Assembly (NCBI GenBank): GCA_900317945.1
Contig: ONIT01000003.1
Coordinates: 1 to 63,837, forward strand
DNA from: an uncultured Pseudomonadota bacterium
GTDB lineage: Bacteria; Pseudomonadota; Gammaproteobacteria; Enterobacterales; Succinivibrionaceae
Length of the DNA stretch: 63,837 bases
Reading direction: 5' to 3'
Both the position numbers and the translations under genes were made by a program. Every line of letters begins with the position of its first letter. The stretch's first letter is position 1. This document shows, piece by piece, positions 1 to 63,837 of this stretch. A model generated the notes under the pieces. It searched no databases and was not told the DNA's origin. It worked only from the letters and a program-made list of their open reading frames with translations.

Positions 1-3
1 AAA

Positions 4-846
4 TTATTCCGCTGTTCCTGCCGCGCCATCCGGCATGGTCCCGTAAGTCACCCGCTCATGGCCGCCGTAGTCCCTTACCGAACGGATATCCGTGAATCCT
101 GCCTCTCCGAATAGCTTTCTTACGGCAAAGCCCTGGTTCCAGCCGTGCTCCACCGCAAGATGCCCGGAGGAATTAAGGTGCCGGGACGCGCCGCCGATTA
201 CATGCCTGAGATCGTCAAGCCCGCAGTGCCCAGAGACAAGGGCAGTTCTCGGCTCGAACCGCACGTCCCCCTCTTCGAGATGATGATCATCAGGATCGAT
301 GTACGGCGGGTTTGAGACGATGAGGTCAAATTTCATGTCACTGACCGGCTCATACCAGGATCCTTCCCTTATATCAGCCCTGACTCTGTTTGCATCGCAG
401 TTGCGCCTCGCAAGCCTGACCGCCTCAGAAACCACATCAGTCCCGAAGGCCTTTGCTGACGGCCGTTCCCTCGCTATTGCGATGAGGATCGCACCGGTGC
501 CTGTTCCGAGGTCCAGAAATGTTCCGCCCCTGAAAAGCCCCAGTGCAGTTTCAACCAGGAACTCCGTCTCGGGGCGAGGGATGAGCGTCGAGCTGTTCAC
601 CTCGACCTCGAAATCCCAGAATCCCCGCGTACCGGTGATGTAGGCTACCGGCTCGCCGTTATTGCGCCGCTCCAGGCATGATTCAAGACGCTGAGTCTCA
701 GAGTCCGAGAGCATTCTTGATGCCTCTGTTATAAGTGCGGTTCTCGTGCAGCCAAGGACAAAGCAGAGCAGCGCATCGGCGTCAGCCTTCGGCGACTCGC
801 TCCTTATGCCCTTTATAAGCCCTGTCCGGCATTCCCCCAGAGTCAC
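4..846 (-). CDS. prmC: Peptide chain release factor N5-glutamine methyltransferase PrmC (HemK)
   Basis: PrmC methylates the glutamine of the GGQ motif in release factors 1 and 2, using S-adenosylmethionine, in the cytosol. The 280-residue protein is the usual family length. It has an N-terminal helical domain, a SAM-binding glycine loop DLGTGTGAI, and the catalytic NPPYID motif near residue 180 that contacts the substrate glutamine. The start is GTG, with a purine-rich AGGAAGGG some 14 bases upstream. It lies 9 bases behind prfA, whose product is its substrate, as in the E. coli prfA-prmC pair, so the two are almost certainly cotranscribed. The stop codon is just inside the window edge, so the gene is complete. 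Confidence 0.96.
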   Translation of the reverse strand: MTLGECRTGLIKGIRSESPKADADALLCFVLGCTRTALITEASRMLSDSETQRLESCLERRNNGEPVAYITGTRGFWDFEVEVNSSTLIPRPETEFLVETALGLFRGGTFLDLGTGTGAILIAIARERPSAKAFGTDVVSEAVRLARRNCDANRVRADIREGSWYEPVSDMKFDLIVSNPPYIDPDDHHLEEGDVRFEPRTALVSGHCGLDDLRHVIGGASRHLNSSGHLAVEHGWNQGFAVRKLFGEAGFTDIRSVRDYGGHERVTYGTMPDGAAGTAE

Positions 847-855
847 GTTCTTTGC

Positions 856-1944
856 TTACCCTTCCTCTGAGAGGCGCTGCAGCTGATCTGCCTGGTACTC
901 CTCGATCACAGGTCCGATGAGCGGATCCATGTCGCCGTTCAGAACCTCGTCGAGCCGGTAGAGCGTGAGGTTGATCCGGTGATCGGTCACTCTTCCCTGC
1001 GGGAAATTGTAGGTACGGATGCGGTCAGAGCGGTCTCCGGAGCTCAGGATGTCGTGCCTTGCCTGATCCTCCTCGGCCTTTCTCTTGTCATCCTGCAGCT
1101 TGGTGAGCCTCGCGAGGAGCACGCTCATCGCACGCTCCTTGTTGCGGTGCTGCGAGCGCTCGTCCTGGCACTCGACCACAAGTCCGGTCGGAAGATGGGT
1201 GATGCGCACTGCGGAGTCAGTCTTGTTGATGTGCTGACCGCCGGCACCTGACGAGCGGTAGGTGTCGATTCTGAGATCCGCAGGGTTGATCACGGGAGCC
1301 TGCTCAGGCGGAACCTCGGGCATGACCATCACAGTGCAGGCGGAGGTGTGGACTCTTCCCTGCGACTCGGTGACAGGCACTCTCTGCACGCGGTGTCCGC
1401 CCGACTCAAACTTAAGGATGCCATAGGCGCCGTCTCCGGAGACCTTGGAGATGATTTCCTTGTAGCCGCCCATCTCGCCCTCGCTCGAGCTGATGATCTC
1501 GAGATGCCATTTCTTCTTCTCGATGTAGTAGGAGTACATCCTGAAGAGATCGCCCGCGAAGAGGCAGGCCTCGTCGCCGCCGGTGCCGGCCCTTATCTCA
1601 AGGAAGCAGTCGTTGCTGTCCCTCGGATCCTTCGGGAGAAGCAGGATCTGCAGCTTGTGCTCGAGCTCGGCGAGGGTTTTCTTCGACTCCTCAAGCTCCT
1701 CGGCGGCGAGATCCTTCATCTCGTCGTCGGCGCCGTTCACGAGCTCCTCTGCCTCTTTGCAGCTCTCCTGCGCCTTCCTGTATCTGCGGAATTCCTCGAC
1801 GATTTCAGTAAGCCCCGTGTACTCCTTGTTGAGCTCGCGGTACTTGTCAAGATTCGCGATTACGTCAGGCTCGGCAAGAAGCCTCTGCACTTCCTCGTAA
1901 CGCTCTGAAATGGACTCAAGTTTTCTCTCGACGCTTTCTTTCAT
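856..1944 (-). CDS. prfA: Peptide chain release factor 1 (RF1)
   Basis: RF1 reads UAA and UAG stop codons and releases the finished peptide. The sequence shows the PxT-type codon-recognition tripeptide (PVT inside [10 protein letters not shown]) and the universally conserved GGQ in [10 protein letters not shown] that reaches the peptidyl-transferase centre. The frame stays open upstream for 48 more codons, but family homology begins at [11 protein letters not shown], giving 362 residues, close to E. coli RF1 (360). prmC follows immediately. ilvIH lies upstream behind its own terminator, so prfA-prmC needs its own promoter (see 2027-2035). hemA, the usual upstream neighbour in E. coli, is absent here. 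Confidence 0.97.
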
Positions 1945-2026
1945 CAGAAGATAATTCCCCGGAATGCAACACCGCGCCGGACAGGAATGACATGATCTGC
2001 CGGCAGATAAAGATTTATGGCGCTGT

Positions 2027-2035
2027 ATTTTAGCA
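2027..2035 (-). promoter_or_regulatory. Candidate extended -10 promoter for prfA-prmC
   Basis: On the minus strand this reads TGCTAAAAT, an extended -10 (TG-N-TAAAAT), about 80 bases before the prfA start and after the ilvH terminator. No good -35 is seen at 17 bases, which extended -10 promoters tolerate. The same nonamer recurs before other genes in this window. Confidence 0.45.
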
Positions 2036-2096
2036 GAAAACGTCCGTATGAGGACATGCGGCGAAAGATTAGCCGGCTTTCTAAACATCTGGACAT

Positions 2097-2124
2097 AAAA
2101 AAAGGCCCTGCCGGAACAGGACCT
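2097..2124 (-). terminator. Rho-independent terminator of ilvIH
   Basis: On the minus strand a stem AGGTCCTG / CAGGGCCT (one G-T pair) with a 6-base loop is followed by seven T residues. It lies 25 bases behind the ilvH stop. Confidence 0.8.
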
Positions 2125-2149
2125 TTACTGGGATTCAGAGATGATGAGA

Positions 2150-2647
2150 TCAGGCCCTCAGCGCCCTCTCGCCTCTTGCGATGCCGCTGACGCCGCTTCT
2201 TACCACCTCGAGAATGCCGGCGCTCTTCCCGACAATATCGATGAAGGCGTCAAGCTTCTCTGTGTCGCCGACGAGCTGGATGACATAGAGCTCGGAGGTG
2301 ACATCGACAATCTGGCCGCGGAAGATGTCAGTGAGGTGCATCAGCTCGGTCCTGACGTCAGTGGTGCTCGCGCGGCACTTGATGAGCATGAGCTCGCGCT
2401 CGATGTAGGTGCTGTCCGCCAGATCGCAGACCTTGAGGACATCAACCAGCTTGTGTAGCTGCTTGGTGATCTGCTCGATCTCGCTGTTGTCGCCGTCGGT
2501 TACGATGGTGATCCTCGAGAGGGTGGAGTCCTCGGTCGGAGCCACGGTAAGCGACTCGATGTTGTACCCGCGCTGTGAGAAGAGGCCTACGACGCGGCTG
2601 AGAGCGCCTGATTCATTTTCAAGCAGAATTGAAATCAAATGCTTCAT
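2150..2647 (-). CDS. ilvH: Acetolactate synthase small (regulatory) subunit
   Basis: This is the regulatory subunit of acetohydroxyacid synthase, the first common enzyme of valine, leucine and isoleucine synthesis. The 165-residue length matches E. coli IlvH (163). The N-terminal ACT domain is clear from ISILLENESGALSRVVGLF, which binds valine for feedback inhibition in this family. Its ATG overlaps the ilvI stop by 4 bases, so translational coupling is expected. The tail beyond about residue 80 is the second ACT-like domain. It is called IlvH rather than IlvN or IlvM from its length and pairing with an IlvI-type large subunit. Confidence 0.95.
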   Translation of the reverse strand: MKHLISILLENESGALSRVVGLFSQRGYNIESLTVAPTEDSTLSRITIVTDGDNSEIEQITKQLHKLVDVLKVCDLADSTYIERELMLIKCRASTTDVRTELMHLTDIFRGQIVDVTSELYVIQLVGDTEKLDAFIDIVGKSAGILEVVRSGVSGIARGERALRA

Positions 2648-4383
2648 TTGCGTTCCGTCTCCGTTGTCTCTGTCTCACTGAAGCGAATGTCGCACATAGC
2701 GCCGCCGCCGAGCTGCATGGGGAATACCTTCTCCTCCGGATCGATGCGGATGTCTATGAGGACCAGCTTATCCTTGTACTTGTCGGAAAATGCCTCGGCA
2801 AGTCCGTCATGGAGCTCCGAGGGGAGGAGGATCCTCATGCCGACGTGGCCGTAGGCCTCGGCAAGCTTGACGAAGTCAGGGTTGTCGTTGAGGATGGTCT
2901 CGCTGTGCCTTCCGCCATAGAACATGTCCTGCCACTGCTTGACGTTTCCGAGGGCCTTGTTGTCCATGATGATGATCTTGAGCGGCAGATGGTACTGCAG
3001 GCAGGTCGAGAGCTCCTGGGAGTTCATCTGGAACGAGCCGTCTCCGCTGATTACGCAGACCTTCTCATTGGGAAGCGCAATCTGAGCGCCGATGGCTGCG
3101 GGGAAGCCGTAGCCCATGGTGCCGAGTCCGCCGGAGTTGAGCCACTGGCGGGGTCTGTCGAACTTGAAGTGCTGAGCGATGAACATCTGGTGCTGTCCGA
3201 CATCGGAGCAGACGATGCACTTGCCGCCCGTAACGTTCCAGAGCTCCTCGATGACCTCCTGGGGCTTGATGTTCTCCGGATCCTTCCTGAATGCCAGGCA
3301 GTGCCTGCCGCGCCAGCCGTCGATCATGCTCCACCAGTCAGCGTGGGCGGAGCTGTCCTGCTTCACGCCGAGCTCATCGGCTGCCTCAAGGAGCTGCCTG
3401 AGGACGATCTCGCAGGATCCGACGATGGGGATGTCGGCCCTGACGGTCTTTGCGATCGAGGTCGGATCGACATCGATGTGGATAATCTTGGCGTTCGGGC
3501 AGAACTTCGCAACGTTGTTCGTGATGCGGTCAGCAAACCTCGTTCCGACGGCAAGGATGACATCGGAGTTGTGCATGGTCATGTTGGCCTCATAGGTGCC
3601 GTGCATGCCGAGCATTCCGAGGAAGCGTCCGTCAGTTGCCGGGAATGCGCCGAGGCCCATCAGGGTGCTGGTGACCGGCATGTTGAAGCGCTCTGCGACT
3701 TCCTTCACCTCTGCGGACGCGTTGGAGATGATGGTGCCGCCGCCGATGAGCATTACCGGGTGCTGCGCTCCGGCAAGAACCTTGGCCGCACGCTTTACCT
3801 GCCCCTTGTGTCCGACGAGGGTCGGGTTGTAGGAGCGCATGCTTACTGACTTCGGATACTCGTAGTCAAAGAGGTTCTTCGGGCTCTGGCAGTCCTTGGG
3901 GATGTCGATGACGACAGGGCCCGGGCGGCCGGTGGAGGCGATGTAGAAGGCCTTCTTGATGGCGACGGGGATGTCGAGCGCCGACTTGCAGAGGAAGCTG
4001 TGCTTGACGATAGGACGGGTGATGCCGATCGTGTCAACTTCCTGGAAGGCGTCCTGGCCGATGTACTTGGTCGCAACCTGCCCGGTGATGACAACGATAG
4101 GCACAGAGTCCATGTACGCAGTCGCAATGCCGGTTACGGTATTGGTAGCGCCAGGGCCTGAGGTTACGAGGCAGACGCCGACCTTGCCGGTTGCCCTTGC
4201 GTAGCCGTCAGCAGCATGGGCTGCGGACTGCTCGTGGCGCACAAGAATGTGCTTGATCTTGTGAGAATTGTAGAGAGCGTCGTAGATATCGATGACTGCG
4301 CCCCCGGGATAACCGAAGATGTGATCAACACCCTCGTCTTCTAGCGCGCGGATGACCATCTGGGCGCCGGATAACTTTTCCAT
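2644..4383 (-). CDS. ilvI: Acetolactate synthase large (catalytic) subunit
   Basis: A thiamine-diphosphate enzyme condensing two pyruvates to 2-acetolactate, or pyruvate with 2-oxobutyrate to acetohydroxybutyrate. The 579 residues cover the N-terminal Pyr domain (DHIFGYPGGAVIDIYDAL with the catalytic glutamate region at RHEQSAAHAADGYAR), the central FAD-binding domain (MLGMHGTYEAN), and the C-terminal PP domain with the ThDP/Mg motif GDGSFQMNSQEL. It starts at ATG with GGAG upstream and is translationally coupled to ilvH. The 264-base leader upstream is described separately. Confidence 0.96.
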   Translation of the reverse strand: MEKLSGAQMVIRALEDEGVDHIFGYPGGAVIDIYDALYNSHKIKHILVRHEQSAAHAADGYARATGKVGVCLVTSGPGATNTVTGIATAYMDSVPIVVITGQVATKYIGQDAFQEVDTIGITRPIVKHSFLCKSALDIPVAIKKAFYIASTGRPGPVVIDIPKDCQSPKNLFDYEYPKSVSMRSYNPTLVGHKGQVKRAAKVLAGAQHPVMLIGGGTIISNASAEVKEVAERFNMPVTSTLMGLGAFPATDGRFLGMLGMHGTYEANMTMHNSDVILAVGTRFADRITNNVAKFCPNAKIIHIDVDPTSIAKTVRADIPIVGSCEIVLRQLLEAADELGVKQDSSAHADWWSMIDGWRGRHCLAFRKDPENIKPQEVIEELWNVTGGKCIVCSDVGQHQMFIAQHFKFDRPRQWLNSGGLGTMGYGFPAAIGAQIALPNEKVCVISGDGSFQMNSQELSTCLQYHLPLKIIIMDNKALGNVKQWQDMFYGGRHSETILNDNPDFVKLAEAYGHVGMRILLPSELHDGLAEAFSDKYKDKLVLIDIRIDPEEKVFPMQLGGGAMCDIRFSETETTETERK

Positions 4384-4662
4384 TTAAACTGACTCCATAT
4401 ACATTAACTGTTGACTTTCGAGTCGTCACACCGTTAGAACGGACGCACTGCAGTTAGACAGGAAACCAGACGGTGGAGAGATTCCCTGTCAGTTTGCGCG
4501 GTTAACGCAAATCAGACAGCGTGCCGCCGTGAAGTCGAGACAGAGGAAACCAAAAGCAAGTGCAGTTTTCAAGAGCCGCGCTGAAACGGCATGCCGCAAC
4601 AAGTCTGAAAGGATCAACCCCGAAATCACTGCCGACCAAAATCAGCGGCTAACATGATAGCA
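4384..4662 (-). promoter_or_regulatory. ilvIH promoter and long leader, possible attenuator-like layout
   Basis: On the minus strand an extended -10 TGC-TATCAT sits at 4654-4662, predicting a leader of about 264 bases. Beginning at a GTG at 4629, a 46-codon frame ending at 4489 is rich in branched-chain residues (10 Leu, 3 Ile, 2 Val). Its stop codon abuts the arm of a 9-bp stem (4457-4465 with 4482-4490). No run of control codons, no good ribosome site and no T-tract is present, so this is only suggestive. A small palindrome CCGTTAGAACGG lies at 4431-4442. Confidence 0.3.
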
Positions 4663-4745
4663 AAAATTGCCTCAGTCGGCTACATTGAGCGGGGATTTGT
4701 GTCCCTGCCGGAATCCGGCGCCCCTGGCATTCTGCCATGGTCTCT

Positions 4746-4775
4746 TTGTCCGGATGCCGCGCGTTCTGCTAAAAT
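4746..4775 (+). promoter_or_regulatory. Candidate sigma-70 promoter for the 82-residue gene
   Basis: TTGTCC, an 18-base spacer and TAAAAT, with the -10 also extended (TGC-TAAAAT). It is placed 38 bases before the ATG at 4813. Confidence 0.5.
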
Positions 4776-4812
4776 CCGTGCGTTCATCCGGACAGCATCA
4801 GAGGAGGCCCCG

Positions 4813-5061
4813 ATGTTTGATTTTCTCTTCAGGCACAGTCATAAAGAAGATGATGCAAAGGGCCGCGCGGAATCATCAGATGACCAGGCTGTAGGCACTC
4901 CGGCAATAAGGCGGAGCGTCTGCACCGGCGAGGCTGTGGGCGGCTACCTGAAGGACGGCAGGTTCCACGACACCGAGCTCCTCGCGACCGACAGGGATAT
5001 CGACGAGTTCGCGAGGAAAAACCGCACTGACCGGACCAGGATAAAGATTATTTACGAATAG
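4813..5061 (+). CDS. Small uncharacterised protein, 82 residues
   Basis: I do not recognise this family. The frame is open upstream from 4654, but a clear AGAGGAGG sits before the ATG at 4813, and a promoter lies between the two, so the short form is preferred. The N-terminal third is acidic and polar (HSHKEDDAKGRAESSDD) and looks disordered. The C-terminal half, around TGEAVGGYLKDGRFHD and DRDIDEFARKN, looks folded and ends with a basic strand RIKIIYE. There is no signal peptide, membrane segment or cysteine cluster (one Cys only). It is followed 67 bases later by a DUF554 membrane protein on the same strand and may be cotranscribed with it. Confidence 0.6.
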   Translation: MFDFLFRHSHKEDDAKGRAESSDDQAVGTPAIRRSVCTGEAVGGYLKDGRFHDTELLATDRDIDEFARKNRTDRTRIKIIYE

Positions 5062-5128
5062 GCTCCGTGCCGGCGCGTGGCGGTATTCCACGGCCGTCCG
5101 TTCAGCCTGGTTTAAGGATTTCTGTATT

Positions 5129-5821
5129 ATGCTACCTACTACAGTCAATGCCCTCTTCATCCTCATCGGAAGCCTCGCGGGGCTCCTCCTGAGGCGCGGC
5201 ATCAATGAGAAGCTCAAGCTCGCCATACTCAACGCGATGGGCCTCTCGGCCTTCGGCATAGGCATACATTCCCTGGTGAACGGCATGGACCACAGCGGCT
5301 ATCCGGTGCTCTTCATCGTCTCGCTTGCCCTGGGGGCCCTCATCGGCAACTGGATTGACTTCAGCGAGAGGCTTGAGAAGCTGGTCGCAAGGTTCCAGGG
5401 CAAAGGGAGCAGCGGCACCTTCAGCCTCGACGGCCTCATCACGGCGTTCCTGATTTTCTGCGTCGGGCCGCTCGCGATCCTGGGCCCCATCAAGAGCGCT
5501 CTCGAGAACGACGGCACTCTTATCTACACCAACGCGGTGCTCGATCTCGTAACCTCGGCGATACTCGCCGCGTCATTCGGAAAATCAGTGATATTCGCCT
5601 CTCCCATCCTTTTCATCTGGCAGGGGGCGATATACGTCTCGGCGCTCCTCTTCATGAAGGACACCAGCCCTGAGCTCCTCAACGAGCTGAGCCTTACGGG
5701 AGGCTTTCTCATCATGGCCACGGGGCTTTCCATCCTGAAGATCAAGGATCTGAAGGTCATCAACCTGCTGCCGGCACTCGCTGTTCCGCCGCTTTTCTTC
5801 GCGGCAAAGGCACTGTTCTAG
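5129..5821 (+). CDS. DUF554 family integral membrane protein (YdfK/YqgA-like)
   Basis: The 230-residue protein is almost entirely hydrophobic, with about six to seven membrane segments. It opens with TTVNALFILIGSLAGLLLR and carries the internal IFCVGPLAILGPIKSALEND stretch typical of DUF554, a family of predicted bacterial inner-membrane transporters with no established substrate. The ribosome site AAGGA lies 10 bases before the ATG. It converges on the MMPL gene, with a 10-bp stem-loop (5834-5861) across the boundary. Function is unknown. Confidence 0.85.
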   Translation: MLPTTVNALFILIGSLAGLLLRRGINEKLKLAILNAMGLSAFGIGIHSLVNGMDHSGYPVLFIVSLALGALIGNWIDFSERLEKLVARFQGKGSSGTFSLDGLITAFLIFCVGPLAILGPIKSALENDGTLIYTNAVLDLVTSAILAASFGKSVIFASPILFIWQGAIYVSALLFMKDTSPELLNELSLTGGFLIMATGLSILKIKDLKVINLLPALAVPPLFFAAKALF

Positions 5822-5833
5822 AGCCCGCCAGCC

Positions 5834-5861
5834 CTGGCCGCAGGCGGAGTACTGCGGTCAG
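5834..5861. terminator. Stem-loop between convergent genes
   Basis: CTGGCCGCAG, an 8-base loop and CTGCGGTCAG form a 10-bp stem with one G-T pair at the junction of the converging DUF554 and MMPL genes. No T-tract follows on either strand, so intrinsic termination is uncertain. Confidence 0.3.
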
Positions 5862-8056
5862 CCGTAAAGATCAAAGTCATTCCTGGATTTGAGGAAGAAC
5901 GCCCCGGGGGAGAGCAGGAAGATCATCAGGAGCCCTGACGACATGATGATCCCGAAGCCTGAGGCAATCCTGCTTGACGAGAAGGCAAGGAGAAGGAAGG
6001 CAATCTCCGTCGTGGCAAACGCGAGCAGCACGCCCGGGAAGATCTTCCCGATATCCTCCTTCATCGAGGCGAAGAAAATCGTGTAGTCGACGCCGATGCC
6101 GAAGAGCAGTATGAGCCCCACCAGAGAGAACACCGTGAAGCTCTGCCCGAAGAATGAGAGCGTCTCGACGCTGAAAAGCATGCCTGCGGCAAGAGGCACC
6201 AGGCAGGCTGCCATGAGCCTGAACCCGCCGGAGAAGAGGAGGAACACCAGCGAGAGCGCCGCTCCCATGGCAAAGAAGCTGAGGAGCGATGACTTTATGT
6301 CGCTCATGACATCCGAAAGTATGCCCGACATGTTCATCCGCATGAGGCCGAGAGAGGTCATGGCCCTGTCACAGGCCTCAGTGCCGCCGTTGATCCTCAC
6401 CAGGGCCGCGCATCCCTCGGCTCCGCAGTAGAGCTGGTCAGAGTATGGCGCGAACATTTTGCTGGCGGCCACTGACGCCGGTGAATGCACTCTGAAGTCA
6501 GGCTCTGAGACCTTCACTCCGGCCTGCTTCCAGAATGACTTCACCGCAGGCCACAGCTTCCTGAACTGCTCGATCTGCTCCTTCTGCTGATAGCTGGGCA
6601 CCAGCCACACGGCCGGGGACGACCAGCTTCTCACCTGCCGGCTGCTCCGGAGCCTCCGGAGCTCCTTTTCTGCCTTCACCAGCTTCTCGGCGAGGCTCTC
6701 GATGCTCTCAGCCCTGATGGAGTACATCCGGCTCTTGTTTATCTCATTGATTACATGGATCCGGTCCTCAGCTCCCGCGGTATAGGTGCTGATGTCATCA
6801 TTGGTCCTGAAGTTCATGAAGGAGAAGCTCATCAGGACGACAGACGCAGTTCCGGCGAGAGCCATCACCCGGAACCAGCCAGTGCCCCTTATCCTGAAGG
6901 TTACCGGAGAGACGAACCTGCAGAATGAGGGAGGGAACAGAGCCGTATTGAGGAAGGATACGAGGAGCCCTGCGGCAGCGATGATGCTCACCTGGATGAG
7001 GATCTGGTTGAGCGTGAAGGCAAGCGCCGCAAATGCTATGAGCGACGTACCAAGGCTGAAGAGGAGCGACCTCACGAGCGGCTTCGAATTTCCCCTGCTG
7101 GATCCTGCATAGATGCAGTGGACCGGATAGTCTGAGGCAAGCCCGATTACAGGCGACGCGAGAAGCGCCGACACGATATGCACCGAGCCTGTAATCAGGC
7201 AGCAGATCGCCGCTCCTGCCATGCATGAGAGAATGACGCTGACCGTTACGTAGAGCACCGCCCAGAGCGAGCGCAGCAGGAAGGCTGCGGCAAGCAGGGA
7301 AAACGCAAGCGTGATGGCGGTGATGAGCTTTATCTCCCTGACGCTCCGGTTTACGATTTTAAGCGAGCTGAACAGGTTGCCGTGGTGCAGTATGCCGATG
7401 CCGAGCTCACCGTAGCGGCTCTCCAGCTCCTCCACCTCCTCAGCGAGCTGCTTCTGCCGGGCAAGGGAAAGCCTCTGCCTGACCTGGCCGCGGAGGACAT
7501 AGTACCCGGCCGAGCCGTCCTCCCGGTAGCGGAGCCCCTCCTTGATTCCGGAGTCAAACACCTGCTCCCTGATGATGCTCCGCTGGGCAAGGAACGGATC
7601 GCTCCTGATCTCCCTGATGGAGGGGGCCCCGAAAGGGAGGTAAAGCTGGGTATAAAGATAGTCAGTGAGCGCGCTTTCCGAGAGGAACACGTCAGGTATC
7701 GACACGCCGGTGTATCTCATCTGGTCAATCTGGCTTCTGAGGAGGCGCTTCTCCTTTCCGCTGATGCGGCACTGCATGCTGAGGTCCTTAAGCTCGGCAA
7801 GCTCTGAACAGATATTTGACGCGATTACCGCGGAGTCAGTCTGAACGTCGAATACCACCGTGCCCTCAAGGGAATTTATCACCCGTGAGCGCAGCGCGGA
7901 GCTCCTCTGGCTGACCTCTGACTTCATCAGGGACACGAGGCCGGATCCGACCTGATCCGGGTCAAATGACCTGAAGCCAAACACAGCGGACAGGACCAGG
8001 CACAGAAGGTAGACCGCCCTAACGGCAGCCAGCCTGGAGCTCTTCCGGCTCATCAT
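5858..8056 (-). CDS. MMPL/RND-superfamily exporter
   Basis: A 732-residue inner-membrane protein with the RND layout: one N-terminal helix, a large periplasmic loop (about residues 40-230), a helix bundle, a second periplasmic loop, and a C-terminal bundle. Both sterol-sensing-like bundles are visible (AVLYVTVSVILSCMAGAAI and LIFGIGVDYTIFF types); GIGVDYTIFF carries the conserved aspartate of the proton relay. COG4258-type exporters of this length move lipids or lipid-linked products, and those next to a LolA-like protein are known from aryl-polyene clusters. The start MMSR has GGAGAAGAG upstream and overlaps the LolA-like gene by 38 bases. The cargo is unknown because no polyene synthesis genes are nearby. 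Confidence 0.85.
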   Translation of the reverse strand: MMSRKSSRLAAVRAVYLLCLVLSAVFGFRSFDPDQVGSGLVSLMKSEVSQRSSALRSRVINSLEGTVVFDVQTDSAVIASNICSELAELKDLSMQCRISGKEKRLLRSQIDQMRYTGVSIPDVFLSESALTDYLYTQLYLPFGAPSIREIRSDPFLAQRSIIREQVFDSGIKEGLRYREDGSAGYYVLRGQVRQRLSLARQKQLAEEVEELESRYGELGIGILHHGNLFSSLKIVNRSVREIKLITAITLAFSLLAAAFLLRSLWAVLYVTVSVILSCMAGAAICCLITGSVHIVSALLASPVIGLASDYPVHCIYAGSSRGNSKPLVRSLLFSLGTSLIAFAALAFTLNQILIQVSIIAAAGLLVSFLNTALFPPSFCRFVSPVTFRIRGTGWFRVMALAGTASVVLMSFSFMNFRTNDDISTYTAGAEDRIHVINEINKSRMYSIRAESIESLAEKLVKAEKELRRLRSSRQVRSWSSPAVWLVPSYQQKEQIEQFRKLWPAVKSFWKQAGVKVSEPDFRVHSPASVAASKMFAPYSDQLYCGAEGCAALVRINGGTEACDRAMTSLGLMRMNMSGILSDVMSDIKSSLLSFFAMGAALSLVFLLFSGGFRLMAACLVPLAAGMLFSVETLSFFGQSFTVFSLVGLILLFGIGVDYTIFFASMKEDIGKIFPGVLLAFATTEIAFLLLAFSSSRIASGFGIIMSSGLLMIFLLSPGAFFLKSRNDFDLYG

Positions 8057-8861
8057 CTCTCTTCTCCGAATGATCCGTTAATGTAATCGTTGAAATCATA
8101 TGCCCGTCGCTCGCGTCAACCGACTCGATGCTGTTGAGGTATGAGGATCCGTAAAATCTGATAGGTCCGGAGAGCATCTTGAAGTCATCCTCGGCGGGCT
8201 CGATGACGAAGGTCCACCACTCTCCCTTCTCTGAGTGTGCGCTGAGGCGGAACACCCTCCAGGCAAAATCAAGATCGCCCGTGAATATCGACGCCACAGC
8301 CTTGATGAAGAGACCGTTCATGGTCTGCTGATCAAGTATTCTCTCCTCGCTTCTCCGCCCGTCAATCGTAATGATGAAGGTGCTGAGCGCCGAGTCTATC
8401 CGGTAGCTTACCGGGATAGGCTTCTCTATGAGGAAGCAGATTACCGAGCCGTCAACCTTCAGGTACCCTGACGACTCCTTCCTGATGGAGCCGGGGGACG
8501 ATACCTGCCGGAACTTTGCAAAGACATAGGGCTTCCTCAGCCTGTGGAAAATTATGCCGGCGGCAGGCGGGAGCTTCTGCCTGCTTTCCTCGACGCCCGG
8601 GAAGCTGAAGAGCTCGCTGCCGGCAGCCGCGCTCCCGACCGTGCTGCCTTCAGCTTTGTTGATGGAGAAATCTCCTGTGCCGCTTTTGTGCGGGCTCGCC
8701 TCCTGAGCGTCTGCTGACTCCGCGGCCTTCTCTGGCTGCCCGGAAGCCGCCGCGCACATCTCAGGCAGCAGAGCGAGAAGCGCCGCGGCAGAAATGGCGA
8801 GGAGCCCCGAACGAAGCCTCATGAAATGAAAAGCCAGGCTCACTCTACTCCAGAAGCTCAT
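8019..8861 (-). CDS. LolA-like periplasmic carrier protein
   Basis: A 280-residue secreted protein of the LolA-like (outer-membrane lipoprotein carrier) fold. An N-terminal signal sequence (LLAISAAALLALLPEMCAAA) is followed by a low-complexity linker to about residue 85, then the beta-rich carrier domain (RKPYVFAKFRQV, GSVICFLIEKPIPVSY, WWTFVIEPAEDDF). The ATG at 8861 is supported by AAGGG eight bases upstream; an alternative ATG at 8822 would trim 13 residues. It overlaps the DUF2786 gene by 17 bases and the MMPL gene by 38. The pair probably shuttles a lipid handed over by the MMPL pump; the specific lipid is unknown. Confidence 0.8.
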   Translation of the reverse strand: MSFWSRVSLAFHFMRLRSGLLAISAAALLALLPEMCAAASGQPEKAAESADAQEASPHKSGTGDFSINKAEGSTVGSAAAGSELFSFPGVEESRQKLPPAAGIIFHRLRKPYVFAKFRQVSSPGSIRKESSGYLKVDGSVICFLIEKPIPVSYRIDSALSTFIITIDGRRSEERILDQQTMNGLFIKAVASIFTGDLDFAWRVFRLSAHSEKGEWWTFVIEPAEDDFKMLSGPIRFYGSSYLNSIESVDASDGHMISTITLTDHSEKRDDEPEELQAGCR

Positions 8862-9612
8862 GATCGATGCCCTTTACTCCCCTGAAAAGGGAGAGACTGT
8901 CCCGTCCGTTCGCCACGCCGCTCCGGTAGGCTGAGGCCTCAGCGCTGTTCACATAGCGCCTTCTGCTCCTTATCGTGCGCTGATCGTACCTGCCCTTGTA
9001 CTCCTCGATCATCATTCTCTCATTGTCGGCTACCGCGAACTTCGTTACCTTCTCGCTGATGGCCTCGAGCCAGCCTGACATGTAGAACGCAACCTGCTTC
9101 CTGGTATTGCTGCTGATCATGCGGCTCACCAGGCTGTCGAGATCCACAAAAAGATCCATGCCGTACCGGCGCCTGAGCTCGGGAAGGCTCTCCATGACCG
9201 AGGCCTTCACTTTGTTCCTTATCTCCTTCGAGGCGTCCTTCTTGACGTTGGCCGCCTCCCTCGAGAGTATGGTGAAGACATACACGGCAGACTCGAGCCT
9301 GTCCTTCGGCCCGATGAAGATAATCGTCCTAAAGCCCGATCCGCTCTGGTCTGACATCAGGTAGTCAAGCCCGAAGGCGTTCGCTATGATCATGCCGAGC
9401 CTTATGGAGAGCCTGCGCTCGCGAAGGGGCGAGAGCACGTCAGCCCGCTCCTCGCCGATGTCGCTGAGCATCACCTCCTTCACTGTGAGATGATTCCTCA
9501 TCATCAGCTTCTGGGCCTGGCTCAGCGCGATGGCAGCCTCGTTGGGGTTCGCCGAATGGCTGAGGGCCATGAGCTTCTTTATTCTTTCAAGAATGTCATC
9601 CTTTGTCTTCAT
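8845..9612 (-). CDS. DUF2786 domain protein
   Basis: A cytosolic 255-residue protein opening with the DUF2786 signature (ILERIKKLMALSHSANPNEAAIALSQAQKLMMRNHL), a short helical domain found in phage, plasmid and chromosomal proteins. The middle holds a beta-strand region (TIIFIGPKDRLESAVYVF) and the C-terminus is Arg-rich (TIRSRRRYVNSAEASAYRSG). No catalytic motif can be named. It overlaps the LolA-like gene, which suggests cotranscription, yet no functional link is obvious. This family is often carried by mobile DNA, although no other mobile gene is adjacent. Confidence 0.8.
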   Translation of the reverse strand: MKTKDDILERIKKLMALSHSANPNEAAIALSQAQKLMMRNHLTVKEVMLSDIGEERADVLSPLRERRLSIRLGMIIANAFGLDYLMSDQSGSGFRTIIFIGPKDRLESAVYVFTILSREAANVKKDASKEIRNKVKASVMESLPELRRRYGMDLFVDLDSLVSRMISSNTRKQVAFYMSGWLEAISEKVTKFAVADNERMMIEEYKGRYDQRTIRSRRRYVNSAEASAYRSGVANGRDSLSLFRGVKGIDHELLE

Positions 9613-9830
9613 AGCGTGGCCCTGAACAAACTGAAAATTCTGAGAAAAACGCGCCTCTGATTTTATCAGAAAAAGACGGGATTAAGACTTTAGCGGACTG
9701 GAAGCATTGGAGACTGCATTGCCGCGCGGGAAAACAGGAAAGGCGCGCCTCTGCGGCACGCCCTGGAAACAAAGCCGGCAGCCTTCGCCGCCGGTACGTG
9801 TGCCCCGGATACTCCGGGGCGCGGTCTGGC

Positions 9831-12407
9831 TTACTCCTTATAGGTGAGCTCGCCCTCCGAGAAGCCCAGCGTTATGAGCTTCCCCGGAACAAGCTTCCCG
9901 CTCAGGATGAGCTTCGCGAGAGGATCCTCAAGGCAGTTCTGTATTGCCCTCCTCAGAGGCCTTGCGCCGAATGCCGGATCATACCCGACCACGGTAAGGT
10001 GCTCCCAGACGGTATGGTCGAACTCAAAGTGGTAACCCATGCCGGCAAGCCTATCCATAAGGGTCTTGAGCTGGATCTTCGCAATCTGCTCAATCTGCTC
10101 CTTTCCGAGGGAGTGGAAGTACACGATGTCATCAATTCTGTTGAGGAACTCCGGCTTGAAGTGCGCCTTGAGCACTCCGTCAAGCTCCTTCTTGATGTCC
10201 TCCTCGCTCTTTGAGTTCTCGGTCTCCCTCTGGATGATGTCAGAGCCGAGGTTCGAGGTCATGATGATAATCGTGTTCTTGAAGTCAACGGTCTGGCCCT
10301 GTCCGTCGGTCAGGCGTCCGTCATCAAGGACCTGGAGCAGGATGTTGAACACATCTGGATGGGCCTTCTCAATCTCATCGAAGAGCACGACCGAATAGGG
10401 TCTGCGCTTTACCGCCTCCGTAAGCTGGCCGCCCTCCTCATAGCCAACATAGCCAGGATCCGCTCCGACGAGCCTCGAGACCGAGTACTTCTCCATGTAC
10501 TCCGACATGTCAATCCTCACAATCGACTTCTCTGTGTTGAAGAGGAGATCCGCAAGAGCCTTGCAGAGCTCGGTCTTGCCGACGCCGGTCGGTCCCATGA
10601 AGAGGAACGATCCTATCGGGCGGTTCGGATCGGAGAGCCCTGCGCGGCTTCTCCTGATGGCGTCAGAAATTGCCTTCACTGCCTCATCCTGCCCGATGAC
10701 TCTCTTATGGAGCTGATCCTCCATATTGAGCAGCTTCTCCCTCTCGCCCCTCAGCATCTTCGATACCGGGATGCCGGTTGCCTTTGAAACGACATCCGCG
10801 ATGTCCGCGTCGGTTACCTTGTTGTGAAGGAGCGTATCACCGCTCAGGTCGATCTCATTGCTCTTCTGGAGCTTCTTCTCAAGGGCAGGGATGACATCGT
10901 ACTTCAGCCTGCCGGCCTCAGTGTAGTTGCCGTCCCTCTCGGCCCTCTTCTGGTCAAGTATCGCGTTGTCGAGCTCCTTCTTGAGATCCTTGGAGCCGGA
11001 GAGCGCGGCCTTCTCGACCTTCCACCTCTCGTTTAGGGCCTGCGACTCCTTCTCCTTCTCCTCAATCTCCGCGGTGATGTCGCTGTAGCGCTTCTTGCTC
11101 GCGTCATCAGTCTCGTTCTTCAGCGCCTGCTGCTCCATCTTGAGCTGTATGAGGCGGCGGTCGAGGCGGTCAAGCTTCTCGGGCTTGGAGTCCATCTGCA
11201 GCCTGATGCTGGCGGCGGCCTCATCGATGAGGTCGATTGCCTTGTCCGGGAGCTTCCTGTCGGTGATGTAGCGGTTTGAGAGCGTCGCAGCAGCAACGAG
11301 CGCCGGATCGGTGATCTGGACGTTGTGGTGCAGCTCGTAGCGCTTCTGGAGTCCCCTCAGGATCGCGATGGTGCTCTCCACGCTCGGCTCGCCGACGAAG
11401 ACCTTCTGGAACCTGCGCTCAAGGGCCGGATCCTTCTCGATGTACTTGTGGTACTCGTCAAGGGTCGTCGCGCCGATGCAGTGGAGCTCGCCGCGGGCAA
11501 GGGCGGGCTTGAGCATATTGCCGGCGTCAAGCGCGCCGTCTGTCTTGCCGGCGCCTACGACGGTATGGATCTCGTCGATGAAGAGTATGACCTTGCCCTG
11601 CTGCTTCTTGAGCTCGTTGAGGACAGCCTTAAGCCTCTCCTCGAACTCGCCGCGGTACTTGGCGCCTGCGATGAGCCCGCCCATGTCAAGGGAGAGAAGC
11701 CTCTTGCCCTTGAGCCCCTCGGGAACCTCCTTGTTGACGATTCTCTGGGCCAAGCCCTCGACAATCGCGGTCTTGCCGACGCCCGGCTCGCCGATGAGGA
11801 CCGGGTTGTTCTTGGTCCTTCTCTGGAGAACCTGCATGGTGCGCCTGATCTCCTCATCGCGGCCGATGACCGGATCGAGCGTGCCCTTCTCGGCCTCCGC
11901 CGTAACGTCAATGCAGAACTTGGCGAGTGCGCCCCTCTTCTGCTCGGCGTTCTGATCGTCAACGCTGTCGCCGTTTCTCATCTTATTGATTGCCTCCCTG
12001 ACCTTATTGTCGTCAAGGCCGTACTTCTGCATGATCTGACCGAGAGCGTCACGGTCAAAGCAGGCCGCAAGGACGAAGAGCTCCGATGAGATGTACTGAT
12101 CCTTGAGCTTTACCGAGAACTTCTCGCAGAGACCGAGGAGGTTGGCAAGCTGCGGCGAGAACTTGACGTCTCCGCCCACGCCGCTCACCTGCGGCAGGCT
12201 GCTGATCTGGGAGTCGATATCATTCTCAAAACCGGTGAGGTCAGTTCCCAGCATTTTGAGAAGCGCGACAACCGAGCCGTCCTTCTGCTGAAGGAAGGCC
12301 TTCATCAGATGCACCGGCTCGATAAACTGGTTGTCATTTCCAAGCGCCTGCCTCTGCGCCTCATTGAGAGCGTCAAGGAAGCCGCTCGTAAGATTGTCCA
12401 TATTCAT
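9831..12407 (-). CDS. clpB: Chaperone ClpB (protein disaggregase)
   Basis: ClpB is a hexameric AAA+ machine that works with DnaK to pull proteins out of aggregates. The 858 residues (E. coli 857) contain the N-terminal Clp repeat domain, a first AAA+ module (Walker [14 protein letters not shown], Walker [16 protein letters not shown]), the long coiled-coil middle domain (about 410-525, rich in K/E/R), and a second AAA+ module ([26 protein letters not shown]). The ClpP-binding tripeptide loop of ClpA/ClpX is absent, as expected. The order rluD-pgeF-clpB equals E. coli. A candidate heat-shock promoter lies just upstream. A GC-rich stem-loop (9812-9830) without a T-tract follows the stop. Confidence 0.98.
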
Positions 12408-12440
12408 TTTCTCTCTCCTGTTTTTCTCTTCTGGAGGAAT

Positions 12441-12469
12441 ATATGGAGGCAGGCATGCGCATAAGCAAG
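12441..12469 (-). promoter_or_regulatory. clpB: Candidate sigma-32 (heat shock) promoter of clpB
   Basis: On the minus strand CTTGCTT, a 13-base spacer and CCTCCATAT resemble the RpoH consensus (CTTGAAA, 13-15 bases, CCCCATnT). It ends 34 bases before the clpB ATG. clpB is a classical RpoH target. Confidence 0.45.
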
Positions 12470-12536
12470 AACGCCGGATAAATTTTTACAGCGCTGAGGC
12501 GGGAGGAGAATCAGTTCAGAACGAAAATGACGTGAC

Positions 12537-12556
12537 GGCCGGATGCTCCACCGGCC
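12537..12556 (-). terminator. Stem-loop after pgeF
   Basis: A perfect GGCCGG / CCGGCC stem with an 8-base loop lies 10 bases behind the pgeF stop and before the clpB promoter. The T-tract is poor, so this would be a partial terminator insulating clpB. Confidence 0.35.
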
Positions 12557-12566
12557 GCGGAATGTG

Positions 12567-13319
12567 TCAGGCTGGATCCAGCCAGATGAGTGCCGCGCCC
12601 CTCCCGGTCCTGCCGTCGCGGCGGTAGGAGAAGAAGCGTGACGGATCGCTGTAGGTGCAGAGTCCGCAGTCGCTGATGTTCTCCTGCCTGAACCCGGCTC
12701 CTGAGAGCCTTCGCACCGCAAGCACCGCAAGTGAGCAGAGGAAGTGCCCCGGACGCGAGGGCCTGAAGGCATCAGCGGCGCCGCTGTCTGCGGAGATGAA
12801 CGCGGATCTAACCTCGTCCCCGACCTCAAAGGCGCTCCTGCCTATCCTGGGGCCCAGCCAGGCGCGGATTTCCCCGGGATCTGAGGCCATGGCAGCCACA
12901 GTTTTCTCAAGGACTCCAGCGGCGAGCCCGCGCCAGCCGGCATGGGCCGCTGCTATCGTGCCAGATGCCGGATCAAAGAAGAGGACAGGCAGGCAGTCCG
13001 CGGTCATAATCGCAAGCGGGAGTCCTCTTTTACAGGTAACGAGCGCATCGCCCTCGGGGGCGCCCTGTCCGGCATCCTCTCCCCAGAGAACATCGGTGCC
13101 GTGTACCTGGGTTACGTAAACCGGATCGGCAGGGAGAGCGAATTTACGGACGGCAATCGAGCGGTTCTCCAGTACAAGATCCCGGTCATCGCCGACATGG
13201 AGCGCGAGGTTGAGGCTCCCATAGCAGCCGGCGCTCACCCCGCCCTGTCTCAGAGTGTACCCGGCATGGACAAAGGGAGGAACGTCCCAGCCTGCGCGGA
13301 TGAGGCCCGCCTCAGTCAT
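12567..13319 (-). CDS. pgeF: Peptidoglycan editing factor / multicopper-type nucleoside phosphorylase PgeF (YfiH)
   Basis: Member of the DUF152/laccase-domain family. In E. coli YfiH removes wrongly placed L-serine precursors from muropeptide synthesis, and relatives show purine nucleoside phosphorylase activity. The metal-binding motifs are intact: VTQVHGTDV, TADCLPVLFF and AHAGWRGLAAG. The ATG at 13319 has GGAG nine bases upstream; another ATG two codons earlier is nearly on top of the ribosome site. The gene overlaps rluD by 8 bases. Length 250 residues, close to the 243 of E. coli. Confidence 0.9.
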   Translation of the reverse strand: MTEAGLIRAGWDVPPFVHAGYTLRQGGVSAGCYGSLNLALHVGDDRDLVLENRSIAVRKFALPADPVYVTQVHGTDVLWGEDAGQGAPEGDALVTCKRGLPLAIMTADCLPVLFFDPASGTIAAAHAGWRGLAAGVLEKTVAAMASDPGEIRAWLGPRIGRSAFEVGDEVRSAFISADSGAADAFRPSRPGHFLCSLAVLAVRRLSGAGFRQENISDCGLCTYSDPSRFFSYRRDGRTGRGAALIWLDPA

Positions 13320-14319
13320 AGACATACTCTCCGGGATGCTCGGAGAGGTCGCGCCTCAGCACCGCGTAGAGCTCATTGAGATCATCTGGGATCGGGGACT
13401 CGAACGAGACCTCAAGCCCGGTCGAGGGATGGATGAACATCAGCTTTGCCGCATGGAGTGCCTGCCTCGGGAAGCCGGTTACCTTGCGGTTGAACTCCTC
13501 GTCGGCGCCCTTGATGTATCTTTTTCTCCTGAGGCCGTAGAGAGGATCCCCGACCAGCGGATGGTTGATATGGGCCATGTGCACTCTGATCTGGTGGGTC
13601 CTTCCGGTCTCAAGGCGGACTCTTATTCTGGTGTGCGCGCGGAACCTCTCGAGGACCCGGTAGTGGGTTACCGCCTCGCGGCCCATGCCCTCCGGGACAA
13701 CCGCCATCATGGTCCGCACGGTCCGGCTTCTCCCAATCGGCGCATCAACCGTGCCGCCCGCGGTAAGGACTCCGACAACGACAGCCTCGTACTCGCGGAC
13801 GACCTCATGCTTTGAAATTGCCTTCACCAGCTTGTTCTGCGCCTTCTCAGACCTTGCCACAACCATGAGCCCCGAGGTGTCGCGGTCAAGGCGGTGCACA
13901 ATGCCTGCTCTCGGAAGATGGGCGTTCTCCGGATAGCGGAACAGTATGCCGTTCATCAGCGTGCCGTCATGCACTCCGGCGCCGGGATGCACGACAATCC
14001 CCGCAGGCTTGTTTATGATGATGATGTCCTTGTCCTCGTAGACAGTCTCGAAGGGAATGTCCTGCGGCTCCGCCAGGTAGTCATCAGTGAGCTCAGGCGT
14101 CAGGCCGATCTCAATGCCGCTCTCGACGAGGGTTCTCGGAACGGTGCAGACCCTTCCGTCAAGGGTTACGCGCCCCTCCTCTATCCATTTCTTGATCTTG
14201 CTGCGCGAGTAGTCAGAGTACAGGGACGCGAGAACCTGATCGAGCCTTCTTCCGTGCTCCTCATCGCCGGCGGTCCTCACCAGCTCCTGGTTTTCATCAT
14301 CATAGAATTCCTGTGCCAT
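13312..14319 (-). CDS. rluD: 23S rRNA pseudouridine synthase RluD
   Basis: Makes pseudouridines 1911, 1915 and 1917 in helix 69 of 23S rRNA. An N-terminal S4 RNA-binding domain (GRRLDQVLASLYSDYSRSKI) precedes the RluA-type catalytic domain with the motif HRLDRDTSGLMV holding the catalytic aspartate, then ETGRTHQIRVH. The frame is open for 49 codons further upstream, but the ATG at 14319 has a strong AAGGAGG site and gives 335 residues (E. coli 326). It starts the rluD-pgeF pair. bamD, which flanks rluD in E. coli, is not here; yciB diverges instead. Confidence 0.95.
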   Translation of the reverse strand: MAQEFYDDENQELVRTAGDEEHGRRLDQVLASLYSDYSRSKIKKWIEEGRVTLDGRVCTVPRTLVESGIEIGLTPELTDDYLAEPQDIPFETVYEDKDIIIINKPAGIVVHPGAGVHDGTLMNGILFRYPENAHLPRAGIVHRLDRDTSGLMVVARSEKAQNKLVKAISKHEVVREYEAVVVGVLTAGGTVDAPIGRSRTVRTMMAVVPEGMGREAVTHYRVLERFRAHTRIRVRLETGRTHQIRVHMAHINHPLVGDPLYGLRRKRYIKGADEEFNRKVTGFPRQALHAAKLMFIHPSTGLEVSFESPIPDDLNELYAVLRRDLSEHPGEYVYD

Positions 14320-14446
14320 CAGCGCCTCCTTTTGGCCGATCTGAATGATTCGCCTCACGCGGTTTCCCATTCTAACCGATTTGCGGCAATTTCTTCCTCC
14401 GCCGCCGGGGCGCAGCGGCCATATGCCGGAACCGGCCCTTTCATTG

Positions 14447-14452
14447 TATAAT
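14447..14452 (+). promoter_or_regulatory. Candidate -10 for yciB-yciI-galU
   Basis: A consensus TATAAT preceded by TTG lies 49 bases before yciB. The -35 position (TGCCGG) is poor. Confidence 0.4.
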
Positions 14453-14500
14453 CTGCAGGATGGCACCAGGAACTGATACTACAAGACCTATAACAAAAAT

Positions 14501-15148
14501 ATGAAAAACCTGCTCAGTCTGATTCCCGTTCTTGCTTTCTTCATCGCCTTCAAAATGGCCGGCGATGATCCAAACCCTATAGTGTACGGGACCAAGTGGC
14601 TCATCGGCTCGACTGTCGCGGTCCTGCTGCTCATGCTCTGCATCTACCGTAAGCTGACGAGAATGGAGCTCATCCTTGGAGGAGCCGTCCTGCTCTTCAG
14701 CGGCCTCACCATAGCATTCGACAATCCGGCCTTCATCAAGTGGAAGGTGTCAGTGATGAACATCATCTACGCGGCGGTGCTCCTCAGCAGCAGGTACATC
14801 TTCAGAACCAACCTGCTCTCCCTGTTCATGCACCGGTACCTCCCCATAAAAAAGAAGGAGGAGGACGCCTGCAACATCGCGCTTTCCTGCAACTTTCTGC
14901 TCATAGCCGCGGTCAATTACGTGCTGGCCTTCCGGCTTGTCAGCCTGCTTGGCTGCACTCCCGCCGAGGCCGACAGCATCTGGATGAATTTCAGGACATT
15001 TGGCATCCCTGTGATCGATGTTCTGTTTTTCACCGGACTCTTCATCTACATTTACCGTAAGCTGCCTCCTGAGATGAAGACGCCCGAGGGCGCCTCCGCC
15101 GAAGGCAGCGGGAATGAAGTATCAGAAAAGAAGGAGAATACTGACTGA
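14501..15148 (+). CDS. yciB: Inner-membrane septation/envelope protein YciB (IspZ family)
   Basis: YciB is a multi-pass inner-membrane protein linked to cell-envelope synthesis and division, interacting with elongation and division proteins in E. coli. The 215 residues begin [22 protein letters not shown] and show about five to six membrane helices, a family hallmark. The C-terminal tail is charged and unusually long ([22 protein letters not shown]) compared with the 179-residue E. coli protein. No clear ribosome site precedes the ATG. Its TGA shares a base with the ATG of yciI, and both genes are near each other in E. coli too. Confidence 0.9.
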
Positions 15149-15465
15149 TGTGGTATCTGGTATATGCTGAGGACTACAGCGGTTCCCTTGAGGGAAGGAG
15201 AAAGGCCCGCCCCGCCCACCTCGCGAGGCTCAGCGCTCTCGCCGCAGAAGGACGTCTCATCCTGGCAGGCCCCAACCCTGCCGTTGACAGCGAGAAGCCT
15301 GGCGACGCAGGATTCACCGGCAGCACTGTGATTGCAAAGTTTGACTCACTTGAGGAGGCAAAGAAGTGGGCTGACGAGGATCCGTACGTCGCAGCCCACG
15401 TCTTCGAGAAGGTGACTGTAAAGCCCCTCCTCATCACCGCCAAGCCTTCCTGCGCTTTTTTCTGA
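15148..15465 (+). CDS. yciI: YciI family protein
   Basis: A 105-residue ferredoxin-like-fold protein of the YCII family. It starts [17 protein letters not shown] and carries the RPAHLARL segment with the family histidine, then GRLILAGP. The molecular function in proteobacteria is not established; the fold resembles small decarboxylating and dehalogenating enzymes. The start codon overlaps the yciB stop (TGATG), so translation is coupled. Confidence 0.92.
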
Positions 15466-15474
15466 GAGGTTCAA

Positions 15475-16383
15475 ATGCCAGCAAAAGTCAAGGTTACGCG
15501 CGCAGTCATTCCGGTGGCCGGACTCGGCACCAGGATGCTGCCTGCCACAAAGGCAATCCCCAAGGAAATGCTCCCGATCGTCGACAAGCCGCTCATCCAG
15601 TACATCGTCAATGAGGCGGTCCAGGCCGGCATCAAGAACATCATCCTGGTTACCCACTCATCAAAGAACTCTATAGAGAACCACTTCGATACCAGCTTTG
15701 AGCTTGAGGCAACTCTGGAGAAGCGTGTCAAGCGCCAGCTGCTCTTCGAGGTCCAGAACATCATCCCGAAGGACGTCACCATCATGCACGTGCGCCAGGG
15801 CATCGCCAAGGGACTTGGCCACGCCATCCTCTGCGCGCATCCTCTTGTCGGGGACAACCCGTTTGCCGTCCTCCTGCCGGATGTCCTCATCGATGACGCG
15901 ATGAGCAACCTCTACAAGGACAACCTTGCCGAGATGAAGAAGCGCTTCGAGGAGACCGGAACCGGACAGATCATGGTCGAGAAGGTTCCCCATGAGGAGG
16001 TCTCAAGCTACGGAGTTGTGGACATCGGCGGCAGGACCATGGATGACGGAGCATCAGTTCCCATCCAGTCCATTGTCGAGAAGCCCAAGGTTGACGAGGC
16101 GCCGTCAGACTACGCTGTAGTAGGACGCTACATCCTGCCGAAGGAAATCTGGCATCTTCTGAAGGAGACTCCGCCCGGAGCAGGCGACGAGATCCAGCTT
16201 ACCGACTCCATCGCCCTCCTCATGAGGGAGAAGGAGGTCGACGCCTACGAGATCAAGGGACAGAGCCACGACTGCGGCAACAAGCTCGGCTACATGGAGA
16301 CCAACATGCTCTATGCGGCGCGCCATCCCAAGATCGGCAACAGCTTCAAGGCTTTCATCAAGCAGTTCGCCGCAACGCTCTGA
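15475..16383 (+). CDS. galU: UTP-glucose-1-phosphate uridylyltransferase
   Basis: GalU makes UDP-glucose from UTP and glucose-1-phosphate for LPS, exopolysaccharide and trehalose precursors. The 302-residue length equals E. coli GalU. The nucleotidyltransferase signature [20 protein letters not shown], the substrate site [12 protein letters not shown] and the motif [11 protein letters not shown] are all present. The ATG has GAGAGG upstream, 10 bases after yciI, so it is the third gene of this plus-strand unit. It converges on yciO with only 12 bases between stops. Confidence 0.97.
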
Positions 16384-16395
16384 TTTAAAAGGGGA

Positions 16396-17022
16396 TCAGG
16401 CAAGGAAAGGCGCAGGATCGCCTGATCCCTCACGAAGCACCTTTATCTCCCCGTCTGCCATGTCGATGACCGTGGTCGGCTCGGCGGGGAGCACTCCTCC
16501 ATCGACTATCATGTCGACAGACTTTCCGATTTTCTCCGCTATCTCCTCAGGATCCGACTCCGGAACAGCGTTTCCCGGAAGTATGAGGCTTGTTGACATC
16601 ACCGGCGCGTGAAGCTCGGAGAGCATCGCCTGGGTGATGGCAAAGTCCGGAACCCTGAGGCCGATGGTCTTTCTTCTTTCATTCATCAGCCTGCGGGGCA
16701 CTTCCTTGGTTGCCTGGAGGATGAAGGTGTACTGCCCCGGCGTGTGCTTCCTCATCAGGCGGAAGCAGGTGTCGGAGACAACCGCATAGTTCGAGAGCTC
16801 CGAGAGGTCGCTGCACACCAGTGTGAAGTTGTGGTACTTGTCTATATCCCTGATCTGGCAGATCCGGTCCATGCCCTTCTTGTTCTCAAGCGCGCAGCCC
16901 ACCGCGTAGCCCGAGTCGGTCGGATAGACCACGACTCCGCCGTCAGCGATCGTCTTTACCGCCTTTGCGATAAGCCTCGGCTGCGGCGTTACCGGATGGA
17001 TCTCAATTATTTCAGGACGCAT
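16396..17022 (-). CDS. yciO: YrdC/Sua5-family protein YciO
   Basis: YciO belongs to the SUA5/YrdC fold that binds L-threonine, ATP and double-stranded RNA. TsaC makes threonylcarbamoyl-AMP for tRNA t6A; the YciO branch is a paralog with unsettled function. Visible: VVVYPTDSGYAVGCALENKKG, ICQIRDIDKYHNFTLVC, and TIGLRVPDFAITQAML. The frame extends 58 codons upstream into rnm, but the ATG at 17022 has GGAGAG and gives 208 residues (E. coli 206). It overlaps rnm by 11 bases, the same order as E. coli. Confidence 0.92.
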   Translation of the reverse strand: MRPEIIEIHPVTPQPRLIAKAVKTIADGGVVVYPTDSGYAVGCALENKKGMDRICQIRDIDKYHNFTLVCSDLSELSNYAVVSDTCFRLMRKHTPGQYTFILQATKEVPRRLMNERRKTIGLRVPDFAITQAMLSELHAPVMSTSLILPGNAVPESDPEEIAEKIGKSVDMIVDGGVLPAEPTTVIDMADGEIKVLREGSGDPAPFLA

Positions 17023-17902
17023 TGTTCTCTCCGAAAAATTCTGAAATTCTGTCTGCAATCTTGCCTGCTGTCCAGATGGGGACGGCCTTTGAGGGCATGA
17101 AAAGATTCTTACCGAGAGTGCGCCACTCACTTCCCCGGTCATGGAAGTCAGATCCCATTGAGCCATAGAGCTCCAGGCTCCTCGAAAGCTCCGCAAGACG
17201 GTCCGAGTCTGAGGGCCCCATGCCGCAGGACGTGACCTCTATCCCGTCTCCGCCAAGCTCCTTGAACTCCCTGGCAAGCGCTGTAACCATCCTCCCTGTA
17301 AGGCGCTGATACCTAAGGGGATGGGCAAAAACCGCAAGGCCTCCGGCATCGTGTATTACATCGACGGCCTCGCCGACGCTCATCCAGGATGACTGGCAGT
17401 ACGCAGGAGCGCCGCGCACCAGATATTTATTGAAGCAGGAGGCGTAGTCTCCCGCGCCGTGGGACTCAAGGTACTGACCGAGGTGCTTCCTCGTAGGCAT
17501 GCCGCCCTGGTCTATCATCCCGGAAAAATAATCCGTGATGCCGGTGAAGCCAAGCGCCTCAAGCTTTTCCGCCATGCCGAGGATCCGGGATGTTCTCCGC
17601 TCCCTCTGGGCCTGCTCGGCGGCCTTGAGCATCCTGCTTCTGGGATCGATCTCAAGTCCTACTATATGGATCTCAAAGCTCTCGCCGTTGTGGTGCCATT
17701 TGGTTGAGAACTCTATCCCGGGGACGAGGCATACCCCGAGCTTTCTTGCGGCGGCTGAAGCGCGCTCCGTTCCTGAGGAGGTGTCATGGTCAGTCAGCGC
17801 AAGCACACTGACTTTTCTTTCCGCTGCCTCGCGGGCAAGCTCCTCCGGGGAAAGCTCACCGTCAGAGCAGCTTGAGTGGGTATGAAGATCAAATGACAGC
17901 AT
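17012..17902 (-). CDS. rnm: RNase AM, 5'-3' exoribonuclease of the PHP family (YciV/TrpH)
   Basis: In E. coli Rnm matures the 5' ends of 23S, 16S and 5S rRNA and removes oligonucleotides. It is a polymerase-and-histidinol-phosphatase (PHP) domain metalloenzyme. The metal motifs are clear: DLHTHSSCSDGELSPEEL at the N-terminus, LTDHDTSSG, and the late GSDFHDRGSEWR. The 296 residues match the family (293). A good GGGAGG site precedes the ATG. It lies upstream of and overlaps yciO. Confidence 0.93.
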   Translation of the reverse strand: MLSFDLHTHSSCSDGELSPEELAREAAERKVSVLALTDHDTSSGTERASAAARKLGVCLVPGIEFSTKWHHNGESFEIHIVGLEIDPRSRMLKAAEQAQRERRTSRILGMAEKLEALGFTGITDYFSGMIDQGGMPTRKHLGQYLESHGAGDYASCFNKYLVRGAPAYCQSSWMSVGEAVDVIHDAGGLAVFAHPLRYQRLTGRMVTALAREFKELGGDGIEVTSCGMGPSDSDRLAELSRSLELYGSMGSDFHDRGSEWRTLGKNLFMPSKAVPIWTAGKIADRISEFFGENNAS

Positions 17903-17929
17903 GGAGCCTCCCGGAATTTAGCGGCAAAC

Positions 17930-17979
17930 GGCAGCCATCAGGCACATGCCTTGGCTGCCGGCAGGCATTTCCTGCCGGC
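17930..17979. other. Two overlapping perfect stem-loops upstream of rnm
   Basis: First: GGCAGCCA (17930-17937) and AGGCA pair with TGCCT and TGGCTGCC (ending 17959), a 13-bp stem with a 2-base bulge and a 2-base loop. Second: GCCGGCAGG (17957-17965) pairs with CCTGCCGGC (17971-17979). They share three bases, so the two folds are partly exclusive. No T-tract follows on either strand. They lie between ndh (ends 18050) and rnm on the minus strand. Confidence 0.4.
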
Positions 17980-18049
17980 GTAAATATACACCGAAACATC
18001 ATTGCTGTACATTTGGGATTAAGGGAGCCCAGTGCAGAGTCTGCCAGCG

Positions 18050-19420
18050 CTAGGGCTGTTTTTCCCCGCCTGCAGCCTCAGGCGCGCCCTTCAGATCGCC
18101 CCAGTGCGACTCCCTGATTCTCTGCTCGAGATCCTTCATCTCCTTGGTCGCGACCGATCTCAGGATCATCCTGTTTGATCTGTCGTAGGTGAAGTAGCTC
18201 CAAATCCAGTCAAAGAACACTGAGAGCTTGTTCTTCACGCCGAGTATCGACATGAGGTGGACAAACATCCAGATAAGCCAGGCAAAGAAGCCGCCGAAAT
18301 GCATTCCGGCAATGTCGGCAACAGCCTTGTTCCTGCCGATAGTCGCCATCGAGCCCAGATCCCTGTAGCGGAACGGCGCCTCCTTTCCGCCTTTGGCGAT
18401 GGCCAGGAGGTTCCTTGCGACCAGATCTCCCTGCTGAATCGCGGGCTGCGCCATCTGCGGATGCCCCTCAGGGTATGCCGCGTCGCCATGCATCAGCGCG
18501 ATGTCGCCGATGGCGAAGATATTCTCCGTTCCGTCAACCCGGCAGTGCTCGTCAACCAGGATGCGGTTGCCGCGCCCGACGGATCCCTTTCCGATGCCGG
18601 GGATATCGGGGCAGATGACGCCGCCCACCCAGATGAGGTTCCTCGTCGGGATGCTCTCGCCGGAGTTGAGCACGGCCGCATGGTCAGCGTAGTCTGTAAC
18701 CCTGGTGCCGAGCTTTACCTTCACTCCCATTTTCTCGAGAAACTTCAGGGACAGGGCCGATGCCTTCTCGGACATCCCGGGAAGGAGTCTCTTGGCGCCC
18801 TGCACGAGGATGATGTTCATCAGGGAGATATCCATGTCAGGATAGTCCTTCGGGACAACATACTTTCTCATCTCGGCCAGGGCTCCGGCGATTTCCACTC
18901 CGGACGGTCCTCCGCCGACAATCACCACGTTGAGGAGCTCCTGCCTCTCCTTCTCGTCAGAGCAGGTAATCGCCCGCTCGAAATTCGAGAGTATGGTGTT
19001 CCTGAGCCCCATTGCCTCCGAGACGGTCTTCATCGGCACCGCCGAGGCCTCGATGTTGCTGTTGTGGAAAAAGTTGGTCTTTGTCCCGCAAGCCAGCACC
19101 AGATAGTCATAGCTGAGCTTGCCGATGGAGGTCTGGATATAGTTCTTGTCGGCATAGACTGCCCTGAGCTCTGCCATGCGGTAGAAATAGTCCGAGCGGT
19201 CCTCAAAAAGCTTCCTGTACGGGAAGGAGATGTCCCCCGGCGTCAGGCCGGCCGTGGCGATCTGGTAAATAAGCGGGGGAAACTGATGGTAGTTGTTCTT
19301 GTCTATGAGGACCACCTGGTAGTCCGAGTTCTTGAGGTCCCGGGCAAGGCGCAGCCCGCCGAAGCCTCCTCCGACGATTACCACCCTTTTCTTTCCGTTG
19401 TCAGCTATATTGAAACTCAT
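18050..19420 (-). CDS. ndh: Type II NADH dehydrogenase
   Basis: A non-proton-pumping NADH:quinone oxidoreductase on the inner membrane. The FAD-binding motif VVIVGGGFGGLRLARDL opens the protein. The NAD-binding motif NVVIVGGGPSGVEIAGALAEM lies mid-way, and the second FAD motif NIFAIGDIALMHG is followed by GHPQMAQPAIQQGDLVARNL. A C-terminal hydrophobic stretch (FFAWLIWMFVHLMSILGVKNK) fits membrane anchoring. The 456 residues exceed E. coli Ndh (434). The start MSFNIADNGKKR has GAGG upstream. A CRP-like site lies about 80 bases upstream. Confidence 0.93.
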   Translation of the reverse strand: MSFNIADNGKKRVVIVGGGFGGLRLARDLKNSDYQVVLIDKNNYHQFPPLIYQIATAGLTPGDISFPYRKLFEDRSDYFYRMAELRAVYADKNYIQTSIGKLSYDYLVLACGTKTNFFHNSNIEASAVPMKTVSEAMGLRNTILSNFERAITCSDEKERQELLNVVIVGGGPSGVEIAGALAEMRKYVVPKDYPDMDISLMNIILVQGAKRLLPGMSEKASALSLKFLEKMGVKVKLGTRVTDYADHAAVLNSGESIPTRNLIWVGGVICPDIPGIGKGSVGRGNRILVDEHCRVDGTENIFAIGDIALMHGDAAYPEGHPQMAQPAIQQGDLVARNLLAIAKGGKEAPFRYRDLGSMATIGRNKAVADIAGMHFGGFFAWLIWMFVHLMSILGVKNKLSVFFDWIWSYFTYDRSNRMILRSVATKEMKDLEQRIRESHWGDLKGAPEAAGGEKQP

Positions 19421-19820
19421 CTTTGAGGCCTCTCATGTCAGAAACAGCACGGCTGTGTCACTTTGGTCCCAGCCTGCCGCATGCCATTCATGGTGACACA
19501 GATCACAGAAACCCTTTGAGAACAGCATATATCACGCCAGCTCTCAGGTGCGGGAAGGAGACATCCTGCGTGTTCCTTCAGTCAGGGAAACAGCAGGAAA
19601 TGCGGCAGTCCCCTGCCGCATCCCCATGTCAGAAAACGTTCCTGAACAGAACGCAGCAGCGCGAAATGAGCCATTCCGGTGCATATGCTGCAATTATACA
19701 GGCAGAATGCAATCCTGAGCGGCGCATTCTGCACGGCACTGCGGAGCCCTCAATGCCGCGCAATTGGGAAACAGCCGGCAAAACAGAGCCTTTAACCTGA
19801 AGGCCCCTGCCTCTGCGTCC
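19421..19820. other. 400-base intergenic region between rluB and ndh
   Basis: No convincing gene is present; a plus-strand frame at 19423-19800 has no ribosome site or family signal. It holds a CRP-like palindrome (19492-19507), a perfect 8-bp hairpin TGCGGCAG/CTGCCGCA (19601-19620), a 9-bp inverted repeat GCAGAATGC/GCATTCTGC (19702-19732), and a minus-strand TATAAT (19693-19698) without a good -35. This makes a long structured ndh leader possible. Confidence 0.5.
19492..19507. promoter_or_regulatory. CRP-like operator upstream of ndh
   Basis: GGTGA, six bases (CACAGA) and TCACA match nine of ten core positions of the CRP consensus TGTGA-N6-TCACA. The centre is about 80 bases before the ndh start. 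Confidence 0.45.
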
Positions 19821-21056
19821 CTAATCCCCGTCTTTCCGGTAAGTGCGGCGTGAGTGCCCGTCGTCCTGACGGCCTCTGAACCGGTCTCCGGGCCTGCGCG
19901 GCGCCTTCCCGGATGACGGGCGGTGCCAGTGCCCTGAGTGCTCAGAGCCTGATTTTCCGCCGAAGCTGCTTCTCTCAGGGCGCGAATGCCTCTTCTCGAC
20001 GTTCTCATCCAGATCGAAAGAGTACTTCCTGCTCTCTGATGAGCGGCTGCCGCTCCTCTCAGAGCCTCGTGATGAAGGCCTGCGCTTTGACCAGGATGAT
20101 CTCTCTGTGTCATCCCCGTCACGCCAGCCTGGCCTGTGCGGGAGAGGCTTTCTCCCTTCACTGCCCTCATCGCTGCGCCTCGATCTCCTGCTGCTCTCAT
20201 GCGCGTCATCATCCTCACGGAAGCGCCTTTTCTCGAGAGGCGATGAGCGGCTCTTACGGCCCTTTCCGTAGGGGCTGTCCTTCGACGGGTTCCTGAACTG
20301 CCTGACCGCCTCGGTCTCGTCCGGGAGATCAACCATGTGCCTGAGGTAATTAACCTCGGAGAGCGAGAGCTCCTCCCACTCGCCGCGGCTCAGCGAGCGG
20401 CTCAGGGTAAGGTTGCCGTACCTGATTCTGATGAGCCTGCTCACCCTGAGGCCGACAGCCTCAAAAATCCTTCTTACCTCGCGGTTTCTTCCCTCATGGA
20501 GGACGACGTTGTACCACCTGTTGATGCCCTCGCCGCCAACGAAGGAAATCTTGTCAAAGGCAGCCATTCCGTCCGAAAGCTCGACGCCCTTGCTGAGCTT
20601 TTCAATAATCTCCGGGCTGATCTCGCCGAAAACGCGCACGGAGTACTCGCGCTCGATGACGTGCGAGGGGTGCATCAGGCGGTTCGCGAGCTCGCCGTCA
20701 TTGGTGAAGAGAATGAGGCCGGTGGTGTTGATGTCAAGCCTGCCCACCGATACCCAGCGGCTGTCAGGGATAATCGGGAGCGCCTCGAATACTGACGGCC
20801 TGCCGTCCGGATCGTTCCTTGAGCAGATCTCGCCGTCAGGCTTGTTGTACGCAAGAACCCGGCAGGCTGGCTTGTCCATGGAGACCTGCGTGACAAACTT
20901 GTTGTCAACGTAAATCTTGTCTCCTGGGTTTGCCCTGTCGCCGAGCTTGGCCACCCGGCTGTTGATCCTGACCCGTCCTGCAGAGATAACCTGTTCCATT
21001 CCGCGGCGTGACCCCATGCCAATCTCGGCAAGGATTTTCTGAAGCTTTACACTCAT
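19821..21056 (-). CDS. rluB: 23S rRNA pseudouridine synthase RluB with long Arg/Ser-rich tail
   Basis: Makes pseudouridine 2605 in 23S rRNA. Residues 1-60 form an S4 domain (KLQKILAEIGMGSRRGME). The catalytic RsuA-type domain follows with GRLDINTTGLILFTND (catalytic aspartate) and LHEGRNREVRRIFEAVGL. From about residue 255 to 411 the protein is a low-complexity tail of Arg, Ser, Gly, Asp and Lys, probably disordered and RNA-binding; E. coli RluB has a shorter tail of this kind (291 residues in all). It stands alone behind the tatD-operon terminator. Confidence 0.93.
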   Translation of the reverse strand: MSVKLQKILAEIGMGSRRGMEQVISAGRVRINSRVAKLGDRANPGDKIYVDNKFVTQVSMDKPACRVLAYNKPDGEICSRNDPDGRPSVFEALPIIPDSRWVSVGRLDINTTGLILFTNDGELANRLMHPSHVIEREYSVRVFGEISPEIIEKLSKGVELSDGMAAFDKISFVGGEGINRWYNVVLHEGRNREVRRIFEAVGLRVSRLIRIRYGNLTLSRSLSRGEWEELSLSEVNYLRHMVDLPDETEAVRQFRNPSKDSPYGKGRKSRSSPLEKRRFREDDDAHESSRRSRRSDEGSEGRKPLPHRPGWRDGDDTERSSWSKRRPSSRGSERSGSRSSESRKYSFDLDENVEKRHSRPERSSFGGKSGSEHSGHWHRPSSGKAPRRPGDRFRGRQDDGHSRRTYRKDGD

Positions 21057-21084
21057 ATTTGACTCGTTTTCACTTGAAATGGAT

Positions 21085-21115
21085 AAAAAAAGAGAGCGGC
21101 GCGCTGCGCCTCTCC
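21085..21115 (-). terminator. Terminator at the end of the fab-tatD operon
   Basis: On the minus strand GAGAG+GCGC pairs with GCGC+CTCTC (2-base bulge), followed by seven T residues, 26 bases behind the tatD stop. Confidence 0.75.
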
Positions 21116-21140
21116 CTAATATAACACGACAGAATCTTTT

Positions 21141-21935
21141 CTAACCAGGAAATGATGCGGCGAGGCTTACCCCGAAAAGGCTCTCGAAATTGGCGCTGGT
21201 CTGCTCGAGAACCCTCCCGTACTCAACGCCCTTCACCTCGGCGAGCTTCTCAGCGGTCTTCACCACGAAGGCGGGCTCATTGGAGCGCCCGCGGTAGGGA
21301 ACAGGCGCGAGATACGGGGAGTCGGTCTCGACAAGCAGGCGGTCAAGCGGCACATACCGCGCAATCTCCCTGATGTTCTCCCCGCTCTTGAAGGTGATGA
21401 TGCCGTTTACCGAAATGTAAAAGCCCGCGTCAAGGGCCTTTTTCACAAAGTCAAGGCTCTCGGCGCAGGAGTGGAATATTCCGCCCACATCCTCAGCGCG
21501 CTCTGACCTCACGATATTCCAGGTGTCAGCGGGCGCATTCCTCGCGTGAATCACGAGGGGGAGACGGAGCTCGCACGCCACGGCAATCTGCCTGATGAAG
21601 TCGCGCTGCTGCGGTATCTTGGTGTCCGCGTCATAGTAGTAGTCGAGCCCCACCTCACCTATAGCTATCACCTTGGGGTTCTGGCAGCATTCCTTCAGCT
21701 GCTCCTCGGTCCACTCGGCGCTGATATTCTCGGGATGGGTGCCGGCCGTGAGCCAGACGTTGGCATATGGAGCCGAGTCGGCCGCCATCTTCTGGAAGGA
21801 GGGAAGCTCGCAGCAGATGTTCAGCATGTGCGTAACCCCTGCTGCCATGGCGTTTTTGTAGGCGTCCTCAAAGCTCTCGTGCTGTTCGCGGAAATTGAGA
21901 TCCGAAATATGACAGTGTGAATCTACCAGAAACAT
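21141..21935 (-). CDS. TatD-family metal-dependent hydrolase (YcfH type)
   Basis: A TIM-barrel metal hydrolase of the TatD family; relatives are 3'-5' deoxyribonucleases or D-aminoacyl-tRNA deacylases. The metal ligands are seen in DSHCHISDLNF, GEVGLDYYY, LPLVIHARNAPADTWN, HSCAESLDFVKKALD and LVETDSPYLAPVP. The ATG at 21935 has GAGG directly upstream, preferred over a codon eight residues earlier, giving 264 residues (E. coli YcfH 265). It is the last gene of the operon, 7 bases behind holB, as in E. coli. Confidence 0.93.
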   Translation of the reverse strand: MFLVDSHCHISDLNFREQHESFEDAYKNAMAAGVTHMLNICCELPSFQKMAADSAPYANVWLTAGTHPENISAEWTEEQLKECCQNPKVIAIGEVGLDYYYDADTKIPQQRDFIRQIAVACELRLPLVIHARNAPADTWNIVRSERAEDVGGIFHSCAESLDFVKKALDAGFYISVNGIITFKSGENIREIARYVPLDRLLVETDSPYLAPVPYRGRSNEPAFVVKTAEKLAEVKGVEYGRVLEQTSANFESLFGVSLAASFPG

Positions 21936-21942
21936 TTTTACC

Positions 21943-22950
21943 TCAGAAAGACGCGGCAACCCTGTTCAGCCAGTCAAGCACGCGGAGCCTCAGCATGCCC
22001 GACGGGATGGCGCCCTCGGGATCCCTGAGATCCTGCAGACCGTCCATAAGCCCGATGAGCGTCTCGCCGTCGAGGCGCATCAGCGGGTTGTCAGGAGAGA
22101 CCGTGCCCAGGATAAGGGAGGCCTTCTCGTTCTGCAGTATCTTTTTCGCGTAGATGTCGTGCAGGCAGTAATAAAACAGCCGGTAAACCACGTCAGGCTT
22201 GCTGATGTTGTCATGGAGCCAGGTGCCGGCCTGCGTGAGGTAGGCCTCAACGGCGTCAAGCACGCCAACCGCTGCGCTTGGATCATTGAGGAAGTCCCTG
22301 AACGAGGTGATGAGATCGTCAAGGTACTTTCCCATGTCGTTCTCGACAAAATGCAGTGTCTGCACCGGAGAGCTGCCGCAGAGCCGGTAGTAGTACCTGA
22401 GGTTCGGCAAATCGCCGCTGATGTTCTGGTACATCCAGGCCTTCGCGGACTCAAAGTCTGGAGAGTCAACCCGGAGTATCCGGGAGCGGCTGATGACTGT
22501 CGGGAGGAGCCGGTGGATATTGTCGGTAGTCAGGATGAAGAGCACCCTGCCGACCGGCTCCTCAAGTACCTTGAGCAGCGCGTTGGCGGCAGCCTCAGTC
22601 ATGTTCTCCGCGTTGTAGATTATGACGAGCTTGCCGATGCCGAACCTCGGTGTCTCGTTGACGAGCCCCCCGATCCTGCGCACCGAGTCGATTGATATGG
22701 TGCTGTTCTCGCCATCGCCGATAATGAGCGCGTCAGGATGCGTGCCGTCCGCGAGCATCAGGCAGGAGTGGCATTTGCCGCAGTAGCCGTCAGGCTTTGG
22801 CTCCTCGCAGAGGAACAGGTTCCCCATGTTCCGTGCGAAGGTCTTCTTGCCAAGCCCGTCAGCGCCGGAGACTATTATCGCGTTCGGGATCCTCCCGGAG
22901 TGGAATGTCTCAAGCCAGACCTTCCAGGGCTTCTCTAGCCACGGGAACAC
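21943..22950 (-). CDS. holB: DNA polymerase III subunit delta prime
   Basis: Clamp-loader subunit that wedges open the beta-clamp loader with delta and tau/gamma. The AAA+-like fold is visible: a P-loop-like GADGLGKKTFARN, the zinc module CGKCHSCLML, and LLKVLEEPVGRVLFIL followed by the SRSRILRV sensor region (delta prime lacks real ATPase activity). The start is GTG with GGAGG seven bases upstream; it overlaps tmk by 16 bases. 335 residues against 334 in E. coli. Confidence 0.95.
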   Translation of the reverse strand: MFPWLEKPWKVWLETFHSGRIPNAIIVSGADGLGKKTFARNMGNLFLCEEPKPDGYCGKCHSCLMLADGTHPDALIIGDGENSTISIDSVRRIGGLVNETPRFGIGKLVIIYNAENMTEAAANALLKVLEEPVGRVLFILTTDNIHRLLPTVISRSRILRVDSPDFESAKAWMYQNISGDLPNLRYYYRLCGSSPVQTLHFVENDMGKYLDDLITSFRDFLNDPSAAVGVLDAVEAYLTQAGTWLHDNISKPDVVYRLFYYCLHDIYAKKILQNEKASLILGTVSPDNPLMRLDGETLIGLMDGLQDLRDPEGAIPSGMLRLRVLDWLNRVAASF

Positions 22951-23576
22951 AGGAACACCTCCAGCCTCTGCCTGATGTCAGCTGTTACCTCTGACTCAGT
23001 CCTGGAGGCGTCAATAACCTCAATGGAGCTGTCATCCCTTGCCGCGTCAAGGTAGGCCTTCCTTACCCTGCGGAAAAACTCCAGCCTCTCGTTCTCAAAG
23101 CGGTCAGACGCCTCGGCGCGCTTCCTCACGCGCTCAAAGCCCTGCTCGGGGCTGATGTCAAGGAGGAAGGTAAGATCGGGCCTGAAATCGCCGATTGCCA
23201 TATTTTTTGCTGACCTTATGACCTCGAGGCTTACTCCCCTGCCGCCGCCCTGGTAGGCGACAGTCGAGAGATCATGCCGGTCTCCCACCACAAATGTTCC
23301 CTCGGAAAGCGCAGGCCTTATGACATTCTCCACGAGCTGAGCCCTGGATGCGTACATGACGAAAATTTCCGTAACGGGGAGGACCTTTTCCTGCCACTCA
23401 TGCTTGATGGCGTTCCGGAGCTCCTCGGCAAGCGGCGTGCCGCCGGGCTCCCTGGTGTGCAGCACCTTTTTCCCGGACTCCTCCAGGAAAGCAGTGACGG
23501 CCCTGAGCGCAGTTGACTTGCCGGCGCCCTCTATGCCCTCAAGCACAATAAAGGCGCCTTTCTGAGACTTTTCCAT
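22935..23576 (-). CDS. tmk: Thymidylate kinase
   Basis: Phosphorylates dTMP to dTDP. P-loop GIEGAGKST, the DR(H/Y) motif VGDRHDLSTVAYQGGG, the base-binding REPGGTPLAEELR, and the lid region KRAEASDRFENE are present. The frame is open 22 codons further up to the mltG stop, but family proteins begin at MEKSQKGAFIVLEG and GGAGAG lies upstream of that ATG. Length 213 residues, as in E. coli. It sits between mltG and holB. Confidence 0.96.
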   Translation of the reverse strand: MEKSQKGAFIVLEGIEGAGKSTALRAVTAFLEESGKKVLHTREPGGTPLAEELRNAIKHEWQEKVLPVTEIFVMYASRAQLVENVIRPALSEGTFVVGDRHDLSTVAYQGGGRGVSLEVIRSAKNMAIGDFRPDLTFLLDISPEQGFERVRKRAEASDRFENERLEFFRRVRKAYLDAARDDSSIEVIDASRTESEVTADIRQRLEVFLCSRG

Positions 23577-23641
23577 CGGGTCACTCTCCGTTGAACATGA
23601 ACAGTGCATAGGGGTTAGAGGAGAGGGCTTAAGGCGGCTCA

Positions 23642-24733
23642 TCAGCGCTGCTCCGGAGCCTCTTCCTCTTTCAGATCCTGCTCTTTTTTCTCATCCTGCC
23701 CTGCCGCAGCAGAGTTCTCCATGGCTTTCTGGATCTTCCTGTACTCGGCAACGGCCCTGCCGTGCTCGGCAATGGTCTTTGAGAACGTATGGCCGCCCTT
23801 TCCGTTTGCCACAAAATAAAGGTATTCAGACTCGGCGGGATGCAGGACTGCCTCTATCGAGCTCTTCGAGGCGGAGGCTATGGGAGTCGGCGGAAGCCCG
23901 TCTATGACATAGGTATTGTAGGGGTTTGCGTCGGCGAGATCGGACTTAGTTATCCTGCCGGTGTACCTGTCCCTTACCCCGTAAATGACTGTCGGATCGG
24001 TCTGCAGCTTCATGTGCTGCCTTAGCCGGTTGAGGAATACCGAGGCAACGAGGGGCCTCTCGGACTCGGCCGAGGTCTCCTTCTCAACGATTGAGGCAAG
24101 GATGAGCGCCTCGTACTGGTTCTCAAAGGGAAGCCCATCGGCCCGCTTCAGCCACTCCTCGTCCAGGAATTTCCGCATCGCGTCAGACGAGCGCTTCAGG
24201 ATGGCGCTCTCCGAGTCGTCAGCCTCATAGTTGAAGGTGTCCGGAAGGAAGAGCCCCTCCGGATTTGCCCGGGGAAGCTTAAGCCTCTCTGAGACCTCCT
24301 TATAGGAGAGACCTGAGAGATCATGCCTGAGCCTCCCCTCTGCCGAGAGGACCTTCAGATAGTCGTCAAGAGTCCTGCCCTCAACAAGCGTTACCTTAAA
24401 GACAATGCCCTTTCCCGTGACAAACACCTTAAGCGCGTCGGAAAGCGTGCTGCAGTCCTTAAGGGAGTAGATGCCTACCTTGATGTTCTGCACGTCAGGG
24501 TGCCTCTTGAGCCAGTAGGAGAGGATGTACTGATTGAACTCCCTTCCGGTAAGCCTCCCTGCCAGGGACTTGGCGGTGTCGCCGGCATGGACCTGGAACT
24601 CATCCTTCGGAACGGCTATCGCCGCGCTGTCGAGCTCACTGACCGCGGAGTCAAACCAGTGCTTCCCGTATACGGCAGCTCCGGCGGCGGCAAGCACAAA
24701 CAGCAGGACAATGGCGCGCAGTATATTCTTCAA
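23642..24733 (-). CDS. mltG: Endolytic murein transglycosylase MltG
   Basis: MltG cuts nascent glycan strands in the inner membrane and so ends peptidoglycan polymerisation. One N-terminal membrane helix (ILRAIVLLFVLAAAGAAVYG) is followed by a LysM-like segment and the YceG catalytic domain with the glutamate in ASIVEKETSAESERP and the TDPTVIYG motif. The best start is TTG at 24733, seven bases after CGGAG, giving 363 residues; an earlier TTG at 24748 lacks a site. The tail (DEKKEQDLKEEEAPEQR) is charged. pabC, which precedes it in E. coli, is missing. Confidence 0.94.
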   Translation of the reverse strand: MKNILRAIVLLFVLAAAGAAVYGKHWFDSAVSELDSAAIAVPKDEFQVHAGDTAKSLAGRLTGREFNQYILSYWLKRHPDVQNIKVGIYSLKDCSTLSDALKVFVTGKGIVFKVTLVEGRTLDDYLKVLSAEGRLRHDLSGLSYKEVSERLKLPRANPEGLFLPDTFNYEADDSESAILKRSSDAMRKFLDEEWLKRADGLPFENQYEALILASIVEKETSAESERPLVASVFLNRLRQHMKLQTDPTVIYGVRDRYTGRITKSDLADANPYNTYVIDGLPPTPIASASKSSIEAVLHPAESEYLYFVANGKGGHTFSKTIAEHGRAVAEYRKIQKAMENSAAAGQDEKKEQDLKEEEAPEQR

Positions 24734-24749
24734 GTGAGACTCCGGCAAT

Positions 24750-24779
24750 AAAAAAGGGAAACTCCGTCAGGAATCCCCC
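24750..24779 (-). terminator. Terminator after fabF
   Basis: On the minus strand a roughly 10-bp stem containing G-T pairs (GGGGGATTCC / GGAGTTTCCC, loop TGAC) is followed by six T residues. It overlaps the start region upstream of mltG, so mltG-tmk-holB-tatD expression would depend on read-through. Confidence 0.6.
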
Positions 24780-24817
24780 TTCTCAAGACTAATCCAGGCA
24801 ATGCATCACCTGCTCAT

Positions 24818-26068
24818 TCAGTCCTTGAACTTCTTGAACATGATCGAGCTGTTGGTGCCGCCAAAACCAAAGGAGTTGGACAGAGCGTAGTTGATCTCTG
24901 CCTCCTGGGCAACATTGGGCACCAGGTTGAGTCCTGCGCACTCATCATCAGGATTGTCGAGGTTGATGGTAGGAGGAGCAATGTTCTCCTTGGCCGCAAG
25001 GATCGAGAAAATAGACTCGATTGCGCCGGCTGCTCCGAGGAGGTGGCCGGTCATTGACTTGGTCGAGCTGATCCTGACATCCTTTATGGCGTCGCCGAAC
25101 ACGGAGCGCATGCCCCTGATCTCGCCGATATCGCCCTGCGGGGTTGAGGTGCCATGGGCATTGACATAGTCAACCATGTCAGGAGAAATGCCTGCGTCCG
25201 CAATGGCGTTCTTCATGGCGAGGGCAGCGCCTGATCCGTCCGGGCACGGAGCAGTCATGTGATGAGCGTCTGAGCTCATGCCGAATCCGGCGAACTCAGC
25301 GTAAATCTTCGCGCCGCGCTTCTTCGCGTGCTCAAGCTCCTCAAGCACGACGATGCCCGCGCCGTCGCCCAGGACAAATCCGTCACGCTCCTTGTCCCAG
25401 GGCCTTGACGCCTTCTCAGGCTCGTCATTTCTGGTGGAGAGCGCCTTGAGCGCGCTGAAGCCGCCGAGCCCCATAGGGGTGGAGGCCTTCTCGGAGCCGC
25501 CGCAGACCATCACGTCAGCGTCGCCGTACTGAATGAGCCTTGCGGAAAGGCCGATGGAATGGGTTCCGGTGGAGCATGCGGTGGTTACGGCGATGCTGGG
25601 GCCGCGGATCCCCTTCATGATCGAGAGCTGGCCAGCGGCCATGTTGATGATGGTCGATGGAACAAAGAACGGGCTGATATGCCTAGGTCCCTTCTCCATC
25701 AGCCTGGTGTGGTTCATCTCGATATAGCCAAGGCCGCCGATTCCGGAGCCGATGGAAAGGCCGATGCGCTCCCTGTTGCTGTCGTTTATCTCGATGCCGC
25801 AGTCATCAATAGCCTGAATGCCTGCCGCAACAGCGTACTGAATAAACAGATCCATCTTCCTGCAGTCTTTCACTGAAAGGCCGTAGGCAGCCGGATCAAA
25901 GTTCTTGACCTGACCTGCGATTCTGGATGCGAAATCAGTCGTATCAAATCCCTCGGCGAGACCGATACCGCTGTGTCCGGCTTTAATGTTATCCCAGGCG
26001 TCTTTTACTGAATTGCCTACAGGACAGACTATACCCATACCGGTTACAACGACTCTGCGATTAGACAC
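24818..26068 (-). CDS. fabF: 3-oxoacyl-[acyl-carrier-protein] synthase II
   Basis: KAS II elongates acyl-ACP with malonyl-ACP and handles the cis-vaccenate step and its temperature control. The catalytic triad is Cys in [11 protein letters not shown], His in [11 protein letters not shown] and His in [12 protein letters not shown]. The start is GTG ([12 protein letters not shown]) with GGAGG six bases upstream. 416 residues, near E. coli (413). It follows acpP after a partial terminator. Confidence 0.97.
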
Positions 26069-26109
26069 GGGGAACCTCCAAGGAACAGCGTCAGGAACTG
26101 AGAAACTGA

Positions 26110-26134
26110 ATAAAGAGCGGCAATTCCGCCGCTC
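26110..26134 (-). terminator. Attenuating hairpin between acpP and fabF
   Basis: GAGCGGC, a 6-base loop and GCCGCTC, then TTTATT on the minus strand. The weak T-tract suggests partial termination, keeping acpP message above fabF. Confidence 0.55.
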
Positions 26135-26164
26135 TCTGATAACAATTGCTTAACAGATGAAAGA

Positions 26165-26407
26165 TTACTTCTGGTGGGCCTTGATGTAGTCAATTGCGGT
26201 CTTGACAGTAGTGATCTTCTCAGCATCCTCATCAGGGATCTCTGTGTCGAACTTCTCCTCAAGAGCCATAACGAGCTCAACGGTGTCCAGAGAATCAGCG
26301 CCAAGATCGTCAACGAAGGAGGACTCCTCCTTGACATCTTCCTTCTTAACACCGAGCTGATCAACGATGATCTGCTTCACAGTCTCTTCAATCTCTTTAT
26401 CAGTCAT
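26165..26407 (-). CDS. acpP: Acyl carrier protein
   Basis: Carries growing acyl chains on a 4'-phosphopantetheine arm. The 80 residues are strongly acidic, with the attachment serine in [16 protein letters not shown]. It has its own strong promoter within the fab cluster (26491-26519) and hairpins on both sides, matching the very high ACP level cells need. Confidence 0.98.
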
Positions 26408-26490
26408 AAACTGTTTTATCCTTTACAGTAATTGAAACAGGCGCACGACTATGTCACGGCCTAGGCCGCCACTTTCGGCCTATGATTAAG

Positions 26491-26519
26491 ATTATACTGT
26501 TTTGGGCTAGCCAAAACAA
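26491..26519 (-). promoter_or_regulatory. acpP: acpP promoter overlapped by a 19-bp palindrome
   Basis: On the minus strand TTGTTT, 17 bases and a perfect TATAAT. The spacer and the edge of the -35 are filled by GTTTTGG-GCTAG-CCAAAAC (26499-26517), a perfect inverted repeat with 7-base arms. The predicted start lies about 75 bases before acpP. A regulator bound there would block polymerase. Confidence 0.65.
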
Positions 26520-26580
26520 CACAGACGCTCAAATAACTGACCTATATCTTGTTTTTTTGACTGGCTGCACACTCAGGAAA

Positions 26581-26600
26581 GGCGGCAGGATCCTGCCGCC
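26581..26600 (-). terminator. Perfect 20-bp palindrome behind fabG
   Basis: GGCGGCAGGATCCTGCCGCC is fully self-complementary and lies 20 bases after the fabG stop, followed on the minus strand by TTTCC. It probably acts as a partial terminator isolating acpP. Confidence 0.5.
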
Positions 26601-26620
26601 CGCTGGGCGTCGCCCTGGGA

Positions 26621-27349
26621 TCAGGCCATGTACATTCCGCCGTTGACGTTGATCACGTCGCCGGTGATGTAGGATGAGGCGTCAGACGCGAGGAAGAGGA
26701 CGGCATTCGCGATGTCAGCCGCGCTGCCGAGCCTTCCGGAGGGGATCTCCGCGCTGATCTTCTGCTTCTGCTCATCGGTGAGAGCCGCAGTCATGTCAGT
26801 CGCGATGAATCCGGGAGCAACCGCGTTGACGGTGATGCCGCGCGACGCAACCTCCTTCGCGAGCGATCTCGTGAAGCCGATGATGCCGGCCTTGGCCGCA
26901 GCGTAGTTGGTCTGTCCGGCGTTGCCCATCAGGCCGACGACAGAGGAGACCGAGACAATCCTGCCGTATCTCTTCTTCATCATGCCGCGGAGGAACACCT
27001 TGGACATCCTGTATACGGAGGAGAGGTTGGTGCTGATGACATCATCCCAGTCGCTGTCCTTCATCCTCATGAGGAGACCGTCCCTGGTGATGCCGGCGTT
27101 GTTCACGAGAATGTCGGGATCGCCCACGGCCTTGACCTTCTCGGCAAAGGCGTCAACGGAGGCCTGATCGGCTACGTTGAGGACAAGCCCCCTGCCCTCG
27201 CCCAAGTACTCTGAGATCCCGGCCGCGCCCTTCTCGGAGGTCGCGGTTCCGAATACGTCAGCTCCTGCATTCCTGAGCTCAGCCGCGATTTCACGGCCGA
27301 TGCCGCGTGATGCTCCGGTTACTACTGCAATCTTGCCAGAAAAATCCAT
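26621..27349 (-). CDS. fabG: 3-oxoacyl-[acyl-carrier-protein] reductase
   Basis: NADPH-dependent reduction of beta-ketoacyl-ACP. A short-chain dehydrogenase of 242 residues: cofactor motif TGASRGIGREIA, NNAG, catalytic Ser region SVSSVVGLMGNAGQ and the YAAAKAG motif with catalytic Tyr and Lys. It starts 2 bases after the fabD stop with GGAG upstream, so the two are coupled. Confidence 0.97.
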   Translation of the reverse strand: MDFSGKIAVVTGASRGIGREIAAELRNAGADVFGTATSEKGAAGISEYLGEGRGLVLNVADQASVDAFAEKVKAVGDPDILVNNAGITRDGLLMRMKDSDWDDVISTNLSSVYRMSKVFLRGMMKKRYGRIVSVSSVVGLMGNAGQTNYAAAKAGIIGFTRSLAKEVASRGITVNAVAPGFIATDMTAALTDEQKQKISAEIPSGRLGSAADIANAVLFLASDASSYITGDVINVNGGMYMA

Positions 27350-27351
27350 AC

Positions 27352-28287
27352 TTACTCCGTTACCTCTTTTACAGTCTCATCAGTGTTGACGGCAGTGCCC
27401 TTGAGGCTGCGGTCGATGCGGCGCATCAGGCCGGTCAGAACCTTGCCCGGTCCGAACTCGAGGAAGGTTCCCTCCTCTCCGCCGAAGAGTTTCTTAATCT
27501 CAATGACGGTCTCGGTCCATCTCACAGGGTTGCAGAGCTGGCGCACCAGCGCGTCGCGGATCTTCTCCGGATCGGACTCAGCCCTGGCGTCAACGTTGTT
27601 GAACACCCTGAACTTCGGAGCGGAGAAATTCGCGGACAGGAGCTTTTCCTTAAGCTTGTCGGCAGCCGGCTTCATCAGCGGGCAGTGGGAGGGAACGGAG
27701 ACAGCGAGACGGACGACCTTCTTCGCGCCGGCCTCCTTCATGAGCTCCTCAGCCTTCTCGACCGCAGCGGTGTCTCCGGCGATTACGACCTGTCCGGGGC
27801 AGTTGAAGTTGGCGGGCTGCACGGAGCCGGCATCTGTTACCTTTGCGCAGTTCTCGCGGACGGCGTCATCAGAGAGGCCGATTACCGCGGACATTGCGCC
27901 GACTCCGAGAGGAACGGCGTCCTGCATCGCGCGTCCCCTGAACTCAACGAGCCTCAGCGCATCCTCGAATGAAAGGACTCCGGCGCAGGTAAGCGCGGAA
28001 TACTCGCCGAGAGAGTGTCCGGCAAGAGCAAGGGGCTCGGCGCCGTTCTTCTCCTGATAGAGCTTCCAGATCGCATATGACGCGGTGAGAATTGCAGGCT
28101 GGGTGCGGAAGGTCTTGTTGAGCTCCTCGGCAGGGCCGTTCTGTGTCAGGTCAAGCAGATCATAGCCGAGGACCTCTCCTGCCTCGGTGAAAGTGTCTTT
28201 GACAACAGGATAGGCACTGATAAGCTCTGAGAGCATTCCCACGCTCTGGGATCCCTGCCCGGGGAAAACAACGGCTAGATTTGACAT
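27352..28287 (-). CDS. fabD: Malonyl-CoA:ACP transacylase
   Basis: Loads malonate onto ACP. The 311 residues show the oxyanion loop VFPGQGSQSVGM, the nucleophile in GHSLGEYSAL, the malonyl-binding arginine in VEFRGRAMQDAVP, and the histidine in SVPSHCPLM. Order fabH-fabD-fabG as in E. coli, but a terminator sits between fabH and fabD. Confidence 0.97.
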   Translation of the reverse strand: MSNLAVVFPGQGSQSVGMLSELISAYPVVKDTFTEAGEVLGYDLLDLTQNGPAEELNKTFRTQPAILTASYAIWKLYQEKNGAEPLALAGHSLGEYSALTCAGVLSFEDALRLVEFRGRAMQDAVPLGVGAMSAVIGLSDDAVRENCAKVTDAGSVQPANFNCPGQVVIAGDTAAVEKAEELMKEAGAKKVVRLAVSVPSHCPLMKPAADKLKEKLLSANFSAPKFRVFNNVDARAESDPEKIRDALVRQLCNPVRWTETVIEIKKLFGGEEGTFLEFGPGKVLTGLMRRIDRSLKGTAVNTDETVKEVTE

Positions 28288-28321
28288 ATGAACTCCGATT
28301 GAAACAGAAGCAGCCCTTATG

Positions 28322-28350
28322 AAAAAAGCCCGTCAGCATGCTGTACGGAC
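28322..28350 (-). terminator. Internal terminator between fabH and fabD
   Basis: On the minus strand GTCCGT-A-CAGC pairs with GCTG-ACGGGC (10 bp, one bulge, 2-base turn), followed by six T residues. Two further GC-rich hairpins lie between this and the fabH stop. Such a site inside the cluster suggests separate dosage of plsX-fabH and fabDG. Confidence 0.65.
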
Positions 28351-28448
28351 CTTGTGTCAGTGAAAAGACTGCTTGCCCTCACACAGAAAGCCCCGCGCCG
28401 CGCGCAGGGACTGAAAAAGCAATTGAATGCGCTCCGCCAGGCGGAATA

Positions 28449-29405
28449 TCAGTAGCGGAGGAGCACTGAGCCCCAGGTAAAGCCGCTTCCGAAGGCCTCG
28501 AGGAGGAGAAGGTTGCCCTTCTTTATCCTTCCGTCCCTGATCCCCTCATCAAGCGCAAGCGCGACAGAGCCTGCTGAGGTGTTGCCGTGGCGGTCCAGGG
28601 TTACGATTACCCTGTCCATATCCATCTTGAGCTTCTTGGCGGTTGCGGAAATTATCCTGAGGTTTGCCTGATGGGGAACCAGCCAGTCGAGATCTTCCTC
28701 CCTGAAGCCGGCCTTCTGCACGGTATCGACAACCAGGCGGCTCAGGGTGTTGACTGCGAACCTGAACACCTCGTTGCCCTTCATATGAAGGTAGTAGTCC
28801 GTGTCATCCGGCCTGCCGCGTACAGGATTCCTGAGGGAAAGAAGAGTGCTGTAGGCTCCGTCGCTCGCGATCTCGGAGAAGAGTATGCCGGTCTCATCGT
28901 CAGCCTGGACAACGGCCGCGCCGGCGCCGTCGCCGAAAAGGACGATGGTTGATCTGTCATTTGGGTCGCAGGTCCTGCTCATGGCATCGACGCCGATGAC
29001 AAGAACCGTTCTTGCATTCCCTGACTTGATGAAGCTGTCGGCAGTAACGAGGCCGTAGACAAAGCCCGAGCAGGCTGCGGCGAGATCAAAGGCCGGAACC
29101 TGCCGGAGGCCCAGCTCCTTCTGCACCAGGCAGGCGACTGACGGGCAGGCATACTCAGAGCTCGTCGTCGCGGCTATAACCAGATCTATATCCTCAGCAG
29201 AAACGCCGGACGCCTCGATTGCCTTCCTCGACGCCTCGACAGCCATATGGGCACAGGTATCGCCTTCACCCGCTATCCTTCTCTCATGGATTCCGGTCCT
29301 GGTGGTAATCCATTCGTCTGACGTGTCGACCATCTTCTCAAGATCGGCATTGGTTCTAACTGTCAGCGGCAGATAGCTGCCTGTTCCTTTTATTCTGCTG
29401 TACAT
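28449..29405 (-). CDS. fabH: 3-oxoacyl-[acyl-carrier-protein] synthase III
   Basis: KAS III starts fatty-acid synthesis from acetyl-CoA and malonyl-ACP. Catalytic Cys in [11 protein letters not shown], His in [10 protein letters not shown], Asn in [10 protein letters not shown]. 318 residues (E. coli 317). It is placed 14 bases behind plsX. Confidence 0.97.
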
Positions 29406-29419
29406 TACACAAACCTGAT

Positions 29420-30454
29420 TTAGTTGCTGGGTTCGGCGGTTGATTTTATCAGAGCCGGCATTATTCCGGAACGCACGAGATCACGTGCCGCGAGGATTGA
29501 GTTGGCAAATGCCTCTACCCCGGCAGCACCGTGACTCTTTACGACGATACCGGACAGTCCGAGCAGTGCGGCACCGTTGTATCTGTCAGGGCTGAAAATC
29601 CTGAGTCTCCTGCCGAGGAGCCATTTTAACGGCAAAGACATAAGTTTTGCAATAGGACTCCGGCCGGAATGGGACTTAAAGAGCGTTCTTGCGAACCCCT
29701 CGGCAGTCTTGAGCGCGATGTTGCCGGAAAATCCGTCGGTCACAATCACGTCAGCGTCAGACGAGAAAAGCTCCGATCCCTCCATGAATCCGGTAAACCT
29801 GACAGAACTGTCAGAGGAGAGCTCCTCAGCTGCCGCCCTGATTTCCTTCCTGCCCTTGCTGAACTCGGTGCCCACGTTGAGGATTTTGACGTTCGGCTCG
29901 GAAATTTTCAGGATATGGTGCGCATAGAGGCTGCCGAATCTCGCGTACTCAACTAAATCCCTCTCAGATGAATGGAGGTTCGCTCCAAGATCAAGCATGA
30001 CGGATCTGCCGGAGCTGTTCCCAAGGCTCGGGATGCAGGTAACCAGGGCGGGATGCTCAACGCCGCTTAGCGTTCTCAGGAGATAGCGTGAAATCGCGAC
30101 AAGCGCGCCGGTATTTCCGCCGCTCACGCAGGCGCCGGCTTTCCCGGATTTCACCAGCTCCACGGCTGCGCGCATGCTGGTTCCGGCGGAATTCTTAAGA
30201 TCGTCAATCGGATCGGAGTCAGACTCTATCTCCGAATCTGCCTCAACGACCGTGACGCGCGGATCCCCGGACAGCCGGCTTTTTCTCAGCGCATCGCTGA
30301 TGGCGCTGCCGCCGGTGAGGAAAATTCTCAGATCCGGACATAAAAATAATGCCCGCCTTACGGCGGGCACACTTACACTGACACCGAAATCTCCTCCCAT
30401 CGCATCGACTGCGACGGGAGTAGCTGAAGTGTCCTCTGCAAGATTACTCTGCAC
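29420..30454 (-). CDS. plsX: Phosphate acyltransferase PlsX
   Basis: Converts acyl-ACP to acyl-phosphate for phospholipid synthesis. The family start motif [18 protein letters not shown] and [23 protein letters not shown] and [16 protein letters not shown] are present. No ATG lies before the conserved motif, so the start is GTG at 30454, overlapping rpmF by 11 bases; no clear ribosome site is seen, which points to coupling. 344 residues (E. coli 356). Confidence 0.95.
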
Positions 30455-30644
30455 TGGTATCAGACGCAGCTTCCTTCGTTCTGATGACCTTCTCTCCGCG
30501 ATAGTAACCGTCAGCGGTTACGCAGTGACGAAGATGAACCTCACCGGTGGTCTTGTCAGTGCTGAGAGCCTCGGCGGTGAGAGCGTCGTGGGAACGGCGC
30601 ATGTCACGCTTTGAACGGGATTTACGATTCTGTGCAACAGCCAT
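30444..30644 (-). CDS. rpmF: Ribosomal protein L32
   Basis: [22 protein letters not shown] is the conserved basic N-terminus of L32. The 66 residues are slightly longer than E. coli L32 (57) because of an acidic tail [10 protein letters not shown]. Good AGGAG upstream. Order yceD-rpmF-plsX matches E. coli. Confidence 0.97.
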
Positions 30645-30662
30645 TGCATTCTCCTAAAAAAG

Positions 30663-31205
30663 CTATTTAAACAATTTGCCCAGTCCGGCAAAAGGATTCC
30701 CCTCTGAAGGCGCATCTTCCTTCACCTCGCCGAACACCTGAATGTCGTCCTTTACGCTGCATTCGCTGATGTCGTGCTTGGGAACCATTGGCAATGCCAA
30801 AATGAGCTCATCTTCTATTATACCATAAAGAGACAAATCACCAAACTCATCTAGCTCTACGGCATCATAAATATCTTCAGCGCCGAGATCCCGAAGCTGC
30901 CTTGCGCTGCACGCATAGGTGAACTCGGCCTCAAGATCATATGAGAAAGGCTCTCCGCATCTCTCGCAGACGAGGGTTACAGCGGCGGAGGCCGTTCCCT
31001 TCATGGTGAAGACTCCCGACGGATCCTTTCCGAAGGAGATCCTCACGGAGGCATCGCTCTCAACTGACTCGGTCATGTCCGAAAGCCTGCCGAGGAACTG
31101 GCGCTTTATTATTCCGCTGTACTCCAGCCTTTTCTCGGCGCACCTTACCGGATCGACCTTCTCTGGGATCAGGCTTTCCGCCCCGGCGCTTATTTCCTCT
31201 GCCAT
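30663..31205 (-). CDS. yceD: 23S rRNA accumulation protein YceD (DUF177)
   Basis: YceD promotes 23S rRNA accumulation in E. coli. The CxxC knuckle VCERCGEPFSYDLEAEFTYAC and the acidic GAEDIYDAVELDEFGDLSLYGIIEDELILALPMVP are typical of DUF177. The ATG at 31205 (GAGGAG upstream) is chosen over one 11 codons earlier because it clears the preceding stop by 10 bases. 180 residues (E. coli 173). Confidence 0.93.
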   Translation of the reverse strand: MAEEISAGAESLIPEKVDPVRCAEKRLEYSGIIKRQFLGRLSDMTESVESDASVRISFGKDPSGVFTMKGTASAAVTLVCERCGEPFSYDLEAEFTYACSARQLRDLGAEDIYDAVELDEFGDLSLYGIIEDELILALPMVPKHDISECSVKDDIQVFGEVKEDAPSEGNPFAGLGKLFK

Positions 31206-31215
31206 GCCACGCTCC

Positions 31216-31893
31216 TCACTCAAACAGCCCGGAGACAAAATCCGGGGTCAGATCATACGGTGAGTCAATCACCTCATCAGGCTCGGCAGTCAGGAGCTTC
31301 TTCCTGCTCTCGGCTCCCCAGGAGACGCCCAGCGTCCTCATGCCGGCATTGATGCCCATGGCGATGTCGAGCACTGAGTCGCCGACCATCAGGCATCTCG
31401 CGGGATCCGCCCCGAAATGCTCCGCTATGGCATCGAGCATGTCCGGAGCCGGCTTCGACGGATACTCATCGCCTGCCGAGCTGAAGGAGACAAAGCGGTC
31501 CAGGCGGGAGTTCCTGATGACCTCATTCACGCCCCTTCTGGACTTTCCGGAGGCAAGCGCCAGGGTGAAGCCCGCCTTCTGCAGCTCTGAGAGCATATTC
31601 TCGATCCCGTCAAAGAGCTGCGCAGGCCTGGTCCTGTCCTCCTCGTTGTATATCCGGCGGTACTCGTCGGTAAAGCGAGAGACCTCGTCATCTGATGACT
31701 CCGGATAGCACCTTGCGACCGCAAGCTTCAGGGAAAGCCCTATCGCGGAGCGGCAGAGGGCGTCGTCAGGCTCAGGCGCGCCGAAAGAAGTGCCGCACCT
31801 TTTGAGGGTTGAGACCACTCTTCCAATCGAATCTGTGAGAGTCCCGTCAATGTCAAAAATAACGACGTTCGTTCCAGAGCTTCCTGCAGACAT
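31216..31893 (-). CDS. HAD-superfamily phosphatase (phosphoglycolate phosphatase-like)
   Basis: A 225-residue HAD subfamily IA hydrolase. Motif I FDIDGTLTDS holds the nucleophilic Asp, motif II LASGKSRRGV, motif III with KPAPDML, and motif IV MVGDSVLDIAMG. The cap domain lies at about residues 20-85. Substrate cannot be read from sequence; phosphoglycolate or pyrophosphate-type sugars are possibilities. HAD genes next to rluC recur in gammaproteobacteria. It is the first gene of the yceD-rpmF-plsX-fab operon and carries the operon promoter. Confidence 0.88.
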   Translation of the reverse strand: MSAGSSGTNVVIFDIDGTLTDSIGRVVSTLKRCGTSFGAPEPDDALCRSAIGLSLKLAVARCYPESSDDEVSRFTDEYRRIYNEEDRTRPAQLFDGIENMLSELQKAGFTLALASGKSRRGVNEVIRNSRLDRFVSFSSAGDEYPSKPAPDMLDAIAEHFGADPARCLMVGDSVLDIAMGINAGMRTLGVSWGAESRKKLLTAEPDEVIDSPYDLTPDFVSGLFE

Positions 31894-31929
31894 ATCAAAA
31901 CCCGGATATACAAGCTGAATAGAAACAAT

Positions 31930-31957
31930 ATTTTAGCATACTGGCGCGCTCAGGCAA
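31930..31957 (-). promoter_or_regulatory. Promoter of the HAD-yceD-rpmF-plsX-fab operon
   Basis: On the minus strand TTGCCT, 16 bases and an extended TGC-TAAAAT. Predicted start about 30 bases before the HAD gene. Confidence 0.6.
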
Positions 31958-32016
31958 CAGCATGAGCGCACTTTGTCCCTGAATTGTCCGCCGGACAAGG
32001 GGCTGGTCCGGCAGGG

Positions 32017-32994
32017 CTATTCCTCTCCGCCAAGCTGATCGAGCACCGTCTGCAGCTCAGGCGGGAGCGGGGCCTCCACCGTTACTTCCCTTTCTGTATC
32101 GGGATCCTCAAACTGGATCCTGAAGGCATGCAGGAACATGCGCCTGAGTCCGAGTTTTTTCATCTCCTCGTCGAAATGCCTGTCGCCGTACTTAGCGTCC
32201 CCGGCTATCGGATGGGTCATGAACTGGCAGTGCACCCTGATCTGATGGGTCCTTCCGGTTCTGGGCGACGCCTCCACCAGAGTCGCCGGCCCGTACTTCC
32301 TGATGATCCTGAACTCGGTCCTGGAAGGGGCGCCGTTCACCTCATCGACCTTTACCATCCTCTCCCCGGACTCGATGATGTTCTTCACGAGCGGAGCGTC
32401 GACAAACTTTACCCGGTTAGACCACTCGCCACGCACCAGGGCGAGGTACTGCTTGTGCACAGTCCTCTCCCTGAACTGCTGCTGCAGGCTCCTGAGCGCG
32501 CTTCTTTTTTTGGCAAACATCAGGCAGCCCGAGGTCTCGCGGTCGATGCGGTGGACAAGCTCAAGGTAGCCGTGCTCGCCGTAGAGCGACCTCATCGCCT
32601 CCACCGCCCCGAATGACACGCCGCTCCCGCCGTGGGCGGCAAGCCCCGCAGGCTTGTTGATTATCACCAGGCTGTCAGTCTCATAGACTATGGCATCACG
32701 GAGTCCCTTCACGCTCTCAAGGTTTGCCGAGGGGATGACGACATTGGACTCCTTTACCCTCGCAGGCGGGATCCTCACCAGATCGCCCTCGGAAATCTTG
32801 AGTTCGGGGCCGGCCCGCTTTTTGTTGACGCGGACCTCGCCCTTTCTGATCATGCGGTAGATCCTGCTCTTCGGCACGCCCCGGAGGTGCAGCTGCAGGA
32901 AATTGTCGAGCCTCTGCCCGTCATGGTTTTCGTCAACTGTCACGAAACGGACCTGATCCTGCGTCTGGCCTGCGCCGGTGCTGTCGTTCTGCAT
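32017..32994 (-). CDS. rluC: 23S rRNA pseudouridine synthase RluC
   Basis: Makes pseudouridines 955, 2504 and 2580 in 23S rRNA. S4 domain GQRLDNFLQLHLRGVPKSRIYRMIRKGEVRVN, catalytic motif HRIDRETSGCLMF, and RTGRTHQIRVHCQFM. The ATG at 32994 has AAGGG five bases upstream; a GTG two codons earlier is less well placed. 325 residues (E. coli 319). Divergent from rne, as in E. coli. Confidence 0.95.
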   Translation of the reverse strand: MQNDSTGAGQTQDQVRFVTVDENHDGQRLDNFLQLHLRGVPKSRIYRMIRKGEVRVNKKRAGPELKISEGDLVRIPPARVKESNVVIPSANLESVKGLRDAIVYETDSLVIINKPAGLAAHGGSGVSFGAVEAMRSLYGEHGYLELVHRIDRETSGCLMFAKKRSALRSLQQQFRERTVHKQYLALVRGEWSNRVKFVDAPLVKNIIESGERMVKVDEVNGAPSRTEFRIIRKYGPATLVEASPRTGRTHQIRVHCQFMTHPIAGDAKYGDRHFDEEMKKLGLRRMFLHAFRIQFEDPDTEREVTVEAPLPPELQTVLDQLGGEE

Positions 32995-33461
32995 ATCCAC
33001 CCTTAATAGTTGAGCCCTGGAGAGGCTGCCTGTCCTGACGGCAGCGGGCCTAAGCCCGTCCGCTGCCGCGCCGCAATTATACTATCCCCGTGAGCCTTTT
33101 CATGGGAACCATCCTGCCTGTCCATGCGGCTGAGATGCACGGGATTGAAGCTCTCTTCCGCGGGAAATGCCGGGAAGAGGCCCGCAGCAGGGCGGATTTG
33201 CGCACCGGACAGATGATTAAAAAGCACTCGCGTGTGGAGAATTTTTTCTCATAAGGCTAAAATATTAAAAGGCGGAATATAAAAGAAGCCTTCCAATCAC
33301 CAAGCCGGCTCTTTTATGGTCAGGCTTTTGTCATTCGCCATTAAAAGGAACGCCCCTGCCATGCTGCATTCCGGCACAGCATCAGGCAGGGGCAGACCGT
33401 CCGCGTTGTAACCAGTTATCAGGCGGCGGCCTCACGGATAACAGCAATTCGAAGACAAATA
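32995..33461. promoter_or_regulatory. rne: rluC/rne divergent region with structured rne leader
   Basis: This 467-base region encodes no protein I can support. Minus strand: TATAAT at 33076-33081, giving rluC a leader of about 75 bases. Plus strand: TAAAAT at 33258-33263, a weak candidate for rne. Within the presumed rne leader, GCCCCTGCC-ATGCTG (33352-33366) pairs with CAGCAT-CA-GGCAGGGGC (33377-33393), a 15-bp stem with a 2-base bulge and a 10-base loop. E. coli rne is autoregulated through hairpins in its 361-base leader, so an equivalent role is plausible. A CTCTTCC/GGAAGAG inverted repeat lies further upstream near 33152-33180. Confidence 0.55.
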
Positions 33462-35936
33462 ATGAAAAGAATGCTCATAAACGCTACTCAGGAAGAAGAG
33501 AAGCGTGTTGCGCTCGTTGACGGGCAGAGGCTCTACGATCTTGATATCGAGAACCCGTCCCACGAGCAGAAAATCGACAATGTCTATAAAGGAAAGATCT
33601 CGCGGGTTGAGCCCAGCATAGAAGCCGCCTTTGTGGACTACGGCGTTGAGCGCCACGGTTTCCTCCCCCTTAAGGAAATCGCCAAGGAGTACTTCACCGA
33701 CGGAGTGGCAGGATCGCAGCATGCCGATCTGAAGGCTGCCCTCCCCGAGGGGACCGAGGTAATCGTCCAGCTCAAGAAAGAGGAGAGAGGCCTTAAGGGC
33801 GCAGCCCTCACGACCTTCATCAGCCTTTCCGGAAGCCACATCGTCCTGATGCCGAACAACCCCAAGGCAGGCGGAGTCTCAAAGCAGGTTACAGGCGAGG
33901 ATCACGAGCGCCTGGAGAAAATCAAGCGCGAGCTTCCCGTGCCCAAGGGAATGGGCGTAATCCTCCGCACGGCAAGCGCCGAGGCCCCGAAAGAGTACAT
34001 TGAGTGGGATCTCAAGATGCTGCTCAACCTCTGGGACTCAATCAAGGAGGCCGCCGCGGCCCAGGGAAAGCCCTTCCTCATCTACAAGGGCAACAACATC
34101 GTTGACCGCGCCATAAAGGATTACCTGAGGCCGGACATCAACGAGATCATCGTTGACAGCAAGGAAGTGTACGACCGGACGATAAAGCACCTTTCCATGG
34201 TCCGTCCGGAATTCACGGAAAGGGTCAAGCTCTACGAGGGCGAGGTCCCGCTCTTCACGCACTTCCAGATCGAGTCGCAGATTGAGACTGCCTACCAGAG
34301 AGAGGTCAAGCTCCCCTCAGGCGGCGCCATTGTCATCGATCCGACTGAGGCCCTGACCTCAATCGACGTCAACTCCGGCCGCGCCACCAAGGGTGCAGAC
34401 ATCGAGGAGACTGCCCTGCAGACCAACCTTGAGGCCGCCGACGAAATAGCCAGGCAGCTCCGCCTCAGGGATATGGGCGGGCTTTTCGTCATCGACTTCA
34501 TCGACATGACGCCGAAGAAGAACCAGCACGCAGTCGAGGAGAGGATGCGCCAGAACGTCAGCGATGACCGCGCCAGGATCCAGATCGCCCCGATCTCAAG
34601 GTTCGGCCTCCTGGAGCTCTCAAGGCAGCGCCTCAAGCCCTCTATAAGCGACTCGAGCATGCACGTCTGCCCGAGGTGCAACGGCCAGGGATTCATCCGC
34701 GACAACGAGTCGCTCTCACTCTCGGTACTGAGGCTCATCGAGCAGGAGGCGCTGAAGGACGGAACCGCAGAGGTCCACGCCAAGGTTCCTGTTGTCGTCG
34801 CCGCCTACCTCCTTAATGAGAAGAGGGAGAACATCCTCGCGATTGAGCGCCGTGAGAAGGTCAGAATCTTCGTCATCCCCATCCCCTCCATGGAGACTCC
34901 CCACTTCGAGGTTGTCCGCGTAAGGGCCGGCGACACCGAGGCAAATCCTGACGTAATCGCCGCGGTTGAGGCAAATGCCGAGGACGAGTCCTCAGTATGG
35001 AATCCTGACGAGCCTACTGACAAGCGCGCCGATGATCAGCGCGCCGCAGTATCGGCAGAGAAGATAATCGTAAGCTCCGGCCCGCTTCCTGCAGAGCAGG
35101 CTGCGGACGAAAAGCCTGAGCCCGCCCCGGCGCCTGAGGAGGAGGATTCAGGAAACGCTCCTGAGCAGCCGGTTCCGCAGACGGGCACCGGATTCTTCTC
35201 CAAGGTCAAGAACTTCCTCTTTGGCGCATTCTCCGGTGACAGCTCCAGAAAGAATGCCGCAGCAGAAGAGAAGCCTGCCGCAGAGGAGCCCCAGGAAAGA
35301 CGCTCATCGCATGAGGGCGATGACCGGATTACGAGCGAGCAGTACGGCTCATCCAAGCGCTTCAGCGGCGGAAGGAGAAACGCTCCCCAGAGACGCTCTG
35401 ACAGCAGAAGGAAGCAGGATCAGAGGCACCAGAACGGCGCTCCCGCAGGACAGAAGAACAGGTTCCAGCAGGAGAGACGCCAGAAGCCCTCTGATGCCCA
35501 GGCCAGGAACGGCAGGCACGAGCAGAGGCAGGAAAGGCCCGCAGAGACGGCAAAGCCCCAGCAGGCGCCTGTTGCCATACCGGAGTACAGGTCGCCGAAG
35601 TTCACTCCTGCCGGAGTCAAGTACATACTCACCAGCTCCTCTGCTGCCGCGGCTCCTGTATCGGACAGCCTCACGGTTGATGAGGTATACAGGGAATTCC
35701 AGGAGATGAGGAGCAGAGGGGCCGCATCAGGCGATGAATGGCGCTCGCTGGGCGCCTCGGCCGTTTCCGAGTCACCTGCAGTACCAGAGGCAGTCCCAGA
35801 GGCAGCTGAGGAGGCTGAGAAGTCTGACGTCATCAGGACCTTTGTCAGCACCGATGACAGGAAGCCCGGGCTCACGGGCTCTGCCGGATTCTCGACGGTA
35901 GGCGCCGCCGTGCCGGAGCCAGAGAGCGCGGAATAA
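33462..35936 (+). CDS. rne: Ribonuclease E
   Basis: The endonuclease that starts mRNA decay and matures rRNA and tRNA; scaffold of the degradosome on the inner membrane. The start MKRMLINATQEEEKRVA is the conserved N-terminus. An S1 domain (about 35-120), the catalytic DNase I-like domain with Asp in TSIDVNSGRATKG and VIDFIDM, and the Zn-link CPRCNGQG (about 403-406) follow. The C-terminal half is disordered and shorter than in E. coli (824 against 1061). It contains an amphipathic membrane anchor candidate (FFSKVKNFLFGAF, about 577-590) and an Arg-rich RNA-binding stretch (about 625-700). No clear enolase or PNPase motif was recognised. Confidence 0.96.
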   Translation: MKRMLINATQEEEKRVALVDGQRLYDLDIENPSHEQKIDNVYKGKISRVEPSIEAAFVDYGVERHGFLPLKEIAKEYFTDGVAGSQHADLKAALPEGTEVIVQLKKEERGLKGAALTTFISLSGSHIVLMPNNPKAGGVSKQVTGEDHERLEKIKRELPVPKGMGVILRTASAEAPKEYIEWDLKMLLNLWDSIKEAAAAQGKPFLIYKGNNIVDRAIKDYLRPDINEIIVDSKEVYDRTIKHLSMVRPEFTERVKLYEGEVPLFTHFQIESQIETAYQREVKLPSGGAIVIDPTEALTSIDVNSGRATKGADIEETALQTNLEAADEIARQLRLRDMGGLFVIDFIDMTPKKNQHAVEERMRQNVSDDRARIQIAPISRFGLLELSRQRLKPSISDSSMHVCPRCNGQGFIRDNESLSLSVLRLIEQEALKDGTAEVHAKVPVVVAAYLLNEKRENILAIERREKVRIFVIPIPSMETPHFEVVRVRAGDTEANPDVIAAVEANAEDESSVWNPDEPTDKRADDQRAAVSAEKIIVSSGPLPAEQAADEKPEPAPAPEEEDSGNAPEQPVPQTGTGFFSKVKNFLFGAFSGDSSRKNAAAEEKPAAEEPQERRSSHEGDDRITSEQYGSSKRFSGGRRNAPQRRSDSRRKQDQRHQNGAPAGQKNRFQQERRQKPSDAQARNGRHEQRQERPAETAKPQQAPVAIPEYRSPKFTPAGVKYILTSSSAAAAPVSDSLTVDEVYREFQEMRSRGAASGDEWRSLGASAVSESPAVPEAVPEAAEEAEKSDVIRTFVSTDDRKPGLTGSAGFSTVGAAVPEPESAE

Positions 35937-35966
35937 GCGCATACGCCTAAGATGAGAGAAATTCAA

Positions 35967-35992
35967 ACCCGGCACCATGCCGGGTTTTTTCG
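35967..35992 (+). terminator. Terminator of rne
   Basis: AACCCGGCA, loop CCA and TGCCGGGTT run directly into a T-tract, about 30 bases behind the rne stop. Confidence 0.88.
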
Positions 35993-36113
35993 TAACTGCC
36001 GGATCATTTCAGAAAGTTTTTAATGTCATCACAGTAAACGGCAAATGATTTTTCAAAATGCCAAAACGATCACCAATCCGAACAATTATTCAGACTATTG
36101 GCGCTGAGTTGCC

Positions 36114-36119
36114 TAAAAT
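36114..36119 (+). promoter_or_regulatory. fnr: Candidate -10 of fnr
   Basis: TAAAAT lies 20 bases before the fnr ATG. The best -35-like hexamer (TTCAGA) is spaced 19 bases away, so the call is tentative. Confidence 0.3.
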
Positions 36120-36138
36120 AGAGCAATGGAGGTAGCGT

Positions 36139-36864
36139 ATGACAGGTAGCCTAATAGAGAATGACAAAAGATGCTCGGAATGCCTTGCAAGAGGCATGTG
36201 CATGGCCAGGGCATTAATTGAACCTCAATTAAGCGAATGGAGCGGGGCACTGACCAGAATTACAGTCCCGCAGGGCCAGGCGGTAATCAAGGAAGGAGCG
36301 CCGCTTGACAAGATTTACATCGTCCAGATGGGATGCTTTCTCTCGCATACGAGCGAGTATCAGAAAAACAGCGCGGTCAACATCAAGAACGCCGGGGATC
36401 TGCTGGGCGTTGGCGGCATTGAGAAAAGGAGATACCCCTACACCTCAGTTGCCGCGGCAGACTGCAATGTCGTATGCGCCATACCCTACCAGAAATTCCT
36501 TGAGCTTCTCGCGGGACGCCCCAGGCTCATAGACTGCTTCGCCTCGGTAATGAGCAGGGAGCTCAACAAGCAGACCGAGCGCGTCCTCATGATGAAGAAC
36601 ACCAATGCCATGCAGAAGCTGGCGCTGTTCCTCGTCAGCACCAGCGAGAACCATACCGCAAGGTCCATGTCAGGAACCGATATCAAGCTGCTGATGAGCA
36701 GGGCCGACATCGGCGATTTCCTCGGCATAACGATTGAGACCGTGAGCAGGGTTTTCAGCCAGTTCGAACAGTTCAACATACTGAGAATTACCGGCAAGAA
36801 CCTTACCATCCTCGACCTCGACGGACTGAGGCGGGTTGCATCAGGCACCTTCCCCGTCAACTGA
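36139..36864 (+). CDS. fnr: Oxygen-responsive regulator Fnr ([4Fe-4S], Crp/Fnr family)
   Basis: Global switch to anaerobic metabolism. The N-terminal cluster ligands are Cys12, Cys15 and Cys21 (spacing CxxCx5C identical to E. coli Cys20/23/29); the fourth is Cys113 in VVCAIPY, matching E. coli Cys122. The cAMP-like beta-roll covers about 25-115, a dimer helix about 120-150, and the winged helix-turn-helix has DIGDFLGITIETVSRVF with the E-xx-SR that reads TTGAT-N4-ATCAA. The N-terminus is about 8 residues shorter than E. coli before the cluster. TGGAGG supports the ATG. uspE follows, as in E. coli. Confidence 0.93.
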   Translation: MTGSLIENDKRCSECLARGMCMARALIEPQLSEWSGALTRITVPQGQAVIKEGAPLDKIYIVQMGCFLSHTSEYQKNSAVNIKNAGDLLGVGGIEKRRYPYTSVAAADCNVVCAIPYQKFLELLAGRPRLIDCFASVMSRELNKQTERVLMMKNTNAMQKLALFLVSTSENHTARSMSGTDIKLLMSRADIGDFLGITIETVSRVFSQFEQFNILRITGKNLTILDLDGLRRVASGTFPVN

Positions 36865-36940
36865 AGCGGGGCTGCCGGCGGAGGCATCCCGGGCTGGAAA
36901 TGCAGAGTAAAAGTCCGCAGAGGCTATTTTTGGAATGGAG

Positions 36941-36965
36941 CCCGGGGAGCTTCCCGGGGTTTCTG
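36941..36965 (+). terminator. Weak terminator-like hairpin after fnr
   Basis: CCCGGG, GAGCTT and CCCGGG, followed by GTTTCT. The T-tract is short, so read-through into uspE is likely. Confidence 0.35.
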
Positions 36966-37000
36966 GGCTGCAGGGATCAGAGAGCATTTCAGCGGCTCAT

Positions 37001-37014
37001 CTGATTCAGATCAG
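37001..37014. promoter_or_regulatory. Fnr-box-like palindrome overlapping the uspE ribosome site
   Basis: CTGATTCAGATCAG equals the Fnr consensus TTGAT-N4-ATCAA except for the outermost base on each side. It touches the AGGAGG of uspE (37013-37018), 15 bases before the ATG. Confidence 0.35.
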
Positions 37015-37028
37015 GAGGAATAAAACAG

Positions 37029-37940
37029 ATGACTTATAAGAATATCCTGGTGGTTCTGAACAACCATGGCAGCAATCACCCTGCCCTTGACAAGTCGGCG
37101 CTTATCGCCCGCATCGAGAAGAAAGTCCGCATAACGCTCTTCATGCCTATTTTTGACTTCACTCTCGAGATCGCCTCCCTTGCCTCGGCAACGGAAAGGA
37201 AGAGCATGCTCGAGAAGGTAATTGCGAGCAAGAAGGAGGAGCTTAAGAGCGAGGTAAGCGCTTTTCTCTATGATCCTGATACCGTCATTGAGTACAAGGT
37301 CACCTGGAACAGAAGCCCCGAGACGGCGATTTTCAGCGAGATTGAGTCAGGCTCCTACGATCTCATCATCAAGAACACGGTACCTGCAGGCGTCGGCGCA
37401 GGAGTGCTGTTCACTCCGGACGACTGGCAGCTCCTCCGCTCCTCTGACCTTCCTGTCATGCTGGTGAAGGAGCACGAGTGGCCGGTCAACGGCAACATCA
37501 TCCTTGCCCTTACCTTCAGCCAGAACCCTGCGCAGAAGAGGCAGAACGTCAGGCTCTACCGCCATGCCCAGATGCTCTCCAGGCTTACCGCCAGCCAGAT
37601 CCATCTGGTGAACGCAGTCCCGCAGCTTGACATGGGCATCGCCACGCTTGACATGCCGGGCTTCGTTCCCGGGATGTTTGCCGAGGCGGTACATCAGTCA
37701 AACAAGATCCTTATAGACGAGTTCGTAAAGCAGCACCCCATTCCTGAGGATCATATCCATATCCTCGACGGCATCCCTGAGGACGTCATCTGCGAGCAGG
37801 CAAAGAAGCTCAACTCGCTTGCCGTAATCATGGGAACAGTCGGGCGCGACGGGCTCTCGGGCGCGATACTCGGCAACACGGCAGAGCAGATAGTCGACAA
37901 CATCAACTGCGATCTGTTTGTGGTCCGCGATAGAATATAA
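37029..37940 (+). CDS. uspE: Universal stress protein UspE (tandem Usp domains)
   Basis: A 303-residue protein of two Usp domains (about 1-150 and 155-303); E. coli UspE (316) is the only tandem member and acts in oxidative stress, motility and adhesion. The second domain ends with the nucleotide-site-like GTVGRDGLSGAILGNTAEQIVDN; the first has lost much of the ATP motif, as in E. coli UspE. It follows fnr with a strong AGGAGG and an Fnr-like palindrome over it. Confidence 0.9.
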   Translation: MTYKNILVVLNNHGSNHPALDKSALIARIEKKVRITLFMPIFDFTLEIASLASATERKSMLEKVIASKKEELKSEVSAFLYDPDTVIEYKVTWNRSPETAIFSEIESGSYDLIIKNTVPAGVGAGVLFTPDDWQLLRSSDLPVMLVKEHEWPVNGNIILALTFSQNPAQKRQNVRLYRHAQMLSRLTASQIHLVNAVPQLDMGIATLDMPGFVPGMFAEAVHQSNKILIDEFVKQHPIPEDHIHILDGIPEDVICEQAKKLNSLAVIMGTVGRDGLSGAILGNTAEQIVDNINCDLFVVRDRI

Positions 37941-37972
37941 TACCGAGCCTGTTTCGGAATTTTTTAACGGAG

Positions 37973-37997
37973 GCCTTCTGAAAAGAAGGCTTTTTTC
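37973..37997 (+). terminator. Terminator hairpin that carries the ttcA ribosome site
   Basis: GCCTTCT, a GAAA tetraloop, AGAAGGC and six T residues end one base before the ttcA ATG. The only Shine-Dalgarno-like AAGG for ttcA is inside the 3' arm. A weaker CCGA/TCGG hairpin with TTTTTT lies just upstream (37943-37966). Confidence 0.75.
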
Positions 37998-38816
37998 ATG
38001 AAGACAAAAGAGCAGTATGAGATCGGGAAGCTGCAGAAGAGGCTGCGCCACCTCACCGGCAAGGCCATTGAGGACTATAAGATGATTGAGGACGGCGACC
38101 GCGTCATGGTCTGCATGTCAGGCGGCAAGGACAGCTACGGCCTCATGGACATCCTCCTCAGCCTCAAAAGGAGCGCTCCGGTCGACTTCACTCTTATCGG
38201 GGTGCATGTCAGCGGCAAGTTCCCGGGAACGCAGATCCCGGAGAAGGTCAGGGAATTCTGCGCCTCAAGGAATGTCGAGTGCATTATCGCGGACGATGAC
38301 ATCAACAGCATCATCAACCGTGTCATGCCCGAGGGCGTAAGGGTCTGCTCGCTCTGCGCGAGACTAAGAAGGGGCATTCTCTACAGAATTGCGGGAGAGA
38401 TTAACGCGACCAAGATAGCGCTCGGGCACCACCGCGATGACGCGATAGCGACTTTCTTCCTCAACATGTTCTACGCCTCGAAAATCAAGTCGATGCCTCC
38501 AAAGCTCATAACGGATGACAAAAAGCATATCGTAATCAGGCCGCTCATCTACTGCCATGAGGATGACATGAGGTCGCTCTCCGCCGCGATGAACTACCCT
38601 GTCGTCAACGGCACCTGCATCCACAAGGCAAACAAGGAGCGCCCTGCCGTCAGGGAGATGATGGACATCTGGGAGAAGCAGCATCCCGGAAGGCTCGACA
38701 ACATCCTTAAGGCCCTCGGTACAATACAGCCGAGCCACATGCTCGATCGCCGGATGTACGACTTCGACAATCTCCGGAGCATCATCACGGACAGCGGCAA
38801 GGGGCTTAAGCTCTGA
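37998..38816 (+). CDS. ttcA: tRNA 2-thiocytidine(32) synthase TtcA
   Basis: Thiolates cytidine 32 of certain tRNAs using an iron-sulfur cluster. PP-loop SGGKDSYGLMDILL, two CxxC-type cluster motifs (CSLCARLRRGILYRIA and the ligand set near it), and GHHRDDAIATFFLNMFY are all intact. 272 residues plus family-typical basic N-terminus. Gene order fnr-uspE-ttcA is common in gammaproteobacteria. Its ribosome site sits in the preceding terminator hairpin, an odd arrangement. Confidence 0.94.
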   Translation: MKTKEQYEIGKLQKRLRHLTGKAIEDYKMIEDGDRVMVCMSGGKDSYGLMDILLSLKRSAPVDFTLIGVHVSGKFPGTQIPEKVREFCASRNVECIIADDDINSIINRVMPEGVRVCSLCARLRRGILYRIAGEINATKIALGHHRDDAIATFFLNMFYASKIKSMPPKLITDDKKHIVIRPLIYCHEDDMRSLSAAMNYPVVNGTCIHKANKERPAVREMMDIWEKQHPGRLDNILKALGTIQPSHMLDRRMYDFDNLRSIITDSGKGLKL

Positions 38817-38852
38817 CGCTTCCCGGAACTGGCTTTTTCGGAATCAGTCAAT

Positions 38853-38890
38853 AAAAAAGCGCCCGTGATTCCTCAGGGAAACACGGGCGC
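38853..38890 (-). terminator. Terminator of the pheST-ihfA operon
   Basis: On the minus strand GCGCCCGTG pairs with CACGGGCGC (9 bp, 14-base loop), followed by six T residues. Confidence 0.85.
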
Positions 38891-38932
38891 CTCAGTCACG
38901 GGCAACAGCTCTTCACTATTCCGGCAGCATCA

Positions 38933-39226
38933 TCACTTGTCTGATCCAGAGAGGCTGCGGCGAAGGTTGATTCCCGGGCGGAAGGCAACTACCTTCCTTG
39001 CAGAAATCTCTACTTCCTCACCGGTCTTCGGATTCCTTCCCGGCCTGGCGTTCTTCTGCCTGACCTCAAAGGAGCCGAACCCAGAAATCTTGAGTGACTC
39101 TCCCTTTTCAAGGGTCTCCTTCATGACCTCGTAAAAATCGTCAACCAGCTCCTTCATCTGATAGCAGTTGAAATGAAGCCTGTCGCTAAGATAGTCTACA
39201 AGGTCCTTTTTGGTAATGGTTGCCAC
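38933..39226 (-). CDS. ihfA: Integration host factor subunit alpha
   Basis: DNA-bending protein, partner of IhfB. The beta-arm motif GRNPKTGEEVEISARKVVAFRPG with the intercalating proline region and the helical body DLVDYLSDRLHFNCYQMKELVDDFYEVM identify it. The start is GTG at 39226 (reading MATITKK) with AGGAG seven bases upstream, giving 97 residues (E. coli 99); an upstream start would overlap pheT and add 18 foreign residues. It is the last gene of the thrS-ihfA block, 10 bases after pheT. Confidence 0.93.
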   Translation of the reverse strand: MATITKKDLVDYLSDRLHFNCYQMKELVDDFYEVMKETLEKGESLKISGFGSFEVRQKNARPGRNPKTGEEVEISARKVVAFRPGINLRRSLSGSDK

Positions 39227-39236
39227 AATGTAACTC

Positions 39237-41624
39237 CTATTCCCTGAGAACTGCCCCGAACTTCTCACGAACGCCGGCAACTATGCCGTCAACAGTGCTG
39301 TTGATCTCAGCATCGCTGAGTGTCTTCTCATTATTCTGCAGAGTGAGCGTAAAGGCAAGGCTCTTTTTGCCCTCTTCGAGATTTTCGCCCTCATAATGGT
39401 CAAAAAGCTCGATATTGACCAGGCTGCTTCCGCCAAGAGAGGCGATCGCGCTGGTAAGATCCGCGGCATTGACAGCCTTCGGAACAATCAGTGCTATATC
39501 GCGCTTGCTGGCCTGGTACCTCGAAATCTCCTTAAAGGAGGGGATTCTGGCCTTCTGCAGGATGGCAAGCTCAATCTCGAAGGCGAACACCTTGTGCTTG
39601 AGGCCGTAGGCCTTCTGCGCAGTCGGGTGGATCTGCCCAATCCAGCCGGCGTGGCTGCCGTTGAACAGGATCTCGGCGCAGATCCCAGGATGGTAGGCGG
39701 AGCACTTGGCTGCCCTGAACTCATAGGATGCGCCGTAGCCGGTGGACTCAATCAGAGCCTCGACATCTCCCTTTATATCGTAGAAGTCCGACTCGCGCTC
39801 CGGAATGCCCCAGTTCTTCTCTGAGACAGGCCCGGAGATCACGCCGGCGAGCATCTCGACCTGGGAAATGCCGTTCTCGGCATCCTTGTCCAGGATGAAG
39901 CGCTGGCCGCTCTCAAAGATTCTGACCCTGTTCTGCCCGCGCTTGTTGTTGGTGCCGACCGCCTCAAGGAGTCCCGGTATGACGGAAACCCTCATGGCCG
40001 ACATCTCGGCGGAGATGGGCTTCGGAACGATAATCGGCTTGATGTCCGGGAACAGAACCGCCATCTTCTTCGGCTCGACGAAGCTGTAGGTTACGACCTC
40101 ATGGTAGCCGCGATCGACCAGGACTGACTTTACCCTGTCAGCGTCGATGAGCTCTGCGGTAGTCCTCTCGGCAAGGAGCCTTGCGGTCGGAGGGCAGTTC
40201 GGGATGTTGGAGTATCCGTAAATCCTTGCGACCTCCTCTGTGAGATCAGCCTCGTCATTGATGTCGTAGCGCCAAGAAGGAGAAACGGATACATAGTTCC
40301 CGTCCTTCTTCTCAGTCTTTATGCCGAGGGAGTTCAGGATGGTGAGAACCTGCTCGTCGGTGAAGCTGACTCCGACAGTCCTCGTCAGGATATTGGGACG
40401 GAGCACAATCGGGGAAGGCTTCGGCAGGGAGTCTGCGTTCAGAGTCTCGCATACAGGGCCTGCGGAGCCGCCGCAGATTGCAAGAAGAAGTCCGGTTGCC
40501 CTCTCCATGGCCTTTGCCGGAAGACTGAAGTCAACTCCGCGCTCAAAGCGGTGGGAGGCGTCTGTGGCAAGGCCGTAGCTTCTTGCGCGCTCCTTGATTG
40601 CGTCAGGAGCGAAGAAGGCAGCCTCAAGCAGAACGTCTGAAGTGTCAGGCTGGACGCCGGCGTCACGGCAGCCGAAGATGCCGGCGAGGCACATTACCTT
40701 CTCGTCATCGGCGATGACGAGCGTGTCATTCCTGAGGACTGCCTCATTGCCTGAGAGGAGGACAGCCTTCTCGCCGTCCTTTGCCAGGCGGACGCGCATC
40801 TGGCCCTTGATCCTCGAAAGATCATAGGCATGCATCGGCTGCCCGAGCTCAAGCATCACGTAGTTGGTTACGTCAACAATAGGATCGATTGATCTGATGC
40901 CGCACTTTCTGAGCTTCTCCTTCATCCAGAGAGGAGTTGCGGCGGAGAGGTTGAGACCCTTCATAACCCTCGAGACATATCTCGGGCAGGCTGCCGGTGC
41001 GTCAACCGCAACCTTTACCTCATCGCTGATCGTGGGAGCGACAGGCGCGGTCTCAGGGTTTTTGAACTCCTTGTGGGTCAGGACGGCCATTTCGCGGGCA
41101 ATGCCGAGCATCGAGAGGCAGTCTGCGCGGTTTGCGGTCAGATCGATGTCAATCGAGGTGTCATTCCAGCCGAAGTACTCCTTGACGTCCTTTCCGAGAG
41201 GCGCGTCCTCAGGGAGCTCGGCAATGCCCTTCTCCTCGATGTTCACTCCGAGCTCCTCATAGGAGCAGAGCATTCCGTTGGAGTCAACGCCGCGGAGCTT
41301 CGCGGGCTTAATCTTCACGCCGCCGGGGAGCTCGGCGCCGACCAGCGCTACGCAGACCTTGAGGCCTGCCCTGCAGTTCGGCGCGCCGCAGACGATGTCA
41401 AGGAGCGCGTCTGCGCCGATATCAACCTTGGTGATGTGCAGATGGTCGGAATTCGGGTGATCATGGCATTCGACTACCTTGCCGATTACCACTTTCGAGA
41501 TGTCGCCGCATACAGGGCTTGCAGTGTCAACCTCAAGGCCGGCCATGGTCAGATAGTCGCAGGTCTGCTCGGTTGTCAGTCCGGTTTCTACCAGCTCATC
41601 GAGCCAATTCTTTGAAATTATCAT
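39237..41624 (-). CDS. pheT: Phenylalanyl-tRNA synthetase beta subunit
   Basis: 795 residues as in E. coli (795). N-terminal tRNA-binding (EMAP-II-like) domain with DHPNSDHLHITKVDIGA, B3/B4 editing domain, B5 domain, and C-terminal anticodon-binding FDX-ACB domain (ISRYQASKRDIALIVP). It follows pheS by 20 bases and forms the alpha2-beta2 enzyme. Confidence 0.97.
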   Translation of the reverse strand: MIISKNWLDELVETGLTTEQTCDYLTMAGLEVDTASPVCGDISKVVIGKVVECHDHPNSDHLHITKVDIGADALLDIVCGAPNCRAGLKVCVALVGAELPGGVKIKPAKLRGVDSNGMLCSYEELGVNIEEKGIAELPEDAPLGKDVKEYFGWNDTSIDIDLTANRADCLSMLGIAREMAVLTHKEFKNPETAPVAPTISDEVKVAVDAPAACPRYVSRVMKGLNLSAATPLWMKEKLRKCGIRSIDPIVDVTNYVMLELGQPMHAYDLSRIKGQMRVRLAKDGEKAVLLSGNEAVLRNDTLVIADDEKVMCLAGIFGCRDAGVQPDTSDVLLEAAFFAPDAIKERARSYGLATDASHRFERGVDFSLPAKAMERATGLLLAICGGSAGPVCETLNADSLPKPSPIVLRPNILTRTVGVSFTDEQVLTILNSLGIKTEKKDGNYVSVSPSWRYDINDEADLTEEVARIYGYSNIPNCPPTARLLAERTTAELIDADRVKSVLVDRGYHEVVTYSFVEPKKMAVLFPDIKPIIVPKPISAEMSAMRVSVIPGLLEAVGTNNKRGQNRVRIFESGQRFILDKDAENGISQVEMLAGVISGPVSEKNWGIPERESDFYDIKGDVEALIESTGYGASYEFRAAKCSAYHPGICAEILFNGSHAGWIGQIHPTAQKAYGLKHKVFAFEIELAILQKARIPSFKEISRYQASKRDIALIVPKAVNAADLTSAIASLGGSSLVNIELFDHYEGENLEEGKKSLAFTLTLQNNEKTLSDAEINSTVDGIVAGVREKFGAVLRE

Positions 41625-41644
41625 TTTTCTATGCCACCATCACT

Positions 41645-42625
<981 letters not shown>

Positions 42626-42641
42626 TTATGTTCTCTCTAAA

Positions 42642-42780
42642 CTAAAAACCCCGGCCGGACATACCGCCGGACATGCTACAGACATTCATTCGAAAAATCA
42701 GACTGAAATGTAAATGCCCAAGGCAGGCTTTGCAGAAAGACATCCCGAATGCTTACTATCAGCCCTGAATTTTATCACAC
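42642..42780 (-). promoter_or_regulatory. pheS leader: promoter candidate, 33-codon frame and terminator-like hairpin
   Basis: On the minus strand TAAAAT sits at about 42770-42775, 17 bases after TTCAAG. A 33-codon frame (42743 to 42642, three Phe) ends with its stop in the T-tract of a small hairpin GCCGG/CCGGC plus TTTTT (42644-42670). The geometry recalls the E. coli pheM attenuator, but the peptide has no Phe run, so an ordinary terminator for the upstream gene is an alternative. Confidence 0.35.
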
Positions 42781-42820
42781 AGGGCGCCAAACTTGAAAAG
42801 CGTCCCGCTGTATCCGCCGT

Positions 42821-45800
42821 TCATTCGGTGAAATTGGCCTCTGAGCGGTAATCCCTCTCTGCCTGGCTGCTGCCGGAGAGATCGAGGAGGCGGAAGGGAG
42901 CGTCGAGCGGCTCCACAGGAGACAGGGTGCTTCCTTCGACAGACCTGAGGTTCAGGATTCTCGAGAGCCTGACGGACTCGTCCGTGTCGGCATGTATGCC
43001 GATGACCTCAACCCCGTCCGAGCGCACGGTGTCAACGTCAACCTTCACCAGGGACGACATCGAGTTCGCCGATGAGTAGAGGCTCAGTAGCATCATCAGG
43101 TTGATTTTCGCGAAGTCAAAGCGCACGCCGTCTGTACCGTTGAGCATGAACGTCGAGAAATTGCCGTCAAAGTGATCGATTACCAGCCTGCAGCCAAAAG
43201 AGCGCAGCATGATGAAGAACTCCTTTGCGTCATCAAACCTACGCTGGATGATATTGTTGTCTATCTCAAAGCAGAGCTTCGAGAGAGGGAATGAGGTGTA
43301 CTTCAGCCTGGTCTTGAGCTTCAGGAGCATGTGCTGCGAGAGAATGGAGTTCTGCGAGAGGTTGATGAATATGCAGTCCACGTTCTCAAACCGCTCTGGG
43401 TGCGACTCGCAGTAGTCAAGCAGCATGTCAATGACAAAGCCGTCGATCTGGACCATAAGGCCGAACTCAACTGCGGTATTGAGGAATTTGCCCGCATTTA
43501 CCGGATGGTTGCTGTGATCGAGCATGCGGACGAACACCTCAAACCTTACCCGGTCATTTTTCTCACCGAGACGGTAGATCTGCTGCCTGACGAGGGCAAA
43601 CCTGTGATGGTTGATGGCCTCATAGACACGGGAGACCATGTAGACGGAGTCCTGATAGGCCTTGAGCTCGCTGCTGAGCGCCGTGTAGCAGAAAATCCTG
43701 TTGCGCCCTAGGCGCTTGGCCATCGCGCAGGCCGACTCAGAGATCGAGAGAAGAAGCGATGCCTTCCTGTCATCCCCGGAGTTCAGCACCGCGTCAAACG
43801 GGCACAGGCCGATGCTTGCGGACAGCGTGTAGGAATTTCCTGAAGTCTCTACGGTTGCCCCGGCGATAAGCTGACGCCAGTGCTCGGCCATGGCAACGAC
43901 ATCGTCAAGGTATACGCCGCTCACAATCACGCCGAACTCATCTCCGCCCAGCCTGCCGAACCGGTCGTGCGCGATGCCGCCCTCAAGCAGCAGCTTTGCG
44001 ATAAGCACCAGGAACCTGTCGCCGGTCTCGAAGCCGCCGGCGCTGTTGATGATCTTGAAATGGTCAAGATCGATGAAGCAGATCCAGCTCTGGGCCTGAT
44101 CCGAGGAATGATGGACATAGTCAGAGAGAACCTCGCTGACTCTCCTCGTGAAGAATACGCGGTTGTGCGCGCCGGTCAGGGGATCATGCGACGAGACATG
44201 CTTTATCTTGCTTTCGTTGGCGCGCTGCGGGCTGACATCATAGATCACGCCGTTACATACCTGCATCGACTTGCCGTTCGGCAGCTGCTGTGTCCTGAGC
44301 CGGAGCGTAAGGAGCATGAATGACCTGCTGCTGTCGCTCTTGTAGACCTCTATCTGTCTCTTCACCTCACCTGATGATGACAGAAGCATGGCAATGAGCG
44401 AGTCGCGGAGGCGCTGATCTACATAGAGCGAGTTCACGAGGCCGCCGGTCTTCTCATTGAAGTGGCTTCTGTCCCTGAAGCCCAGAATCGAATAGAACGC
44501 AGGATTGGCATTGAGGAGCCGGCCGTCGAACGAGGTTACGAACATGCCCTCGTCTGAGTTCTGGAACATTCCCTTGAGGCGCGCGCGGTCCGCCTCCGTG
44601 CGCTTGGTTGCCTGTATCCTGCTCTTCTTGTCATAATAGGTCTTCGAGACCAGCCCTACCGAGACAATGGACATCAGGAACACCAGGTTAAGATCAAAAA
44701 GATTGTCAGTGTAGTTCAGATGAACCAATCCGCTCATCCTGAGCAGGAAAAAAAGGCATATTGCGGTCTCAAGAATCACGAAAAGCGAAAAGAGCTTGTG
44801 GACGAACTGCTGCCTCTGCCACGAGATATTGACCACCAGCATGGTCAGGGGCAGAGACACGGCAAGGAAAATTATTGAGCCGTAATAGGAAAACCTGGCC
44901 GGCAGCAGCAGGAACACGAACGCAAGGACGAGCGTGACAGCGGCGTACCACCTGCATATCGCAACTATGCGCTTGCCGAAGGGCTGGACAAAAAGGAATG
45001 ATCCCGCGAAATACATCGCGGCAAACATGATCATCCTCAGGAGGCAGTAGACATTGCCGAAGGATGTTGCCTTGATAAGGGGAGACAGTGCAAACGTATA
45101 GCCGTAGGCTGCCAGGAACATGAGCAGTATGGACATCATGAAGATGCCGTAGAAAAAGAACTGCTTTTCCCTGACAAGAAGCGACATGAACAGGAAGTAG
45201 AAGAATATCAGGAGTATGCCGCCTGAGATAAAGCCGACAACCAGCTTGAGAATAGTTTCCTCTGATGAGTACTCATCACCCGTCCTGAGAGACACTGGAA
45301 CCCAAATCGGATAGCGGCTCTGTACCTGGATGTAGAGATCTATCATCTGGCCGTCAGTAAGGTAGAGAGGAAGCATGAAGTCCCAGCCGCTGATGCCGGA
45401 GTCATTCTGCATGCCGCTGCCCATATATCTGGCAAGGAGAAGCGAGTTGTTCCGGGGGTCAACCGCAAAGAAATTCACGCGGTCAAGCGCCGTGTTGTCC
45501 ACAGACGCCACGATATGCGAGAAATCAGGGCTGTCATTCCTGATCCTCATCCTGAACCAGTGGTACTTGGAGGAAAAGCCGAAGGAAGGAGCGGCCCGCT
45601 CTATGAGCTTCCAGTCGGTCCGCCCGGCAACCTCCCACGGCCAGGTGTAATCCTCCGTGACGGCAACGTGCTCAACCGACTGCTCGGCCACGAAATCGAG
45701 CTGTCTTTCCTTAACGCTCACAGTTCCGGGAATGGCGTAGGCATTAAGGGAAAACAGCACTGAGAAGAGAATGAGAAGAAAAGAGAAAAGCCAGGCTGCG

Positions 45801-45856
45801 CGCCTAATTGTCGCCATACAGCAGGAGCTGTACAAGTGACATTGTACTGACGGCAT
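42821..45856 (-). CDS. Membrane 7TMR-DISM/PAS/GGDEF protein with degenerate EAL domain
   Basis: A 1011-residue signalling protein. Signal peptide (about 15-45), periplasmic 7TMR-DISM sensor (about 45-190), seven membrane helices (about 200-400), a PAS domain (about 430-540), GGDEF domain with an intact GGDEF at about 637-641, then an EAL-like domain. The EAL catalytic residues are eroded: the EAL triplet reads EVF (about 770), and the DDFG loop reads DHFDG. So it likely makes c-di-GMP and uses the EAL part for binding or regulation. The ATG at 45856 is chosen for its GGAG five bases upstream; an ATG at 45817 would also retain the signal peptide. It is inserted between rplT and pheS, directly behind the rplT terminator. 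Confidence 0.85.
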   Translation of the reverse strand: MPSVQCHLYSSCCMATIRRAAWLFSFLLILFSVLFSLNAYAIPGTVSVKERQLDFVAEQSVEHVAVTEDYTWPWEVAGRTDWKLIERAAPSFGFSSKYHWFRMRIRNDSPDFSHIVASVDNTALDRVNFFAVDPRNNSLLLARYMGSGMQNDSGISGWDFMLPLYLTDGQMIDLYIQVQSRYPIWVPVSLRTGDEYSSEETILKLVVGFISGGILLIFFYFLFMSLLVREKQFFFYGIFMMSILLMFLAAYGYTFALSPLIKATSFGNVYCLLRMIMFAAMYFAGSFLFVQPFGKRIVAICRWYAAVTLVLAFVFLLLPARFSYYGSIIFLAVSLPLTMLVVNISWQRQQFVHKLFSLFVILETAICLFFLLRMSGLVHLNYTDNLFDLNLVFLMSIVSVGLVSKTYYDKKSRIQATKRTEADRARLKGMFQNSDEGMFVTSFDGRLLNANPAFYSILGFRDRSHFNEKTGGLVNSLYVDQRLRDSLIAMLLSSSGEVKRQIEVYKSDSSRSFMLLTLRLRTQQLPNGKSMQVCNGVIYDVSPQRANESKIKHVSSHDPLTGAHNRVFFTRRVSEVLSDYVHHSSDQAQSWICFIDLDHFKIINSAGGFETGDRFLVLIAKLLLEGGIAHDRFGRLGGDEFGVIVSGVYLDDVVAMAEHWRQLIAGATVETSGNSYTLSASIGLCPFDAVLNSGDDRKASLLLSISESACAMAKRLGRNRIFCYTALSSELKAYQDSVYMVSRVYEAINHHRFALVRQQIYRLGEKNDRVRFEVFVRMLDHSNHPVNAGKFLNTAVEFGLMVQIDGFVIDMLLDYCESHPERFENVDCIFINLSQNSILSQHMLLKLKTRLKYTSFPLSKLCFEIDNNIIQRRFDDAKEFFIMLRSFGCRLVIDHFDGNFSTFMLNGTDGVRFDFAKINLMMLLSLYSSANSMSSLVKVDVDTVRSDGVEVIGIHADTDESVRLSRILNLRSVEGSTLSPVEPLDAPFRLLDLSGSSQAERDYRSEANFTE

Positions 45857-45866
45857 CTGAACTCCG

Positions 45867-45898
45867 AAAAAAAAGGGAGGTGGACTTCTCCGCCTCCC
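45867..45898 (-). terminator. Terminator after rplT
   Basis: On the minus strand GGGAGG, a 12-base loop and CCTCCC are followed by eight T residues. The ribosome site of the GGDEF gene begins right after the T-tract. Confidence 0.85.
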
Positions 45899-45926
45899 CA
45901 TATGACGTTACAGCTTAATCAAAGGA

Positions 45927-46286
45927 TCAGGCAGCAAGAGCTTCCTTTGCCTTCTCAACGAGCTTGGTGAAAGTAACCTTGTCCTGAATCGCGATATCGG
46001 AAAGGATCTTGCGATCGATCTCGATCTGGGCCTTGTGCAGTCCGTTGATGAAACGGCTGTAGGAAAGACCGTTCAGGCGTGCGGCAGCATTGATGCGGAC
46101 AATCCACAGCTTGCGGAAATCACGCTTCTTCTGCTTGCGGCCGATATATGCATACTGGCCGGCTGCAGTTACAGCCTGCACTGCTACGCGATAGACGCGG
46201 GAACGTGCACCATAGTAGCCCTTGGCCGCCTTAAGGATCTTGTGATGGCGGGCATGAGCAATCACACCACGTTTAACTCTAGGCAT
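45927..46286 (-). CDS. rplT: Ribosomal protein L20
   Basis: 119-residue basic protein beginning [29 protein letters not shown], the conserved rRNA-binding extension. L20 initiates 50S assembly and represses its own operon in E. coli by binding leader RNA. It lies 18 bases after rpmI. Confidence 0.98.
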
Positions 46287-46304
46287 TTTTTACTCCTCCG
46301 TCAA

Positions 46305-46499
46305 TTAAAGATTAGGCAGCATGCTGAGAACACGATGAAGATCTGTCTTGTGGACAGTAGTCATCGCGCGAAGATGACGCTTACGCTTGGTAGTCTTCTT
46401 GGTCAGGATGTGAGACTTGTTGCAGCTCTTACGCTTAAAGCCGTTGGCGGTCTTCTTGAACCGCTTCCAGGCACCCTTGTCGTTCTTGATCTTAGGCAT
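46305..46499 (-). CDS. rpmI: Ribosomal protein L35
   Basis: 64 residues, [24 protein letters not shown] at the N-terminus and [21 protein letters not shown] at the end. Length equals E. coli L35 mature size. Between infC and rplT as usual. Confidence 0.97.
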
Positions 46500-46570
46500 T
46501 TTATTACCTTAACTTCGCATTAATAACAGAGGCAGGCGAGTCAGAGACTGCTTAGGAGCCTGCCAGCCAC

Positions 46571-47113
46571 TTACTTCTTCTTAGGCGCAAAGACCATCAT
46601 CGCCTGGCGTCCTTCAACCTTGGACTGCTGCTCTACAACGGCATAATCCGCGAGATCAGTCTCCACACGGTGAAGCACGTCAAGTCCGATGTCCTGATGT
46701 GCCATTTCACGGCCACGGAACTTAAGTGTTACCTTAACTTTGTTGCCGTCTTCCAGGAAACGTATCAGGTTGCGCAGTTTAACCTGATAATCCCCTACGT
46801 CAGTAGCAGGCCTGAACTTGATTTCCTTGATCTGAACCTGCTTCTGCTTTTTCTTCTGTTCTTTGGCAGCCTTGCTCTTTTCGTAAAGAAACTTTCCGAA
46901 GTCCATGATGCGGCATACAGGCGGCTCTGCATTGGGGCTGATCTCTACGACATCAAGTCCTTCAGCACTTGCTCTGGCCAGCGCTGCCGCCGGGGTAACA
47001 TCACCTACCATCTCGCCGTCAGAGCCGATAAGACGCACCAGCCTGCAGCGAATATCACCATTCACACGGATCCTGTTTTTAGAACCAGGAACCTGTCTCT
47101 TTACCGTAAATAT
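46571..47113 (-). CDS. infC: Translation initiation factor IF-3, probable AUA start
   Basis: IF-3 binds the 30S subunit, rejects wrong start codons and blocks 50S joining. N-domain with [25 protein letters not shown], lysine-rich linker, and C-domain [26 protein letters not shown] ending APKKK. The strong GGAGGG lies only one to two bases before an ATG at 47119 but eight bases before an ATA at 47113; starting at ATA gives exactly 180 residues, the E. coli length. E. coli infC uses the rare AUU for autoregulation, so AUA is the preferred reading; ATG at 47119 is the alternative. Confidence 0.92.
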
Positions 47114-47129
47114 GGGCATGCCCTCCAAA

Positions 47130-49052
47130 TCAGATTTCTTCCAGGCTGCGTGAATTCATAAGATCGCATACCTTGGCTGCGAAGTCTTCAATCTTCATCT
47201 TGCCGAGGTCTGCGCCCCTTCTGGTTCTCACAGCCACCTCACCGGACTCCATCTCCTTGTCGCCGCAGACGACGAGGAAAGGAACCCTCAGCAAAGTGTG
47301 TTCGCGGATTTTAAAGCCTATTTTCTCATTTCTCAAGTCACTTTTAACTCTTATGCCATGAGAACGGAGAACAGACACTACTTTATTGACATAATCGATC
47401 TGATGATCGGTGATGTTCATGACCTCAACCTGGACAGGAGCGAGCCATACCGGGAAGTAGCCGGCGAAGTTCTCGGTCAGGATGCCGATGAAGCGCTCAA
47501 GAGAGCCGAGCACTGCGCGGTGAATCATGACAGGAACCTTCTTGCTGCCGTCCTCGGCGATATAGGAGGCATCGAGGCGTCCGGGCAGAGCGAAGTCGAG
47601 CTGAACGGTGCCGCACTGCCACGCGCGTCCGAGTGAGTCGTAGAGGGTGAACTCAATCTTCGGGCCGTAGAATGCGCCCTCGCCCGGCTGAAGCTCGTAG
47701 GAGAGTCCGTTTTCCTTGAGTGCGTCTGCCAGATCCTTCTCTGCCCTGTCCCACATGGCATCGTCGCCGATGCGCTTCTCAGGCCTCAGGGAGAGCTTGA
47801 TGTCAACGCGGTTGAATCCGAAGGTCTTGTAGATATCGAAGACCATCTTGATGCAGCCGGAGACCTCGCTCATGATCTGATCTTCCCTTACGAAAAGATG
47901 CGCGTCATCCTGAGTGAAGCCGCGGACTCTCATCAGTCCGTGAAGCGATCCGGACGGCTCATTCCTAAGGCAGTTGCCGAACTCAGCCATGCGGATCGGG
48001 AGATCGCGGTAGCTGCGGAGCTTCTGGTTGAAAATCTGAATGTGGCCCGGGCAGTTCATCGGCTTGATGGCGTACTCGCGGTTCTCGGACTTGGTGGTGA
48101 ACATGTTGTCATGGTACTTTGCCCAGTGTCCGGACTTCTCCCAGAGGACCCTGTCCATGATCTGCGGGGTATGAACCTCGATATAGCCGTACTGCTGAAG
48201 CTTGGTGCGGACGAAGTCCTGCAGGCCGCGGTAGATGGTCCAGCCGTCATTGTGCCAGAATACCATTCCCGGAGCCTCTTCCTGGATGTGGAAGAGATCA
48301 AGCTGCTTTCCGAGCTTTCTGTGGTCGCGCTTTGCGGCCTCGGCGAGCATGTTGAGGTACTCGTCAAGCTGCTTCTTGTCAGGCCATGCGGTTCCGTAGA
48401 TGCGCTGGAGCATCTTGTTCTTGGAATTGCCGCGCCAGTACGCGCCGGAGGTCTTGGTAAGCTTGAAATGCTTGCAGAACCTCATGTTGGGCACATGAGG
48501 GCCGCGGCACATGTCGATGTACTCGAGGTGGTGATAAAGGCCGGGATGATCATCCTTGCTGATGTTCTCCTCAAGGATCTTCATCTTGTAAGGCTCGTTT
48601 CTTGCCTTGAAGACATCGTAGGCCTGCTGCCAGGTAACCTTCTCCTTTACGACGTCGTACTCCTTGGCAGCGAGCTCATGCATGCGCTCCTCAAGCTTCT
48701 GCAGCTCCTCGTCCGAGAGGGCGTGATCGATGTCGACATCGTAGTAGAAGCCGTTGTCGATAACCGGGCCGATTGCCATCTTGGCCTCAGGATAAAGCTC
48801 CTTGAGGGCATGGCCGAGCAGGTGCGCGCAGGAGTGGCGGATAATCTCAACGCCTTCCTTGTCCTTTGAAGTGATGATGGATAGGGTTGCGTCGCTCTCG
48901 ATCGGATCGCAGGCATCGCACAGCTTTCCGTTGACCTTTCCTGCAATGCAGGCCTTTGCGAGACCAGGGCCGATATCCCTGGCAACATCCATAACAGTTA
49001 CGACATGATCGTAATTACGCTGACTTCCGTCAGGAAGAGTAATAACCGGCAT
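47130..49052 (-). CDS. thrS: Threonyl-tRNA synthetase
   Basis: 640 residues (E. coli 642). N-terminal TGS domain ([28 protein letters not shown]), editing domain with [16 protein letters not shown], class II catalytic core ([10 protein letters not shown] zinc site, [34 protein letters not shown]) and anticodon-binding domain. The ATG at 49052 has AAGGA six bases upstream; the longer frame is rejected. The leader carries an anticodon-mimic hairpin, suggesting autorepression. infC starts 17 bases behind its stop. Confidence 0.97.
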
Positions 49053-49239
49053 TTTAAATCCTTTAACAGTGGCGGCACATACCAAATGCCGCGTGCATTA
49101 AATCTGCGCTTCCGCGCACCGCTTCCTTTTTCAGGGAAGGGAGCTTTGTCTGTCGATGACAAATCAACGGCATCTGCCGCGTGCTTGGGAAACGGCGAAA
49201 CTAACCGCAGTCTCCTCCGGCGCTCCGGCGCTGATTATA
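49053..49239 (-). promoter_or_regulatory. thrS: thrS promoter and operator leader with tRNA-Thr anticodon mimic
   Basis: On the minus strand a TATAAT (49234-49239) predicts a leader of about 175 bases. Close to the ribosome site GCGGCA pairs with TGCCGC (49087-49092 with 49072-49077). With a U-G closing pair the loop is seven bases, UUGGUAU, which places U at position 33 and GGU at 34-36, a threonine anticodon. The triplet is at about -31 to -29 from AUG. E. coli thrS is repressed by its own product through an anticodon-like loop at about -32. A second stem TTTGTC/GACAAA with a 7-base loop lies at 49145-49163. Confidence 0.65.
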
Positions 49240-49297
49240 CTCCCGGAGCATGGAAAAATCGCCAGGAAAATGAACTGATCACCAATGAAAGCGGGCG

Positions 49298-50692
49298 CTA
49301 CCTTGAATGATACCTGCGGATGAGCTGCACTGAGAGCTGGCGGGCCCTTCCCGTGCTGCCCGCACTCAGTTCAGACTCAGCCTGGCGCTTCAGAGCGGAG
49401 CTCTCGGGCCGCCCGGTGCTAGCGAGTGACGCCCACGCATAGGCCGCCGCGGCATCTCGCTCGGTGCCGGTTCCCTGGAGGTAGTACTCGGCAAGGTTGT
49501 GCTGGCAGACTGCGTTACCCTCCTCGGCGCAGCGTCTCATTAGCGCGAACGCCTGACGCTCATCCCTGGCTGTTCCCCTGCCCGTGGCATACATGAGAGA
49601 GAGATTGTTGACTGCCTTGGCGTAACCCTTGCCAGCGGCTCGTTTATACAGCGTAAGCGCCTGAGGCAGCCTTGCGCCGCCCTCCTTCTCATAAATGCCG
49701 GCAAGAACGTACTGCGCCGGCACATAGCCGAGGCTTGCGGACTTCTCGAGATACTTCTCCGCAGACTTCCTGTCCCTGCACGCCCCGCTCTCTCCCCTGT
49801 GGCAGGCAAGCCCCAGGTAGAACAGCGCTACAGGGTTTCCGTCAGAGGCAGCCTCCCTGAAGAGCTCAACGCTCTTTTTCCTGTCGGTAATGACGCCTGA
49901 GCCGCTGTAGTACATTACGGCAAGATCAACGATGGCCGGCACATAGCCCTCATCCGAGGCAGTCTTCAGCCACTTTACCGCCTGCCCGAAATCCAGTGAC
50001 ACCCCGTCTCCCTTTATATAGAGGAGAGCAAGGTTGTAGGCCGCCTTGGCGCTGCCCGCCTCAGCGGCCTTGTAGAACCAGTAGTAGGCATTGCCGAAAT
50101 CCTGCTTCACGCCGTTGCCGTTCTTGTACCTGGCTCCCAGGACGTTCGCTGCCTCGGCGCTCCCGCGGTAGGCGGCCTTGGCGTAAAGCTTCATTGCCTC
50201 TGCGGCGCCTAGCCCGCTCTGCTCGGCAAGCCTTGCGAGGTTGAACGCGGCAGGCGCCGAGCCGGCAGCGTCGGCCTTCCTCCACCACATCTCGGCGATC
50301 TGCCTGTTCCTCGCGGTGCCGGTGCCGTTGAAGTACATGTTGCCGAGCCCGAACATCCCGGCAGGCGATCCCTTTGCGGCTGCCTTCCGGAACAGATCAA
50401 GCGCCTTTGCCGGATTCTTCGGAATGCCGGTGCCGTTCTCGTACATCACTGCGGCATTCACCATGCCGTCAGCCGAGCCTTTTGCCGCGGCCTGCTCGTA
50501 GAGCTCAAGCGCCCTGGAATAATCCCTCTCGGCCGGCTTTCCGACAGAGTAGCGGTCTGCCTGGATTAAAAGACTCTCTGCACCGACTGCAGGAGCCGCA
50601 GCCCCGGCCTCATATGATCCGCCAAAAGACGCGCAGCCTGATGCCACGCATCCGAGCAGCAGAATTGAAAAAGCTTCAGTAATTTTTTTCAT
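49298..50692 (-). CDS. Sel1-repeat lipoprotein
   Basis: A 464-residue exported protein built of about ten or eleven Sel1-like (SLR/TPR-related) repeats of about 36 residues, with the AA-x-G-x-A-x-A-x(3)-L-x-x-(M/L)-Y-x-x-G-x-G pattern (for example MVNAAVMYENGTGIPKNPAK). The N-terminus MKKITEAFSILLLGCVASGC has a lipobox, with acylation at Cys15 or more likely Cys20. Such proteins scaffold envelope complexes or host interactions; the partner is unknown. The ribosome site is weak because the NSS-gene terminator stands directly before the ATG. Confidence 0.85.
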   Translation of the reverse strand: MKKITEAFSILLLGCVASGCASFGGSYEAGAAAPAVGAESLLIQADRYSVGKPAERDYSRALELYEQAAAKGSADGMVNAAVMYENGTGIPKNPAKALDLFRKAAAKGSPAGMFGLGNMYFNGTGTARNRQIAEMWWRKADAAGSAPAAFNLARLAEQSGLGAAEAMKLYAKAAYRGSAEAANVLGARYKNGNGVKQDFGNAYYWFYKAAEAGSAKAAYNLALLYIKGDGVSLDFGQAVKWLKTASDEGYVPAIVDLAVMYYSGSGVITDRKKSVELFREAASDGNPVALFYLGLACHRGESGACRDRKSAEKYLEKSASLGYVPAQYVLAGIYEKEGGARLPQALTLYKRAAGKGYAKAVNNLSLMYATGRGTARDERQAFALMRRCAEEGNAVCQHNLAEYYLQGTGTERDAAAAYAWASLASTGRPESSALKRQAESELSAGSTGRARQLSVQLIRRYHSR

Positions 50693-50699
50693 GGAAAAT

Positions 50700-50720
50700 A
50701 CCGGGGAGATCCTCCCCGGT
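50700..50720 (-). terminator. Terminator of the NSS transporter gene
   Basis: ACCGGGGAG, a 3-base loop and CTCCCCGGT form a perfect 9-bp stem followed by ATTTT on the minus strand, 30 bases behind the transporter stop and 7 bases before the Sel1 gene. Confidence 0.7.
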
Positions 50721-50750
50721 TCAGATATCTGGCTTATGTGTTACAGCCAA

Positions 50751-52127
50751 TCAGGAAAACTTCTGGACATAGCCCATGACGAGGATCACCAGCATTATCA
50801 GGGGAAGCACGATGGTGAAATAGTACCTGAGCCATCCAGGCATCCTTATTCCGGATCCGGTGTTGACCTCCTCGCTGAACCTGCCCCAGCCCATGCCGCT
50901 CTTCGAGATGACGAAGAGAATGTATACAAGGGCGCCTATAGGAATGATGTTGTTGCTTACGAGGAAATCCAGGATATCGAGGATCTGGTTGCCTCCGATC
51001 TGAATGAAGCTCCAGACATTGAAGCCCAGGATTACAGGCAGTGAGAGAAGCGCGATGATGAAGAAGTTGATGACCGCAGACTTCTTCCTGTTGAGCCCCA
51101 AAAGCTCCTGCAGCATCGCAATGATGTTCTCGATTACAGCGATGACCGTGGTGAGAGCGGCAAGGAACATCAGGAGGAAGAATACCGTGCCGACAATCTC
51201 GCCGGCCGGCATGACGGTGAAGATCTTGGTCAGCGCGACAAAAATGAGATTCGGGCCGCTTGCGGCAGGAACGTCATAGCTGAAGCAGATCGGGAAGATG
51301 ATAAGCCCTGCGGTGAACGCGACAAAGGTGTCGAGGCAGGTAATGAGAAGCGACTCATTAACGAGCGAGCGATCCTTCGCAATATAGCTGCCGAAAATGC
51401 CGATTGAGCCGATACCGATGCTGAGGGTGAAGAACGCCTGTCCGAGAGCATCATAGAGCGAGCTCCAGAAGCTGCCCTTACCGCCGTCAGTGCCGAGGAG
51501 CCTCCCGAAATCCGGCCTCAGGTAATAGGAAAGGCCCTCGCCTGCCCCCGGAAGGAACATTGCATATACAGCAAGCCCGACCAGCATGAAGAAGAGGAGG
51601 ATCATGAGGGGCTTCGTTATCCGCTCAACACCCTTCACGACTCCAAGCCCGCAGACAAAGCAGGCAGTAAGTATGACTGCCACGGTGGCGGTCTCCATTA
51701 TGTGAGGGCTGCCAAGGAGCGAGGTGAAAATCACCGAGGAGTCGGCGTTTTCGGTGAGAGTTGATGCGCCGGTGAGGAAAAGGCAGAAATAGTAGAGGAG
51801 CCAGCCGGTTATGACAACATAGAATGACATCAGGAGATAGTTGCCGAGGATCGGGAAGGGCTTGAACCAGTGCCATTTCGTGCCCTTGGTCTCAAGAACG
51901 TCAAAAGCCATTGCTATGCTGCGCCTTGAAGACCTGCCGACGGCAAGCTCGATGAGGACGACAGGCACTCCCATGAGAACCAGGCAGGCGAGATACATCA
52001 GAACAAATGCGCTTCCGCCGTTGACGCCAGTAATATACGGAAAGCGCCAGAAGTTCCCGAGTCCGATGGAACACCCAGCCGCGGCAAGAAGGAATCCGAG
52101 TCTGGATTTGAATTGTTCCCTTTCCAT
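50751..52127 (-). CDS. Sodium-dependent amino-acid transporter (NSS/SNF family)
   Basis: 458-residue inner-membrane symporter of the neurotransmitter:sodium symporter family, with about eleven to twelve helices. The unwound first helix motif AAAGCSIGLGNFWRFPYITGVNGG forms the Na/substrate site. Bacterial homologs (MhsT, LeuT, TnaT types) carry hydrophobic amino acids; the exact substrate cannot be read. The ATG at 52127 has GGGG eight bases upstream; a TTG two codons earlier is less likely. Confidence 0.9.
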   Translation of the reverse strand: MEREQFKSRLGFLLAAAGCSIGLGNFWRFPYITGVNGGSAFVLMYLACLVLMGVPVVLIELAVGRSSRRSIAMAFDVLETKGTKWHWFKPFPILGNYLLMSFYVVITGWLLYYFCLFLTGASTLTENADSSVIFTSLLGSPHIMETATVAVILTACFVCGLGVVKGVERITKPLMILLFFMLVGLAVYAMFLPGAGEGLSYYLRPDFGRLLGTDGGKGSFWSSLYDALGQAFFTLSIGIGSIGIFGSYIAKDRSLVNESLLITCLDTFVAFTAGLIIFPICFSYDVPAASGPNLIFVALTKIFTVMPAGEIVGTVFFLLMFLAALTTVIAVIENIIAMLQELLGLNRKKSAVINFFIIALLSLPVILGFNVWSFIQIGGNQILDILDFLVSNNIIPIGALVYILFVISKSGMGWGRFSEEVNTGSGIRMPGWLRYYFTIVLPLIMLVILVMGYVQKFS

Positions 52128-52270
52128 TGGCAATACCCCAAGCTTTACATTATTTATTATTAAAGTTCACATGTATTGTAAGCCAAAGAGATTATTTTTT
52201 TGTGTTTTGACTGCAGGACATCGCTTATGATGGGAAATTTTGAGGAAAAGTCCGTAATCTAAAGAGCCGT

Positions 52271-52301
52271 AAAAATGAGAAAGCCCCTCACGAGAGGGGC
52301 T
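52271..52301 (-). terminator. Terminator of tmRNA
   Basis: On the minus strand AGCCCCTC, TCGT and GAGGGGCT, then TTCTCATTTTT, 10 bases behind the tmRNA CCA end. Confidence 0.75.
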
Positions 52302-52310
52302 TCGCGGGAT

Positions 52311-52698
52311 TGGTGGATGTGGCGGGATTCGAACCCGCGTCCAAAAAACCTACGCCTTCGGCACTACATGTTTAGTCGATTCTTAATCTCGTCTCACACC
52401 CGCGAACCGACACGCAGTTATGAAACCAGTCTGGTTAGGATTTAACGTTTCCCCTTCAGACGGAGGTTCCGCGCGATTCTGTGGGATCCGCTTCCCATTG
52501 CCCCAAGCCACAGACAGAATGAGACGGGAAGGTTGCCTGCAGGTTTTTAAGCTGCTGCAACGGCTGGGCAGGTTTTTAAGCTGCTACAGCGTAAGTTTCG
52601 TCGTTTGCGACTATTTTTTTGCTGCTTTTTAAAGAGTTTACAGCCACTCTACATGCTCCTAGGGTTTCGTGCTTCCTGTCGAATCCAAGATCACACCC
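52311..52698 (-). ncRNA. ssrA: Transfer-messenger RNA (tmRNA)
   Basis: Rescues stalled ribosomes by trans-translation. The 3' end on the minus strand ends in ACCA with a T-arm GGGTTCGAATCCC; the 5' end GGGTGTG pairs with CACATCC to form the acceptor stem and is followed by the conserved TTGGATTCGACAGG. Length about 388 bases. The tag frame (52579-52608, stop 52576-52578) encodes ANDETYAVAA, resume codon GCA; E. coli is ANDENYALAA. An 18-base stretch containing the tag end (52568-52585) is repeated at 52539-52556. Pseudoknot regions are present but were not folded. Confidence 0.95.
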
Positions 52699-52735
52699 AT
52701 AGTTTTGTACGATTACTTACAAACGCACAAATTTC

Positions 52736-52763
52736 ATTCTATATCAGTATTTCCGCAAGTCAA
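52736..52763 (-). promoter_or_regulatory. ssrA: Promoter of tmRNA
   Basis: On the minus strand TTGACT, 16 bases and TAGAAT, about 37 bases before the mature 5' end, which RNase P would trim. Confidence 0.6.
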
Positions 52764-52823
52764 GCAGTTTTTTCTGATACAGGCCGCTTGATAACGCGGC
52801 CTGCCATGACAGAAACTTATGCC

Positions 52824-54086
52824 CTACTTAGCCTTTTCCTGCTCGAGCCTCTTCTGCCTCTCGCAGGCTGCAGCGGTAAGAAGAACGTCGGTCGAGCTGT
52901 TGAGCGCAGTCTCGGAGGAGTCCTGGAGAACGCCGATAATGAAGCCGATTCCGACGACCGCCATAGCAGTGTCATTGTCGATGCCGAAAATGGAGCAGGC
53001 AAGAGGAATGAGCATCAGCGAGCCGCCGGCGACGCCGCTTGTGCCGCAGGCAGCGAGGACAGAAACGACGCAGACAACGAATCCGGAGAACAGATCAATC
53101 TGGATTCCCTTCGTGGCTACGGCTGCCATGGTCATGACAATAATGGTAACAGCGGCGCCTGCCATGTTGATGGTGCATCCGAGAGGAATCGAGATCGAGT
53201 AGGTTGACTCAGGAAGCTTCAGTTTATTGCAGAGCTCCATGTTCACCGGGACATTGGCGGCAGACGATCTGGTGAAGAAGGCGGTAAGTCCGCTCTCGGT
53301 GATGCAGGTCCAAATGAGCGGATAGGGATTCTTCCTCGTAACAAACGCAACAAGGACAGCATTGACCACGAATGCAACAAGAAGCATTGTCGCAACGAGT
53401 ACGACAAGGACATGAACATAGTTCAGCAGGTTGCCGAAGCCTCCGTCCTTGGTGCAGGCGCTGAACACGAGACCCATTACGCCGAGAGGAGCGAACCTGA
53501 TGATTATCCTCACAATGCCGCTGACGCAGTCCGCAAGATCCTGCAGCACGATTTTGGTCTCATGCCCTGCAGCGCCGAACATTACTCCGGCAAGGACGCT
53601 CCAGAAGAGAATGGAGATGTAGTTCGCATTGGCCAAAGCATGAATAGGATTGTCGACTGCGCTTGTGATGAAGGAGACCAGCACCTGGCTTATCGACTTA
53701 GGAGCCGCGCCCTCAGCCGCATGCGCGCCGAGATCCGGAAAGGTGCTCGGGAAAATGAGCGACATGGCGAAGGCAAGCGCTGCGGCAAGCAGCATGTCAA
53801 TTACGTAAAGAATCAGGATCGGCCTGATATTGGTCTGCTGCCCCTTTGCGCGCCTCGCAATCGAGGATGAGATAAGGACAAAGACCAGTATCGGGGCAAT
53901 TCCCTTGAGGGCTCCGATGAACATCTGGCCGAACAGCGGCACGATGACCTGATCACCTGGGATGACAAGCGCCAGAACTATGCCAAGCAGCAGGCCGATG
54001 CAGATCTGGAGTATAAGAGGAACCTTGCGGTAGATTGAGACTATTGCAGAGCCTTTCCCTGCCTGCGCTTCAGTGTTGTCTTCCAT
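52824..54086 (-). CDS. sstT: Serine/threonine:sodium symporter SstT
   Basis: 420-residue inner-membrane carrier of the DAACS family. Hairpin-loop motif HP1 FFTRSSAANVPVNMELC and HP2/TM8 region PLGCTINMAGAAVTIIVM are diagnostic for SstT, with the GTSGVAGGSLMLIPLACSIFG block close to its end. The ATG at 54086 has AAGGA six bases upstream; one two codons earlier abuts it. Takes up serine and threonine with Na+. An inverted repeat AGGCCGC/GCGGCCT follows the stop without a T-tract. Confidence 0.95.
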   Translation of the reverse strand: MEDNTEAQAGKGSAIVSIYRKVPLILQICIGLLLGIVLALVIPGDQVIVPLFGQMFIGALKGIAPILVFVLISSSIARRAKGQQTNIRPILILYVIDMLLAAALAFAMSLIFPSTFPDLGAHAAEGAAPKSISQVLVSFITSAVDNPIHALANANYISILFWSVLAGVMFGAAGHETKIVLQDLADCVSGIVRIIIRFAPLGVMGLVFSACTKDGGFGNLLNYVHVLVVLVATMLLVAFVVNAVLVAFVTRKNPYPLIWTCITESGLTAFFTRSSAANVPVNMELCNKLKLPESTYSISIPLGCTINMAGAAVTIIVMTMAAVATKGIQIDLFSGFVVCVVSVLAACGTSGVAGGSLMLIPLACSIFGIDNDTAMAVVGIGFIIGVLQDSSETALNSSTDVLLTAAACERQKRLEQEKAK

Positions 54087-54309
54087 GTGCATTCCTTAAA
54101 GAATATGTAAAATCGCCCTGATCTTAATACAAACGGAAAGGACATGCCGGAGACACATTGCCGAAGCACGGAATACAGCACGTCAAGGACCAATGACTCC
54201 AGATTGTCTATGGTGGCAGCCCTGCTGGTACCACAAGGCAAACGGCATATTGCTTCCAGATTCGAAGACAGGCAGACAAAAAAATACAATCCAGGAAGGC
54301 AGCAGGATC

Positions 54310-54696
54310 ATGAAATGCGAGAAATGCGGACATGAAATTGCAGACCGCAGCACTGCTCAGACAATATGCCTGGAGTGTCCGAACTGCGGATGGGGATTTG
54401 CAACCTCACTGTCCCAGCCTCTGGATGAGGACATGACAGATTACAAGATTTACCTCAATCCCGGCAATACAGAAACAATGGAACATATCAAACTCATCAG
54501 TGCGATATGCCATGTAAATTACCTGCAGGCCAGGAAACTGCTCTCCTCGCAGAAACCGGTACTCATTTACAAAGCAGAACAGGAAGCAGCTTCCTCTCTC
54601 TCAAAGGCAGGAAAGGTTCTGCAGGCAGCAAAATGCCTTAAGGAAAGTTCTTTAGAGTTCAGCATCATTCCGGATTTCCCTTACGAAATCACCTAA
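54310..54696 (+). CDS. Zinc-ribbon protein with L7/L12 C-domain-like region
   Basis: A 128-residue protein I do not recognise as a named family. The start MKCEKCGHEIADR has AGGA upstream. Residues 1-30 form a cysteine knuckle (Cys3, Cys6, Cys20, Cys23, Cys26), probably a zinc ribbon. Residues about 50-128 (HIKLISAICHVNYLQARKLL, VLQAAKCLKESSLEFSI) match the helix-strand pattern of the ribosomal L7/L12 C-terminal domain, as inferred by eye. Lower G+C than neighbours suggests acquisition. It converges on the ATPase pseudogene. Confidence 0.6.
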   Translation: MKCEKCGHEIADRSTAQTICLECPNCGWGFATSLSQPLDEDMTDYKIYLNPGNTETMEHIKLISAICHVNYLQARKLLSSQKPVLIYKAEQEAASSLSKAGKVLQAAKCLKESSLEFSIIPDFPYEIT

Positions 54697-54742
54697 ACTG
54701 CTGCCATGCTGAAACTCAGCGCGCAGGCTCATCCCTTCTGCC

Positions 54743-55891
54743 TTAACGCATGCAGAGGCTTTTCCGCAGCTGCAGATATGACTCATAGGAAGGTGCAGTG
54801 CCTCCAAAGAAGCTGCTCCTGTATGCCTCGCTTTTTATGATGTCCCCGCTGCAGGGAAAATTGCAGAGACAGTCAGCGGAAATCCCGTTGTGGTTCCTCG
54901 CAACAAAGATTCAGTCCCTGCGGTCAAACTCATCAAGCATTTCCGGGCTGTGGGCTGAGAAGATCAGCGTGCCGCCTTTTCTGTTGATCCTTCCATCCTC
55001 AAATAACCTGACAAGTGTCTTTGCGACCTCGGCATTGAGGCTTCTCTCAAGGTCATCGACAGCCATGCACCCACCTGTGCTTAAAATCCTGTGCGCCATC
55101 GAAAAAAGGATCATTCCCCTTATGGTACCTGAGGACAGGAAGCTGCCGAGCTCAGATGGATTATTCAGGATTATTTCATTCCGGCCATGAAACTTAAGCC
55201 GAATGCATCTGCCGCAGCCCTCAACCTCCTGCCTCAGGTACTCAATAGACGGATCCAGAAAAGCGGCAGAAGCCTGCGGTACATCTGATGGGAAATGCGA
55301 TAAATCAGTATCAGATGTTCCAATAACTGATGCCGTCTGGATGCATTCTCCTGTTTTTCTGTTCCATGCAATCATGATGCTGACGTCATCAGCAAGAAAG
55401 GCCTGACCGCTGTCACGGACATCAGCCGGAGGCACTCCGTCAAAGTCCGGAAGCTTTTTCCCTGAACCAGCCTGAGATGCCGGCTTGATCCAGAGTTTCT
55501 CCTCCCTTATGATGTACCTGACTTTCCCTGAAATCTCCTCCTGGGGCTCAATGCAGGTTTCAAGCCGGCATATCTCCCGGGAAGCCTCTCCATAGAACCA
55601 GGTATTGATGCGCACCTGCCCGCAGGATCCGAGGATATCCCTGGTTTCCAGGCAATTGATGTGCTCATGCCTGAGAATTCCCAGAGCCAGAAGAATGAGC
55701 TTCAAAACGGATGTTTTGCCTGACGCATTGATTCCTATAAGCAGGCTTACAGGATTCGCCCAGACATTTGAGAACAATTTCTGCAGCCTGAACCTGTCAT
55801 TCTCAGATACGCGCTCCCTTGCATAAAAGGTGAGATCCGCCTTCCCGCTAAAGAGCGGGAGTCCATCTGCTGTTATTCTAAGAAGCCTCAT
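54743..55891 (-). pseudogene. AAA/ABC-type ATPase (COG1106-like) with one in-frame TGA
   Basis: The open part (54911-55891, 326 residues) has a Walker A GINASGKTS, an ABC-signature-like LSSGT, a Walker B MAVDDLERSLN (Asp in place of the usual Glu) and the H-loop FSAHSPEML, then stops at TGA (54911-54913) after EFDRRD. Reading past the TGA in the same frame gives 55 more codons to a TAA at 54743. This part begins IFVARNHNGIS and includes IKSEAYRSSFFGGTAPSYES, typical family C-terminus. So one base change, a sequencing error or readthrough separates two halves. COG1106-type ATPases often serve in phage defence, but no nuclease partner is adjacent. Base composition is lower in G+C than flanking genes. 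Confidence 0.75.
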
Positions 55892-55987
55892 TCATTTTTC
55901 CGGGTAATTGCGTGTTTCATGTTTATGATCATGCGAAACAGGGAACTTTACCCTTGTTTCCAGGATTATCTGCGCCAAATCCGTTTT

Positions 55988-56034
55988 AAAAAACAAAACA
56001 GCCATCCTCTGCCTCACCGGCCGGAGAATGGCTG
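55988..56034 (-). terminator. Terminator of guaBA
   Basis: On the minus strand CAGCCATTCTC pairs with GAGGATGGCTG (11 bp, one G-T), followed by TTTTGTTTTTT, about 60 bases behind guaA. Confidence 0.85.
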
Positions 56035-56095
56035 CTGTGCAGGAGATGCTGAGGCTGTCTCCTGATTCGGGATGGCAGGCTCAGCTCACTCCTCT

Positions 56096-57676
56096 TTATT
56101 CCCACTCTATGGTTGCGGGCGGCTTGCCGGAGACGTCGTAGACTACCCTGCTGATTCCGTCAATCTCATTGATGATGCGGTTCGATACGCGTCCGAGCAG
56201 CTCATATGGGAGATGCGCCCAGTGAGCGGTCATGAAGTCAATGGTCTCAACGGCGCGGAGAGCAACGACGTACTGGTACTTTCTGCCATCGCCCTGGACT
56301 CCTACCGACTTGACAGGGAGGAATACGGCAAACGCCTGGCTGACCTTGTCATACCAGCCCGCCTTGCGGAGCTCCTCGAGGAAGATGGCGTCCGCCCTGC
56401 GGAGCAGATCGCAATACTCCTTCTTAACCTCTCCGAGGACTCTTACTCCGAGGCCGGGACCCGGGAATGGGTGCCTGAAGACAATCTCAGGAGGAAGGCC
56501 GAGCTCAAGGCCGACCTTTCTGACCTCGTCCTTGAAGAGCTCCCTGAGGGGCTCGATGAGGGAGAAGTTGAGATCCTTCGGCAGGCCGCCTACGTTGTGG
56601 TGCGACTTGATGACATGGGCCTTGCCGGTCTTTGAGGCGGCAGACTCGATGACATCAGGATAAATGGTGCCCTGGGCAAGGAACTTGACGCCGGTAAGCT
56701 TCTTGGCCTCGTCGGCGAACACGTCGATGAAGGTCTTGCCGATGATCTTCCTCTTCTGCTCAGGATCGCTTACGCCCTGCAGCGCGGTGAGGAAGCGGTC
56801 CTCAGCGTTGGCATAGACGATGTTGAGCCCGAACTTGCCGCTGAAGGTGTCCATGACCTTGCGGCCCTCGTCAAGGCGGAGGAGCCCGTTGTCAACGAAC
56901 ACGCAGGTCAGCTGATCGCCGATGGCGCGGTGCAGGAGCACTGCGACAACAGACGAGTCAACGCCGCCCGACATGCCGAGAATCACCTTCTCGGAGCCGA
57001 CCTTCTCGCGGATCTTGACGATGGCGTCCTCAATGATTGAGGCGGAGTTCCACATGGTCTCAAGGCCGCAGATCTTCCTGATGAAGTTCTCGAAGATGCC
57101 TGTTCCCTGCTTGGTATGGGTAACCTCAGGATGGAACTGCACGCCGTAGAACTGCTTCTCGTCATTGACGATGGCGGCTATAGGGCAGCTGTCGGTCATG
57201 GCGGTTACCCTGAATCCGTCAGGAGCCCTGGTGACACGGTCGCCGTGGCTCATCCAGACGTCAAGAGTCCTCTTGCCGTCCTTGGAAACGTTGTCGCAGA
57301 GGCTGCCGAAAAGCTCAGACTCCCCGGTTACCGTGAGCGAGGCATAGCCGTACTCGCGGCGCTTTGATCCGAGAACCTCTCCTCCGAGCTGCTGAGCCAT
57401 GGTCTGCATGCCGTAGCAGATGCCAAGGACAGGAACGCCTGCCCTGAAGACATACTCGGGAGCCCTCGGGGAGCCGGGCTCGGTAACGGACTCCGGGCTT
57501 CCCGACAGGATTATTCCGTCAGGATGGAACTCCTTGATCTGCTCCTCGGTGACATCCCACGGCCAGAGCTCGCAGTAGACTCCGATCTCTCTTATGCGGC
57601 GCGCGATAAGCTGGGTTACCTGCGAGCCGAAATCGAGGATGAGCAGCTTGTGCTTGTGAATATCGTTGGTTGACAT
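56096..57676 (-). CDS. guaA: GMP synthase (glutamine-hydrolysing)
   Basis: Converts XMP to GMP. N-terminal class I glutamine amidotransferase (catalytic Cys in [15 protein letters not shown], His in QFHPEVTHT), PP-loop ATP pyrophosphatase [15 protein letters not shown], and dimer domain ([20 protein letters not shown] at the C-terminus). 526 residues (E. coli 525). It lies 12 bases behind guaB. Confidence 0.98.
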
Positions 57677-57688
57677 CTGTCACTCCTA

Positions 57689-59158
57689 TCAGCCGAGACG
57701 GTAGTTCGGTGCTTCCTTGGTAATGGTAACATCATGGACATGGGATTCCTTGATGCCGGCGCCGGTAATCTTGACGAACTGGGCCTTGGTGCGCAGATCG
57801 TCAATGGTAGCGCAGCCGAGGAGGCCCATTGCCGAGCGGAGGCCGCCCATCTGCTGGAGGATGATGTTCTTGAGGGCTCCCTTGTACGGAACTCTTCCCT
57901 CGATTCCCTCAGGAACAAGCTTGTCCTTGGCGTTGTCGGACTGGAAGTAGCGGTCTGATGAGCCGTTCTTCTGCGACATGGCGCCAAGGGATCCCATTCC
58001 GCGGTAGGACTTGAATGAGCGTCCCTGGTAGAGCTCGATCTCGCCAGGAGCCTCATCGGTGCCTGCGAGCATGGAGCCGACCATGACGAGGTTGGCGCCT
58101 GCGGCGAGAGCCTTGGTGATGTCTCCGGAGAACCTGATTCCGCCGTCGGCGATGACGGTGATGTCAGTGCCCTTGAGCGCGGTAACTGCATTGTCAACAG
58201 CGGTAAGCTGAGGAACGCCGCATCCGGTTACGATTCTGGTGGTGCAGATAGAGCCGGGGCCGATGCCGACCTTGACGCAGTTCACACCTGCATCTACGAG
58301 AGCCAGCGCGCCCTCTGCGGTCGCGACGTTTCCTCCGACAATCTCGAGATCAGGATACTTTTCCCTGGTGGCGCGAATGCGGTCCAGAACGCCCTGTGAG
58401 TGTCCGTGCGAGGAGTCAATCAGGAGGACATCAACACCTGCCTTCACAAGAGCCTCAGCCCTTGCCTCATTGCCGGGGCCAGCGCCGATGGCGGCGCCTA
58501 CGCGGAGGCGTCCCAGGGCATCCTTGCAGGCATTGGGCTTTCTCTCGGCCTTCTGGAAGTCCTTTACGGTAATCATTCCTGAAAGGCGGAAACTGTCATC
58601 GACGATGAGGACTCGCTCGATCTTATGCTTCTGCATAAGCTCCTTGACCTCCTCACGGGAGGCGTTCTCCTTGGCGGTGACAAGCTTGTCCTTCGGAGTC
58701 ATGATCTCGGCGACAGGCTTCTTCATGTCGGTGATGAAGCGGGTGTCGCGCCCGGTGATGATGCCTACCAGGAATCCGTCGTGATCAACGACAGGATAGC
58801 CTGCGTAGCCGTTCTTCATGGTAAGGGCAAGAACATCAGCGAGGGTCATGTCCGGTGTTACGGTGGTAGGAGCAACAACCATTCCGCTCTCGAAGCGCTT
58901 TACGCGGCGGACCGCCTCAGCCTGCTCCTCGATGCTCATATTCTTGTGGATGAAGCCAAGACCGCCCTCCTGGGCAATGGCAATAGCCATCTGCGAGCCC
59001 GTTACGGTATCCATCGCAGCGGAAACCATCGGGATATTAAGGGTGATGTTCTTGGTCAGACGGGTGTGGAGATCGGCTGTGTTGGGAAGAACAGTCGAAT
59101 GAGCGGGCACAAGCAGCACATCGTCGAATGTGTAAGCTTCCTGGCAAATTCTAAGCAT
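57689..59158 (-). CDS. guaB: Inosine-5'-monophosphate dehydrogenase
   Basis: Oxidises IMP to XMP with NAD, the guanine branch point. Barrel with the catalytic Cys in [13 protein letters not shown], the flap RYFQ region, and a CBS-pair insert (about 92-205). The TTG two codons upstream is ignored; the ATG at 59158 gives 489 residues (E. coli 488). Forms the guaBA operon. Confidence 0.97.
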
Positions 59159-59205
59159 GGGCAATATCTCTCAACTGATGACTATTGATCTAATATTGCG
59201 ACAGC

Positions 59206-59234
59206 ATTATATTGAAAAACACCTTGCAAGTAAA
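59206..59234 (-). promoter_or_regulatory. guaB: guaBA promoter
   Basis: On the minus strand TTTACT, 17 bases and a perfect TATAAT, about 48 bases before the guaB start. No obvious PurR or DnaA box was recognised. Confidence 0.65.
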
Positions 59235-59276
59235 GAATTTTGTTAACTTGTTCACAAATAAGCGGGGATACGGGAC

Positions 59277-60983
59277 ATGTCCTATTACAGCAGCGCTGAT
59301 TATCCTGGAATACCGGTCGACTCGTCCGGACAGGACGCCGGGGAATACAGCATTGAAAATGAGCAGGCTTCCTACAGCCTGGAGGATTTCATACGCCCCG
59401 GGGCCTCTCAGGCGCCATCCCCCGCTCCGGCACCAGTCCCCGCCAGGGCTCAGCCAAGGAAGCGCAGGAAAGCTGCCGTGTTTGCCCCGGAAAAGCCCGA
59501 AGAGTCTCTTTCGGCGGCAGATGCGGAGCCCGGAAAGGAAAAAGAGCATGTCTATTCAGTAACGGAGCTCTGCAGGAATCTCGACCAGCAGCTCTCCGCA
59601 TTCGGACATTTCCGCGTCGAGGCTGAAATATCCGGATTCAAGCGCTACTCCTCCGGACACTGGTACTTCACCCTCAAGGATGAGAACTCCTGTGTCAGCG
59701 CCGCAATGTTCAGCTTCCAGGCGAGATACTGCACCTTTGTCCCGAAAGACGGCGACAAGGTCATCGCTGACTGCACGGCAAGCGTCTACGCGAAGTCCGG
59801 CAGGCTTACTGTAAAGGTCTCGAAGATGGTGCCGGCCGGGCGCGGAAGCGTCCTGCAGGCGCTTGAGGAGCTCAAGAAGAAGCTTACGGCCGAGGGGCTC
59901 TGCTCAAATGAGAGAAAGAAGCCTCTGCCGCTCTACCCAAGGGCCGTGGGAATCATCACCAGCCCCTCAGGAGCGGCAGTGCACGATCTGGTCAAGATCC
60001 TCCGCCACAGATCACCCCAGACCGACGTCTTCATCTACCCCGCGAAGGTCGAGGGGGACAGCGCAGTTGAGTCAGTTCTCGATGCCCTGCACACCGCGGA
60101 GAGAAGAAACGAGTGCGACGTGCTGATCATCGGAAGAGGCGGCGGCTCTCTTGAGTCCCTCTATGCCTTCAACAGCGAGGAGATAGCCCGGGCCGTCGCG
60201 GCCTGCCCCCTTCCGACCATCAGCTCGGTCGGCCATGAGAGCGACACTACGATTATCGATCTGGTCTCTGACCAGCGCGCATCGACGCCATCCAACGCGG
60301 CAGAGCTTGCCGTGAGGGACAACGCGGAGCTCATCGACGAGCTTCTGGGCGAGCTTGGCGTGCTCCATAAATGCGCCGAATACATTCTGAGCGAGAAGCA
60401 GGGGCAGATAAGCGCCCTCAAGGCCTCTGTCGAGAAGCACAACCCGAAGCGCGTCATAGAGTCCGAAATCATGACCATCGACGCGCTCTCCGGCAGGGTA
60501 TCAGCCGCCATGGCCGGGATCATGCAGCGGCTCACCGGAAGGCTAAGCTCCATCAGGACTGTCATCGAGTCAAAATCGCCCGCGAGGGAAATCACGAGGC
60601 AGGGCGAGAGTCTCGCTGCCCTCAGGCAGCGCCTGGACACAGCCGAGGGCAACCTGATAGAGGCAAAGGGCATGAGTCTTTCCCTGCAGGCAGGGAGGAT
60701 AGAGTCGCTCTCCCCGCTTGCGGTTCTCGGACGCGGCTACAGCATCACGAGGAAGGCCGGAAAGGTTGTAACGTCAGCCTCTTCTGTGAAGCCCGGCGAC
60801 CTGATTGAGACGAGGCTCAGCGAGGGAGTCATCCTCTCCTCTGTAACAGGCGCGCCTGCGGAGGGCAAAAGCGCCGGCAAGGCGGATGCGGCAGGCAGCG
60901 CGTCCAAAGGAGCCGCACGCAGGAGGGCAAGGAAAAAGCCTGAAAGTTCTGCGCAGCCTGACATGCCCGACCTGTTCAGCTGA
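59277..60983 (+). CDS. xseA: Exodeoxyribonuclease VII large subunit with N-terminal extension
   Basis: Single-strand exonuclease subunit, partner of XseB. The usual start motif (YSVTELCRNLDQQLSAFG) appears only at about residue 93; before it is a Pro/Ala/Glu-rich extension (SQAPSPAPAPVPARAQPRKRRK). Then the OB domain VEAEISGFKRYSSGHWYFTLKD, the catalytic region GIITSPSGAAVHDLVKILRHRSP, DVLIIGRGGGSLESLYAFN, and a coiled-coil C-terminus. 568 residues against 456 in E. coli. Divergent from guaB, as in E. coli. The extension has no internal start, so it is probably translated. Confidence 0.93.
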   Translation: MSYYSSADYPGIPVDSSGQDAGEYSIENEQASYSLEDFIRPGASQAPSPAPAPVPARAQPRKRRKAAVFAPEKPEESLSAADAEPGKEKEHVYSVTELCRNLDQQLSAFGHFRVEAEISGFKRYSSGHWYFTLKDENSCVSAAMFSFQARYCTFVPKDGDKVIADCTASVYAKSGRLTVKVSKMVPAGRGSVLQALEELKKKLTAEGLCSNERKKPLPLYPRAVGIITSPSGAAVHDLVKILRHRSPQTDVFIYPAKVEGDSAVESVLDALHTAERRNECDVLIIGRGGGSLESLYAFNSEEIARAVAACPLPTISSVGHESDTTIIDLVSDQRASTPSNAAELAVRDNAELIDELLGELGVLHKCAEYILSEKQGQISALKASVEKHNPKRVIESEIMTIDALSGRVSAAMAGIMQRLTGRLSSIRTVIESKSPAREITRQGESLAALRQRLDTAEGNLIEAKGMSLSLQAGRIESLSPLAVLGRGYSITRKAGKVVTSASSVKPGDLIETRLSEGVILSSVTGAPAEGKSAGKADAAGSASKGAARRRARKKPESSAQPDMPDLFS

Positions 60984-61229
60984 AGGCAGGCCCGCTGCTG
61001 CGTTCCATCCGGGAGAGAGCAGCAGCGTTCATGAGAGCCCCGCGGTCTCTGTGCCTCGCTCCAGGCACTCTTCCAAAGCCCTGGAGCATAAAACAGAAGG
61101 AATCTCCGCAAAAAGGTTATACTCTGTACAATACAGCCGCGCAGGGCACAGCCCTGCCCGTGCCTTTACTTGCACACATGGCAGAAGCCTGCGGAACAGC
61201 CGGCGCTTCCTGCCCTGCCCGGAGCCTGA

Positions 61230-63089
61230 ATGAAACCGCTCGAAAGAATCTTGAAGACAATCCACTGTTTCCTCAGCGCCGTGAGGGATCTTCTCACCGT
61301 CTGCGTCATCTGCCTGATTCTCGGCACCCTGGTGCTGTTCGCGGTTGCCGCAGCGCTTATGTCAGGAGAGAGCGCCGAGACAGCAGAAGACAGGAAGGTG
61401 CCTCTCTCGGAATCTCATACCGTCATGCTGACGCTGAGCAGCGGCCTCGCTGACGCGGATGATCAGGAAACGCCGCTGGAGCAGTTCATCAGGGAGCTGA
61501 GCGACGATGAGGAGAAGAGCGTCACGAAGGACACGATCCTTATCGCGGAGTCCCTCGGGAAAATCTGCCGGGATGACAGCGTGAAGAACGTCATCCTGAG
61601 CCTCGATGACTTCGGCGGAGGCTCTCTCGGCAACATGGAGCTCATCGGCAAGGGGATCGGGAAGCTCAGGGAGTGCGGCAAGAAGGTAATCGCCTCTGGC
61701 TCCTCCTTCACGCAGTCATCGTACTACCTTGCCTCCTTTGCCGATGAAATCCTCCTGGATCCCGCAGGAAGCGTTGACGTGCACGGCTTCCAGATGAGCA
61801 GCCTCTACGGCAAGACCCTGCTCGAAAACATCGGAGTTACCCCCAATGTCTTCAGGGCCGGCCGCTACAAGTCAGCGGTCGAGCCCTTCATCAGGGACAG
61901 CATGAGCGATGACAGCAGGTCTGTCTCAATGCGCCTCCTCGAGGGGCTCTGGGAGCGGTATGAGAATCAGATCTACGCAAACAGGCCGATGAAGGAAAAG
62001 CTACTCCCGAAGGCTGGAGAGCTGCTCAGCATCCTTAAGAAGGCAGGAGGAATGGAATCCTCGGCCGCGCTCAGCAGGAATCTCGTCGACAGGCTGATGA
62101 CCCGCGCCGAGAGAGACAGCTATATAAAGGAAAAGTTCGGCGTTGAGCCGGAGAAGGCCACGCCGCTCTCTGAGTACATCTCGTCAAACGGCATTTCCCG
62201 GACGACGGAGAAAGACGCCGCCAAGGCGATGAACAGCTCCAGGAAAATCATAGCTGTCGTCACCGCTGACGGCGAGATAACCAAGTCCGCAGAAGAGGGA
62301 ATAACATCTGACACCATGGTGCCCCTCCTCAGGAAGCTGCAGAAGGAAAGGCGCGTCAAGGCCGTGGTGCTGAGGCTCAACTCCCCGGGAGGAGACGTGT
62401 TCGCCTCAAGGCTCATCAGAAGCGAGATCGACGCCCTGCAGAAAAAAGGCGTCAAGGTAGTGGTCTCGATGGGAGAATATGCTGCCTCCGGCGGGTACCT
62501 CATCTCGTCAGGAGCGGACTGGATAGTCGCCGAGCCGCAGACGCTCACCGGCTCAATCGGCGTCTTCGGGATCCTTCCTGAGATCTCAGGGCTTTCAGAT
62601 CGCATAGGCGTTTATGAGGACGGGGTTGAGAACGGCAGCAATGAGTTCCACCCGCTCAGGAAAATGCCTGAGAGCCAGAAGCAGCTGGTCCAGGCCTCGA
62701 TTGACGGCATCTACGACTACTTTGTCTCCCTGGTGTCGCGCGGACGCCACATGAACACGCTCCGGGTGCTCGAGCTTGCGGGAGGCCAGGTCTGGACAGG
62801 TAGGGAGGCTGTCGAGAACGGCCTTGCCGACTCGGAGGGAGGCCTCAGTGAGGCTCTTGCCAAGGCAAAGGAGCTCGCCGGAAAAGACCAGGAGTTCCTG
62901 ACCGTCTCCTATTTCCCCGAGGAGGGAGCCGCCGGCATGCTGAGGAGCATCAGGGGGCAGGCCGCAAGGCTGCTGCTGCCTTCCGACGTAAGGCAGGAAG
63001 TCCTCGGCGCGCTCAGGGCCGCGAGGAAGACCTCTGCGGCCATAAGGCCCGGCAGGTACGTTCTGATGGAAGAGCGCCTCGGCTACTGA
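61230..63089 (+). CDS. sppA: Signal peptide peptidase SppA (67K type)
   Basis: A membrane-anchored serine/lysine protease cutting remnant signal peptides. One N-terminal helix (VCVICLILGTLVLFAVAAALM) is followed by two tandem domains: the first with the catalytic lysine in FRAGRYKSAVEPF, the second with the serine in GEYAASGGYLISSGADWIVA followed by LTGSIGVFG. 619 residues (E. coli 618). The ATG follows GCCTGA; no strong promoter found in the 246-base gap upstream, which holds a GCTGCTGC/GCAGCAGC stem (60994-61026). Confidence 0.94.
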   Translation: MKPLERILKTIHCFLSAVRDLLTVCVICLILGTLVLFAVAAALMSGESAETAEDRKVPLSESHTVMLTLSSGLADADDQETPLEQFIRELSDDEEKSVTKDTILIAESLGKICRDDSVKNVILSLDDFGGGSLGNMELIGKGIGKLRECGKKVIASGSSFTQSSYYLASFADEILLDPAGSVDVHGFQMSSLYGKTLLENIGVTPNVFRAGRYKSAVEPFIRDSMSDDSRSVSMRLLEGLWERYENQIYANRPMKEKLLPKAGELLSILKKAGGMESSAALSRNLVDRLMTRAERDSYIKEKFGVEPEKATPLSEYISSNGISRTTEKDAAKAMNSSRKIIAVVTADGEITKSAEEGITSDTMVPLLRKLQKERRVKAVVLRLNSPGGDVFASRLIRSEIDALQKKGVKVVVSMGEYAASGGYLISSGADWIVAEPQTLTGSIGVFGILPEISGLSDRIGVYEDGVENGSNEFHPLRKMPESQKQLVQASIDGIYDYFVSLVSRGRHMNTLRVLELAGGQVWTGREAVENGLADSEGGLSEALAKAKELAGKDQEFLTVSYFPEEGAAGMLRSIRGQAARLLLPSDVRQEVLGALRAARKTSAAIRPGRYVLMEERLGY

Positions 63090-63102
63090 AAAAATTAATG
63101 AC

Positions 63103-63130
63103 TTGAAACCAGCCCAATCGATGATAATAT
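63103..63130 (+). promoter_or_regulatory. fldA: Candidate fldA promoter
   Basis: TTGAAA, 16 bases and TAATAT, AT-rich downstream, about 30 bases before the ATG. Confidence 0.45.
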
Positions 63131-63158
63131 TAGAATAGGGTATTTTTCGGAGAAACTT

Positions 63159-63686
63159 ATGACAGCACCTGTTGGATTGTTTTACGGTTCAGATACAGGA
63201 AACACAGAATCTGTAGCAAAGAAAATCCAGGCTGAGCTCGGCAAGAACCTGGTTGATCTTCATGACATCAGAAAAGCAAAGAAAGAAGACTTTGACCCAT
63301 ATGACTTCCTGATCCTCGGCTGCCCTACCTGGTATCAGGGCGAGCTCCAGAGCGACTGGGACGCATTCTTCCCTCAATTCCAGGAGCTCAATCTTGACGG
63401 CAAGATTGTCGCCATTTTCGGCTGCGGAGATCAGGAAGACTACACCGACTACTTCGTCAACGCAATGGGAACCATCCGCGACGCGGTCCTGAAGGACAAG
63501 GGTGTGATCGTCGGAAGCTGGCCTACCGAGGGCTACAGCTTCGAGCAGTCAACCGCAGTTGACGATGACGGGCACTTTGTCGGTCTCGCTATTGACGAGG
63601 ACAGGCAGCCTGAGAAGACTGACGAGCGCATCAAGAAGTGGTGCACGCAGCTTCGCGAGGAGATGTGCCTGGATCAGCTGGTCTGA
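63159..63686 (+). CDS. fldA: Long-chain flavodoxin
   Basis: FMN electron carrier serving anaerobic enzymes such as pyruvate formate-lyase activase. The phosphate loop GSDTGNTESVAKKI, the isoalloxazine loops CPTWYQGELQSDW and CGDQEDYTDYF, and the long-chain insertion are all present. 175 residues (E. coli 176). CGGAG precedes the ATG. A strong terminator and then the group II intron follow; fur, its usual E. coli neighbour, is beyond the window if present. Confidence 0.96.
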   Translation: MTAPVGLFYGSDTGNTESVAKKIQAELGKNLVDLHDIRKAKKEDFDPYDFLILGCPTWYQGELQSDWDAFFPQFQELNLDGKIVAIFGCGDQEDYTDYFVNAMGTIRDAVLKDKGVIVGSWPTEGYSFEQSTAVDDDGHFVGLAIDEDRQPEKTDERIKKWCTQLREEMCLDQLV

Positions 63687-63713
63687 TCTGAAAGCTGTCA
63701 GGCAGGATCAGAA

Positions 63714-63746
63714 ACAGCCGGCATGAGAATGCCGGCTGTTTTTTTA
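63714..63746 (+). terminator. Terminator of fldA
   Basis: ACAGCCGGCAT, loop GAGA and ATGCCGGCTGT form a perfect 11-bp stem, followed by a run of T. Confidence 0.93.
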
Positions 63747-63837
63747 GTGTGCTCGGCATGGGCACTGTCTATAGGGTGAAAGTCCCGAACTCGCCCGCTG
63801 GAGGGAAGAGTCAGCGAATCGCAAGGTGGTCGGAGTA
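63747..63837 (+). mobile_element. 5' end of a group IIC intron (cut by the window edge)
   Basis: The sequence starts GTGTGCTCGGCATGGGCAC and continues with CTATAGGGTGAAAGTCCCGAAC, the GUGYG 5' boundary and domain I start typical of bacterial class C group II introns, such as the Oceanobacillus iheyensis one. It begins immediately after the T-tract of the fldA terminator, the known insertion preference of class C introns. The reverse-transcriptase gene and 3' end are beyond the window. Confidence 0.85.

Follow-up and report, generated by a model that had tools for sequence, protein, structure and literature searches.

The leader of thrS in the window (the whole 63,837-nucleotide stretch of DNA analysed here) contains a hairpin that we read, with a probability of roughly 0.92, as domain 2 of an E. 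coli-type thrS translational operator, through whose loop threonyl-tRNA synthetase (ThrRS) would repress its own translation. The hairpin, GCGGCAU-UUGGUAU-GUGCCGC, occupies 49092-49072 on the minus strand, where six Watson-Crick pairs and a closing U-G pair display a seven-base loop at 49085-49079 (-33 to -27 relative to the AUG). The loop has U at position 33, the triplet GGU (49083-49081, minus strand) in place of the anticodon and A at position 37. The original prediction had described this same stem, loop and assignment of bases, and had placed the loop about 30 bases before the AUG; all of this proved right. The stem is followed on the same strand by the flank CACUG (49067-49071) and by the Shine-Dalgarno (SD) sequence AAGGA (49059-49063), six bases before the AUG, which corresponds to operator domain 1. 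An SD match of at least four bases lies at this normal place, 3' of the hairpin, in all 87 classical thrS leaders.

The gene behind this leader (47133-49052, minus strand) encodes a ThrRS of 640 amino acids that scored 786 bits against the NCBIfam equivalog TIGR00418 (cut-off 384). The ATG at 49052-49050 was taken as its start because it opens the conserved N-terminus MPVITLPDG and has the AAGGA six bases to its 5' side. Among solved chains, E. coli ThrRS 1qf6 is the closest, and the 1kog chain also matches. A placement of the genome in the Succinivibrionaceae is most likely: L066 and L089, loci of named genomes of this family, encode ThrRS identical or almost identical to enzymes from other genomes of the window's family. 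Residues N575, E600 and R609 of the anticodon-binding domain, which we take to be contact residues, are unchanged in the window enzyme. The gene infC adjoins thrS. The gene upstream of thrS (49298-50692, minus strand) encodes a repeat protein whose only NCBIfam matches, to the repeat-protein models MerG, MotX, AlgK and ExoR, score far below the respective cut-offs; it is probably a Sel1/TPR-like lipoprotein. A tmRNA gene with the tag peptide ANDETYAVAA is also present in the window (52311-52698, minus strand).

In E. coli, ThrRS binds two anticodon-like hairpins of the thrS operator, domains 2 and 4, and so represses its own mRNA (PMC11088916, PMC9976931), while the ribosome site is bipartite, made up of the SD part (domain 1) and a linker (domain 3) (PMC3858243). 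The window shares with that operator (structure 1KOG) the seven-base anticodon-like loop, the closing U-G pair, the CACUG flank, an SD just 3' of domain 2, a position at about -30 and a location upstream of thrS-infC. The Escherichia leader that was compared (L068) reads GUGAUCU-UUCGUGU-GGGUCAC-CACUG where the window reads GCGGCAU-UUGGUAU-GUGCCGC-CACUG, and the agreement in stem length, closing pair, loop length, flank and distance identifies the window hairpin as an orthologous domain 2. The two differ in the triplet (GGU in the window, CGU in E. coli), in position 37 (A against G) and in the stem, where the changes are compensatory and preserve pairing at homologous positions. They also differ outside domain 2: the linker, unstructured and U-rich in E. 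coli, has predicted structure in the window, and the window has only a candidate for domain 4, which is one of the two arms of the E. coli operator. Our search of the open literature found no comparative survey of thrS operators, although one may exist beyond it.

Conservation of the element was assessed in a gap-free alignment of 60 distinct gammaproteobacterial thrS leaders. Across these, 98.3% of cells were paired compared to 77% in shuffles and at most 56% in slid controls, and compensatory double changes were found in all seven domain 2 pairs. The CACUG flank was invariant in 60 of 60, although the conservation of both CACUG and the loop GU in this set is partly due to selection, since both helped to locate the sites. 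The loop was also assessed in surveys that did not use it to locate the site. When the best hairpin with a seven-nucleotide loop was picked from the last 65 nt of 130 distinct leaders, blind to loop sequence, G35 was present in 111 of 122 and U36 in 114 of 122. Among named genera, where leaders were located by stem and flank only, NGU occupied the loop in 71 of 71 (CGU 38, GGU 27, UGU 3, AGU 3), and the loop began 30-39 nt before the AUG. Base 34 is free and G35-U36 is fixed in thrS operator loops, a pattern that is consistent with the synthetase reading G35 and U36. The original prediction had proposed covariation across relatives as a check and had held that a loop triplet not conserved among them would count against it. 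Because G35-U36, the stem and CACUG are all conserved, with strong covariation, that objection falls away, and the core of the prediction, a tRNA-Thr anticodon-loop mimic that follows the same logic as the operator of E. coli, is well supported.

Under the mechanism that we propose, the hairpin, placed shortly before the SD, would mimic the anticodon loop of tRNA-Thr, with an NGU triplet that would be read at G35 and U36. By analogy with E. coli, ThrRS in excess over tRNA-Thr would bind the loop with its anticodon-binding domain and deny the 30S subunit access to the SD and AUG; tRNA-Thr would compete for the enzyme, and ThrRS would thereby repress its own translation. The analysis establishes a conserved hairpin beside the SD that is homologous to the one in the E. 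coli leader, and a conserved ThrRS; from E. coli we infer ThrRS binding and competition with the ribosome in the window leader. Alternatively, the hairpin might be a general feature of thrS leaders by which ribosome loading or mRNA stability is adjusted, its NGU loop being kept for another RNA-binding partner. With 8 nt between the stem and the SD, initiation could indeed be affected by any hairpin at this place, but the loop fixes exactly the two bases read by ThrRS while leaving base 34 free, and the corresponding hairpin of E. coli has been proven to be bound by ThrRS (PMC11088916, PMC9976931), so that we regard this explanation as unlikely.

Even less probable is a derived operator that arose independently to mimic the GGU isoacceptor. 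The GGU triplet, against CGU in E. coli, and the different stem sequence could be read in this way, and it was on these features that the original prediction had based its term ‘divergent operator’. The differences are real, but they are not signs of divergence: GGU occurs in 27 of the 71 named-genus leaders and is the form in most of those sampled from Vibrio, Photobacterium, Aeromonas, Idiomarina and Rheinheimera, base 34 is free, and the helix changes are compensatory at homologous positions. An independent origin is further disfavoured by the homologous alignment and by a CACUG flank, stem length, loop length and distance to the AUG that are as in E. coli-type leaders. Judged by its sequence, the operator in the window is the ordinary gammaproteobacterial form.

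The element was also recovered by searches that did not draw on its own family. A covariance model built without Succinivibrionaceae, from 56 sequences of other families, matched the window hairpin (E 5.5e-8) and, with a cut-off of E <= 1, no other site in the 2.9 Mb genome; it likewise matched the thrS leaders of a congener and three g5 genomes. In 3000 shuffles that preserved dinucleotides, the last 60 nt never contained a.U.GU.. loop (U33, G35-U36) closed by seven or more pairs. The modest margin by which the whole leader folds better than shuffles (z -1.4) could be cited in favour of a hairpin produced by chance in a leader rich in GC. That explanation is refuted by the covariation in 60 leaders, and these two results speak against it as well, leaving it a negligible probability.

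Predictions for the remainder of the leader are less uniform. The domain 2 stem has a probability of 0.91-0.93 when -60 to +30 is folded locally, and of 0.35 in the whole predicted leader, where a longer-range fold competes; in the congener, which lacks long-range competition, the value in the whole leader is 0.95-0.98. The sequence GCACGCGGCA is present twice in the window leader on the minus strand (at about 49185-49175 and 49095-49086), and the upstream copy could rival the 5' strand of the domain 2 stem as the pairing partner of its 3' strand, and thus compete with the mimic hairpin. A candidate for domain 4, a second anticodon-like arm with the triplet UGU (GUUGA-UUUGUCA-UCGAC), lies at 49152-49168 on the minus strand (-116 to -100). 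Such an arm is expected by chance in its region in 0.7% of cases, its predicted pair probability is only about 0.05-0.15, and an overlapping competitor, UUUGUC-AUCGACA-GACAAA, is predicted to be stronger. In the one congener compared the candidate arm is identical and both overlapping hairpins are kept, and arms with NGU loops occur at about -100, approximately the same place, in several other families. Two hairpins are predicted in the linker (domain 3), within 49151-49110, and a short A/U-rich stretch, AGAUUUAAU, adjoins domain 2. A TATAAT at 49234-49239 (minus strand), which also precedes thrS in the congener and in further members of the family, is a likely -10 box and would thus give a leader of roughly 175 nt, though a full sigma-70 consensus pair was not found. 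No Rfam family matched in the thrS leader, either at gathering thresholds or at E <= 10.

Within the Succinivibrionaceae, the thrS leaders take three forms. The first is the classical form with CACUG, found in genera g1 (that of the window) and g5. The second (g6, g7, g9 and g11) retains a UUGGUNN loop without CACUG and has GAGGUU as its SD. In the third (g2, g4, g8, g10, g12 and g13), GGAG or GAGG is followed by ACC or GCC and, after a linker, by a hairpin whose stem has five pairs; this hairpin keeps its NGU loop but has often lost U33, and 3' of it a GG precedes the AUG by 7-11 nt. Leaders of this third type stand upstream of thrS at L023, L026-L030, L033, L034, L037-L040, L042, L045, L047, L049, L050, L057, L126 and most of L154-L183. 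Recognisable operator hairpins were absent from the thrS leaders of four family members, L007 (g5), L044 (g3), L048 (g14) and L180 (g8), which appear to be losses.

In the third form, all 32 leaders have an SD match of at least four bases immediately 5' of the hairpin, and only 10 of them have one in the usual position. The loop GU was required for locating these 32, and an earlier loop-blind scan had found GU in most leaders of this form in its set. The genomes sampled from the clade otherwise have normal SDs, at 58-70% of long open reading frames compared to 12-22% in a control stretch. The form belongs to a single ThrRS clade (100/100 support), which includes one genome without a recognisable element, and a model of it matched in only four of the 148 genomes of the order that were searched, all of them Succinivibrionaceae. 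A second hairpin at about -90 upstream of thrS, with conserved GAGU, GGGU or CGU loops, was seen in L049, L126, L171, L030, L039, L042 and L047; this hairpin of the clade is likely the domain 4 arm.

Sequence comparison makes it plausible that an outer ACC/GGU helix covers the old place of the SD in the third form, with covariation lending it weak support. The core C-G pairs never vary among these leaders, the cognate duplex energy stands out only weakly from shuffled duplexes (289/5000), and the next pair is weak by permutation (1869/10000) even though U-A, C-G and A-U all occur there; for these reasons the helix is inferred and not proven. We give about even odds that folding brings the distal SD to 6-11 nt from the AUG, making a split ribosome site controlled by ThrRS. 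If the distal SD is brought near the AUG in this manner, the repressor's own hairpin would therefore be needed for initiation. In T4 genes 38 and 25, an RNA hairpin between the SD and AUG shortens their spacing to form split ribosome sites (PMC3014915). The third form is like these in having a hairpin between the SD and AUG and would be like them in bridging by folding if the outer helix forms; the T4 hairpin, however, is not described as a repressor site, whereas the third form would be under ThrRS control. The window operator differs from the T4 sites in that its SD is normal and 3' of the hairpin.

These results confirm that the operator by which an anticodon mimic is offered to ThrRS extends far outside E. 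coli, and they give its domain 2, which no Rfam family matches, a definition supported by covariance. The rebuilt leader of the sister clade is a more interesting lead than the window operator itself, and the comparison across the Succinivibrionaceae provides a natural series from the classical operator to a relocated SD, in which the evolution of a translational operator is testable.
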